NCBI GenBank assembly: GCA_903813345.2
Contig: CAIIXF020000001.1
Span: forward strand, 48,193,885 to 48,257,884
Direction of reading: 5' to 3'
DNA: 64,000 bases
Origin: Owenia fusiformis
Taxonomy: Eukaryota; Annelida; Polychaeta; Sabellida; Oweniidae
Shown: piece by piece, positions 1 through 64,000 of the stretch
Numbering within the stretch: the stretch's first letter is position 1
Layout: each line of letters starts with the position of its first letter
The notes under the pieces: model-generated
The model's database searches: none
Seen by the model: the letters and a program-made list of their open reading frames with translations, nothing else
Told to the model about the DNA's origin: nothing
Made by a program: the position numbers and the translations under genes

Positions 1-1226
1 TGACGTGTGTAAGGTAGGATTAAATACATTATCGATGAAAAGCATATTCTAATACATAATTTGTGTGATTTTGGTTGCCTAAACAGGCCAGGAAAGCATT
101 TCCCTCAATTTACAACCGGGAAGTGTGTACGACCCTAGTATGCAAGAAAATAACAAAAAATAAATATCCAAATTATCAAAAAATAATGACAAATAAAGCA
201 TACGATGGTCGGATTTATATGACTACAGTCACCAAGATGAGCTAATTTCAGGCGAGATTTGGGAAAGAAGGTACTCTTCTCATTTTTTTCTCATTCCTGT
301 TGCCAAACATGTTGCTTGTTGATACTATCCTTCGCAGAACGGTTTCTCTAATCCGTGATGTGACTCAATTGAAGAATGCAGCAAAATTCCGAACATGCTA
401 CTGAGACTTGCAATTCAACACACTTGCCAAAGTTAAAAGTAAAAAAAACATCAAAAATAATTAAAACTTGAAATTTAAAGTTGATTTTTACATGAATGCA
501 TGCAGTATATGCCACGAAATTACGGATATAAAATCTTTTGATACTTACCTAACTATTCCTTCACTTGTCGATACTCTTCGAATGAGTTTATCTTACTTTT
601 TAAGAGTTTTGTGATAGTTTCAGGAATCTGAAAAAGTTGACCTACTTTTCTGATGGCGGAAGTCACGTATAATCTCGAATGTCTGAGAAGGAATTTCACA
701 TAGATATTTTGATTAAACAGCACCTTTACTAATATAAGAAATACTATGCATTGGTAAATGTTATCAAAATTAGCATGGACTTTACTCAATAACTCTTATT
801 TGTCATTTCACCGAAAAGAATTATTCGAAAGGTGGCGCTGCTGGAAGGAGAATTTTTTTTTGAAAAAGGTAAGTTTGCATTTTCTACTTTTGTGACTCTT
901 CGACAATTCTATGAAACATATTAATCAGTTTAAACGGTAATACCATTATGTAAGAATAATTTCGGGAAACAATGGCGTTTTTGCCATGTGAATTTCAAAA
1001 ATCACGTCGTCTAAAACACAGAGAACTTTTTACAGTGGGAAAGAGTCAAAGAAGAGGGAAACCCCAGAGCCATAGGCCTAGATCCCGGCCAGATTCTTTT
1101 GTAAAGTGTAGGATGGGCCGGTGAATTCGTACGAATTCACGGCCCCAGAAGCTCAAAGAATAATTCGGAAGATATGTCACTAAGAAAGACGATTGTGCAG
1201 CCATTTTAGAAATATATGAGACAAAT
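1..1226. other. Left-edge intergenic sequence
   Basis: I see no gene here. Open frames are short and have neither splice context nor recognisable protein similarity. The only structure I can support is the palindrome near 1111-1146, listed separately. Confidence 0.6.
1111..1146. repeat. Long palindrome around EcoRI-like sites
   Basis: The 20-bp perfect palindrome GTGAATTCGTACGAATTCAC is flanked by GGGCC/GGCCC arms. The arms continue the symmetry with a single one-base slip. It lies next to a dispersed repeat and could be a transposon-derived hairpin. Confidence 0.6.
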
Positions 1227-1490
1227 CATACCTCTATCGAAGTGGCTTGTTCTTTACCTATCTGATCACTAATGAACGGTATTCAAGCAATACTGCATTG
1301 ATAAGAGGCCAAAATAGTGATATTTTATCTTCGGGCTCTTGTCTGTCTAAATCTGAATGGTCCTCCCGTCCGTCATTCTAGAAATGTGACTTCAGCATTA
1401 CAATGATATTTGGACACACAAGAGCCTGGATCAAGACAAAAATATTTGCCATATTAAAAGTCAAATAACTGCATTCATACACGGACCTCT
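1227..1490 (+). repeat. Dispersed repeat, copy 1 (5' part)
   Basis: This stretch is clearly similar over its length to 61125-61380. Both share the ATCACTAATGAACG start, the 'caagcaatactgc.ttgataagaggccaaaa' region and the 'gatatttggacacacaagagcc' region. The same repeat resumes at about 3395-3490, so something of about 1.9 kb that includes the LINE fragment separates the two halves of this copy. Confidence 0.75.
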
Positions 1491-1741
1491 GCCAGATTAC
1501 CTCCTCTGTGTCTACATGGGCTTTCAACTGCCATGGTGTCACATTCAAGAAAGCGTCTGTTGATAAAAGCATAAAATAAGCTAGCGTATATTTAATGGAG
1601 TGCTTCGCTTATTTCCGTTGTTCAAATGTTTATTCCCGAAGTCTTTTCTGAGAATATGACACCACTCCGGATGACGTCACATCAGAGATTACCGAGAAAC
1701 CCCATGGGGTATCTTTAAAATCCTTTAGAAACAATAACAAC

Positions 1742-2776
1742 GGTTTATTAGGCGACACGATCTTTACTTTCATTGGCTGGTTCAGATCCTGGCTTGTGGG
1801 AAGATCACAACAGGTAGTGCTCGATGGTGAATCAAGTTCAAAAACTCCAGTAAAATCAGGAGTTCCTCAAGGAACAGTTCTTGGACCACTCTGTTTCCTT
1901 GTTTATATCAATGATATGGGCAATAACCTATCATCCTCAGCCAGTCTTAAGCTTTTTGCCGACGACAGCCTTTTATTCATGACAGTCGAAAGCAAGCAAG
2001 ATGCATTAACACTACAGGAGAATCTTGATAAACTGGTCTCCTGGGCATCAACATGGCAAATGAAATTCCATCCATCAAAATGCTATGTGCTAAATATTCA
2101 CAAAGGTAAATCTCCTATCATGCACAATTACACCATGCTAGGGGAAAACCTTAAGTCGGTAACACACATCCCATACCTAGGAATTGACATCACAAATAAC
2201 TTACGCTGGACTACACATATTCAAACTATTGTATCCAAAGCCAATAAGGTGCTTGGATTTCTCAGGCGCAACCTCCATCAATGCCCTGAAAAAGTGAAGG
2301 CTCAGGCGTATAAGTCAATAGTCCGGCCTAATTTAGAGTATGCCAGCTCGGCATGAGATCCATACCGACTAAAAGATATTGATATGTTGGAACAGGTACA
2401 GAGAAGAGCAGCCAGGTTTGTAACCAAATGTCACTCAAGGGAACCAGGCTGCGTCACCAAAGCTCTTCAAGACCGACAGTGGGAGCCACTGAAGGAGCGT
2501 CGAGAGGCTGCTAGAGTTTTCCTTTTCTACAAAGGAAAGCAGAACCTAGCAGCCATCGACGTGCCTCCATACTTCCGCCAACAGATCAATACCAACACTA
2601 GGTTGTATCATCCTTCTAAGTTCATACAACCATCAACTAGAACGGATGCATACAAATTTAGCTATTTCCCTAGGACAATAGCTAAATGGAACACTCTACC
2701 TGGTGACATATTAGACTGTGACAGTCTAAGTAGTTTTAAATCATCATACTATGCCTATGTCAATAACTGCAATTAA
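1742..2776 (+). pseudogene. 5'-truncated LINE (non-LTR) reverse transcriptase
   Basis: This is the C-terminal half of a non-LTR retrotransposon reverse transcriptase. Reading starts in mid-domain (WFRSWL then VVLDGESS near 1778-1830). It continues through the GVPQGTVLGP motif, the catalytic FADD motif (about 1955-1966), the thumb-region motif YLGIDI, and the typical tail EQVQRRAARFV. A single in-frame TGA at 2354-2356 interrupts it where the family has the Trp of the motif 'WDPY', so a TGG to TGA change is the likely cause. Translation continues in the same frame to the natural stop at 2774-2776. The fingers/palm N-terminus and the endonuclease are missing, which is typical of 5' truncation on insertion. 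The family looks Jockey/CR1-like. The insert is dead but recent enough to have only one stop. Confidence 0.9.
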
Positions 2777-3394
2777 ATAGGTGTGTTTTTAATATAGATC
2801 TATGTTTTAATGTAAAGGGTCTTAAGTGCACAGCAACAAGCCTGCACTACTGGTAAAGAGGGGTGATGTCAACGCGGTAGCCTGACAGTCTCCACAGGTA
2901 AAATGAGTTGTAAACCATAGATCTATTTTTAAATGTTAAGGTTTTAAATTATATTCTATTCAAATTCTATCACTGTTAAATTATATATCTGCTTTATATG
3001 GGCTTATTAGCCTTTTGCAGATTATTGACATAGACATAGACATAGGCTGTTTGTTGTGATGTGACATTATTTGAGAGACGAACAACATCGGATATTGCCG
3101 GAAATTACCAAACACTCCATTATATTTACGCTCTGAAAATTTGAAAGAAATGTCCCGGGAAAATTCCAGTCCCAGTGTCAATAATGGATATCATGCAACC
3201 ATTCAAACTAATACATAAAGAAGAGATTACAGGGTAAATATTGATCAATCAATGACTGACAGATGGAAAAAATAAAGGTCAGTACGAGGGTCATATTTTT
3301 GGGTGGTCATTTTTGATGTAGCATTTTTGGCTCGTGTCTTATCTTCCCATTTATCCTTTGAGCATACTACCAATAGGGGCTAGATCTGGCTCCG

Positions 3395-3490
3395 GTTCTT
3401 TGGATCCATAGGTTATTTACTCAAACCAAACAAGTAGAATTAGAAAGATGAAGATCTCAGCTATAAAATAAGTGCAAAATCTGTCACGGG
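3395..3490 (+). repeat. Dispersed repeat, copy 1 (3' part)
   Basis: The segment with 'aagtagaattagaaagatgaagatctcagc' and 'gtgcaaaatctgtcac' matches 61385-61446 plus 61811-61836. Here the two parts are contiguous, so this copy preserves the empty site of the hAT-like insertion at 61447-61810. Confidence 0.75.
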
Positions 3491-3773
3491 GAAGCAGGTA
3501 CCATTTTGTATTTAAGGAACGTTTTGAAATTTTCCAATATAGTGACGCATCTTCTGAATTATTCTTTGAGCCTATCAGATCCTACTACATAATGATCTGG
3601 CCAACATCTGTGCCTAGAGCTTTAGTGATGACAGACATATAGGCTAACATCTCTTGCGTACCACCTTCATTTGTATTGTAATGACCCGAGGGCGCCCCAG
3701 GGGAATGACTAACTAACGAGCATAGTGTAACAAGCCAGATAAAGAAATTGAAAGAAAGTGTGCTAAATTCAAT

Positions 3774-3845
3774 GCCCCGTGTGGGAATCGAACCTAGGAC
3801 CCTTGGATCCGAAGTCTGATGCTCTACCGACTGAGCTATAAAGGC
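3774..3845 (-). repeat. tRNA-derived SINE head
   Basis: The reverse complement is 72 nt. It has a good tRNA D-arm/A-box (TAGCTCAGTCGGTAGAGC) and B-box (GGTTCGATTCC). The acceptor, anticodon and T stems pair poorly (only 3 of 5 anticodon-stem pairs form), so it is a SINE-type tRNA relic rather than a working tRNA. The surrounding 3585-3905 segment also has inverted CATAGTGTAAC/GTTACACTATG ends (3721 and 3893), which may mark the edges of an element. Confidence 0.7.
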
Positions 3846-4564
3846 TTGAGCCACTACAGCTGGACTGTAGTAGCAACTTGCTATCAAGGGTCGTTACACT
3901 ATGTTGTTAAAATTGTATCAAAATTGGACATATTTATGTGATATCTCTAACACATTGAATAGCGTCTAGCAGAATACATACACAATAATTTCATACATGA
4001 TTCATACGAGTTTGCACACAATGTTAGTAAAATCACACATGTACATGCGTATTTGTGAATTGCATTGTTTAAAAATGACCTCGAACAGAGTATTCAAGTT
4101 GAATAAATACTAATACGGCTCACAAAAACGTTTTTCCGTTCACAAAACATGATGTGATGACCTGATGTGAAGATCACACACCTTGATGTAACATAACTTT
4201 TTTTTTAGAGATGTTCGAAATTTTGTTTGCGATTTTATTGATACTGCTCGTAGGTTTCAACTCCACATATAAATATATCTGAAGACCAAAAATTTCTTAG
4301 TTTTAGAAATAACAAAAATTTAAATAACACAAAGTTAAATCTGCCCCATTTGCTCATTCATGCCACATCCAACATTTCTCACAAGCTCCGCCTGCATAGG
4401 GTATGTAATCTGATCCGTGATCTGTCCCGGCACTTTACATTTTCTGATTGTTGTCCTTTACTCAATTAAAGCTTTACTTTCAGATACTGTCAGACATTGA
4501 GCTCTTAAATTTTGGAGAAACATTTTGTGGTAAGTTTAATTTTTTTATTTTGTACTGAAATAAA

Positions 4565-4895
4565 CCAGATGCCAGTGGGTTTCACCCCCAGGTGGCTAAT
4601 TTGGGTTAGATAACGTGGCAGATATAATAGAAAGTTCCCCAAATTTGGATATTCATCAATTCAAGTGTGTCAATTTTCATATAAGCTGTATCTGTCTGAA
4701 AATTATACAAATGAAACTATGTCTAGTAAAATAAAATATTATCTCCATATGAAAGGATATTTGGTCATATTTCACTTTTGTGATTTTATAACACGGGGTC
4801 TATGGGGAATTTACCTGACCTAGAAGTCACATTTTCAAAAAAAAAAAAATTTTTAAAGTTGATAGATAATTTTTTGAACCACATTTCTAGATGTA
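4565..4895 (+). repeat. Dispersed repeat, inverted partner of 15960-16310
   Basis: This stretch shares segments in the opposite orientation with 15960-16310. They include the 'ccacatttctagatgtaa' end, 'gtgattttataacac.gg' with 'tctatgg', and the 'cccaggtggctaatttgggt' region. It holds no coding frame. It is probably an old transposon remnant. Confidence 0.65.
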
Positions 4896-4909
4896 ATTTT
4901 TTTATATAT

Positions 4910-4940
4910 ACGAGGGGTGATCAATAAGTAATGGACGCTT
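4910..4940 (+). mobile_element. Mariner-like terminal repeat fragment
   Basis: TATACGAGGGGTGATCAATA resembles the terminal inverted repeats of mariner-family elements, with an adjacent TA target. No matching inverted end is visible nearby. A related end, ACGAGGGGTGATCAGGAATT, starts at 5807 on the same strand. Confidence 0.55.
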
Positions 4941-5198
4941 TTTTATACAGATGTTTTTTATTGACCAATCCCTTTGATTTTCTCACCAGTGATACATCAT
5001 TCAATAATCTATGAACTCTGAAGATTTGATTCATATTGAAATTTCCAGTTTACCTGGAGAATATATAAGAACATATCAAAATCATTAATCAGTTTATTTG
5101 TTTCATTGTATGTTGGCAACAAGCCTCACAAATAGAATAAATAGGATTGGGAAAGTCAAACCATCAGTTATTCTATAAGTTACTATAATTATAATTAG

Positions 5199-7680
5199 CT
5201 ACAGTGACATAATTTTTCGAATGATTTTCACATGCAGATTTAAAAATGAACGTAAAGGAAGATAGTGCGTAACTTTGATTGTTATCTTTACTTTTGGTTT
5301 TATATTCACTTCACTTTGTCTGATATAACATGTCTTTGTATGATTGTTCACCTTCATTTGTTCTAGTGAACAGTTCACCAAGTGTTGGAACTGCTTCTCT
5401 ATGAATTTCATATATGTTTTCACTTCCTTTAGAATCATGAAGTAACTCTGGTAGGTGTTCTCTATTATGTTTTTGTTCAAATCCAGCAGATCTTCAATGG
5501 TTAAGTCATTTTTCTTTGGAATGCTAGCTTTGTGCTCTAATATTAGGAGATGAAGCTCATTTTTCAGTTGAATCAATCTTTTGGTTTGCACTGTGGCATA
5601 TTTTTGTACTGAGGCACTTTCTTCCTCCAGTTCATGGTTTATTAAATCCAAAAATAAGGATATACATTGAAGGTCCTTGAATATTCTCACCACAGCTGGT
5701 ACTACCTGAAATCATCATTAGTATTTAATTATTCAGGAGAAATTCTCCAGTTATGTGACAATTATAACTTTACTTTATTTGTTAAATATAAGAGGTTGTT
5801 GCTAATACGAGGGGTGATCAGGAATTTCTGTACCCTGAACTTTTATTGGATCCAAAGCTTTTTTGAAGATCTCAAAATCAGACAAATGCAAGGGGTAGTA
5901 AGTATTCAATATAGGCCTTTATCCTATGCCAAGTAGAGTTTTAAGGAGATAAGTTGGTAAGATATATCCCGTATCCTGATTTTGAGGTTTCCATATCCAG
6001 AACCTCCATATCTCCCGCCATATCTCCCGCTTCGGTGCATATCTTCCCGCTTCGGTGCATATCTTCCCGCTTCGGTGCATGTCTTCCCGCTTCCGGTAAG
6101 TAGTGGAAATGCAATAAAATGACTTTGCATATGAATGATTTGTTTATTTTTACACCTTGTACTATTGAAATGGCCATATGCCCCTGAAAACTCTACTTGG
6201 TATAGGATAAAGCAGTTATGTACGGTCGGTTTGGATATTGGGTTCATCCCTCGTGAGATATGCACATCTACCTTCGGTCCCTTCGGTCCCTCGGGTAGAT
6301 ATGCATATCTCCCTCTGGATAAACCCCATATCCAAAACCTCCCAGTACAAAACCCTTATGTATCTCAAGTTAATGCAAATATATCTGCAGTTATAAAGAG
6401 GATATCCTAAGATTTCTTTCAATGGGGTTTATTGAGTCAACAAGTGAGTGCAGTGAGAGAGTAGATATGGTAATATCCACAAGTAGATAAAAGTGATAGC
6501 CCAACAAAGTCAAAGTATATCATATTTATGATATGGATTTCGAAATACAGGTATTGCTATGTATGGTCTAAGATAGCCCACATAGAACTTCACAATAAAA
6601 TCGATTAAACCTCATTAACAATCAAAAACGTTGAATATTTACTCAAACTGAATTGGTGTTACGAAGTGATTGCATGAACACATTAAATTATTTTAATAAG
6701 CACTACACATAATAATCAAACTTTATCCTGACATTCAATTATGTTAAGTTGTTATTTGCTAAATTCTGTGCTAAATTCAATTCTAATGACAATATAGCTT
6801 TAGCTACGTACAGTTATCGTAGAAGTTCTACCTACCAATATTATATTTTATCATATGATCTGTAAAATTTAGCAATCTGATTGGTCAGTTCTTGTGCCGT
6901 ACCAATCTGTATTGCTACTGAGATTGTCCCCATTGTTCATCTCCGTAGCAATACAGAAAATATTGGTACAGGGGGGACAATCTCAGTAGCAATACAGAGA
7001 GTACAGAAGATCACATGGTAAAAATGTTATTGAATGATATTCATTGATGTATTTGGTTTAATACTTGGTCAACTTACATCTTTATACAGGGTGTCTGGAA
7101 TGTCTGGAAAGTAGTGTAGCTTTGTAGAAGGATGGGACTGAATATAATCCATATGTCTCTTTGATATTATACTGTGTTTTTCCTAAAATTAAAAATATAA
7201 GTCTTTTTTAATCAGGTTTGGTTATTCTATTGTTTATAGTTCAACATTTATTTAAATTGAATTTCTATGGCCCTTAAAGGTGAAATTATCTGATTATAGA
7301 AGATTGCGAACAGATCTTCATTCTGGAGGCTTCACATGTTATAATTTTTTGTTATTGAGTGTTGCCTTTTTTGACATTGATCCCTTCTATATTTTAAAAA
7401 ATTGATAATAGTTTTTAAAGAAACGATCAAAGTGTAAGAATAGTAATCTAAAATATGTTCATTTAAGAAAAGTGTGGAGTTGACTTAATTGACTTATTAA
7501 ATGAATACATGATGAAATCAAAAATTTGTAAAGTCATATTTTATCTCTAACTTACATAGTTATCCATGATGTCAGTTAAATGTCTTGAGAATGTCTTTGC
7601 TACTGTTGTTATTGTCTCACATGTGTTATATGGCTCAGGATTTTGTCTTAACCTCCAACCAGAAAATCCCCAAACATTTT
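5199..7680 (-). CDS. Helical cytokine-like gene, copy 1
   Basis: This is a three-exon-like gene on the minus strand: last exon 5199-5705, middle exon 7078-7182 (105 nt), upstream exon ending at 7556 (its start is uncertain, about 7660-7680). Each junction has GT-AG signals and phase 0. The last exon encodes helix-forming segments: VVRIFKDLQCISLFLDLINH, an amphipathic middle part (KRLIQLKNELHLLILEH), and a C-terminal helix SYFMILKEVKTYMKFIEKQF. The middle exon contains HSIISKRHMDYIQ and FPDIPDTL. The order helix A, a proline-containing loop, then helices B, C and D, and the pattern of the last helix, resemble LIF/CNTF/CLCF1-type four-helix cytokines. That assignment is inference. Compared with copies 2 and 3 the protein runs on for about 50 basic residues after FQHLVN before its stop. 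I found no signal-peptide exon, so the 5' end is incomplete. Confidence 0.65.
5807..5836 (+). mobile_element. Second mariner-like terminal repeat fragment
   Basis: TACGAGGGGTGATCAGGAAT lies next to a TA and is similar to the end at 4910. It sits just outside the acceptor of the last exon of cytokine-like copy 1. Confidence 0.5.
5919..6364. repeat. Dispersed element, copy A (446 bp)
   Basis: This is nearly identical to 42465-42890. It starts at TTATCCTATGCCAAGTAGAG and ends at CTTATGTATC. An inverted copy of its first 20 bp (CTCTACTTGGTATAGGATA) occurs inside at about 6190. It contains tandem 20-bp units of 'cttcggtgcatatcttcccg'. This copy has one more unit than the other, which accounts exactly for the 20-bp length difference. 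No transposase is present, so it is a non-autonomous element. Confidence 0.85.
6396..6515. repeat. Dispersed repeat related to 16522-16650
   Basis: The block 'gaggatatcctaagattt ... gtgagtgcagtgagagagta ... gtgatagcccaa' has a diverged counterpart at 16522-16650. There it contains 'gagtgagcgcagcgaatgag' and 'gatagcccaagtcgg'. It holds no coding frame. Confidence 0.6.
6899..6998. repeat. Nested inverted repeat (hairpin)
   Basis: The arm GTACCAATCTGTATTGCTAC at 6899, followed by TGAGATTGTCCCC, is matched in reverse complement both at 6941-6969 and at 6970-6998. The three related arms could fold into alternative hairpins. It is probably a small foldback MITE lying in the intron of cytokine-like copy 1. 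Confidence 0.75.
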
Positions 7681-7699
7681 TTTTCAAAAGTTGACAAGT

Positions 7700-10620
7700 A
7701 AATATAATAATACAATTTAATTGAAATAAGAGCATTTTTGAATGGCTGTGAATTGTCCATGTTTTGATTACAGAATGAGTTTTCTAAAACACGTCTAATA
7801 TACACTCTCCGATATAAGTTTGGGAAAACTAATTTTTTCATTGTTTGTAAAGTGTCTTTATTCTTATATACCTACATTTTTGGGTTTATTATAAAAATCA
7901 ATATTTTTTTTATATTTTAATGCACCATTAACAACATGTCAGAAATTGGTGTTTTGGATTATTTTCCAAAAAGGATCCCAGTTTACAAAATTATGGAGGG
8001 GTGTATACTGATAAATGAAGAAACGTTCTATTTATTTGTTCAATATATTGAATAAGACATCTAATTTATAAATTTGATGTCGTCTAGACAAGTTTTAGTA
8101 TTGCAATATTTTGTACAAGGACACCTACAACATCGTAGGTGTGTAAGTGCAAGATAAACCTGAACTGTCAATGTCAACACTTAATGTTGCCTAATACTGA
8201 ACACTAGGTGAATAGTCTATAATGCCCAATCCCTGAATTTCATGGAAGAGGTCTCTAAATAAGACAGTGAAACATGTTTCCTATGGTCAAGTGATTACCC
8301 CAGGGGCATAGCCAGCTTTCAATCAGGGAGGGTGTGATCGCCCAAAATGTTTTCAGTTTTTAGTCAGGGGATCGTGGCAAAAGTAAGGCAAAAGAATTTT
8401 TAAGATTTGTTTTACAAAAATTGATGCAACTTCTTTCAAAATTGAGCTAGAAGCTTCAAATGAAAAGTATTTTAACGCTATTTTTTCTTTTACCCAATGG
8501 TTTTATTTTTATTGATTGGGGGGGGGGTAAAATTGAATTGAAATTTTCTTCATATCATGGCATACCTGAAGGCAGAGAAAATATCAGAAACGAATCAACA
8601 CTTACGGATGGGTCAGATGGGCTGATAATAAAGAAACAATAAAATCAGACTATTTTTATAAATATTTATATTCTAAAATATGGATTCTCAAAAATATTCA
8701 ATAAACATATAATATAATGATTACCCTGTTTGCAGTGGCTAGTTTACAAACTAATGTAGATAAATATTTCTTTCAAGAAGAATTATTGCAATAGATATAA
8801 TGACTATATAGTTTGATATTATTATAATAAAATGTATAATACATAATTATGCTGTTAATAAATATATGAATGCAGCAATATACATATATAATTATACATA
8901 TCTACAATTATAAAGTTGTCATTATTATTTTATAGATTCCTTTGTTACATAGCTACATAAATATATTTTTGGATTTGTATTGTCTCTGAATAAAATTATT
9001 ACACAGAAAAATGCAAAGAATTAAAACATACAAGTATTATACATAGGCATGACATATTTTTAACACCTAGATTTTAGAAATATCTATTTGGTTCGCAAGT
9101 TTTTGGTTTTCTATATAACTGTTCAGTTTAACCTGTTCACACTACCCTACCACGTGACCACGTTTAAAAGGGAAACAGGGTACAGCTAAGTTGCAAATGG
9201 AGGACGTGGGTTTAATTCCATATTTCTGAACGTAAAATACATTTTACATTTATTTCTAGTGTTCTACCAGACATAGAATTGATTCATCAAGCAGTTTGTA
9301 GAATATTGTTGTCAAAAAACCAATATAGGCAAAGATAGATAATAGTGGGCGCAGTGAAGCAAAACTCAATGCAATACACGATATATTTCAGTAAATCTGT
9401 CAACGTACAGGGAGCATGTAAGTTTCCCTTCGAAAATGTTACATTGATATGTAACAAAACCCCAGTAAACTGTTATTTAAACTGCGTGTCATCGTGTTAT
9501 ATGTGGATACTTTTCCCAGTATGTTATTCAACTGTACTTTTGTGAATTAATTGTTTTTCTAAAATCTTAAGATGCAAAAAGTCGTCCCAGAAATGTATCT
9601 TTACTTTGCCGTAAGGCATAACATATTGTGAAACATTTTTCCTCTTGTCACAAGGAGGATAATCTTTGTTTCGAGGTGTCTTGTGATGAGCGTTTCATGA
9701 TTAAATGCAAAATCACTGGAGCAGATACCATCCAAAAACATCTGACATTCAACACGTCATATAAGACTACATCGATCTGGTTTTAGTTTTTTTACAATAA
9801 TAGAGAAATACGACGTCATATCACCTCTACAGCAAATTGTGAAAAACAAAATGTCGTGGCATGATGGTATTTTGAACAAACTATTTTAATTGATCGGTTT
9901 TTGAGGACGGTAGTGAATTAGACCATTCAAGGGGTTATATAGAAAGATTCTTTACATGTAGTTCACGCAATTTTAATTATTCTGAATAGCGGATAGTCAT
10001 TAATCCTGATAGCCGATAGTCATTTATCACTTACGTGTTCATATTTAATTTCGTTATTTTATTTCAATTTGATACCCTAGTAACACGTATAATCCAGCGT
10101 TCTTGTTAATTTAATGACTAAAATGCATATACGACCTGAAAGCCCGTGTCTACTAAATAATGTTTACTTTATTTGGATTAAATAACAATTGATGACACCT
10201 CAAAGCATCAACATGCGGCCTTTTTAGCATTATTCTCACTGTTTGCAACGTAAATATACATGAGATCGGGACATAGTATGTCTGTATAATCAGCTTACTT
10301 TCTCGCTCCCTGTACTATTGAACAATTTACATTCCTTGTACCCTGTATTGATCAACTTTTGCAGCTGTGTACCGTGTACTATGACATATCAAATATTTTA
10401 AAATTTAAAACGATATTATTTACATTCTTTCTTCAACTATCATATAACTTGGAACATGGACTTCACTATTGCACCACTGAAGTTCAGCGAATAGCAATAT
10501 TGACTCACTCCGAGCACCAAACAAATTAACCTTTTGACTAAGCAGTCGATATACTCAAAAGCGACCTGATTGAAAGCCAAAAAATTCGCGCATGCGCTAT
10601 CGAGGTAGGGTAGTGTGTGT
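7700..10620. other. AT-rich intergenic stretch
   Basis: I see no gene here. The upstream (5') exons of cytokine-like copy 1 should lie in this interval, but I could not identify a convincing signal-peptide exon. A G-run at about 8519-8527 and long AT-rich simple sequence at 8640-9010 are the only visible features. Confidence 0.5.
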
Positions 10621-10624
10621 TCAA

Positions 10625-13600
10625 TCAAGCAGAGTTGACTAAGTGTTGAAACTGCCTTACTATGAATTTCATATATGCCTTCACTTCCTTTAGAATCATG
10701 AAGTATTTCTGGTAGATGAATTCGTCCACTTCCAACGGGTCTTCAATTTCTAAGCTAATTGTATTTGAATAGCTAGCATTGTAAACTTCCATTGCAGTTT
10801 TAAGTTCTAATTCTAGATTATCCCATTTGGTGATTTCCACTGAGGCATATGCTTGCATAGAGGCACTGTCCTTCATCAATGCTTCGTTTATCAAACGCAG
10901 AAATGAGGACATAACTTGAAGGTCTTCATATACTCTGACCACCGCTGTTGCTCCCTGAAATCAGAAATAATTTTAATAGTTGATAGCTCAGTTAGAGTAG
11001 TTGTTGAAATTACTAATTCAGGCATTTATTTGAATTGGGTTCTTTTAATAAAATCAACTTTTCATGAAGTTAGATTGAAGTTTTGCCTTGCCACTTTGAA
11101 TATAACAATCATGCAATTGAATATAGATGAATTTGGCCTTTGTCTTGCATAAGTGATAACTTTGCAGTTTTATTATTTTAGTGAAAAAAGTAAGATAGAT
11201 TCAAGCAAGGTAGTATTCTTCCTAAATATTTCCACTTCAGTCAGTCTGTCAATTGGTTAGGTTACATTGTCTTAATCTCATTTCCTTTTATTTCATTATA
11301 AATTGTTGTAGTGACTATAAACAAGGCATTAACATGTTAAATGTCACCACTGCTCATTTGTTACAGATGCCAAACACCAACTGCTGAACATGAACCACCA
11401 TATGCCGAACACCATCCTCAAAAAAGTTGGAGGTCATAACAATTCAATATGTGACCATAATAAAATTGCCTAAATGTATAATTTTGGATTACTTTAACTT
11501 ACATCTTCATGTAGAGAATCCGGGATAGCTGGGAAACCATGTGGTTTGGATGTAGAATGATTTTGGATAAATTCTGCCACTCTGCTTGTTACAATACTGT
11601 ACTTGACCTGAAATGAATTTTATTCAATTTTTATGTCACCACCAAAAGTGGTGACATATTGTTATGGTCTCCGTTTTTTTTGCGACGGCGGTTGGTGGTT
11701 GGCGTCCGGCGTCTGGCGTCCGGCGTCTGGCGTCCGGCGTCTGGCGTCCGGCGTCTGGCGTCCGGCGTCTGTAACAATTTCTTACAACTTCCTATAACTT
11801 AACAAATACTGTTTAGACTGACTTCAATTTTTTTCTAAATCATCTACATGTTCTCAGAAGTTCAAATCTGACTTTAGATTTGACATTTGACCTTCAATGA
11901 CCTTCTCAAGGTCAAAAAGGTCTTTTTTCAACTTGCTTCACATTGACTAAATTTTTTTTTTTCAAAATCATCTACATGTTCTCAGAAATTCAAATCTGAC
12001 TTTAGATTTGACATTTGACCTTCAAATCTGACTTTAGATTTGACATTTGACCTTCAATGACCTTCTCAAGGTCAAAAAAGGTCAAATAGGTCTGTTTTCA
12101 ACTTGCTTCAAATTGACTAAATTTTTTTTTCAAAATCATCTACGTGTTCTCAGAAATTCAAATCTGACTTAAGATTTGACTTAAGATTTGACATTTGACA
12201 TTCAATGACCTTCTCAAGGTCAAAAAAGGTCAAAAAGGTCTGTTTTCAACTTGCTTCAAATTGACTAAAAAAAAATTTCAAAACCATCTATGTATTCTCA
12301 GAAATTCAAATCTGACTTTAGATTTGACTCAAGATTTGACATTTGACCTTCAATGACCTTCTCAAAGTCAAAAAAGGTCAAAAAGGTCTTTTTTCAACTT
12401 GCTTCAAATTGACTAAATTTTTTTTTCAAAATCATCTACATGTTCTCAGAAATTCAAATCTGACTTTAGATTTGACATTTGACCTTCAATGACCTTCTCA
12501 ATGTCAAAAAGGTCAAAATGGTATTTTTTCATCTTGCTTCAAATTGACTAAATTTTTTATTCAAAATCATCTACATGTTCTCAGAAATTCAAATATGACT
12601 TTAGATTTGACTTTAGATTTGACATTTGACCTTCAGTGACCTTCTCAAGGTCAAAAAAGGTCAAAAAGGTCTTTTTTCAACTTGCTTCAAATTGACCAAA
12701 TTTTTTTTTTAAATCATCTACATCTTTTCAGAAGTTCAAATTTGACAACAAGTTCTCAGAAGTTCAAATCTGACTTTAAATTTGACCTTTGACCTTCAAT
12801 TTCAAAATCATCTACATGTTCTCAGAAATTCAAATCTGACTTTAGATTTGACATTTGACCTTCAATGACCTTCTCAATGTCAAAAAAGGTCAAAATGGTA
12901 TTTTTTTATCTTGCTTCAAATTGACTAAATTTTTTTTTCAAAATCATCTCCATGTTCTCAGAAATTCAAATCTGAATTTAGATTTGACATTTGACCTTTA
13001 ATGACCTTCTCAAGGTCAAAAAAGGTCAAAAAGGTCTGTTTTCAACTTGCTTCAAATTGACCAAATTTTTTTTTAGAAATCATCTACATCTTTTCAGAAG
13101 TTCAAATTTGACTTAACAAGTTCTCAGAAGTTCAAATCTGACTTTAAATTTGACCTTTGACCTTCAATGACCTTCTCAAGGTCAAAAAGGTCTTTTTTCA
13201 ACTTGCTTCAAATTGACTAATTTTTTTCAAAATCATCTACATGTTCTCAGAAGTTCAAATCTGACTTTAGATTTGACATTTGACCTTCAATGACCTTGAA
13301 AAGGTCAAAAAGGTCTTTTTTCAACTTGCTTCAAATTTACTTAATTTTTTTTTCAAAATCATCTACATGTTCTCAGAAGTTCAAATCTGACTTTACATTT
13401 GACATTTGACCTTCAATGACCTTCTCAATGTCAAAAAAAGTCAAAGAGGTATTTTTTCAACTTGCTTCAAATTGACGAATTTTTTTTTCAAAATCATCTA
13501 CATGTTCTAAGAAGTTCAAATCAAACCTTCTTAAGGTCAAAAGGTATTTTCCAACTTGCTTTAAATTGACCAAATTGTTTTAGGTGGTGACATTTTGTCA

Positions 13601-14010
13601 TGTTAATGCCTTGTTCTGATTTGCTATACATATTATGCATGATTTTTGTAGTTTTCTTTCAGATATTGCCCTTCATGGGATTTAAATATTCATATTCCGG
13701 ATATTTATGTCCAATAATTTTGCATGCTCCATTACCTATTATCAGAAAGTCTAATATAAAACATCTGTTTTGAAAATAGCAATTAGAGAAAAAGTGATTT
13801 TTATGAACTTACATAGTCATCCATGATATTAGTTAGATTTCCTGAGATTATGTCTGCTATTGCTGCTATTGTTTCAAATGTATATGAATTGTCAATCGTT
13901 CTTCCAATCGTCATCTTCTCTGTGTTATTTGCTGCTTGGTCTCAGTATAAGATGCTTTACTTGAGAGTTGTAGCAAGTTGTCTCTGCATGGTGACAATGT
14001 CAGGCTTTAT
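10625..14010 (-). pseudogene. Helical cytokine-like gene, copy 2 (first exon broken)
   Basis: The last exon (10625-10954) and middle exon (11503-11607, again 105 nt) are intact, have consensus splice sites and match the other copies. Examples are SIVTSRVAEFIQ and FPAIPDSL in the middle exon, and YFMILKEVKAYMKFIVRQFQ just before the stop in the last. The upstream exon ends at 13813 with IISGNLTNIMDDY. Reading upstream, the homologous segments (CYNSQVKHLIL and KPDIV) fall in different frames and are separated by in-frame stops. The roughly 25 residues present in copy 3 before helix A are missing. This points to frameshifts and a deletion. Either the copy is a pseudogene or it uses a different first exon. 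The intron between the middle and first exon holds the 2-kb minisatellite. Confidence 0.6.
11634..13615. repeat. GACCTT/TTTGAC minisatellite with GTCACCAC ends
   Basis: The block opens with the palindrome GTCACCACCAAAAGTGGTGAC, then a short GGCGTCCGGCGTCT tandem (11700-11770). Roughly fourteen diverged units of about 110-160 bp follow, each with 'ctacatgttctcagaa', 'tctgactttagatttgac', 'tgaccttctcaaggtca' and 'caacttgcttcaaattgac'. It closes at 13591 with GGTGGTGACATTTTGTCATG and TTAATGCC. An inverted copy of that closing end sits at 11319-11350. This suggests a transposable element that carries its own minisatellite. Confidence 0.85.
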
Positions 14011-14469
14011 ATGCAGTCATTCCACATTCAGGAAAGAACAGATTCAGGTGATCCTCCTGCACAGTGAGGAAGTTCATTCAAACAAATCGATAATTTGATG
14101 ACGTTGATTTCTCAGATTTGAGGAAGTTTATTTATCCAATAAAGTTTTAAAACACAATGTTGTATTACACTGCCATTATAATAACATGTAAATAAATTGT
14201 TCAAATAGGATGTAAGAGTTGTAATGGCTTGAGCTACAAGGTTGTCTTTTTAAGAATTTGCACAATACACATACATCAGAGCTAGTTGTGCGAATAAGAT
14301 ATGTCATTGAAAGAAAGGTAGTCTTTTTTATGGATTTGCACAATACACATACGTCAGCAGAGCTATTGGTGTGATTGAGATATGTTATGGAAACTATTTC
14401 CTACAAGGATTTGAATATCAATTATGAATGAGAATTAAAATCTTCAATCTATTTTCATTGTCATGATTA

Positions 14470-14722
14470 ATTGAGCCTGGCCATAGGAAAACCGGTCTTA
14501 TCACAACAATTAAAATTGTGCTACAGAGCCAAAAATGTGCCCAAGATTAAGAGGAAAATGTGGTAAATTAAAATCCAACTTTTTGGTCTATAAACGCAAG
14601 GAAAAATCGTTAAGACATAAATCATGGCTCATTTGAAAGGTCTTTTTATGCTTTTTAAGATCAAAAAATCAAAATATTGAAAAATCTGTGATAAGACCCC
14701 TTTTCCTGTGGCCTGGCTCAAT
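14470..14722. mobile_element. MITE with long terminal inverted repeats
   Basis: The ends are inverted: ATTGAGCCTGGCCATAGGAA at 14470 and its complement ending at 14722. Homology continues inward through CGGTCTTATCACA/TGTGATAAGACC for about 37 bp. No protein is encoded. Confidence 0.8.
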
Positions 14723-15019
14723 TTATGAAATCCATTCTTAGGACTTAATTGATTCAGCTGAAACCAGGAAGATGGAGTCATATAGGGATGTAATTTCAAT
14801 ACCAATCCTTCATTGCCTAGGAATATTAAATAAGTCAAGAAGTCATCCACCCAACTTTGTTTCAGAAAGTTATACATTTCTAAAATGTCTAATTGACCCA
14901 TTGAATAATGTCATCTCTCTCTCTTAAAAGTTGATGAAAATATATTTTTACAAACCATCCTTGGAAAATCAAAATTTGAAAAGATTTTTGTACATTTATT
15001 TTCTTTACTCTTCAGACAG

Positions 15020-15835
15020 CGTTCACTAATTATCCCAACGAACGAAGTTCTGTAGGGATATAGTGAAGCTGTCCGTCCGTCTGTCCGTCAGTCTGTCAAT
15101 CAGTCTGTCAGTCAGTCAGTCTGTCCGTCTGTCCGTCTGTCCGGAAGATAACTCGAATACTAGTTGACAGATTTTCTTCATATTTGGTGGAATGATGTAT
15201 ATTGGTGAACAGTTTTACGCAAAAAAGATGGTCGCCAGTTTAAAAATGGCGGAAATTTTTCGCAAAAATCTTATGTTTTTTATTTTAAACCAAAATAATA
15301 AATATTATTATTTGAAATTTTGGTAGTATATTGACATCATCTATCTATTTCACATATATCCCAGGTTTTTCACCCTGACCCCCAGGGGCCGTAAATGGAG
15401 GATCGGGAAAACAGGAAATTGCGTTAATTTTGAGATGTTTTTGAAGTATAGCTTTATTATACTCAAATGAAAGGCAATTTTGAGTAGATTGCAAATATTG
15501 TAACGTTTTTCTGATTCAAAATGGCCGCCTAATGCAGGATTTCCCAATTGTTTTCTGATCTCTTAAAAGTATGGCTATATTATACTCAAATTGAAGGAAT
15601 TTCAGAGTAGATCACAATTATATGGCATTGTTTTTCTGATTTGCGCCTCTGAAAATTCAAAATAGCTGACGATAGCAGAAATTCGCCATTACTTAGAGTT
15701 ATCTTGAAAGTATGGTTACATGATTTAAAATATTTATTGAAGGTAAGAGTAGATGGTAAATATTATATTGTGACTGTACAGATTGATGATTTATATAGTG
15801 TTCGTTGGGATTTGCTACTCCGTGGAGTTGCCATT
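15020..15835 (+). repeat. CGAAC-terminated tandem-repeat element, copy 1
   Basis: This element starts near TCCCAACGAACGAAGTTC and has a (TCTGTCCG)n run at 15066-15145. It then contains repeated blocks with 'aaatggc..' and 'gtatggctatattatactcaaa'. It ends with GTTCGTTGGGATTTGCTACT and CCGTGGAGTTGCC. Related copies lie at 24125-25030 (inverted) and 30505-31835. Confidence 0.8.
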
Positions 15836-15959
15836 TTCTAGTTTACTATATGCTCTTAGCGAGACCTTGCTGAACTCAGGAAATTATATTTGAATTTCTA
15901 GTGCATGGTTTGCAATCACCAAATTCAGTCAAAGTGATATCATATTTGATATCTACATG

Positions 15960-16310
15960 TGAAATTACATCTAGAAATGTGGTTTAAAAAGTGTTTATCA
16001 ACTTTGAAAATACAATTTTCTTTAAAAATGTGATGTCTAGGTAGGGGAGATTTCCCATAGACCTCATGTTATAAAATCACAAAAAGTGAAATATCTCTTC
16101 TTGTACTGGACAGATAATATTTTCTTTTACTGGACATATTTTATTTTGTATACTATCAGATATATAAGGGTAATATGAAAATTGAACAACTAAGAACTGA
16201 TGACTATTCAAGTTTAAGGGAACGTTCTAATACCCTGCCATGTTATTTACCCCAAATTAGCTACCTGGTGGTGAAAATGGTAACTACCAACCCACATTTT
16301 GGTAATTAGG
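15960..16310 (-). repeat. Inverted partner of the 4565-4895 repeat
   Basis: This is the reverse orientation of the repeat at 4565-4895. It begins with 'ttacatctagaaatgtgg' and ends near 'caaattagctacctgg'. The two are diverged and have different internal indels. Confidence 0.65.
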
Positions 16311-16521
16311 TAATGGTATACATTTGCTTTGGCATTGCTTGTATCTAGTCATATATTTGAATTATTTTCTAAAATGTTAGTATTTATGAGATATTCATCA
16401 TACTTATCGTAAGGGTTGAGGTCATATTGCAGATTGGATTGGTTGACATGTTGTCACTTTTGTTGTTATTGAACCATGTTAATTTGATCCAAGACACGTT
16501 AAGTCTCTTGCAGCATATGTA

Positions 16522-16650
16522 GAGGATATCCTATGATTTTTGAGGGATACTATTTTTATCCATGAGTGGATATCGCCCATCTCCAAGAGTGAGCGCAGCG
16601 AATGAGTGGAGATCGGCAATATCCAAGAGTGGATGAAAATGATAGCCCAA
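16522..16650. repeat. Dispersed repeat related to 6396-6515
   Basis: This is the diverged counterpart of 6396-6515, recognisable by 'gaggatatcctatgattttt', 'gagtgagcgcagcgaatgag' and 'gatagcccaagtcgg'. Confidence 0.6.
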
Positions 16651-18660
16651 GTCGGATACGATTTTAGTGACGCATACCAAAATTATCTTGTGTCGTACTT
16701 AAAGCTTGTACATATATCTATTAAAGTGATTTTAACTCCTTTTCAAAGCTTTAATACAGCATGTTGCAGTGTATATATATATATAACACTGATTTTTACT
16801 TACGCATTTAGAGTGGATATTCTTCTTTCATTCCATATAAAGAAAATAGAAATTGATAAAATATTGACGGAGTGGGAGCTGTTACAATGACGCCTACTTT
16901 AAGCAATTTTCAGAACGTTTCGTCAAATATATTTAATGAGGGGCCCACCTTAATTCAATTATCAGGGAGTGATATATATCACGTTATTTACCTATAACAT
17001 ACTTACCACTTACCATCTTGGAATTCTGAAAAGGCAACTGGTAATGTTTTGTTTCACCCCTATATGTAAAGTGTCAATTTAGTAATAAGATATTTTGACA
17101 CTAGGACCAGGTTATCAAATTTTTAGCTCACATGGTTGGTGAGTTTTGCAATTGTCCCCTTGTCAGTCTGTCCATAATATAGTCTAATAGTGGCATGTTT
17201 TAAAACCAGTTTTGGGTTACTTTTATTAATTATCAATACAAGAAACCCCCCTATGGCTACCTGTTCAAAAGCTTGCCTATTTTCAAAATAGTTGCCATTT
17301 TTGCTATGGAAAGTTCACATTTTCATTTATTACTTAGATATTCTTGCTTCAAAAAATATAGAAGATTACGAAATACAAAAATATATAATACAAGGGGAAA
17401 AGTTTGTGTAAGCAAGATGTTTACAACCGACCCAGAAGTCACGTTTTTCTTGAAGTGATTTTGTATATATAATGTATTATTGTATTAAAGTGGGAGTATC
17501 GATTGCCGAGTCGTATCCAATGATCCTGGGCCTATCGTAAAATGAAAGCTTTGAATATGTTGTTGCCTTTAAAAATGTATCTATTTTCCATGTATGCTAC
17601 TAGAATTTGTGCACATACCTTATAACGATCGATAATGGCAAAGGAAAATCCTCTAATTCTTCGTCATAATTTCTCCTTCGACGTCCGCCATTTTTTATTA
17701 AACCGGAAGTTTTTCTCTGACGTCCGCGCAATGTTTTTTCACTTTTATTTTAGATTACGCTTCGGATTCAACATTTAATGCTTTCTAATATTAATTAAGT
17801 GTTTTCTATCAGAAAGATTTCATAAAAAGACTCACACTATCAGAGATTTTATCGATTCGAGCAGCCAGAAAAATTAGTTTCAATTTCACCCGCTAGGTGT
17901 TTCGACGTCGACTTGGAAAGAATTTGAAAAATCTATGAGTGGGACTCCTTGTATGGAATTGTAGATTCTAAACGATTTGCCAGTTCTACTGGTTGATGAA
18001 TATTGCCATATGCATACATTTTTATAAAATAGGAATAAGGAAGAAGATGTTGGACCAAACTTCACCCCGATAGCTCAGAAAAGGTAAAATTTCTCCATTT
18101 TTCTCTCCACAGACCTTAGAGCCGCTTTAATTTCAAATATGATATCATTTTGACAAAATTTTGAAAATATAATAGCGAAATTCAAGATCATTTCTACTTG
18201 CATCAAACTGATAAATTGATAAAGTCATCCAGGACCACATCATACTACATCATACACGATATAGTTTGATCAGGCATGTACATGTTTAAATTCTGCAATC
18301 TTTCCAAAATGTAAATTCTCCCAAAATGGTGTTATAGCTATTTTTGCTGGCAGAAATTGATATATCATGATTTAGTAGTAGATGGGGTCATCATATGATT
18401 TTTCTCCCACATATGGATGAGTAATTGTAACATGTATTCAATTATATTTCAAATGAATAAGAGTATGACTCACTGCATCAGTTTTTGAATCAGAGGCTGT
18501 ATATATTGACTCAATATGTATCCCAAATTGACCTGCTCATATCTAATATTCATTTGAGACCTTATTTTCATTAAAAGTGTATGATTTAGTGATCCATATA
18601 TCTGCCTTACATTAAATATCTTGTTTTATCTTTGTATAGATGCCTCTGCATAAACTAGAA
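16651..18660. other. Intergenic sequence
   Basis: I see no gene here. A segment at 17240-17300 ('gaaacccccctatggct...gttcaaaagcttgcctatttt') recurs at about 36170-36235, so at least part is dispersed repeat. Confidence 0.55.
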
Positions 18661-18663
18661 GTG

Positions 18664-19191
18664 AAACTTAAACCTGCACATCACCCTAGAACACTATTTT
18701 GGGTTGTTATTGGGTCAACTGAAAGATTTTGAGCTATAATGAAAGAATATACAATGGTGTACAAATGGGGCAAATCTTGTGTACAAATACTTACAACAAA
18801 TGTGTCATTATGACGATTGTTCCTTCGTTTGCTTTGATTGTCTGTGACAATTTAATTTGGAAGGATTCTAAATTTAGAATACGACGTCACTACTGAATGA
18901 GAGTGTTTGAAATAATATGAATTAATTTTCATCAAAGGCACTGAATAACACAGTGGTCCAGGGGTAGAAACCTTGATTGCCATGCGGATGGCCGAGGTTC
19001 GAAAAGTGATGTTTTTGTTTTGTTTTGTTATTTTAACTAAATGCTTGTGATTTGATACTACGCAGAAAAAAGTTTATGATCATGCCAACTTTATATTAGA
19101 GCATTAATTAACTTGTTGGCGGAATGAAAATGTACAAAAGTGCAAAAATATCCATATATTCCATTTTGAGGTGATGTGCAGGTTTAAGTTT
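18664..19191. mobile_element. TIR element carrying a tRNA-Gly-like segment
   Basis: The terminal inverted repeats TTAAACCTGCACATCACC (left, from about 18668) and its exact complement (right, 19170-19187) bound a 0.53-kb element. No open frame is visible. A tRNA-Gly-like sequence lies inside at 18947-19013. Finding DNA-transposon-style ends and a tRNA-like core together is unusual. Confidence 0.75.
18947..19013 (+). repeat. Degenerate tRNA-Gly(GCC)-like sequence
   Basis: The segment CAGTGGTCCAGGGGTAGAAA, followed by TTGATTGCCATGCGGATGG and CCGAGGTTCGAA, follows the metazoan tRNA-Gly-GCC layout. It has an A-box-like GGTAGAA, a GCC anticodon in a seven-base loop, and a GGTTCGAA B-box. The acceptor arm is not preserved, so it is a relic or part of a SINE rather than a gene. 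Confidence 0.6.
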
Positions 19192-19199
19192 TAAAATAT

Positions 19200-19970
19200 G
19201 AAATTTTATACAGGTATTAGCTCAAGAAATTACAAAATTGAAACAGAATTAATGTCCATTCATTGAAATATACAAACAGATATAAACAGACAAACACATA
19301 TATATCATTTTTAAGTATATTCTGAAAACAGATTGTCAGATCATAATGCTGTTATTTTGTACATATCTTTAAAACTAAAATACTAATAAATTAACAGATT
19401 CGTACCCCTGAACTTCACTTTGAAGCAATTTCAAGAAATATACATTGTGTGTTTTATGGCTAATATTTACAATATGTACATAAAACTATTTACATGGGTA
19501 TAAGTGTTGATAAAGTAATACAATGCTGTAGTAATATCTGTTGGTTTTGATTTTAGGTATAATATTTTTAGATAAATAATAATTGATTATTATACTGCTA
19601 GAAATAATAGAATACATTTTGAAAAGTTGTAAAATGCTTAATGCTAAAACAGTAGAATACATATACATATAATACATTTTGAAAAGTTATAATGCTTAAT
19701 GCTAAAATAGTAGAATACATATAATACATTTTGAAAAGTCATAATGCTTAATTTAATACTTCAATACAATTTCTGCACCATGATATCTATATCATACTTT
19801 GTCTTGACATTTGCAAGCAGCTGATAAGAGGGGGTTTAAAAACCCGAATGCCATAATGATTACCAGTTTGTGAAAAAGGAGTCACTTATACCCCTTGAGG
19901 GGATCTCTGGTTCTCACTGTGCTGGTCTAACATAAATTCTTGTTTGACTCAGTTCTCCTATATATTTGTT
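19200..19970. other. AT-rich sequence downstream of cytokine-like copy 3
   Basis: No gene is visible. A short tandem duplication of 'atacatataatacattttgaaaagt..taatgcttaatgctaaaa' lies at about 19610-19755. The 3' untranslated region of copy 3 probably occupies part of this stretch. Confidence 0.5.
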
Positions 19971-19973
19971 CTA

Positions 19974-21441
19974 TTAGACAGTTTTCGCCAAATGTTGGAA
20001 CTGCTTCTCTATGAATTCCATGTATGTTTTCACTTCTTTTAGAATCATGAAATAACTCTGGTAGCGGTTTTCACTTATGAATTTGTTCAATTCTAGCAGA
20101 TCATCTATGGTTAAGTCAATTTTCTTAGGATGAATTGCATTGTGTTCGAATATTGTGTAGTGTAGTTCACTTTTAAGTTGGATTATTCTATTGTTTTTCA
20201 CTGAGGCATATTTTTGTACTGAGGCACTCTCTTCCTCCAGTCCATGGTTTATTAAATCCACGAATAGAGATATGAATTGAAGACTGTCGTATATGCTCAC
20301 TACGACTGATGCCGCCTGAAACAAAAACATTATATAATGTTTAAAAATCATTCAAAGTTATGTTAAATCTGTATGATTTAATCGGAAAAGTTTTAACATT
20401 TACCAATAGAGAAGGAGCATGATTATTTCAGGAAAATAGAAATGCATGGTTAGAACATTGACTTATTTACTAGAAATTGCATGGGTAGAGTCATTATCAA
20501 GTCTCATATAACTCCCTATTTGTATTTGTGTTAACCATAATTGCTCTGTTTTAGCTTGTCCCAATCCCTCACCATGATAAATCGAGGCTAAATATACAAG
20601 TGTAAACAATCACTTGTGAAAAATGATGTTTAGCATAATATTTAGCTTATATCTACTTACATTGGTATCTAGAGAGTCTGGAATTTCTGGAAAATATTCT
20701 GGCTTTGGGGTAGATTGCCTCAGAATATAATCTGCATGTCTGCGTGATATTATACTATGCTCAACCTAAAAAATAAGATAAGTTTTCTTGGCTTATTTGT
20801 TATGTAATACTTGCTAAATGCTTATCAGGTTTAATTTTCATTCCTTATACCTATTTACTGTGAAATTATACACAAAAGTGAATATACAAAATGTTTTCTT
20901 TACTTATGTAATTTCTTTTGTAGCATTGATTCCTTCAATGTTTAGAGAAGATAAATAGTGTTAAAACATGATTAATGCTTTATCAATTTACTTTGAATAT
21001 GAGTGAATGCATGGTCTTTCAACTAGAAAGCATGGTGCATGTTAACATGTTTGATGAAAGCAGTTAAATATGAAGAATTAAGAAGCAGAAAAATTCCTAC
21101 AGTTATGCTGCAAATTAACTTACATAGTTTGTCATGATGTCAGTCAAGCTTCCAGATATGATGTCTGCAATCTTTGCTATTGTTTCATATATATATTTAA
21201 AGTTTGGCTTTGGTGCATCTCCAAATGCTGATGTCTCCATTTTCAGCATCCACGACTCTTCCCTTCTTAGTGGTATCATAGTTAAGTATGCAGTAGTCAT
21301 CTTTCCTGTACTGTATTCTGTAATCTTTATACTGTTTAGACTCAATTCAAGATGTATTGCTTGAGGGTTGTAGCAAGTTATGTTCTGCTCTGTATCAGTG
21401 TCAGGTTTTATACACACCATCCACGAGGCTCCTCCTACTTC
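19974..21441 (-). CDS. Helical cytokine-like gene, copy 3 (best preserved)
   Basis: Three exons are supported: last 19974-20315, middle 20661-20765 (105 nt), upstream 21124 to about 21441. All junctions are GT-AG and phase 0. The upstream exon has an N-glycosylation sequon (NIT) next to a Cys (TCYN). It ends in an amphipathic helix with YIYETIAKIADIISGSLTD. The middle exon adds VEHSIISRRHADYILR and FPEIPDSL. The last exon supplies SIYDSLQFISLFVDLINHG, RIIQLKSELHYTIFEHN and SYFMILKEVKTYMEFIEKQF, then stops. The pattern of four helices, and helix D in particular, fits the LIF/CNTF/CLCF1 branch of the IL-6 superfamily. This is a structural inference, not an established assignment. An acceptor just upstream of about 21441 implies at least one more 5' exon, presumably with the signal peptide, which I did not find. 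Confidence 0.72.
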
Positions 21442-21444
21442 CTA

Positions 21445-22719
21445 TTCCTGTTAAAAATCAATACCGTCATGACGTGTTTAACTCAGAATTGCTCATTAAA
21501 ACAATTCAAGGAAGTATTTTACTGAAATTGATAACTTATATCAACATTCGAATGTCTATGGGAACAGGAAGCTATATGTATTCTTTTCAAGTGTCATGTT
21601 TATAGATGAGGTAGCTTTGAATGTAATGTTTTATCTGTGTTTTATGAGGTCAGCCTGTTTGAAAGATTCCCCTCTTGTGGCATTTTCTATCTTTCTATTG
21701 TAAAATCCAAATTAATTTCAAATCTTTATTTATATTTTAGTATCCGATAATATTTTGTTCTTGTTTATATAGATTCTTCATTGCCACTATTAATTTAAAC
21801 CAAGTAAACCGACTGTAGTGATATTTTACTTAAGGGTTAAATGTAATAGTTCATTTTTAGGTTACAACTATGTTTAGCTGGTAGTTGGAACAATATATTT
21901 CAAAGTTTTTATTTATCCAATGATTAAAAAGGAATAAATTTTGATTTAGAGACCTAATGTACATATTTCATTCATGTGATTCACTTTGCGAAATATTAAT
22001 TTTTGGGAATTTGATGAGTATACTCTATAGTCTGTTGACCAATCAGTGAGCTTCATTGATTTTTAACAAGGAAGGGGATTTTCGGTTGAAAAGAATGACA
22101 GGCAAAATTAAAAATATACTTTTAATCATAATGTAAGGATTTCATCATTTATTTACAAAATAATGCCATGAAAGTTTAGATTGGTATCGATATGGTGAAC
22201 TGAATTCAACAATGTTTTTCTCTTAAACCAATTATTGAAAACATTTTGTAAAAAAATATGGTCCCTTATGTAATTTTGACTGATTGACAACAATTTAATT
22301 CTTTTGTTTTTTAGTGCAATTGCTTTTTGTTTTTTTTACCAATACTTGAGAATGAAATAAAATAGCTTTCCGAAGCTTGTTGGAACAAGATAGCAAATAC
22401 ATTTTCTTAGACCTCTCAATATTATAGTTATACAAAGAAAATTTGGGTTGTTTTAACAAAAAGTATTCAAAAAAATAAAACAAAAAACCCCAAAATAGAT
22501 AAAAATTAAGATAAACCTTTAATTTCATTAACAAGATACTTTTCTTAAATCAACCAAACTTTCTTTTGGACAATTACAATATTGAGAGACCTAAACATGT
22601 TGTGTTTATGTCATTTTGTTCCAATGAGGTTCGGAAAGATGTTTCATTTCATTCTGAACATATGATACTAAGAACAAAAGAAGTGTCTGATGTGTTTTCT
22701 AAAACAATATAGAGAAAAG
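21445..22719. other. AT-rich intergenic stretch
   Basis: No gene is recognised. The missing 5' exon and promoter of cytokine-like copy 3 should lie in or beyond this interval. Confidence 0.45.
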
Positions 22720-22721
22720 TA

Positions 22722-23714
22722 CAGGGTGACCGGAAAAAAAGGAGACCATTGAAGTAATTAATTTCTCCTAAACTAGACAAGTGCCATCAATGAAATTTTG
22801 CATACACTGGAACAGTTATATGGAAATTTGTTACTGAAGGTTTCAATACAAGCATTCAACTGGTTCAGGAGCTATGATCATTTACATAACATGCTCCAAA
22901 TAGGCACAATTGAGACCAACGCAGAGTTGGATTCATATGGCAAACTACCCTTACATGTTCTGCCCTCTATGGCATTATTATGGCATTACATATAGCAGTG
23001 ATTGCCTTCTTTAGGTCAACAATAGTCTGAGGATTGTTTTGGTATAGATTGTCTTTCAAATATCCATACAAAAAGAAATCAGCAGGATTCAAGTCTAGGC
23101 TGTAATGGCAATGAAGGGTTATCTGACATGTGGTTCATCATCCTGTTGCCAAAGTGCTGATTTACCCAATCTTAAGAGTCACTTTAGGTATTGGGCATAG
23201 TGCCATGTTACTAAAACCACTATATGGCAACAATTAAATCCCATATGGAAACCAAGGGCTGCCCAAAACCTCCTTAGGATGATACTGTAACTGAGTGGGA
23301 AAACTGAGTCAGAAGCCATAGGTCAGATAAGCTTTGTCTCCATACACCTCAAACTTGAATCCACCTGATTTCTTTTTGTGGGGCAATTTGAAAGACAATG
23401 TGTACCAAAACAATCCTGAGACAATTGCTGACCTAAAGGTGGCAATAAATGCTAAATGTAATGCCATAACAAGGTCGGAATATGTAAGGGTATTTGCCAA
23501 ATGTATCCAGCTCTGCGTTGGTCTCAATTGCGCCTATTTGGAGCATGTTATGTAAATGATCATAGCTCCTGAACCAGTTGACTGCTTGTATTGACACTTT
23601 CAGGAACAAATTTCCATAGAACTGTCCTGATGTATGCTAAATTTCATTGATGTCACTAGTCTATTTTAGGAGATATTGCCTATTTCAATGGTCTCCTTTT
23701 TTCCGGTCACCCTG
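22722..23714. mobile_element. Head-to-head mariner-type transposon remnant
   Basis: A TA-flanked element has ends CAGGGTGACCGGAAAAAA and its complement. Each half contains the same transposase C-terminal region in opposite orientation. On the plus strand at about 23334-23500 it reads PPDFFLWGNLKDNVYQNNPE. On the minus strand at about 22985-23100 the equivalent is recognisable as FFLYGYLKDNLYQNNPQ. The arms are similar for about 390 bp and surround a loop of about 220 bp at 23110-23330. The PPDFFLWG motif is typical of Tc1/mariner-superfamily transposases. The element cannot encode a full protein. Confidence 0.85.
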
Positions 23715-24124
23715 TATATATGTATATTTATTTCAAATTATATTGTTACCATTCAAAAGATGACCATTAAATTGACGATGTGATAAATTTTCAGAATTTT
23801 TTGATGACTGGTTTAAGAGAAATTTGTGTTCAAAAAGTTCACCATATCGATACCCATCCTTTCTTGTAAAAACGACCTGCTCCATCACATTGACCAAATT
23901 AGGTGAAGACATCCCGTGATTACAGGTTTTCAAACACCCAGATTTGATTTAAAATCAATAGAATCCTGGGTTGTGTGTCTAGACTACAAAGTGGACTGAT
24001 GGCCAGGGGAAAGTGTCAAAGATGATATCATGTTTTTAGCAACAAAAATATCCCAACCTGTTGTGACCCCTTGGTGACAGCCATGATGAAGACCAGCTTT
24101 AGATAAAATTACCTGTGCAAAGTT
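23715..24124. other. Intergenic spacer
   Basis: No gene or structured repeat is recognised between the mariner remnant and the tandem-repeat element. Confidence 0.5.
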
Positions 24125-25030
24125 AATCAGTAACAATGAGAAAAACAGCAACTCCACGGAGTAGCAAATCCCACCATATTTTGATTATTAGTGGCCATCT
24201 TGAAAATTCCTTCTGGAGTAGAGCTTGTTTGTCCATAGGCATCAACATATAGAATGTAAACCATATCCGTAAATTAGCATTTGAGTTATCAAAGATTACA
24301 TTTTTTACTAAAAATGGCAGCAATTTTGAAATTCAGCAGCCATTTTGAAAATCTTTATCGAACAGAGCTAATGTGTTTCTTGCTATCAGCATATAAAATT
24401 TGAAGAAAATCCATTCACCGTTCTTTGAGTTACCAAAGATTTCATTTTTTACGAAAAATAGTGGCCATTTTAAAATTCAGCTACCATCTTGAAAATTCTT
24501 GGTCAAACAGAGGTATTGTATCTCTAGGCATCAGCATATAAAATTTGATCCGAATCCATCCATGGCCATTTTGAAATTCAGCCGCCATATTGAAAATTCT
24601 TTGTAAACAAATTCACTTTTTCACGAGGCATCATTATATAAAATTTGAACTAAATCCATTCACTGGTGTTTGAGTTATGAAAGATTACTTTTTTTACGAA
24701 AAATGGCCGCCATTTTGATATTTTGCAGCCATTTTGAAATTCTCTTCTTCGGCATAGCTCCTTTGTTTATAGGCATCAACATATAAATTTGAAACAAATC
24801 CATAAACTAGTATTAGAGTTATCAAAGATTATATTTTTTACGAAACATGGCGGCTATTTTGATAATTCCTTTTCCAGCAGAGGTTCTACCCCCATAAGGC
24901 ATAAGCCTATAAAATTTGAATCAAACCAGTCAACTCGTATTTGAGTTATCGCCCGGAAAAACAGACGGATGAATGGACGGACAGATGGCTTTGCTATATC
25001 CCCGTCGAAATTTGTTCGGTGGGATAGTTA
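24125..25030 (-). repeat. CGAAC-terminated tandem-repeat element, copy 2
   Basis: This is the same family as 15020-15835 but in the opposite orientation. It begins with GCAACTCCACGGAGTAGCAA near 24150 and ends with 'ggctttgctatatccccgtcg' and TTCGGTGGGATAG near 25024. The inside contains about five diverged units of some 165 bp with 'aaaatggc..gccattttga', 'ttgagttatcaaagatta' and 'ggcatcaacatataaaattt'. Confidence 0.8.
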
Positions 25031-25459
25031 ACTGTACTTTTGGAATGGTGTCACAATTCTAGAATTGGCCTAGTTTAATGTACTTGTATGATTCATCTTG
25101 AGTGCAATTTTCAAAGTGTGGTGCAATAGGATATATTTTTGTACTTGAATATCAAACAAGGTGAATATCACTGAAGGCTCACAATTACTTTGCTGTTTCC
25201 CACCAATCGTTTATTTCTGTAAGTATTTTTATGTATTAGTGTTTTCTTATGTCATTTAGCCCTGTTCCAATAACATTTCATATTTGTTATACATATCTTA
25301 TTTACAAGTGTTCATGTACAGACTCGGTTGGCAAATAAAAATGGGTCTTGATCTTTTGTCATGAAGTCTAGGTACTTAAAACAGCTAATGTTAGACAACA
25401 CAATCATGAATTTTATTCTGAACATCTGGATTTCAGGATTGATACTGTATTGTTTCAAC

Positions 25460-26815
25460 ATGACTACAGCTCTAAAGAAATCAATCTTTCTGTCAGATGA
25501 TGATGTCACCAAACTTATTACACTCCCTTGTGACTATCTACGATTTACAATCCCCGAAGCACATGGTATTTCGCGAAGTAAAGTTGTTCCCAAAAAATGC
25601 ATTGCTGATTATGTCGAGACAGGAATAGCAGCTGGGAATATTTCTACCTTAGCGAGTCCACGATGTAACGTTATTCCAATGGCCCTTTTAGATTTATCAG
25701 AAGAACGATTTGAGAATGTGTTTGCTGTTCCTGTCGTTGATACGTTTAGGTTGCTCCCCTGGGCTGGTAATGGGGAACATAAAGTTGGTCAGGTGCTATG
25801 TGACATGTTCAAAGCTAAAGGAGATGAGCTACCAACACCAAGATCAGTAGCCAAGGCACAACTGGGCAGGCTTACATCAATGGGCTTAGATCTCATGATC
25901 GGTCTTGAGTTTGAGTTTCAATTATTTCACGCTGAAACCATGGAGCCTGTTTACAAAGGCACTGATATCTTCGCTGATTTACTGTTCTTACAAAACGAAG
26001 GGATTCTGTACAAGATAGAAAAAGCATTGTCTGATATAGGAATACAAGTTCAGGCAATGCATGCTGAGTATGGTGATGGCCAATTTGAATTCGTGACAAA
26101 ACCAGAGTTTGGAATTAAAGCACTCGATAACTTCTTCAGATTCAAACTTGCTGTAAAAGAAGTTTGTCAGCAAGAAGGATACATCGCATCATTCATGTCC
26201 AAGCCTTTCCCTGGGATTTGCACAAATGGTACCCATTTCAACCACTCTCTTTGGAAAGATGGCGTTAATATATTCTCAGGGGAGAATGACACTAAAAAGA
26301 TGTCTGAGTTTATGAAGCAATGGACAGCCGGCCTCCTATCTCATGCTAAAGCAATGGCCTCCCTATGTTGCCCAAGTGTAAACTGCTATCGTAGGATGCA
26401 TGATATGGCTCTACCAACACTCTGTAACTGGGGCATCGATAACAGAATGGCCCTGATGCGTGTCAAGAATTACTCTCCATCACATACCTACATTGAAAGT
26501 CGTCTCCCATCTGGCATTTCCAACCCTTATAATGTTGCAGCAGCTACCATTGCTGCTGGCCTTGATGGTGTTACAAACAAGCTTGAGTTGCCAAAGGAGT
26601 ACGACCGTGAAGCTGCTGTGCTACCCAAAATTTTTGCAGAGGCTCTAGATGCCCTGAAAGATGATGTCAACTTTTGTGAGGCATTGGGGGCAGAATATGC
26701 TAAGGAATTTATCATGTTCAAGAAAGAAACAGAAGTTGATATCTTCCCGCATGTGCTTGGATCAGATGATGCAAGCTTTGCCAAAGAGAGGGACTCATAC
26801 TTTAAGTTTTGTTAA
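25460..26815 (+). CDS. Lengsin-like glutamine synthetase homologue
   Basis: This encodes a 451-residue class I-type glutamine synthetase fold protein. I chose the start MTTALKKSIF at 25460 because a splice acceptor (GGATTTCAG) ends at about 25436, so the longer upstream frame is probably intron. The N-terminal beta-grasp shows DYLRFTIPEAHGISRSK. The catalytic barrel shows LEFEF (residues 149-153), HAEYGDGQFEF (201-211), NGTHFNHSLW (256-265), NCYRRM (308-313), NWGIDNR (323-329) and ESRLPSGISNPY (346-357). Departures from active enzymes include the ammonia-flap Glu region ('GYEAP' in enzymes, MALPT here) and a changed second His in the HxH motif. A non-catalytic, lengsin-like role is therefore more likely than ammonia assimilation, though that is inference. 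The whole coding part visible here is one exon, and a 5' untranslated exon should lie upstream. Confidence 0.9.
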   Translation: MTTALKKSIFLSDDDVTKLITLPCDYLRFTIPEAHGISRSKVVPKKCIADYVETGIAAGNISTLASPRCNVIPMALLDLSEERFENVFAVPVVDTFRLLPWAGNGEHKVGQVLCDMFKAKGDELPTPRSVAKAQLGRLTSMGLDLMIGLEFEFQLFHAETMEPVYKGTDIFADLLFLQNEGILYKIEKALSDIGIQVQAMHAEYGDGQFEFVTKPEFGIKALDNFFRFKLAVKEVCQQEGYIASFMSKPFPGICTNGTHFNHSLWKDGVNIFSGENDTKKMSEFMKQWTAGLLSHAKAMASLCCPSVNCYRRMHDMALPTLCNWGIDNRMALMRVKNYSPSHTYIESRLPSGISNPYNVAAATIAAGLDGVTNKLELPKEYDREAAVLPKIFAEALDALKDDVNFCEALGAEYAKEFIMFKKETEVDIFPHVLGSDDASFAKERDSYFKFC

Positions 26816-27298
26816 GACTCAGCTAAGACCCATCAATGGACCTCATGCTGAACCTTTATCATGTTGATTAGATATTCTGGTTAATTAGTGCCATCTAACC
26901 TTTACCCACATTCATTGTCTTTGAAATCACAAGTGTGTATTAGATTAAACTACATGTTGTTAACTTTGGACTGACAAATTAAGACAAGGCAAAATTGATA
27001 AATATACATAGTGCATTAATGGGCACATTGTATACATCATGGGGGTAGAGGAAGGAAATGAGGCGGTGATGGGAATAGTATAGACAAAAAAAAGCTTAGA
27101 AAACTTTTAGTATTTTTTATCAAATAAGATTATATATACATCAATTTGCAATTTACAAGTGTATTAATCAGCAGCTTAGATTATGAAATTAATTGGTGTT
27201 AAATGAAATAGAACACATTCTCCTACCTTTTATTAGTTAACTCATTGAAAGGTATTTGAATGTATGATAAAATATGTCATGTATATAGGCTTAAATTG

Positions 27299-27304
27299 AA
27301 TAAA
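27299..27304 (+). terminator. Candidate poly(A) signal of the GS-like gene
   Basis: AATAAA lies about 480 bp past the stop codon of the glutamine synthetase-like gene. The sequence between is AT-rich and has no open frame, consistent with a 3' UTR. Other AT-rich hexamers nearby could serve instead. Confidence 0.4.
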
Positions 27305-27578
27305 TATGCTTTGAGTTTGTAATTTTGATATAAAATAGATTATGTCATTTCAAATCAAAATCTTGTCTTGATCCATTTGCCCCTAATTATGCAGATTATC
27401 ATTCTCAATATTGCATATTTTCAAAATGACCTAGACTTTGATGTAAAGTTATTTGATCTACATTCATTTCATTGACTTGTAAAATCTCACAAAAAGTCAA
27501 ACAATGCAAAATGGTAACCCTTATCACTTGTATGTGAATTTCATGAGATGCATACCAATAGTTTAAGATAAATGTAAT

Positions 27579-30253
27579 TACGGAAAGCTATAGGGGACAT
27601 GCGCATAATTCAAAATCGAATGGAGTTTTAACATGGGAGTGATATCACACACCGCGGCCCAGTCAGATAGATTTCATCGCGCACTGAATGAATTACAGGG
27701 GCCGCGTTGTGCAAAGTTAATTAAAATAAAGTGCGCAGAAATTCCGGCATTCAGTGCGCGATGAAAAAAATGATTATCTGTGAATAAATAACGAATAAAA
27801 ATTCGTGGCACCACGAATTTGATTTTTTTCGAAAGACTGCAGAGTGAACCAGCGAAATGACAATTTTGGATAATATTGATGGCTCTAACGAGGAGAACTT
27901 TGAAATTTCCCGATTCTACCGCGCAGCACATCCAGGACCATGATGCGCACTTTTATCAGATTCGATTCTAATATGGTTTCAAAAATAATGTTCATTAAAA
28001 GAGGGCGTATGCATACAGATTACACATGGCGTTATGTTGAAGTGACCCTTGCAAAGGGTTCCATTGAAAATATATTATTTTGGGCCATTTCATATCTTTT
28101 AATTGATATTGTATAAAATATTTTCAATGTTTGAAAATTATAATCTTATAAATAACATTTTATGTAATAAAACTGTAACGAAATGGTAAATACGGAATAT
28201 GATGCAATACAATGCAGTGCAATATGATGTTATACAATCCAGTGCAATATGATGCAATACAATGTGGTGCAATATGATGTAATACAATGCGGTGCAATAT
28301 GATGCAATACAATGCAGAGCAATATGATGCAATACAATGCAGTGCAATATGATGCAATACATTGTAGTGTAATATGATGCAATACAAAGCAGTGTTATAT
28401 GATGCAAAAAATGCAGTGCAGTGCAGTGTATTGTATTGCACAGCATTGTATTGTATTGCACTGTGTTGTATTACATTGTATTGAATTGCATTGTATGGTA
28501 TTTTATTGCACTGCATTGCACTACATTGTATTGCACTGTATTGAACTGCGATGTATTGCACTGCATTGTATTGCACTGTACCACATTGTATTGCACTGCA
28601 TTGTATTGAAATGAACTACATTGTAACTGTATTGTATTTTATTGCACTGCATTGCACTACATTGTATTGCACTGTATTGAACTGCGATGTATTGTATTGC
28701 ACTGCATTGTATTGCACTGTACCACATTGTGTTGCACTGTATTGTATTACACTGCATTGCTTTGTATTGCACAGTATTGTATTGCATTGTCTTGATTTAC
28801 ACTGCATTTTATTACACTGCATTGTATTTTATTGCAGTGTAATGTATTGTATTGCACAGCATTGTATTGTATTGCACTGTGTTGTATTACATTGTATTGA
28901 ATTGCACTGTATTGTATTTTATTGCACTGCATTGCACTACATTGTATTGCACTGTACCACATTGTGTTGCACTGTATTGTATTACACTGCATTGCTTTGT
29001 ATTGCACAGTATTGTATTGCATTGTCTTGATTTACACTGCATTTTATTACACTGCATTGTATTTTATTGCAGTGTAATGTATTGTATTGCACAGCATTGT
29101 ATTGTATTGCACTGTGTTGTATTACATTGTATTGAATTGCACTGTATGGTATTTTATTGCACTGCATTGCACTACATTGTATTGCACTGTATTGAACTGC
29201 GATGTATTGCACTGCATTGTATTGCACTGTACCACATTGTATTGCACTGCATTGTATTGAAATGAACTACATTGTATTGCACTGCACGGCATTGTTTTGC
29301 ACTGTATTGCATTGCACTGCATTGTATTGCATTATATTGCACTGTATTGTATTGCATCGTATTGCACTGCATTTTATTGTATTATATTGCACTACATTGT
29401 ATTGTATCATATTGCACTGCATTTTTTGCATCATATAACACTGCTTTGTATTGCATCATATTACACTACAATGTATTGCATCATATTGCACTGCATTGTA
29501 TTGCATCATATTGCTCTGCATTGTATTGCATCATATTGCACCGCATTGTATTACATCATATTGCACCACATTGTATTGCATCATATTGCACTGCATTGTA
29601 TAACATCATATTGCACTGCATTGTATTGCATCATATTCCGTATTTACCATTTCGTTACAGTTTTATTACATAAAATGTTATTTATAAGATTATAATTTTC
29701 AAACATTGAAAATATTTTATACAATATCAATTAAAAGATATGAAATGGCCCAAAATAATATATTTTCAATGGAACCCTTTGCAAGGGTCACTTCAACATA
29801 ACGCCATGTGTAATCTGTATGCATACGCCCTCTTTTAATGAACATTATTTTTGAAACCATATTAGAATCGAATCTGATAAAAGTGCGCATCATGGTCCTG
29901 GATGTGCTGCGCGGTAGAATCGGGAAATCTCAAAGTTCTCCTCGTTAGAGCCATCAATATTATCCAAAATTGTCATTTCGCTGGTTCACTCCGCAGTCTT
30001 TCGAAAAAAATCAAATTCGTGGTGCCACGCATTTTTATTCGTTATTTACTCACAGATAATCATTTTTTCATCGCGCACTGAATGCCGGAATTTCTGCGCA
30101 CTTTATTTAAATTAACTTTGCACAACGCGGCCCCTGTAATTCATTCAGTGCGCGATGAAATCTATCTGACTGGGCCGCGATGTGTGATATCACTCCCATG
30201 TTAAAACTCCATTCGATTTTGAATTATGCGCAGGTCCCCTATAGCTTTCCGTA
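27579..30253. mobile_element. Foldback element with 0.85-kb inverted arms
   Basis: The two ends are near-perfect inverted repeats, starting TACGGAAAGCTATAGGGGAC on the left and ending with the complement at 30253. The arms run to about 28430 and back from about 29405. Direct copies of ATGTAAT flank the element (27572-27578 and 30254-30260), consistent with a 7-bp target-site duplication. Each arm has an inner hairpin, CATCGCGCACTGAATG and its complement at 27675-27690 and 27748-27763. The loop is a TTGCA/TGTATTG satellite. No transposase is encoded. The open frames in the loop on both strands are by-products of the repeat. Confidence 0.9.
28405..29420. repeat. ATTGCACTG/TGTATTG satellite loop
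   Basis: Low-complexity sequence built from 'ttgcactgcattgtattg' units fills the loop of the foldback element. A higher-order unit of about 55 bp, beginning ATTGCACAGCATTGTATTGT, recurs at about 28437, 28852 and 29088. Longer blocks around those sites are also duplicated. Stop-free frames exist on both strands only because the repeat has few stops. Confidence 0.9.
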
Positions 30254-30504
30254 ATGTAATAACAGAATTTTTAGTCTGAAAAAACATCCAAAATCTGACT
30301 TTGTGCAGATTTTTTCAGATTGTGCAATTATAAAATTGACACGACAAATGCATGTCATTTATGAAACTTCTGTCATTGAAAATCAAATTTCATTTTAATC
30401 CACTAACCATTGTTCACTAGCATTGTGTCTTTTGGACAAATTAACCAATGCTTCTTGTTTTTTCAGTATTGGAATCTAGTTTTCTATTAAGGACTTGAGA
30501 TACA

Positions 30505-31835
30505 GGAAATTAACGAAGTTCGAGGGGGATATAGAGAAGCCGTCTGTCCGTTCGTCCGTCCGTCCGGGCGATAACTCCAATACCGGTTGACGGATTTGGT
30601 TCATATTTTATAGGCTTATGCATTATGAGTGTAGGACCTCTGCTCGAGAAGGAATTTTCAATATGGCCGCTCAATTCAAAATGGCCACCATTTTTCGTAA
30701 AAAATGTAATCGTTGATAACTCAAATACAAGTTGACGGATTTTATATGCTGATGCCTAGGGACAAAGGAGTTTCGCATAAAAAGAGATTTATAAGATGGC
30801 CGCTTAATTTTAAAATGGCGGCCATTTTTCGTAAAAATATGTAATCTTTGATAACTCAGATACCAGTGAACGGATTTGGTTCAAATTTTATATGATGATG
30901 CTAAGGGACACAGTAGCTATTTTCGACAAAAAATTATCAAGATGGCCGCTTAATTTCAAAATGGTGGCAATTTTTCGTAAAAAATGTAATCTTTGATAAC
31001 TGAAATACCAGTGAACAGATTTGGTTGAAATTTTTTATGATTATGCCTAGGGACACAGTAGCTCTGTTCAAGAAATAATTTTCAAGATGGCGGCTGAATT
31101 TCAAGATGGCGGCCAATTTTTGTAAAGAACGTAATCTTTGATAACTCATATACCAGTGAACGGATTTGCTTCAAATTCTATACGATGATGCCTAGGGACA
31201 CAGTTGCTATGTTCGACAAAGAATTTTCAAGGTGGCCGCTTTATTTCAAAATGACGGCAATTTTTCGTTAAAAAAACATAATCTTTGATAACTCAAATAC
31301 CAGTGAACGGATTTGGTTCAAATTTTAGGGACACAGTTGCTTTGTTCAAAAATGAATTTTCAAGATGGCCACTGAATTTCAAAATGGTGGCCATTTTTCG
31401 TAAAAAAAACATAAAATTTTGATAACTCTAATACCAGCGAATGGATTTGTTTTAAATTTTATATGATAATGCCTAGGGACACAGTAGCTCTGTTCGAGGA
31501 AGAATTTTCAAAATGGCAGCTGAATTTCAAAATGGTTGCCATTTTTCTTAATTCAGATTTTATATGATGATACCTAGGGACACTATAGCTCTGTTCGAGA
31601 AAGATTTTCAAAATGACTGCAGAATTTCAAATGGCCGCCATTTTTAGTAAAAAAGAATGTAATCTTTGATAACTCAAATTTTAATTTATGGATATATGGT
31701 TTACATTTTATATGTTGATGCTTAGGGACAAACAAGCTCTGCTCAAGAAGGAATTTTCAAGATGGCCACTAATAATCTAAATATGTTTTGTTCGGTGGGA
31801 TTTGCTACTCCGTGGAGTTGCTGTTTTTCTAGTAT
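30505..31835 (+). repeat. CGAAC-terminated tandem-repeat element, copy 3
   Basis: The start is GAAGTTCGAGGGGGATATAG, then a GTCCGTCC run. About eight units of some 150-165 bp follow, carrying 'tttgataactcaaatacca', 'gatgatgcctagggacaca' and 'aagatggccgc'. The end is TTCGGTGGGATTTGCTACTC and CGTGGAGTTGC. It is the longest and most regular of the three copies in the window. Confidence 0.85.
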
Positions 31836-32684
31836 GTTATTAGGTTTGACAGGTTTTTTTTGTTTGCGAACTATTAGATTTTCATTTGATTGAATATATA
31901 TAAGATAGTTTATTGTATTTTCATGAGCAACAACCCAATGTCATCCCTCCTGTCATCCCTCTAATTCCAGTATTATCCCGATATCACTCCTAATCCCAAA
32001 TAGTGATTTATTACTTGCTGTTATAGACCTGATGTTGCCCTGACCATGGTATAGGGCGTGATAAGTGCGTGATTCATTCTTGCAATCTTATTGCCCTGTT
32101 TAAATGTATTTATTTATTAAATAATCTAGATATGTATTCAACCTAATCAAATATACATCCCCAAGTCCTAGGAAGTACCATCCTCGTATGAAATAAGCTA
32201 TTAAATATGAAATATTTTAGTTCTACTTGCAAGGCAGGTATTTTCCCAAGTGACTTAGGTATGACATCTGACATGTTTAAATCAATCAGCATTATGGCTG
32301 ATTATATATAGACATCTAGATTGATTCAGACTCTGGTATTATTTGTTTGTGTTGGTCAAAGTCTGATAATCAATATTGTGTCCCGCATCTAAAACAGTGC
32401 GATTGGCACAATATAAATGCAATATAAAGTCAAATAGTACAGACATAGAGGAATTAAATCAACAAGAATGAATTGAACAACAAAAATTGTTTAGAAATAT
32501 CAAATTAGCAGTACTTTGGGTAAAAGAGAGAGAGCAGGTATTAGATATGTGTGTGTATTATATTATGAGGGTGTCTGTATTTTAGATCCAATGGCAATGA
32601 TCCACTAGAGATACATCTGCTCCATGTGTTATATTAATTACTAGGATTGAGAGAGATTTTGGTAAGTTATGTATTTGAGGTTAT

Positions 32685-32905
32685 TGTGGCGGATCACTGG
32701 TGGATCTGGGGGGGGGCAGGGGCCTGGCTTTTTAAGGCCTTATTTTTTTAATTTTAGGCCAAATTTTGAAGAAAATGGGCCTCAAATTTTCATAATTTGG
32801 GCCAACTATTTGGTTTTAAGGGCCTTAAATTTTTTTGTGGAAGTTTTTCATCATACCTTCAGTTTAGGCCGTTCCCTTGTTGGTTCCAGATCCGCCCCTG
32901 CCTGT
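32685..32905. repeat. GGCGGATC-ended repeat, copy 1
   Basis: The element is bounded by 'ggcggatcactggtggatct' with a G-run and the inverted end 'ccagatccgcccctgcc'. The inside has 'aattttaggccaaattttgaaga' also found at 36465. It resembles 35795-36585. Confidence 0.7.
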
Positions 32906-34810
32906 TAGGGTTTTAGGTATATGTTTAGTTAAATATGCTGGAATGTATCTTGTATCTAGTAGAAAGGTGGTATCTGGACAGATACATAGCTCCTCCACTT
33001 TAGCAAAAACTGTTTTGAGTGTGATATCTACCACAAAACTTAGTAGGTATGGTGAATGCATCTGTTATGTACATTCAGTCTAGAAATAGGGTTTATTCAG
33101 AGGAAAATATATTTTATCCCATATTTGAACGTACTTGAGGTGTATAGTACAGCAGGTTTGTAGAGTTGTATTTTCATCAGCTTTACATCATCTGCCTGCT
33201 ACATCATAATCACCATTCGCATGTCAGTGCATTTTTGTAAGGTGTTCGCATAATTACTGTGAACATGAATTGTAACAAACATAGATGACCACGATCAGTT
33301 TGATGATTTAAATTTCTGAAAGAAAGGGGAAATCCAGCTTAAGGCAAAACTGGACATAAATATTCTAAAAGAACTTCTGCAATGACATTTTCAGTACTCA
33401 GCTGAATATACATACAGGGGTATGGGATAAACAGAACATTCTATAGTCAGTTCAAGATATTAGGATTATCCCTTGGCCAATACAACATACCTGCCCTCGG
33501 GACCTATGGTCCTGATGTTGAAATTTTACATTGACAGAACATTTTTTATTGACGTTTCTTGTGTTTATTTCTTGAACTGTATTAATGCAGCTGTGGTCTA
33601 TTCATGACCATAAAAGGACAGTATTTGTTACATCCTGTTAAGGAAGGAAGAAGGATCTTTTCTTTACTGTCCAACTTCACATTTATGAAATCAGTCACAA
33701 CAATTAGTTCTTTAAGTTTGTTTATACAATGTAAGGTATTTGGACACTAGACTTAGTTGGTAAGGGGTTTCACTGGAAGTTTGAGTTAGTCGAAGTTTGA
33801 TTTTATCAACATTAAACATCTTGTTCAAGTGCAAAAGAGTTCAAATTAATGTTGTTTTTTTATTCAATGCCTTAACTTATTGATTTTGAAAAGAATGAGA
33901 AGATGAATATTTTTCTTCTTTTATGCAAGGATTTGAAGAAATTGTGTAAATAATGAGGTCAAGATCAATTTGCTTGGGGCAAAAAAGGAATACGGTCTTT
34001 ATTGAAACACTGCAACTTATCACAACTTTTTGTGTTTTAAAGAATGAATTTGTGAAGTATCACGCCAGCATGTCATTGCATTATTTATCTTATTCTTTCT
34101 CAATATTTGTCTGCACTGACAGCCGCTCCTTATTGGGTGAAACCTTCAGAGTGTTGGTATATGAAGGTCACATCTGACAAATAGTCTTTTAATTAACTAG
34201 TAACACAATAGATTGAGAATTCAGGGTTGGGCATTTTGTTTTTATACCAACTAAATTAAAATTTGTGGAATTACTGGAACCGAGATATTGCATCTGGACC
34301 ACCACAACCAAAGTTTAAACATACCAATCCTCTCACTTTACAAGACAGAATAAAATAACCTCTGATAACAGGATATAAGTTACATCTGCATGGTGTGAAA
34401 CAACAGTGTATAAGTTCTCTGCTCTCCTTCATATTCATAACTGAAGCTTCAGTTAGTATAGTGTGTGGGGTGGTGAGAGGGATTAAACAAGTGATTCTAA
34501 ACACATCTTTTTACACCTCTCTTGAATTGAATAGGAAGGAAATACTGTGGTATTATCTTAATGACCTGTTGAGGTATTTCAGAGAAAAGCAATAAATCAT
34601 TGTATTACATACCCAGCGAAGCATTTGTATTGAAGTCAATGGAGCTGAAGGTCGGCTATATATTCCTGTATAGCCGTCAAACTTTTTACCATGACAATCT
34701 TATGACGTCATCGGGACGTCATGTTTCATTTCTTCCTAATTTCACTTGCACACAGACACGTGGCGTCATTGATATAACGTAGCCATGATATAAAAGTATG
34801 TAATACAACA

Positions 34811-34923
34811 GTTATGTCCGTATCATTGAATATATGCCTTCGGTCTGTCGTAATATAGCCCTCGCAAGCTCGGGCTATATTGGTGACAGACCTCAGGCAT
34901 ATATTCAATGATAGGGACATAAC
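34811..34923. repeat. Near-perfect hairpin (about 50-bp arms)
   Basis: The arm from GTTATGTCCGTATCATTGAA to AATATAGCCC (34811-34861) pairs with 34872-34923 across a 10-nt loop, with few mismatches. Two TGACGTCA-type palindromic segments lie just upstream at about 34702-34726. It is probably a small foldback element. Confidence 0.8.
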
Positions 34924-35794
34924 TGCTAAATATGACTTCTGTGTATTGATATACATCTATATTTTGATTATTTGTTGCTTTAGTTAGGTCTTAGTTTTAA
35001 AAGCTTGACATAACCTTTTTGTCATTTTATTTCTAAAAAACATCCCAAGTTAATAATCTTCCAGGAAAACTAAAGATTGTTTATTTTTCTATAATGTGGA
35101 TATATGTGTATTGCTCATTAAACAACTACCATGTTCAGGAGAATGGAACAGTTAGACTAAGTTGCCACATTGCTGATTTGATGACACATCCAAATATATT
35201 CATTATTAAATTGATTACTTTATGTCTAAGTTATTATTTTAGTTGTGCTTTAAAGAACTTCAACATTTGATACCACATACTCAAATAACATGTAACATGG
35301 AGATCACTGTAGGAGATGGTAAAGAATACCAATGATTTTTGGTTGTTATTATCTCACCCCTATAAGGCTTATATCTCCAGTTCTGCCTTACAAAAAATTA
35401 AGGAGATTTTGAGTTATATATACCTTTAACCTTGTATGATTGATTGTTGGACCTGGTACAATTCAAGTAAAACACAGTGTTATGTTTTGTTCTTTGGTGT
35501 GGTTTGGTCATGATACTATATAAGTAGCTATTTTTCTACAATAGGAGTGTTTAAAATCTCTGGAATTCTATTCATCATATGAGACAAGCAGGTCACCCCA
35601 ACTGATTAATTTCACATATAACAGTACAGATAGTAGGTTCATTGGTTCAAACTTAGGTTAATGTATGAAACATGCTAGGTGCTAAAAAGGGATTTTGAGT
35701 TTTGTTGTGAGCTTATTGGCCTGATGTTAAAAATGTACCTTTTTGAAAGAAAAGTAGGTTCAAATCATATTTCAGCTTATCTTAGAGGAGGGGG

Positions 35795-36585
35795 ATGGGC
35801 ACTGGCGGATCTGCCCCCCCCCCTTGGATGGGCCCAGAAAAAAAATTGCCTAATGTCCCCAAAAAATCAAAAGCTCGCCTATTTTCAAAATGGCGGCCAT
35901 TTTCGTCTTGCGAAATTCAATTTTGGACCATTTGGTAGCTTTATAAATAATTTCAGGTGTTCTGCATTGTAAAAAGCCATGTCACTGTAAATAGTAGTTG
36001 TACGAAATAATTTTGTTACAGAAAATTGGCAAAAAATTATATCTGTTATTTTATTTTCAGCCATTTTGGTTGATTGGTCCATCTGTCTCATGAAATCCAC
36101 TTTTGGACCATTTGTTTCAAAACCTCTGTTGATAGGATTCCTGTTTTAAATTATTTTTGTTCAACACCAATACAGAAAACCCCCCTATGACTCCTGGTTC
36201 AAAAGCTCACCTATTTACAAAATGGCCACCATTTTCATCTTGTGAATTCCATTTTTGGACTATTTGCCTCTAAACCTCTGTCAATAGGATTCCTGTTTTA
36301 AGTTATTTTAGTTCAACATCAATACAAAAAAACTCCCCCATGACTCCTGGTTCATTTTTTACAAAAAATTATATCAGGTTTTTATTATTTTCTGCCATTT
36401 AATCCATCATTTACTTTTGAGCAACACCATATATGACCCCAGTACCCATGGTACTATTTATTTAATTTTAGGCCTAATTTTGAAGAAAAATGGCCTCAAA
36501 TTTTCAAAACTTGGGCCCACTTTTTGGTTTTAGGGGAATTTTTTTTATTAAATATGAATTTTTTTGGGTTCCCAGATCCGCCCCT
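35795..36585. repeat. GGCGGATC-ended repeat, copy 2
   Basis: It starts with 'ctggcggatctgcc' and a C-run, and ends with 'cccagatccgcccctgatgg'. It includes blocks with 'aaaatggc.gccattttc.tct' repeated three times and the 'ttttaggcctaattttgaaga' segment shared with 32685-32905. Confidence 0.7.
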
Positions 36586-37461
36586 GATGGGTGTGCTATT
36601 TTCCTCCCCAATTGAAAATGAATAAGTGAAAATGTTTATCACAGGTCCTTATATATGTTACATTCCCAAATTTTCCCCTTATTTCTAAATACTGCAACAA
36701 TGCATGCAATATACATTCTTACTTTGTAGTAATATAAACATTGTGTATCTACTTTACAGTGAAAACCTGTTTTAACAGAATTCTGTTTATTACACCTGTT
36801 TCCAAGGTTACTAAAATATGTGGGAAATTAATAAATATGATATACGGTCTACCTGTAAATGAAATGTCTCAAAGAAAAAGAGAAATGAATGTGAAATTTA
36901 GCACATGATTGCTATGGCTGTTATAACACTATTAGGGAATGCCATGGCAGATATCAAGCCATTTAGTATACTGTATTCTGTAACATAATGGCAATAGTTT
37001 GTCAGTTTACGCCCTCATGCCATCAAATTTCATGGACAATTATTTTTGAACTGTGGAAATCATTCGGTTCCATAAGAAGATGCATTAGTTTCACACAGAA
37101 TTAAATCATTTAATATAGGAAAAGATGCAACCCTTATATTACAGGAGCCAGTGAACCAGTTAAGCCATTTAAGAATTATATAGAGCACTGCATTGAGGAA
37201 CATTTTAATCTAGTGAAGAAATCAAATATCAAGTATTGATTATACCAAAATAAGTGAAATAGCCAGCATTGACAAAAATCAATGTAATATTTCCATGTTA
37301 TTGGTTATTCCACATGCATATAGTATATAATGTATATGGGTGTGATTTGATATCAGCAAGACTGTTGGTAAACATATGTATATGAATGAGAATATCAACG
37401 ATGTGCATCATGGATAATGATAATAATTTAATATGTTGTCTGTGTAATTATTGTTTTGCAG

Positions 37462-37615
37462 GTCTGGACTATAACGCAGGTGAATCAGGATATGAGACCA
37501 CAACGAATTACAAAAGCTTCAACAGATCTTCTTGTGTAGAATAGTAGCTGCAGAGCTGTAGATCCATCGGTAATTTTAACAACTTTGGAACAGCCTGGCC
37601 AAATCATCAACACTT
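37462..37615 (+). other. Predicted non-coding 5' exon of the PAQR gene
   Basis: The acceptor TTGTTTTGCAG and donor CACTTGTAAG bound 154 nt with stops in all useful frames. It lies about 390 bp upstream of the exon carrying the PAQR start codon. The call rests only on splice-signal quality and position. Confidence 0.4.
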
Positions 37616-38003
37616 GTAAGTACAGAATCTACTGGTTTCTTTTTCTGAATCTTAAAGATACAATTTTGGGTCTCGGACCAGGATTCGTGTGTGTAACAGT
37701 GGTTACACTTCGTAACAAATAGTTACACTTTTTGTTGTTGTTATTGTTACCAATTTTAATGCCTCATTTAAATTTTGTGATGTAATTAACCTGTTTTTAT
37801 TCGCAAAATTATGTATTAATGAATGTACATCCGATACATCAATATTTTCAGAAGAAGTAGATTCTACATACTATTCTATCAAGCAAGACTGGAATTGATC
37901 TCATCCTTTTATGTGCAATATAATCAGGATCTAGTCACGTAAACCTGAAACTGTGATATTAAAGTGTGGATCTGACAGGATTCTAGTGCATACCATAACC
38001 ATT

Positions 38004-39795
38004 ATGTCTCCAATGAGATACTCTCAAAGTGAGCCTGTCATACAGAATGGACATGCAGCGACAAATGGAATCAAGGGTACGATACCCTATTTGTTTATTT
38101 TTTATTTAAAATTTTCAGGTGTCTTTATTGATAGATCTGTCTTAATTGATGGATCTTTAATACTATATTCAGTTTACATCTATACTTAGCATAACGACAA
38201 AATGAAGCTACTTTCTATCTAATCCATTATGATATAAACAGTTACTAATTATGTCATCTCACATGACATATTGTTTTTAATCAAATCAACAGCTCCGACA
38301 CATGATAGAGGATAACAGGTTCTAGAGCTGGTGAACTTTTTGGATGGCCATGTTATTTTCTGGCAGTCATTTTGGAAGTTCCTTGAGTTGATACATTTGA
38401 GTTTTATCAAATTCATACACATGATAGAGTATACCAAATTCTAGAGCTGATTGACTTTTGGGTGCCCATCTTGTTTTTTGGCAGCCATTTTGAAAGGTTT
38501 ACGATAAATCTTGTCATCCCGATCAAGGAAAACTGGGATTTGGATTTTCTTCAAATCCGTACAAATGATATAGGATACCAAATTCTAGAGCTCGATTAAC
38601 TTTTGGGTGCCAATCTTGTTTTCTTGCAACCATTTTGGTTTTTCAATAAATCTTGACATTGCGAATGCAGGAGGTAATTTTGGCCATTTTGGCGAAGTCT
38701 TACACTATTTGTATATTAAACTTGCACAAATAATTGTTGTGGTTTTGTAATTTAATTTTACTTCCATTTTCAGGTAAACCAGGACTGCGTCGTAACAGCA
38801 GTATCATTCCACTAGTTCCAACAACGCACAAAGAGGACGTTCCCCTTGTATTCAGAGAGCCTCATATTAACGGTGGTTTCCGCCAGGTTGACCAGCCGTG
38901 GCATTATTACTTCTTGAGTATATTCCAAGTCCACAATGAAGTCATGAATGTCTGGACTCATCTTATTGCAGCCATAGTTATGATCAGCAAAATCTGGAAA
39001 TACTCGCATGAAGTTGATTTCGTGAATGATGCCTACACGTGGCCATTTCTAGCTGGTTTAATATGTGGATCACTGTTGTATGTCTGTAGCAGTGGAGCTC
39101 ACTGTTTCCAGTCGAAATCAGAATTAGTTCACTATGTTGCCTTTATGGTCGACTATGCAGGTATAGGACTGTATGGCCTGGGGAGTGTTATTGTACATTA
39201 TCAATACTGCAGTGAGGATAGCCTATACGAGTTGCTCAAGAATGTCTACTTGCCAGTTGGTTGCCTTCTAGGCTTTTGTATATGTCTATGTTGTACTATA
39301 TCAAAGATATATTACACTAGGCCTTACCCATTCACCCGTAAAATGTGGCAAATGACGCCAGTGGGTTGCATTTACATATGGTTAAACATGCCGATTGTTC
39401 ACAAGGTTTACAATTGTTATATGTATGAGCATGGCTGTGGAGAAAGTTTCACTTACCATATACATCAGATCCTCTGGTTTTTAGCAAGTGCAATCTTCTT
39501 TGCTTCGTCCTATCCTCAGAAGTTTAACCCAGGAATGTGTGACTTTATTGGACACAGTCACCAACTTTTCCACATCTGCATTATGATTTGCACCAGCATT
39601 CAAATGGATGGTGTATTTCTAGATATGCAACAAGATCGTGAGCATTTGATCAAAAGGGGCATACCAACATTTATGGATGCCTTCGGGCCTGTTATTCTCG
39701 TTGTAGGATTAGAAATTTTGAATATAGCCATATTTCAAAAAATAGCAAAAGATAAAATAGCAAAAGAGAGTAAGAGTAACGTTAAATTTGAATAA
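38004..39795 (+). CDS. Class II PAQR / membrane progestin receptor-like
   Basis: Two coding exons, 38004-38076 and 38774-39795, join in phase 1 to give about 364 residues. The first contributes MSPMRYSQSEPVIQNG and the join restores GIKGKPGLRRNSS. It is a seven- to eight-helix membrane protein of the PAQR family. Family motifs are HNEVMNVWTH (residues 78-87), the SxxxH metal site (Ser130/His134 in SSGAHCF), VDYAGIGLYG with Asp151, and the C-terminal HxxxH pair (His287/His291 in GHSHQLFH). LVFREPHINGGFR before helix 1 and the overall layout match membrane progestin receptors (PAQR5/7/8) rather than adiponectin receptors. The protein would sit in the plasma membrane as a steroid-responsive receptor or metal-dependent hydrolase, which is family knowledge. 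The C-terminus is lysine-rich. An AATAAA overlaps the stop and another lies at about 39856. Confidence 0.92.
38285..38660 (+). repeat. Intronic degenerate tandem repeat
   Basis: About three diverged units of roughly 125-170 bp lie within the PAQR intron. Each has 'acatgatagag.ataccaaattctagagct' then 'gacttttgggtgcccatcttg' and 'ggcagccattttg'. It resembles the tandem units of the CGAAC-terminated elements in style but not in sequence. Confidence 0.7.
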
Positions 39796-39859
39796 AAAAA
39801 ATAATGATTCCTAGTTCAATAGATGGACTATATTGACATGAGATCATATATTATTAATA

Positions 39860-40915
39860 AAATTAAACCTTATCATATCAAACTGTACCTTAAGCCATTT
39901 ACAGATTAAATGTTTACTTAGCAGTCATCCAAAATCTCACTGATTAATCGCTATCAATTTTTCAAGTTTGAGACCAAACTGTGAATTTGGCAAATTTGTC
40001 ATTCTTAGAATATTGGATTTGGATTTGTTGGATTTTGGGATTTGGACGTTATTTAGTCAATGGTTGACATTTTTCAAAGAAGAATGCTATTAATCCACAA
40101 CCAATATAAACATTTAAATTGACAATCTTGCGCAAAATTCGGGAATCGCCAATTTAAAGCACATACCTAATTAACCAATTTACTATAGGCCTACAGTTTA
40201 AAGTTATATGTAATTTGCTTAAACTTAGAATGTATACAAGCTGAATATAAGAGTAACCCTGAAATTTCATTACTACACTCTGAGTATGATAGACAAGTTT
40301 ACAGTTTCGATGATGATCAGATTTTAAAGACCCACAAAGCTGCTGCCATTGCCTTTTAATTTATAGAGTTTGAATTTGAAACAAGGCCAGCAAATGTTTC
40401 AACAATTCTACCAAGGTACGAGATGTACCTGAATTTTGATCAAACTAATCTGATGGGGTTGTATAAGTAATTTTGTTGTTAATTCTGGACCAGCTTGTGT
40501 TAAATGATAAAAGTTACTCTATTGGAGTGATCATCAGATGAAAATTTGATAAAGTATAAAGTAGTAGTGTGTATTTCTAGATGCTCAACCAAAGTTTGTA
40601 TACAGTATGTACTCAAATAGAAAATTGCTTAAATACAGGCCAACTCAATTAAAATGCAACTCATGAGTAAAAATTCACATTCAGATTCAACTTTAGATTT
40701 AGTTGAGTTACTGTCATTTTAGAATATACACCAGATTTCAACAATCATGCCGTATATACATGTATATACCAGTATTCAATGGTCAACATTATTTCTAAAA
40801 CTCAAACCATGTATTGAATGTCTTTGTTGTGTCATAGGAAAACATTTTTACAATGATGTGTATTAATACTCATATGAAAATAATTGAGGAATGACTTGCT
40901 TATTTAGAAAATGTA
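39860..40915. other. Spacer downstream of PAQR
   Basis: No gene is visible. The stretch is AT-rich with short open frames only, and probably includes part of the PAQR 3' UTR. Confidence 0.5.
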
Positions 40916-41406
40916 TACTGTAAAACGGGTATTCTTAGCGAGGGGTAATTGTTAGCGATCGCTATAGTTTCGCTAAAAATTCAATTCGCTAAAATAAACC
41001 GGGGTTAAAATAAACCGGGCGCTATAATTTGCAAATTCCCGAGAAACTACATGAATACTAGATATAGTATTTAAGGAGCTTTTCGTTCAGTGCTCGACTT
41101 CCGGTTTGTAATTTGAAAAAGATAAATATTTTTGAATCGTATGTTTCTTTCAATATCTGAAGGATAAATAGCCATCCATCCTGTTTGGACCAATACCATG
41201 TGCGTTAGAAGTCTTACATTTTGATAATTCTTCTGTCATGTCCGTTATTCATTCTTCTGCCATAAATGATAAAATTTCTAATGCATTTCGCTAATTTGAT
41301 TTTTTAAAGATTAATCTTCATTTCGCTAAAATTTCCTGCGCTAAAACCCCCTAAAATTGAAAAATCGCTATAATTTCCCGGTGTCAAAATTACCCATTTT
41401 ACAGTA
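40916..41406. mobile_element. TIR element rich in CGCTAAAA blocks
   Basis: The inverted ends TACTGTAAAACGGGTA and TACCCATTTTACAGTA (one mismatch) bound 491 bp. The interior repeats 'tcgctaaaa' and 'cgctataatttcccg' in both orientations. There is no transposase. The TA at each end may be the target duplication. Confidence 0.75.
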
Positions 41407-41796
41407 TGTGAGAAAATATAGCATTGTATATTTGGTCACCCTGTATGTGTGGTAAATGTTATTAATCCATTGTATGCTCAGATAGGTCGATCAACCAAAG
41501 TTCATTTACAAAGCTGCTTAAAATATCTGTTGTATGTGTAATTGTGCTAACTCAGCTTGTGATTACTCCCCACATTTATTAGTTAATGCTGTATTGAGCC
41601 CTGTATTGTAAATGATGTGTATGTGAATTATAACTATTACAATGTAAGTTTAGATGTAAATGTCTGAGATTTTTGCAACCAGTCATCAATGAGCAGAACC
41701 ATACAGAAGTGTGATTATTACATTTCAATCTAAATATATGATACATGAACAAAGGTCATATTTATGTCAGTAGTTCGATGAATAACAAATATAATA

Positions 41797-42031
41797 CAGG
41801 GCTTCCCAAAATAATTGTACTGAAATGAGACGAGAATAACTATTTTTTCGCTTAAGTTGAATTTTTGATGAAGAACTAAGTGCAATTTCAAATATTGAAA
41901 AATAGGTAGTTTGTCTGTCAAATGACCAAATTCCAATAATATTTCTTCATCACTCCATGGACATTCAATTGAAAGCCCATGAACACTCACAGTTATTCCG
42001 TGTCTTGGTTCAATTCTTTTTGGACACCCTG
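41797..42031. mobile_element. Short MITE with CAGGGTGTCC-type ends
   Basis: A TA-flanked 235-bp element has the left end CAGGGCTTCCCAAAATAATT and a right end that reads CAGGGTGTCCAAAAAGAATT on the minus strand. These are typical Tc1/mariner-superfamily termini. A solo end of a similar type (GGTCACCCTGTA) lies at about 41435. Confidence 0.7.
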
Positions 42032-42464
42032 TATGTATGAGTTTCATTATTCTCAAGATTTGGTATTAAGGAAGCCATGAGACACAAGTGCCATAATCTA
42101 TTCTCACCTTTTTCCTTTGGGAAGGATGGAATATACTTGATGTGGCTCCTTAACTTTGGTACCTTAAACAACCAACCCAAAAAGTCAGGGGATATCTGGT
42201 TAAAACTGTATAAATGTTATATGTGCTGTATTGTATACTTTGAAGCAGTCAGAAGATTCCATATCTGTCATCACTGCGGGTCAGTGTGTTTTTACAAGTT
42301 TTGGATTAATTCATGATTTCAACGTATGCCATTTAAATGATATAACTGAAACATTCATCTTAGCCTTCTTTTGTTATTCAAGTTATAAGGCAAACATGTT
42401 GTTCAATAAATCTTGCCATATGTGCATATGTAAAATAGACATCATGGATGCTCAATAAACCAGA

Positions 42465-42890
42465 TTATCCTATGCCAAGTAGAGTTTTAGGGAGATAAGT
42501 TGGAAAGATATATCCCGTATCCTGATTTTGAGGTTTCCATATCCAGAACCTCCATATCTCCCGCCATATCTCCCGCTTCTGTGCATATCTTCCCGCTTCG
42601 GTGCATGTCTTCCCGCTTCCGGTAAGTAGTGGAAATGCAATAAAATGACTTTGCATATGAATGATTTGTTTATTTTTACACCTTGTACTATTGAAATGGT
42701 CATATGCCCCTGAAAACTCTACTTGGTATAGGATAAAGCAGTTATGTACGGTCGGTTTGGATTTGGGGTTCCTCCCTCGTGAGATATGCACATCTACCTT
42801 CGGTCCCTACGGTCCCTCAGGTAGATATGCATATCTCCCTCTGGATAAACCCCATATCCAAAACCTCCCAGTACATAACCCTTATGTATC
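42465..42890. repeat. Dispersed element, copy B (426 bp)
   Basis: This is nearly identical to 5919-6364 over its full length but has one fewer 20-bp internal unit. The flanks differ completely outside TTATCCTATG at one end and TTATGTATC at the other, which fixes the edges. The high similarity argues for recent mobility. Confidence 0.85.
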
Positions 42891-42899
42891 AAGGTACCA

Positions 42900-45800
42900 A
42901 AGAGTTCCAACCATCTTGGATCTATCCATGTACGAGTAGGGCTTTCAAGAGATATCAAGATGTTACAATACAATTGTTTTTGCAATACATTTAAGACTAA
43001 AATTTCTCCTGACTAATTGTAAATGGTATTTCATCAAATTAAAGTAGGGATGCTGGATATATGCTGTCAAAATAATAAACCAAATTAACAGTTTATGTGA
43101 TGCACAAATCATTTTTTTGTTTTTGTTAGTGATATATTTATACAGTAGGCTGTTGCCTTTTAGAAATAATAAATCATTCCAGAACAAACAAAAGCCACAT
43201 TGTCATTGTTCTTCTTATGCTCCAGTTGGAAATAAAATAAGCTGCAACAGTGTAACATATCGAGTCCCATGATATTTTTTGAAGTACTCTGACCTCTAAA
43301 TAAAGTATAGTATACTAACATGTATATTTCATAAATAAATTTATTTCACTTGTCTTTGGCCCTTAGACAGTTTGGTTTACTCAGCTGCAGCAGGTTTATG
43401 GCCACAAGAGCTACTACAGAAAACTTTGAACTTGAATCACCATACCTGTGTTATAGAATAGTCCAACAATGACTTGGAGTCAGGCAATTTCAGATCCTTC
43501 AAAAAATGGTCAGAGACCTACAAGCCTACAGAACTTGAAGAGCAAGGAATTACCCATTGCTTTGGATTGAAATGAAAATACAGTACTGTACTTAAACAGT
43601 ACTGTAATTTATATCCTTTGCTAAATATTCATCTTTTCACCAATATGAAGAAAATTGAGTTTAAGGAAGTAATGGACTTCACCATAATCCTACCAAACAT
43701 TCTTAATTGGGATAATAAGGCATGTTTTCATATACACATAAAATATATGGATAGATTTTCGTGAGACTGTACTTATTTTCTCCTGTTTCTGAGGAGTGAG
43801 ACATAATTTTATCTAATACCTATATTTAATACAACAACAAAACTTAATGAATTAATTTTATAATTTTATTCCTGCATTCACTTAACTATACAGAGCACAG
43901 TCCTGAAATAATCTCACAGCCTTCCTGTCATGTAATTGTAACTGGCACAGTATATGATGGCACAGGAAATCATACAATCAGTATGGAAAATATCTACATT
44001 ATCCATACTCTTACAATAATACACCTGTATATCTGTGCAAACAAAAAACTTAAATCTGAACTGAATACACATTCCATATTTAATAGAAAGTAGAAATAAA
44101 AGTGAGTGATTTACAATATTTTGTATAAATGAGATAATATTGAACAAAGGAGACAATTTATTGTCTTATCACATACATTGAGATTGATATACTTATCAAT
44201 ATAATAATAATATACCATGCTATATGAATGAGGGCAGGATTTGTGCATGGAAATCAAACATGAATAGTTTGTACAATTTGAGACTTTTCATCATTTGCAT
44301 TCAAACTTACACTTCATCATTTGAGACTATCATTGTCACCAGGCCATCACAGTTGCAATTCTTATATGCATTTAAAAGGTTTATTCGAAGAAGAATTAGT
44401 AGCATGTTTCATAAAATGGGACATTTGTAATGGATAACGGGTAATTTGTTCTCTTAAATGTAAGAGCATATTGTAGAACCTCAGAACAGAAAGGTGATCA
44501 AAACACAGATTACCAATTAGGTTATGGAGAAGAAACAGTTTGTAATATTACTCCTCTGCTTATGGATTTATAACAATAATGAATTACAATGCAAAGTCTA
44601 GCAAATCATTGAACAATATTTACATTTATTTACAATTATTACTATTTCTGTCTATATGCACCACATTTTCATTTTTACATGTTTCCTTTACAATGTTGTA
44701 TATAAAGTCAGGCTCACACACGACAGCCATTCATATTATCAGATTATCTATAACAGCAGATCACAAACACAACCAATTTCATCTCACTTTATATCAGATT
44801 ATATACACTAATTTAAAACTACATACTCCATCGATGCTTTTAAATCTGATTTGTGTACTGATTTTAACAAGTGCAGAATGAGTACCAGTTTCTTCAAGTT
44901 TGTTCCAAGATCTTCTGCCCTAAGTATCTACCAATGAATATGCAAAAGGTTAACTCAATGCTATAATAAATAATAACAAGTCAGCAGTTTATTTTTGATT
45001 GACTTGTCTGGTGTCTGAGTGTTCAATGTCAGAGATTCAAGAGCCATTAATGTAACTTCTCTGTACAACATAGCATGCTTCATTTCACAAACAAGGATTA
45101 AACGGAAATTATTAACAAAGGGTTCATTAGCAGTACAGTGAACAACATCTCTCAGGTTGATTGTTAAATTATTTCCAATGTTTGCCTAATGAAACCATTG
45201 TTAATATGAGAAAAAATACAAGGCAGTTTTGATTTTTTGAAATACAGTAAAACTTATGAACACCTCTGAAGTTAAACACCCCACAAGTGGAATAATTTTC
45301 AAAATCTGGAATGGCATTAACTCAAGTAAAAATACCTCTCTGTAAGTGGAACACCTCTCAAGTGATACATTATTTTCAGATATCAAAGGTGTTCCACCAA
45401 CACAGATTTTCTGAAATGCTAATTCAAAGTGAAATCTTGCCGACACCAATTCCCTTTTATTGACTTGCTTGTTGCGCTTTAAATACTATTTACACAATTT
45501 ACAATCAATGTACATAAATATCTCATCTAAAAATACACGTCCCTCACCACTAAAACAATTGGAATTCAGTTTAACTAATAAACTACAGCACATGTAGTTA
45601 ATGTACATATAAAGCAATATCTAGAAAACAAATTACAGGAATCTTCAGTAAATTAACTTAATATGCTGAACTTCATCTTAATCCAAATCATAAAACTCAC
45701 AAATCTTCAGCTTTTACTTTTTATCTTCTCAGATGGCACAAGTGGCAGCAAAAATACCTATAAAAAGACTTCAAACTAAATACTACTTTCACTAGCACAA

Positions 45801-46430
45801 ACTTTAGTACACAATCCCATTTAATGTTGTCCATTGGCCATGACTAGATTGGCTTATGTATATTGTCCAACACCAAATGAATTGTAAACGTGTGCCATGT
45901 TAAACAAAAGATCAAAAATCTAAAGCCTAAATTAATGTTCACTGCACACTATTGCAAACTAAATATCTGAGAACAATCAAAATTAATTTAATGCTACAAG
46001 AATATAGGATGTTAAGCACCATTTTGTTGTCACGCTGCTGGCATACACCCCTGTTGGACAACACAACTACATTCACAACACAAGTCTGCTTGTAGACATG
46101 TGAGAAAGAACCCTTAACTTGCTTCATATCAATATACAGATACAACTTGTATCTGATGAGGTGGTCACAATTCATAAGGTTCTCAACATATTAGGAAATA
46201 TTGAACCTTAAACAAACAAGTGTATCCAAATAAAGCAAGCATCATATCTTTTTCACACTTAACATCCAATAATAATCCACCTCCAAACTGTTTATCATTA
46301 TGTACAACAGATGACAGAATGTTGGGATTTATGAATGTCAAGTGAGAAATTATTTTTCCTATTTCTTTTCTGTCACAAGGGTGCTAGATAGCCTATTACA
46401 CTAATATAATTTTTTAGGTACATTTGTATT
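42900..46430. other. Spacer between PAQR and the RFX 3' end
   Basis: No protein gene is visible. The right-hand part should contain the 3' UTR of the minus-strand RFX gene. The segment 45245-45400 has 'acagtaaaacttatgaacacc' and repeated 'acctctc.aagtg.aacacc' blocks, which resemble a pogo-type MITE remnant. Confidence 0.5.
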
Positions 46431-49400
46431 TTACAATGTCTTGAGTCTTTTCACCATAGGCCCATCACCACTAGCCGTAGTGCTAGAGACAGGCACCACC
46501 ACAATGGTCTTAGTGCCCCCAGGATTATTCCCGCTAGAGGCCATCACTGTTACAGTGGTAGGGTGTCCTATAGATGTTCCAGGTGTTGATGAAAGTGTGG
46601 CATATGTCACTGTAGGCTTATGGCCCTGGATCTGGCTCACTGTTATAGGCTTATTGATGATGTTGCCAACATGAGCATGAGAGGTAGAACTTGTCTTGTT
46701 AATGGTGATCGTGTTTGAGTTTGCAATCAAACTGGTGGTCTTTGTTTCGCTGGTTTCCATGGTACCCATGTTGACAGCACTACCAATGTCAAAAAACTGC
46801 AAAGACAAAATCACAATATAAATTTCAAGATCAGATTATAGAAAGCTTATAGCTGGTTGTCAAATCAAAAACATGATTAAAATATAGTTTACAAGTTATA
46901 TATGGGCATTTTACGTAATTTATCAAACAATGGGTTATACTGGACTCACATGGAGTAGATCAGAAAATAAATGAGGCAAACATTTGAGAGGCCACTTATC
47001 AAACAATTGAAGACTCATATAGACACATTTTAAAAGTGCAACCAATTGAATTGTTAGAAGGAATACAAATGAACCACCAAGACCTAGTGTTTTTTACCAA
47101 GAGGTAGTAAAATAGTCACAATATACACCAGTATCACTTTTAAACAGTGTGGGAATCTTACCGATCTCACTTCTCCCATAACAGCTATGGGTGTGTCACC
47201 TGTGGCAGAGGCCACCTTGTGTTCAACCAGGTAGAACATGTACTCATCATACAGTAGACGAATCAAGTGGAACGAACCAAAACTAGCAGCACTTCTTAAA
47301 GTCAGATCTCTGATCACCATTGAACTGCAAACAAAAGAAATGTCGGTAATGATGTCTTTTAACCACATCAACTGCAACAGTAATTGTTATAGTGTTCTTA
47401 ATGTTTCATTTTACTTTACTTTTTTCAAGATCTAACATTCATGTTATTCCCTTCAATTGCTCAAAGAGGCATTAAGCATCAATAAAATATATACAACTAG
47501 TTTTATAATTCAATCATTTTCACCTTTCTATAATATAGAAGATCCTCTTTATAAATTGAGAATATAGTAGCAATTTCCAATAAACCCTTATAGTACATCA
47601 CCAAAGAAGCTACAAAATATTGGCCAGATTCAAGATGTCATGAATCACAATGACACAGTTTTCATACGAGACCAAAATTTTCTTTCTCCCAGTGCTCTAT
47701 TCCACCTACACTTACCTATAGAAGGACCATTTGAGCAGGAATTGTCTAGCAGCTTTGGGAAAGTTATCACTGCCTTCATGAGGCTTGAGGACTTTGTTAA
47801 CCACACCCTCTAGCCAGCTGGCCCACTGCTCTAGCGAGTTCTGTTGCTGTAATGTCTTCTTGAAGTCCTGCTCTAGCTGGGTCACAGTGGCATCTTCACA
47901 CTGGCAGACCCAAGAAGCTTGCTCCTGAAATAGGGATAGTGTATATTAATACATTGCTGAGAAGTCAATTTTGATGGATAACAGGCTCAATTCTGTTAAT
48001 TTCAAAATCATTTAATTCTTGTCTCTTACCTGTACATTGGCAAAGTCTACTCTGTTCAGATCTGTTAACATCTGATTGATCTGAGATGTGTTCTGTAGGA
48101 CTGCTCGTGCTGCCTGAGCGAGATGATTCAACGATGTGTATCTACGTAAAGTCTGGGCAAAGGCTATGGCAGCGCCAGACTTGCATTTCACCATCTCATC
48201 AGGTACCCCTGTCATGGCACCCTTCAACCAGCCCTCTAAACTCTTAGCAAAGTTACGTATAGCTTGTGTGAGGGAACCTGTAAGCACAATAAGGCACATT
48301 AAAGAATATATCAATGTCAGTAACAAATAGGTTTTTCAGAACCCGAAGCATGAGCTTTCTCTATTAGGAAAAAACATAATCACTCAACTGAAATGTACAG
48401 CCACAATTAAGGATAAAATTCAAATTGATCATTTTTGTTTTTTGTTTGCTGATTACATTCTATGTTCTCATTACTAGAAATGAATCCACTAATAAGTATC
48501 CCATAATTTATAATTGTATGAACATACTTGGTATAGGCCTGAGCACATCAGGGATGAGGACTTCAACTAAGGCCTGGTAGAATGCATAGTCAGAGCGGCG
48601 GATATATTTCTGTACTGGCGCCATTCGACAAAGTGCATGCAGTTTCTCTTTGGGTAGCTGTCTCTCTGCCTCATCACTACAAGGCAATAACAATATTAAT
48701 AATAATCATATACAAGTTCTATACAGTTCGACCATTTTTATCATTTGAGGATTTTTTGACTGTCCATTGAAAATCCAATGTCAACAAGATTCTAACATAC
48801 ATTTATATGTTGCCTTAACATGTAAAGTACCACCTTCCATTTGTTACAGATTCCAAACTCCTGCCACCATCCACAAAAAAAGTTGGAGACTATAACAATA
48901 TGCCACCACTTGTGGCGAAGACATAAAAAGTGTACTTACTTTGGCTGGTCTGAGTTGCGCCAGAAGCCCTGCCAGAGAGCCTCAAATAGAGAGAACTGGA
49001 GATTCACAACCACATCTAGTAGAGCCTGGAATACAATCCATATTATCATTTACCAGAGCTTACAGCATATATACACAGTATATTTACATGTGGGTTCGGT
49101 ATTGTACTGGTCAGATTAATTAAAGATGGGTCAAGATTCTCTGTGCAATGGGTCAGCTTGCAATTGTCAACCATCGAGGAAAATGATGGCTAATTAATGA
49201 ACTAAAACTGGTACCCAATTTAGTTACTGACACCAACTGCCAGAACTAAATATTCAACAGACTCCAGACACATCTGATCCTTAATAACGAAAAAGTATTT
49301 AAAATAAATAAAAATAGAGTGCTGTTCTTTCCCTTCAAGGCAACATACCTCACAATGCTCTTTATATAAAATTTCCATGATGCGCACATGGTCTTTAGTG

Positions 49401-52400
49401 ATACCATCAGGCAATATAGTGCCAGCCAGATCAATGTGTTTGAAGTTAGGTAAAGCAGTAGATGCATCCCCGAGGAACTGTTGATGTTGCTGTTGTTGTG
49501 TGGTAGCCTCACTCTGAGCAGGAGTGCCTTCACTTCCGTCAACCTCACCTTTCACCATTGAGTTCTTGAATCTTGAATAAGACATATAACATAAATGATC
49601 TCGTCTAAATGCTCTGAGGTGTAATCTAAGGTATGTCTATGAAATGTTAAAATTATGCAGAATCAGAATCAAAAATAAATATTATTTTACAAATGTTAGT
49701 GTTGTAGCTTAAATAATCTGATTTAATTGTATGTTCAAGTATGGCCATCTAGAGCTTGGTTTGACCATTACATTAATATCATGAAAAAATATTAATTCAC
49801 ATTTACAAACATTTTACATGCATATATATAACATGCAATTCATGCAGACTACATAAATAAAATATTCAAAAAGCACTTCTAATTTATGTACTCATTCCCA
49901 TAAACTTTCTAGCAGTGGAGAAAAGTGAAAACAGTGCTTCTGTCACAAAACTTTCTAAATACAGGTGAATAGTACAATAGTACTGTATTCAAAGAATCAT
50001 ATGAAACACTGGTTTTCATATAGGTTGCAAAAGAATATAAAATGCTTTCACTTTTCTACACTTTACAAATCTAAAGCATTAACTGTAATATAACTACCAA
50101 ATACCATGCAGTTTCCAATCACCAAGTCAATCCAAGCAAAATAAGCCCATGTCCAACTTCACTGGGGATCAAACAAAGACATTTGTCTTCGTTTCAACAT
50201 GGCCAGACTTGTGGAAGCAGAATTTGTAACAATTTTTGTTTTCTTGATTCAATCACTGTTATCCTCCAACTTTCAACTAAATATTTGGCACATATGCAGT
50301 GCGTACATTCCAGTTTAGAACAATATGATTTCATCTCAGATATACATGTTTGGATATTTACAAATCAATTTCCTCACTTAAGAAATGCCGACAGTCTCAC
50401 AGAGAAATGAAGTATTAAACGAAGACAGCAAATTTAAATAAATTAATCAACAATGAACTCCCTTGGTTCAACTTTCTAATTTAATAGTAAATTCACACAG
50501 AGCTAGGCAATGTGTGTCCGATTCCAGCCAATCCAAACATAGTATTCACATAATGAACAGTGTGTGAAATATCAATAACACATTTGTTGTGTACAGTTGC
50601 TAAGCGATTGAGATTGAAATTGAGTTTTCCAATACTTCGATCCTTGCAAAAAGTTTCATTGAAAATATGTTCTTTTAGTGATTTTGTATCTTTTAGGTGA
50701 TTTTATAGAAAATATTTTGCAAATGTGTGAAAAGAATTTAAGCCCAAGACTCAATGCATTGTGGCTGCTTCATTCCACTCAAATGTTGTTTCCTAAACTT
50801 TGCAATCCCTGTGGAGTCATGCAAAGATACTTCGTGGTATGGTTCAGCACACAATTTGAGCCCAAGGCTTAAATTCTTAAATGTCCTGCTTTCTCTGTGA
50901 CTACCTGTCTACCACCACCAATCTGTTGCTTCAGGGCCAGCCATCTAATGGAGTCTGTTAGGAAAGATCTAAGCTAACAAGTTAAAGGAGAGAAGGAGGC
51001 CCCATCTATATTGCAGATTTTCTCATGATTTCAATCAGTTTTCACAACTACAAAGGATAAATTGTTGATAATACAATAAATCATTGATTTATTTTTTATT
51101 TTTCATTTATTTTTTGTATTTGTTGTCTTTGTGAATTGAGAGAAATCATGAATAGAACTGCTAGCTGTGTATGGGGTGAAGAGAATGTGGGATACTCCAT
51201 GCATGCAGATGCAAACTGACCTTGTAAGTGGAGGCTGACGCTGGGCTATCGTCTCCTCATCTTTCAAATGGATCAGCGGAGAGTTGGGCTTGATCCGCAA
51301 GCCATAATAGTGATACTTTGAATTGTTCCTGCAAGAGAGATTCATAGCTATGATGATGAGTCCACACACACAACCTACCTTCGCTGAGTTGTGATTGGCT
51401 GGTGTCTAATGGCCATGTTTGTCTGCTCATCTGTGAATGCATTCAGTGAGGATGTGCCTTTGATGCGAATTCCGTAGTAGTGATACTTGCTATTTCCCCT
51501 ACAAGAGATTAAATAAAGCATGCATGCCATTGTTTCTTTGAGATTTCAGTTTCCGTGCATCGGTAGTCAATTCAGCAAGTGATGTTAGAAGCCAACAGTT
51601 AGTCAAATCACACACAACAGCAACTAACAATAAATCTGCAACAGGAAGTTAGTAAACAAGCACACTTGAAAAACTCTTCACAATAACTTGGTTCTTGCAG
51701 CGCTTGGTCTTGAATTTTTAAAAAACAGCACTACCAGTTGTCAAAATTTCTCATTAATTAAACAGTGTCGAATGTGAAGTGTTTTGCATGGGTGCATACA
51801 ATACAAATGTTGAGATAGAAAAATAACAGAAACATTTATCAACAATAAATATATGAATAGAATAATTTAACTCTTATATAATGTATGAACGCTGATAAGA
51901 TGCCAAATGTGACAATATGGTCTTTTTCACAAATTTCTATCAGTTTGACTTCATGTTTCAATCATGAACAAGTTTTGAATACTGAACTCTCAGTATTTTT
52001 CAACACTATCTCATTTTGCAAATTTTGAGAAATCACAATTTTTTACTATTCTTTAGACCCTAGACTCCCAATCACCCCATGGCGCAAATAACGGTTAAAT
52101 AATAAACAGTGATCATGTCAACCCAATGTTATATTTCCAAGTGGATTTAATTGGCAAATTTCGCTCCAATTATTTTTCACTATTTTACCCCATCGCCAAT
52201 CATACAAAATTTAATAATCACACACGAAAAATACTGGCAGTACAGTAAGCAATTTACGACAAAAGCATTTGTCGTTGCTTTATCAAAATTTGTTCATGGT
52301 CATATTCTCTTCCCAATACCTATATTCAGAGAATAAATATTCCATTGGCTTTACAATTAACTCACTGGTAAGCTCTCATTAACTTTACACTACAAATATT

Positions 52401-55400
52401 GTAATTGGTGAAAAGTGGTTGACTTTGACTGACATGATACACTCATATATGTAGATGATATATAGAGTTCACAATGTGAACACAAACATAAGGCAACAAT
52501 ACAACTGGACAAAGCTCTGTCTGGAGATGTCAACTACTTCTATGCAAAGAATTCAAAGATTTCTGGCTCAATTACAGGCACCCGCCCCCCACCAACACAG
52601 TCTTATTACAACAAATCCATGACGCAAACTTTTTGACACAGGAGCTACTTTCCCAGGATTTATAAGCTTGAGGCCAGTAATGATAAATTAAGGAAGTTAA
52701 GTCTTTAATAGAATAGAAAGCATAGTTCTCTACAGTAGCAGTCAAAAACAACATCTATCATATTGAATACTGATTCATTTCATTTCTTTCACTCTAATCA
52801 TTTATGAATTTAAACTTGGAAAGTAATGTGTGCTTAACTAAGTTTATCTATATTGAGTCCTTATGTATTGTAACTACTATTGGATATGTACATGTCATGT
52901 ATGCACAAAAATATTAAGAAAACATTGTCTGTGAATATCTATTACTAAAAATAAATAAAATACAAAATAGCAAGCACCAAAACACTCAAATTTTGAATAA
53001 TGGACAAAGTGGTAAATGAAAATATTGGTGCTTTAGATGTTTATGAACTTTACAGAAGGTAGTGTTAGACTTGAAGTGTTCTGTATAGAAGAGTGGTAGA
53101 ATGTGGTGAAAGCAGAACAGCACTGCACGCTAACAGAGAGAAAGTTTGTTGTTACGTTGGCAACCTAGTTTACCTGGTACCCAGCCTCCTGGTCCTTAAG
53201 CCAAGGAACACTGAGCGGATAAGCTTCCCAAATGATGCAGGATTCATGGGATCCATTTTTTGTTCCTGACAGTGTCGTAGATAATGACTATACAGAGTGC
53301 TTCTCGGCAGACTGACTCCTTCAGCAGTTTCATAGTTATCAATAAGCCATTGCACCTATAGTTGTAACAAAACACGTCTGGATTATAACTACCAGGGCCA
53401 GTCTCTTCATCGCCATGGCAACCAGGTGTCACCATGACGACACTGCAGAGACTATGCCTTTTATGTGAGCCAGAGTAATCACCTCCCCCCACCTCCCGAA
53501 GTAGCTGAGCCCAACATAATGCATAGTCATCACACATCACAGAGCCATGTACAGTGAGTGAAACCTATGTCAGTATATGGATGTCAATACAAAGTCAGTA
53601 TAGTACCTGGTCCCTAGGCGGCGAGTACGGAGTCCCACAAAGATGGAACGTATAAGCTTTCCAAAGAGAGGTGGACTCATGGGATCAAGCTTCTCCTTCG
53701 AGCAGTGTCGCATATACAGGTTGTATAGTGTTGCTCGCGGCAGACTCAAACCCTCACATGTTTCAAAATTATCGACTAGCCACTGCACCTGCACGGGGCA
53801 AATAGAGCATGTACTACATATCATAGAGCTGATCTCAGCACTGTCCACACATTCAATCATAATCTAAATCTAAACACACAGTATCAAAAGTGTATTTAGA
53901 TTAAGAAATGAATGGCAGAATTCACATTGACAATGCTTTCTAAATGATTAATCTGCCACCAAATAGCATGCTTCATACTTACAGTACATCCAATTAACTA
54001 AAATCATCATATCATGCAATGTCTTACAGCCCCCAATGCAAGCTAGGAGTATATGTACCTACAATACATTAACCGCATGCCGTTATGTACTAACCCATAA
54101 ATATATCAACTGACCATGCAAAAACATCCATATAGCATAGGTTGATCACATACATAGCAAAGTATTCACGATATAAATTGAAAACTAAGTGAAGCATGGT
54201 GTGCAAATGTTGACAATAATGAAAAGTTAATTTCTTTATGGTTCAACACTCCCCTCCCCATTATAACTTATAAGTTGAAAAGTTATTTGCCTCTTACTTG
54301 AATTTTTCAAAAAATGAACATTCTTTACTGAGGAGTCATCCACCCTCTCAAGCCTAATGTAGTTTACTGTTAACATTTGAACACCATCCCTTAAGACTCT
54401 TAAGATTGCAACTACTGTAAAGCATAAAACCAAAATCCCTATTCCCAAATGAAAGCATAACCAACGGTAATTTAAACAATAACCTATTTCACAATGCTTA
54501 AATGTGATCATGAATTGTTTTGCTAGAGATGTGATTGTTAAACAGTCTGCATTATTTTAGCTGTATTATCTGTCCCTATCATGCATGTTAGTGTACTTGA
54601 GCTACAGTGAGAGAGGGGCTGCAGTCCATGATACAACAGTATAGAGTTAAGTACCATGATGCCTGCTACAGAAAACTGCAACCCATCTCTCAAAGATAGT
54701 CAACATGCGATTGAGGTTAGAACTTAGGCTTGAATTTTGTAGGATAATTATTATGCATACATATTATACATGCATAGTAATCTATGTGTTATTTTATTAC
54801 ATTTAAGCATCTACAATGATCCAACCATTATTACATGTGCCAGGATAATTCAAAGCAATAAATGAATGAGAAAATAAACATTTCATAACTAATATCTCTT
54901 CTGAAACAAGCACCAGAGGCAAAGCATTAAGTCTCTTTCTACTCATAAATGCCATGGTCACATTTGGTCCGATTTCCAGTACCAGCGCCTGGCTAGATGA
55001 GTATTTTGTCCAAAACCCCATTCAGGTTTCATTGGCCACGCGCCTTTGTTGGAGATTGGAGCAAATGAGACCACGGCATTAAATGAGACATTTCACAATT
55101 AGCTAAATGGGTACATATGCACATGGCTGAATCAACAGCATTTTAAAATCTTTAAATTAGTTTAGAATTAGAATACAATTATGTTTTCCAAAGTCCAACA
55201 CTTGGTCAATGGTGCTTAGCTAGCCACTTAGGAACAACCTTTTCATGTAGTCACAAATAGTAATATACCATTTTACAGCAATGTAATATCCAATCAACAA
55301 ATCTTAATACAAACATGTTACTGACATGCTTGGGCATTCAAGATTGACATCTATCTAAATACAATACAAATATTAAATGATATCAAGTTGAATACGTTTG

Positions 55401-58400
55401 TTAATGTACAGTATGTCACACTTTTTTAATATCATAGGTTATGTATTGGACTGTCATTGTCATCCCAAGATACTCAATATGTCAGGAACATATATTAGAT
55501 GTCTGACAATTGTGTTAATTGGTTACTACAACTGAGCTTTTTTAATATTACTGAGAAGTAACACATGATCCAACCTTAAACATCACCATGCAAAAATAAA
55601 ATTTTCTAAAGGACATATACATTTATACAAGCAACTAGACTAAATGGTTCATTCCTATAACCCTACCCAAAAAATACAACGGATTTCTCAATAATAGATT
55701 ATAAACCATAATTTCCAAATCTTTAGATAACTCTAAAAACAGGGAGAAACCAACAAAGCATTTAAGTAGATCATGAATATTTCAGAAATCATGTGATAAA
55801 TGTTACATTATGGTTGTGGAAATCCTCTTGTATAAACCATGCAGTGGAATGATATGTAAACTTACAGTGGCTGGGGATGCTCGAGTAGTGTGTGTCAAAG
55901 GATGTCCTTCCCCATCCATGGTACCACCCTGTACCAAATATGTACCACCCTGATGGGTCAAGATCTGACCCTGGAGACCACCCATCTGAAATAAATGGTG
56001 GAATGGTTTCAATACAGTTTATACATTGCATATTTTATGCTCAGCATATTGTTAGCTTCATATTATGAAAGTTGATCAAATGAATTTTCCTTGGCAAAAA
56101 AACATAAACAATGGTATCAACATGACAAAATGTCACCACCTAACTGCATATTCAAAAGTGTACCACTTGTTACATATGGCAAAGTCATACGTCTCAAAAA
56201 ATGGTGGCTGAAACAATACCTCTTTAATTCATGATACTCATATGGAAATAAAGTTACTATTTCAGATATTTTAAGACAAGATATAGATAACTAATGTTTA
56301 CCTGCACTGTGCCAGTGCCTTGAAAATAGTTCCCAGAGACTGGAGTATACATGGTCGCCTGACCGTATTGCTCATAAGATTGCCTACAACATATAAAGAT
56401 GTGTGAAACTTTGGATTCATGTAGACCAATACTAAGAATTCTGTTCATTAACAAGGCATATTTTAATGTACATCGGCAAAAAAAATAGAGATCAATACAC
56501 AATAGATGTGAGCTGTACAAAATCAATCACTAATTTCCTGATTGTTGCATGTTATTAAATGTAATCAAAATAACATTCCCCAAATTGATGGCGCAATAAT
56601 TTCGATTCGAAATTGCATGTTGAATTTAAAATGAAAATGTACTGTGCTAACATCATACAGCAAAAAATGAGAGATCATATTAAACCTAGGCCACTATCTA
56701 CTTTAGAAGATGTAAAAAGCTCCATTTAGAACTTTTTGATGTACAATACATAATTATGTATATGGCCCATCATCTTAGTAGAATCTAAATAAACAAGGTC
56801 AAGCTAAGCACTGTTTCAAAGGGTACCCTATATCAGTAATAAAGCTCATTAAAAGCAAAAGTAACATATTAATAAAAGTATGTATTATTATCAACAAAAT
56901 AAACAAGATTTGAGATAATGCTATAAGGTGAGAGTCAAGATATACCACTTGGCTGAAATGTCTTCGAAAATAAAATGTGGCCTACAAAGAATGAACCTAG
57001 TATGTAAAAATTGCTATAAATCATGTGAAAGTCTATAGATTATAAGCAAATCCACAACCCAATCACCACAGTTTAATAAATAAACCTCTACTTAACAAAT
57101 CAACTGAGAAATTAATCTTCATAAAGGTTTAGAATTTGAACCTTCTTAAGGTAAAGAAGAATGAAGTTCTAATTAATATAGACGCACATATAAACCAGTT
57201 AATACTGAATATGTGTGGACTGTGGAATGAGAACTTCACTTTCAAATGTCCTTTAAGATAAGTTGGTTTAAAAGGTTGAATGTTACTTAGAAATATGGAA
57301 ATATATCAAACACAACCTACCACAAATATGAAATCCACAGTTTCAGGAAAGTTTAAAATGTGTACATGTCTCTTAATTACCTATCAGATTTCAACTCACC
57401 AAATTTCACAAATTAATTTCATCACATATTTTGCATCAAATAAAATCATTAAGCCACAAATCTTTTATATCAAGAAAAGAAATTGCAGCCACTAAAATAA
57501 TGGTAGGTTGTGACGATAAAGCAAACCAAGTACCATGTGTGGTGATAAATACACGAGGCTTAAGCTGAAGCTGTCCCGACAGACAGTACAGGCATTTATA
57601 GACTGATAGATGGTTATATTTAATCTTAAACATAGGTGGGTAATGGGTTGGGTTAGATACTCTGCCACACAAGCACTCAACTGTCATCTGAAGATACAAC
57701 AAACATGTATTACAATGGACTTCAGTAAAAACAAATTGGAATAACAATGTAGAAGTCGTAATATTTTGCAAGGTAATTTGAAATCGCAGACACTCAAGAG
57801 AAATCTTTAATTAACACATAGAATTCTTTCAGAGACTTTTTAGAATAGTCAAGTGTAACACCCTGAAGGCTTGAAATAGGAGCACAAAACTGTAGATTTA
57901 GTTCCACAAAAGATTTGGATGGATCAATCATTCACATCAAAACTCCAAACAAATAGATATAAAACACGCTGAAACATTTTGCTCGTGTACATGTGCTTGT
58001 GTGTAGAGTGAGGAGTAGTGAAGGGAGCGTACATCTGTCCGTTAGTGGCAGCATGAAGACTAGGGTCCGGTTCTACATACTGTACATGAGCCGGGTAGAC
58101 GCTCTGGGCAGCAGCTTGCTGCAGGGTAACTGTCTCTTGGGATTGATCAAGCTCCTGTCCACCAGAACCAGAAACTGTAAACAACAATTCAACATTTCAC
58201 TCGAGGCTATGGTGTTTGTTTATTAGCACTCTATTGAGTTTTGACTGACCATTGGATTTTCGAAAATCAATATCAATCATCCATTCTGTCTGATGACCAT
58301 GACATGTAGGATATTTCTGCTCTCAATATTACAAAAGCTGTAGCAACTTTTAGACAAGTACTCTCCACCATCGAATACTTTTTATATTGACTTTCTTCTT

Positions 58401-60093
58401 CAAACCAGTAAGTTGTGAATTTTGAAATTCATGAATATTTTGTGATTTTACCAGTCAGATTTTTTCTGAACATTGTCACAAGAACACTTAAACCTATTTA
58501 CCTGCAGTGGTGACAATAAATTGTTGACCAGAGTGGGCCTGGGCTGGCTGGATGATTGTTGTAGTTCCAGGTTTCTGGTTGTTACTGGCCTACAATAATA
58601 CACTGAAGTAGTAACACACCATCTGTCATGTCTAAATATGCAATGTAAAATCAAAATGCAATCCAAAAAATTAATCCAAAATTAATAATGTTAATCCAAT
58701 AAACATGCACATTGTATCCATTGTCTAATAATCCAAATAAAAATCTGATCTCAAGAAAATCATATTTGAATATCTAATCTTGAGTGATTGCTTCATAAAT
58801 AAACTATGATCTTGATGAACTATTACTTAAATCCACAGAGGTACTCATTTTCATTACTTATATTATTTCATTTCTAAATATTGTATATTCTTAAACTGAT
58901 CAATGAAACAAGCATCAAATTACCAAGGTGATTTCTAGGGTCATAGTTGCTGTTCAAAGATAATTTATTTTCACTTGGTAACAGTTGTTGTGAAGCCATA
59001 GCAACGATAGGCAACTAAGAGTATCTGGGAGCCATTAATCAAGTGTACAATGTACAGGTGAGGGCACTATCAGTAAAAATTATAAAGTAGGAAATGAAAC
59101 TTTTAATCTTGTGATATTTTATTAAAAAAGCTGTATCACATGGATGTTCTAAACCCTTTAAAATGCACGGTAGGTCAAAATATAATACATGGTAGATCAA
59201 AATAGATGTGTACATAACCTATATGACTGATAAAATACAAATCAAGAGGAGCAACTCATTAATTTCTCATTTTAATTCATTCAGAAAAAGAACTGTTCAC
59301 ACAAGATTCTTCTTTGTAATTCAAGTGCCTTTGTTTTCAAACCATTCTAGCATGTTTCTAACATTTTTATTTGAACAATTTCTCCATCCCCACATTTATA
59401 TTATTTAGTAGACTTGAGTGCTTGTATCTAGGATAACTCTATTGCTATGCAAATATTAATATTTAATCTCTATGGTAACTTGGCAACCACCACTTTAATG
59501 TTTCTCTTATCATGGCAATGGCACAAAGGAGAAAACATATCAAAATGTGGTTGAATTTCAATTGGTTTGACTTTTAAAATAAAATAACTCTAAACCTTAC
59601 AGGACTATATCTCACAATTCTAATCTCAAAACCTGCCAATGCTTTATGTATAGACACTATATCATTCATGATAAATGAAATGAAAAATTACATCATTATC
59701 TTATTTCATATGTAATTGTAGCAGTTAAACCAGATGTCTAACACTTTATATCTGATATCTGACAATAATTATGTTCATCTTTCACACAACTGTAGAATAC
59801 ATTTGGTAGTCTCCATATATAACATGTACACAAATTTTCATCGTGAGAAATATTGATGCATTTTTAGAAAATAGCTACCTTTTTACAATACTACATGTTT
59901 CCCCATGAATACCACAGAGTAGGGACAAAATAAAGAACTTCAACAAGTTGTGTGTAGTTATGACAAATCTGCAAACTAATGATAAAATAAAAGTTCACAT
60001 ACTAGATTAGATATAAAAACTCACTTGTACAGATTGTTGTATGGTAGTTGCATTCATAGCCTGCATGTCAGATACAAAAGACTGGCTGGCCAT
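46431..60093 (-). CDS. RFX1/2/3-type transcription factor
   Basis: This is a complete gene. Its exons, read 5' to 3' on the minus strand, are 60025-60093 (start [10 protein letters not shown]), 58502-58589, 58033-58174 (or to 57991), 56302-56383 and 55866-55985. Then come the DNA-binding exons 53607-53788 or 53174-53355, and 51379-51498 or 51221-51328. The rest are 49349-49571, 48940-49025, 48528-48676, 48030-48277, 47716-47924, 47171-47324 and 46431-46796. All junctions are GT-AG and the phases add up to one frame of about 745 residues, close to RFX2/3. Order: Gln-rich N-terminus; winged-helix domain from about residue 168 ([24 protein letters not shown]); then the RFX B, C and dimerisation regions ([55 protein letters not shown]); and a Ser/Thr-rich tail. 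RFX1-3 proteins bind X-box promoters of ciliary genes as dimers (family knowledge). The unusual point is the doubled DNA-binding exons, listed separately. Confidence 0.96.
51221..51328 (-). CDS. RFX wing exon, version b (108 nt)
   Basis: It encodes, from a split Arg, [19 protein letters not shown] and a short Glu-rich end, in phase 2 at both sides. The acceptor is CTCTTGCAG and the donor is ACAAG|GTCAG. It is homologous to 51379-51498 but four codons shorter, with Asn instead of Gly after the first Arg. It lies only 50 nt downstream of that exon. Confidence 0.9.
51379..51498 (-). CDS. RFX wing exon, version a (120 nt)
   Basis: It encodes [19 protein letters not shown] and continues with [12 protein letters not shown], the form closest to vertebrate RFX1-3. 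It is phase 2 at both ends. The acceptor is CTCTTGTAG and the donor is GCGAAG|GTAGG. It completes the second strand of the DNA-binding wing and the linker. Confidence 0.92.
53174..53355 (-). CDS. RFX helix exon, version b (182 nt)
   Basis: It encodes [20 protein letters not shown], then [19 protein letters not shown], then [17 protein letters not shown]. It starts in phase 0 after a TATAG acceptor and ends in phase 2 at a GTAAAC donor. This version is the closer to canonical RFX1-3 ([17 protein letters not shown]). By my count 43 of 60 residues are identical to version a. Confidence 0.95.
53607..53788 (-). CDS. RFX helix exon, version a (182 nt)
   Basis: It encodes [20 protein letters not shown], then [19 protein letters not shown], then [17 protein letters not shown]. 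Length and phases are identical to version b, which lies 251 nt downstream. The DNA-contacting FGKLIRS and GLRTRRLGT stretches are kept, while the loop and helix between residues 23 and 41 of the exon differ most. Silent sites are heavily diverged, so the duplication is old and both versions have been kept under selection. Confidence 0.95.
53789..55865. other. Long RFX intron before the alternative exons
   Basis: This 2.1-kb intron separates the 55866-55985 exon from the first alternative helix exon. I see no further RFX-like exon copy in it and no repeat that I can place. It is a candidate location for splicing-regulatory elements. Confidence 0.4.
58994..59487. promoter_or_regulatory. X-box-like half-sites in RFX intron 1
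   Basis: AGCCATAGCAAC at 58994-59005 matches the right half and spacing of the RFX X-box (RGYAAC), with a weak left half. GGCAAC follows at 59010-59015. GGTAACTTGGCAAC lies at 59474-59487. Half-sites of this length occur by chance, so autoregulation is only a possibility. Confidence 0.25.
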
Positions 60094-61124
60094 TACAAGC
60101 TACAACCTTGTTCTAATACTTGGATACACTTTTTATCCTAAAAACACAAAAAACAACATTTGCAAACCTTTTCATTATATAACTACATTTTCTTGGAATA
60201 AATGGACAGTCAAAAATGGATAGATTTGTGAAGAAAATTGATTGAATCGTCTTTTAAAAAATTGCAGAATTTTGCTTTTTTTTTATTTTGACCAGAATTT
60301 TGATTTATTCCTTGCAAAATTTCGCTTTTTTCTTGCGGAATATTTTTTCCAGTTTTCAAATGAAAGACAAGTTGGGTGCAAAATGTGGCCGAGTTCCGTT
60401 ACAAACTCTTGAGTAATTTTAATGGTCTACAATTTAAAGTTTTAGTTTTACTTATACCTAGATTATTAGTTGAGCAGATATTTTAGATACGTTAATTATA
60501 AAAGGACACAATTTAATGACCTACATTTTTTACTTTAAAAAATACAATAAAGATCTTTAGGGCCGATTTACGACTCAACTGTGTGCTTAAATTTGTGATC
60601 ACAAAATTTGAAATCATATGGGTCACTTGGAAGAAGGAGGTACGAGTTCTGGGTGCCTTTGTTTGGAGGATGGACTTTTCTTTATCTTAGGAGGATATTT
60701 TCTACCAGAAACCAAAATGGCATTCTTGATGGAAAGAATGACGTTAAAAAATTGCTGAACTTTCTCATTCGGAGATTTTGTGAATTTCTGTCAAAATTGC
60801 CATTTAGATTTTGGTTTTTTGGCAGAAAATATCCACTCAAGGGTAAAGAAAAGTTCTAATCGACACAGAAGCAAGTGTCAGATAACTTAGACTTTCACAA
60901 ATGGAGATGTAAGGGTTAAAGATTGAAGACATACGAGGGCTCTGCGATCTTTCATACAAACCCCTGTGGGTGAGCTAAGACTAGGCTAGGTCTAGGCCTA
61001 ACTCAATTTTTTCATGTCATTTTAGCTTAGCCTAAATTTCATGTAGGCTAAAGGCTAAAGGTAAAATAACCTAACCCTGCACTGTTTAAGTTACATAACA
61101 ATATATATACATCGATCCCGGCCG
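60094..61124. other. RFX 5' flank
   Basis: The 5' UTR and promoter of the RFX gene should begin here. I see a possible 3' splice site just upstream of the start codon (GGTTGTAG, about 60105) but no confident first exon, TATA box or CpG-rich block. Confidence 0.4.
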
Positions 61125-61836
61125 GATACCTCATTCGAAGCATCTTGTTTTTCTTTAACTTTTTTTTTATCACTAATGAACGTTATTCAAGCAATACTGC
61201 GTTGATAAGAGGCCAAAACAGTGATATTTTATTGCCGGGCTGTTGTCTGTCCAAATCTGAATGGTGCTCCTGTGATTCTAGAAATGTGACATCAGAATTA
61301 AGCTACAATGATATTTGGACACACAAGAGCCCGGATCAAGTGAAAAACTATTTGCCGTATTAAAAGTCAAATTACTGCGTCCATAGATTATTTAATCGAA
61401 CCAAAAAGTAGAAATAGAAAGATGAATATCTCAGCCATAAATTAAGTAGGGATGTCACGGTTTCCCGATATTTTCCCAACTAGTGTACCGAAGATTTCGG
61501 TCCATGTTCAGGATGTACTAATTCTCCCGTATATGACCCTAAAACGTCGCAAATGCACTATAAATATGATCTTAACTAGAATTTTCTTTCGTTTTTACTA
61601 CTTATCTGTCAGATTACGTTCATGCGTAAATGCCATCGAGTGGCCAATACTGTAAGTGATTAGAATAAACGAAAATTCAGGACAGAACATGTAGTTTTAT
61701 CGATAACAGTGTTTTAAACTTATTAACTATTTTATTGGTTATGTCCTGTCCCGAATGTCGCGTAATGGATAATTCCCGTCCCGTCATATCTTTGTCCCAT
61801 AACATACCTAAAATTAAGTGCAAAATCTGTCACTGG
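61125..61836 (+). repeat. Dispersed repeat, copy 2 (with insertion)
   Basis: This is the second copy of the 1227-1490 plus 3395-3490 repeat. Here the two parts are directly joined at about 61380. The part after 61446 is interrupted by the hAT-like insertion. Confidence 0.75.
61447..61810. mobile_element. hAT-like non-autonomous insertion
   Basis: A 364-bp insert is flanked by 8-bp direct repeats AAATTAAG (61439-61446, 61811-61818). Short inverted ends read TAGGGATGTCACGG and TAGGTATGTTATGG. The related locus at about 3465-3480 has the uninterrupted sequence 'ctataaaataagtgcaaaatctg', i.e. the empty site. The 8-bp duplication is the hAT-superfamily signature. Confidence 0.85.
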
Positions 61837-62237
61837 TGGAACGTTGAAGTATACCTTCTTGTGAAGTGGTTTTCTCCAACTTCCAGCAGGCGCGCTGGAA
61901 TAAGTTAACGGTATTTAAGAAAATAATTGAATGTAACTTGCCCTTTTCATGACGCGTGGCGATAATAAGTCCTACTTGTTGTGTATTTTGAAATTAAAGT
62001 GGAGAAATTCCAGATCTGGTACGTACCATTTTTTAACTTGCGCATGCGTACACATGCGCATTGTACTTTACAGGCACATGGCACGGTTATGGGAAGTCCT
62101 CCATATATTGTACTTATATTATTTCTCAGGTTACGCAGCTTCCATCCAAAATAAAAAATATGTATTTTTAAAATAAATTATTTGTCTAGTTTTCGTTAAA
62201 CAAATATCCTGAGACACATAGCAGTGGAGACGATGGG

Positions 62238-62370
62238 CTCAATTGCCGTATCATATTGCAATTGAACGACGATACGGCAATTGCCGTATCGTCTTATTTT
62301 AATTCCAAACGCGCATGTCTAGCAACTCAGCGCTATTAAAGCATAATACGGCAATTGCCGTATTGTGCTT
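62238..62370. repeat. Paired long palindromes sharing ATACGGCAATTGCCGTAT
   Basis: Two palindromes share the 18-bp core ATACGGCAATTGCCGTAT, or its one-base-shorter form. A perfect 26-bp one lies at 62268-62293. A 32-bp one with a single mismatched pair lies at 62339-62370. A half copy (CAATTGCCGTATCA) lies at 62240-62253. Confidence 0.9.
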
Positions 62371-64000
62371 CAATTTTATTAAGAGTATTTATTTTTTATT
62401 ATCGCCAAAATACAACAGCCCTGGAAGGTCTATTAACACGACTCAAGCAAATATTATAATTCGAAATTCAATTTTACACTGGTTTAAATCAAAAAGTCAT
62501 TTTTATACTTTCTAGGCTCCACCGTAGTGCAATACTTAAATATAATCAATACTGCGCTTAAGACTGAAACACTAAATACATTTTTATTTCTATTGAAGGT
62601 ATGATGTTTGATATCTCAAACGCACTGAGACAACCGATTTTACTTTGGATAAACAATATTCAAAATTAGGTTTAGCATTTAAATCACTGATTTTTAATTA
62701 CGAAAATAGACTGAACCTAGTATCAACAAGATATATCAATTATTAGTCAGTTAGTATGGCCAGTATATTTAATCAAAACATTGTCGATTATATTATGCGA
62801 TACTGTTTATTTACGATATGAAATCTGTGAAAGATTCAGTTAAAAAGATTTTTCCTTGGGAAATGGGAAGGAAAGGGAAATGGTAGAATATTTGCCATTA
62901 TCCACGAAAAAACAAAACTTAGTAGTAGATCTATTGCCCGTGGTAGATCGCTATAAAAACGTTCTTGGCAGTCTAATGTGCATGAAGGCATTATAGTTTG
63001 ACAAGTATTACGGAACCAAATACATAAAATAAAGTCTTCTTTGCGCATTTGCAATTGCAATAAAGGTTTCAAGAATTTCTTTATAATTATGAGTTTATTA
63101 CTGTATGTATTTGAATGAAGTTTGTATGATGTACATGTCATTCCTCCTCCTATGTTGAAGCTGAGACTATACATATCTAATTGCGGGTGGCGCGACACGG
63201 GAGATACAACTCTCGGATAAAGTTTAAAATTCCTTTTATCTGTTTATGTTAGTCTCAGGTTGAAGTAAGTAGGTTTTCAGACGCAAAATGTAATATTTCC
63301 GCTGTAAAATAATTACGAATTGAGGCTTAATACTAGTAAATGGAAATGATCAAATATATATCAACATTTTTCAATCTGCGTGGATTCCGTGAAAGTACAC
63401 GTAACGATTCATACCTGTATGAAGTATGCTGAAACGGCCGAGATCTGCTTATATATTGATACATGCGCGGCCTTGACAGAGCAAACCTACTAACCCACAT
63501 ACGTGTGCTACTAACCTAGATACGTCTAGCTAATTTGCATAATGTTGTTGCAGTCTGAATCCACTTTCTGGCTCTAAACTGCCTGTTTAAAAAATGGCAT
63601 TTATTAGTCTATAACTCTGCTATTAGTTGACAGATTTCGAAATAAATAAGACCATGGTTATGCTCGGAACTAAAGCTTTCTGATGGTTCCACTTTGTAGT
63701 GACCAAATTGCGAGAAAACTGAGGAAATAGAAGGTAAAGGCGATTTCTCGAATTCCAAGTTTCACATAAGAAATCCTGCGTTCTGATTGGCTGGCTTTCT
63801 AGCAGTCCCAATCCACTTTTAGCTCTCCAAACTCGCCGTTTTAGAAATGACACTTTTCGGTCTTTTTCTCCGCCATTTCTCGGTCGATTTCTAAAAGCAT
63901 AATGTCATAGTGAAGCTGACAAAACCAGCTTCCCGATTGTATCACTTTTGAAGCGATCCATGTGCAATAGATAGGTGGAATTCGAGCGTGAAAATGTTTC
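62371..64000. other. Right-edge intergenic sequence
   Basis: No gene is recognised. A loosely repeated block (63556-63650 and 63805-63895, each beginning with 'tccactttt/ctggctct' and ending near 'gatttc.aaa') is the only internal similarity I noticed. Confidence 0.45.

Follow-up and report, generated by a model that had tools for sequence, protein, structure and literature searches.

The window, the whole stretch of 64,000 nucleotides analysed here (C1:48193885-48257884 of the Owenia fusiformis assembly; features are given in window positions), carries on its minus strand a gene of the RFX family, of which exons 3b to 12 were delimited and whose stop codon lies at 46431. Its beginning is sketched by two probable upstream exons with approximate ends, one at 58501..58575 placed from its frame only and one at 57970..58173 placed from frame and composition only, and by exon 3 (56302..56382), the ends of which were read by eye from the sequence. 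These are followed by the common upstream exon 3b (55866..55986), which terminates in phase 0 with ...SPAT, by the exons of the DNA-binding domain described below, and by the common downstream exon 6 (49349..49571). Exons 7 (48940..49025), 8 (48528..48676), 9 (48030..48277), 10 (47716..47924) and 11 (47162..47324) encode the B/C/D region, which starts in exon 7 and ends in exon 11, and exon 12 (46431..46796) carries the stop codon. All of these exons are on the minus strand. Elsewhere in the window, the plus strand has one long open frame that encodes the catalytic domain of a glutamine synthetase (25352-26815, 249 bits), an open frame with a Haemolysin-III/PAQR-type domain (38734-39795, 132.8 bits) and a reverse transcriptase fragment (1652-2356, RVT_1, 58.6 bits), the last of which is probably a retroelement remnant. 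A repetitive stretch at 28160-29030 with open frames on both strands is probably a simple repeat and not a gene, and a marginal tRNA match of 31 bits, against a gathering score of 29, lies on the minus strand at 3773-3845.

To which branch of the RFX family does this gene belong? The downstream dimerisation region gives four BCD_RFX matches, which span profile positions 34-269 and represent each stretch once at the locus, and five pieces of human RFX3 align there at 57-94%. In pairwise comparison, the stretch encoded by exon 4 is 67-85% identical to the DNA-binding domain of human RFX1 (PDB 1dp7) and much weaker in its likeness to RFX5, and the wing reads SKYHYYG. A gene of the RFX1/2/3 type, with its conserved B/C/D region, is the likely reading of these comparisons. 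What would set it apart from that subfamily is the presence of putative alternative exons for the domain, the like of which is not described in the accessible portions of the RFX papers examined; the portion of PMC2533330 at hand, which counts RFX isoforms, holds no word beginning with 'splic'.

A search of the whole genome returned 11 RFX-domain matches, two of which are exons 4a and 4b of this gene. In the paralogues on C6 (two), C10 and C7, each DNA-binding stretch is single within 7-10 kb, besides weak matches at chance level; in this count the match on C11 was covered by a 3.2-kb locus only, and the C10 matches near 36.7-36.8 Mb were left out. A match at C6:5983268 was considered as a second copy within a paralogue and was rejected, as it is the next exon of that paralogue (residues 46-61). 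The C10 matches that were set aside, at 36715854-36716081 and 36805911-36806138, are equal RFX-domain-like matches of 31 bits in open frames of 450 amino acids, 90 kb apart, and are perhaps a recent duplication. When exon 4b was compared with viral contigs, 86 stretches matched the pattern and none was confirmed. Other traits of the genome agree with Owenia fusiformis. Its 38 forkhead matches are spread over nine of the twelve large contigs, with four inside 16 kb on C8, three inside about 20 kb on C10 and two at a distance of 30 kb on C3; for the 12 chromosomes of this species, PMC9539403 gives Fox genes on nine, tandem duplications of foxQ2 on two and a linkage of foxC with foxL1, under chromosome numbers that do not correspond to the contig numbers used here. 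Three matches to annelid erythrocruorin linkers pass the cut-off weakly (E 5e-7 to 5e-4), and a search of the assembly for COX1 gave none.

Two doubled exons in the DNA-binding domain

The initial annotation had recognised two adjacent exons of 182 nt, both running from phase 0 to phase 2 on the minus strand and both encoding the same winged-helix part of the RFX DNA-binding domain. These are exon 4a (53607..53788) and exon 4b (53174..53355), separated by an intron of 251 nt (53356..53606), and their AG acceptors and GT donors were confirmed. A recount agrees with the 43 identical residues of 60 given there, and both translations are open; 55 of the 60 residues are similar (BLASTP E 2e-36). 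Each exon on its own is matched by Pfam RFX_DNA_binding, 4a with 73.4 and 4b with 86.5 bits (cut-off 27). Exon 4a, which is 67% identical to human RFX1, is the more diverged copy, compared with 85% for 4b. The earlier statement that the use of both exons, or of neither, breaks the reading frame also holds: joining 4a to 4b runs into a TGA at 53246-53244, and all three joins tested that skip exon 4 (3b-5a, 3b-5b and 3b-6) meet early stops.

A second doubling, which had escaped the initial annotation, concerns the next exon, which encodes the DNA-reading wing. Exon 5a (51379..51498, 120 nt) encodes the wing and the subsequent linker, and exon 5b (51221..51328, 108 nt) a second copy of the wing. 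Both are bordered by AG and GT and are in phase 2 at either end, each of them joins exon 6 in frame, and 20 residues are identical over 35 aligned codons. As both lengths are multiples of three, the reading frame is kept when 5a and 5b are used together or when neither is used. Between them lies an intron of only 50 nt (51329..51378), the retention of which leads to a stop codon. It is the shortest of the introns sized, whereas the 11 other introns delimited in the gene have at least 105 nt. The distances are also larger elsewhere in the genome: the aligned blocks of three RFX paralogues lie at least about 95 nt apart, and the members of 28 pairs of myosin exons at least about 126 nt. The myosin pairs are those that satisfied the criteria when 49 of 92 matches were picked by eye for having a neighbour, and since the profile search behind them scored 65 of 210 candidates, the matches number at least 92. 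RNA folding around the 5a/5b intron is ordinary (z -0.30), by which an unusual RNA structure at this intron was ruled out.

None of the four doubled exons shows a stop, a frame break or a damaged splice site, and all four combinations of an exon 4 with an exon 5 can be read without interruption from exon 3b up to the stop codon at 46431. The RFX_DNA_binding scores of the combined products, against the same cut-off of 27, are 106.7 bits for 4a5a, 102.3 for 4a5b, 119.8 for 4b5a and 115.4 for 4b5b. In place of the two versions of the DNA-binding domain that had been expected from this gene, there could be up to four, given by two by two exons, and the alternative unit would be the whole domain, not its helices alone.

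Constraint and origin of the copies

The pattern of differences between 4a and 4b argues for conservation as protein. The two exons differ at 64 of 180 nt, and these differences fall on 18 first, 8 second and 38 third codon positions, out of 60 third positions. If 64 differences are placed randomly on 4b, the mean over 20,000 trials is 23.1 identical residues of 60 and the maximum is 34, compared with 43 observed, and 88% of the trials contain a stop. For exon 4, dN/dS is saturated or dS is unusable, and therefore the argument for constraint rests on simulation. The simulations assume equal branches, an ancestor like 4b (like 5a for exon 5) and an omega of 0.05 on the other branch. With 4a neutral and 4b constrained, no setting, at 400 trials each, went above 40 of 60 residues, against the observed 43. 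An omega near 0.1-0.2 for 4a was the best fit to the data, while an omega of 0.3 is not fully rejected, with 4 of the 8 matched trials in one setting and 0.036 in the next. For exon 5 with one copy neutral, every trial with matching third-position differences stayed below the 20 of 35 that are observed, one unmatched neutral setting touched this value, and an omega of 0.3-0.5 fits. These simulations argue firmly that both copies of exon 4 have been selected as protein through most of their history and have not drifted neutrally. They also speak against neutral drift of one exon-5 copy, but less so than for exon 4.

How can such an arrangement have come about? When flanks of 200 nt and the 50-nt intron were compared by blastn, only chance matches of 9-10 nt were found beyond the exons. 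Since no similarity is left in the flanks, the duplications are old, and a recent duplication is ruled out. An artefact of assembly or haplotypes is ruled out by the 64 nucleotide differences between the copies of exon 4. A tandem duplication of the whole gene is ruled out as well, because the B/C/D matches occur once at the locus and exons 3, 3b and 6 are single; tblastn with these three exons in the window gave no second match better than E 0.16. The doubled exons lie on the strand in the order 4a, 4b, 5a, 5b, and from this order the simplest origin would be two independent tandem duplications of single exons.

Proposed choice of one exon from each pair

We consider it likely, at roughly three chances in four, that the exons for the DNA-binding domain of this RFX1/2/3-type gene form two successive pairs and that the members of each pair are mutually exclusive. 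The two exons of each pair are adjacent and homologous, have matching phases (0 to 2 for 4a and 4b, 2 to 2 for 5a and 5b) and are of equal or similar length (182 and 182 nt; 120 and 108 nt). Splicing would take either 4a or 4b, which encode helices H1-H3 together with the strand that leads into the wing. It would then join either 5a or 5b, which supply the wing and linker. The chosen exons would be linked to the common upstream exons and to the common exons of the B/C/D dimerisation region, so that up to four versions of the domain could be carried on one protein body. In exon 4, exclusivity would be enforced by the reading frame, as inclusion of both copies or of neither leads to an early stop in each of the joins tested, from which mRNA decay is predicted. 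In exon 5, where every combination stays in frame, exclusivity depends only on the short intron, and it would most likely come from crowding, because 50 nt are too short between a donor and a branch point. A distance of less than 50 nt between them serves to flag possible steric hindrance in the accessible part of a survey of human genes, in which 57 cases, or 9% of the clusters, are counted (PMC5740500), and any branch point inside a 50-nt intron is necessarily closer than that to the donor. The earlier proposal of mutually exclusive exons for the helices agrees well with the DNA evidence of equal lengths and phases, an enforced frame, constraint on both copies and intact splice sites, and is to be corrected in its extent, as the unit was incomplete and the wing exon is doubled too.

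The layout can be explained in other ways as well. Every combination of the exon-5 copies being in frame, it might be that only exon 4 is mutually exclusive and that 5a and 5b are cassette exons, which are included together or skipped to give a protein with two wings or with none. A wingless product made by joining 4a to exon 6 still passes the Pfam cut-off with 75.5 bits. Against this, splicing of 5a to 5b needs an intron of about half the size of the next shortest one sized, and skipping deletes SKYHYYG, which belongs to the part of the RFX1 wing that contacts the major groove, as far as the available portions of PMC2533330 and PMC4333399 go. We regard this arrangement as improbable, if somewhat less so than the two explanations that follow. 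One is regulated unproductive splicing, in which 4b, with 5a, 5b or both, makes the working protein and 4a serves mainly as a poison exon, its joint inclusion sending the mRNA to decay. The TGA met when 4a is joined to 4b begins 73 nt before the end of 4b and has further junctions downstream of it, which speaks for such a role, and the donor of 4a (CAG/gtacta) matches U1 at 6 of nine positions, which is the low end of the 6-8 found in this gene and equal to exons 3b and 11. But a pure poison exon need not preserve an RFX protein, whereas 4a keeps 43 of 60 residues in spite of changes at 38 of 60 third positions, with an omega near 0.1-0.2, and its products with either exon 5 are full RFX domains; this role for 4a is thus quite unlikely. 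We give equally small credit to the idea that each pair has a single working exon, the other being an old duplicate whose use was lost recently. It would agree with the greater divergence of 4a from human RFX1 (67% versus 85%) and with the fact that 5b alone is without the wing glycine, while the intactness of all four exons, and the long-term constraint on both copies, which is firm for exon 4, point away from it.

DNA contacts, known parallels and meaning

In the accessible portion of PMC2533330, the RFX wing W1 is placed in the major groove and helix H3 in the minor groove, and nine residues are said to contact DNA, of which the first is Arg, or Lys in RFX5/7, and the third likewise Arg, or Lys in RFX7. 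If these positions are mapped from that description, the arginines of LPR and LIR fit the first and third contacts, and as they are present in both 4a and 4b, the earlier view that the DNA-contact stretches are kept in both exons appears to be right. The helices differ around them, with YNLYM versus YSHYL, and SPPLF versus NPASF directly before FGKLIR. In the wing, a glycine follows the arginine in human RFX1, RFX5, exon 5a and the four paralogues of this genome that were read (L009-L012), and among the wing sequences compared, 5b alone has an asparagine there. As the contact blocks are likely kept and the wing tip and surrounding helices differ, the isoforms probably bind the same class of X-box sites with different affinity or preference. 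Such tuning is plausible from the sequence, while a wholly new target site finds no support in it.

The initial annotation knew of no RFX gene with alternative DNA-binding exons, and the literature gave no precedent either: among the top-ranked papers of full-text searches, with most subscription papers outside their reach, none is described by its title or summary as dealing with an RFX gene whose DNA-binding exons are duplicated or mutually exclusive. The papers that name both RFX and a mutually exclusive exon use RFX at most three times each, and in the accessible parts of the subset examined it is a marker gene, the name of a regulator or a part of RfxCas13d. The nearest analogue found is FOXP1, in which, according to the part of PMC11701043 available, exons 18 and 18b (FOXP1-ES) are mutually exclusive inside the DNA-binding domain, the rest of the protein is common, and the choice of exon is reported to alter which DNA motif is preferred. 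FOXP1, however, is a forkhead protein of human and mouse with one such pair, whereas the Owenia gene is an RFX gene with two consecutive pairs spanning the domain, known from DNA alone. Both routes to exclusivity, a length not divisible by three and a short distance from donor to branch point, are known from human genes, and several mutually exclusive clusters occur in one transcription-factor gene, CUX1; the human clusters are validated by RNA-seq, and in the available part of that survey the CUX1 clusters are not stated to lie within a DNA-binding domain (PMC5740500). Tandem homologous exons of which one is chosen are also a feature of muscle myosin heavy-chain genes, and the annelid Capitella has seven such clusters in its Mhc gene, as given in the part of PMC3912159 at hand; there, the product is a motor protein and not a transcription factor. 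In Owenia, a locus at C9:37986009-37994334 (L024) has 12 successive exon matches to one stretch of the myosin head (profile residues about 27-81). Ten of the 12 stretches are without a stop, in the remaining two a stop comes early, ahead of the common TFSG/TYSG block, and two members are nearly identical; it looks like a mutually exclusive cluster of a muscle myosin gene. With 12 homologous myosin exons in it, this genome probably splices such arrays. Mutually exclusive exons in DNA-binding domains being already known from FOXP1, the novelty here would lie in the RFX family and in the pairing of both exons of the domain.

In nematode, fly and mouse, the genes for cilia are activated by RFX factors, whose RFX domain is highly conserved. 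It is possible, although as a whole rather doubtful, that two linked splicing choices give one gene of Owenia four DNA-binding proteins, with the set of helices and the wing chosen separately so as to tune minor-groove and major-groove contacts separately, with X-box preferences that differ from one kind of ciliated or sensory cell to another, and with all forms able to dimerise through their common B/C/D region. If the proposed splicing is true, one regulator could address different sets of targets by splicing, and the exon pairs would reveal, as a natural experiment, the residues that are important when an RFX protein reads DNA with its wing in the lead.
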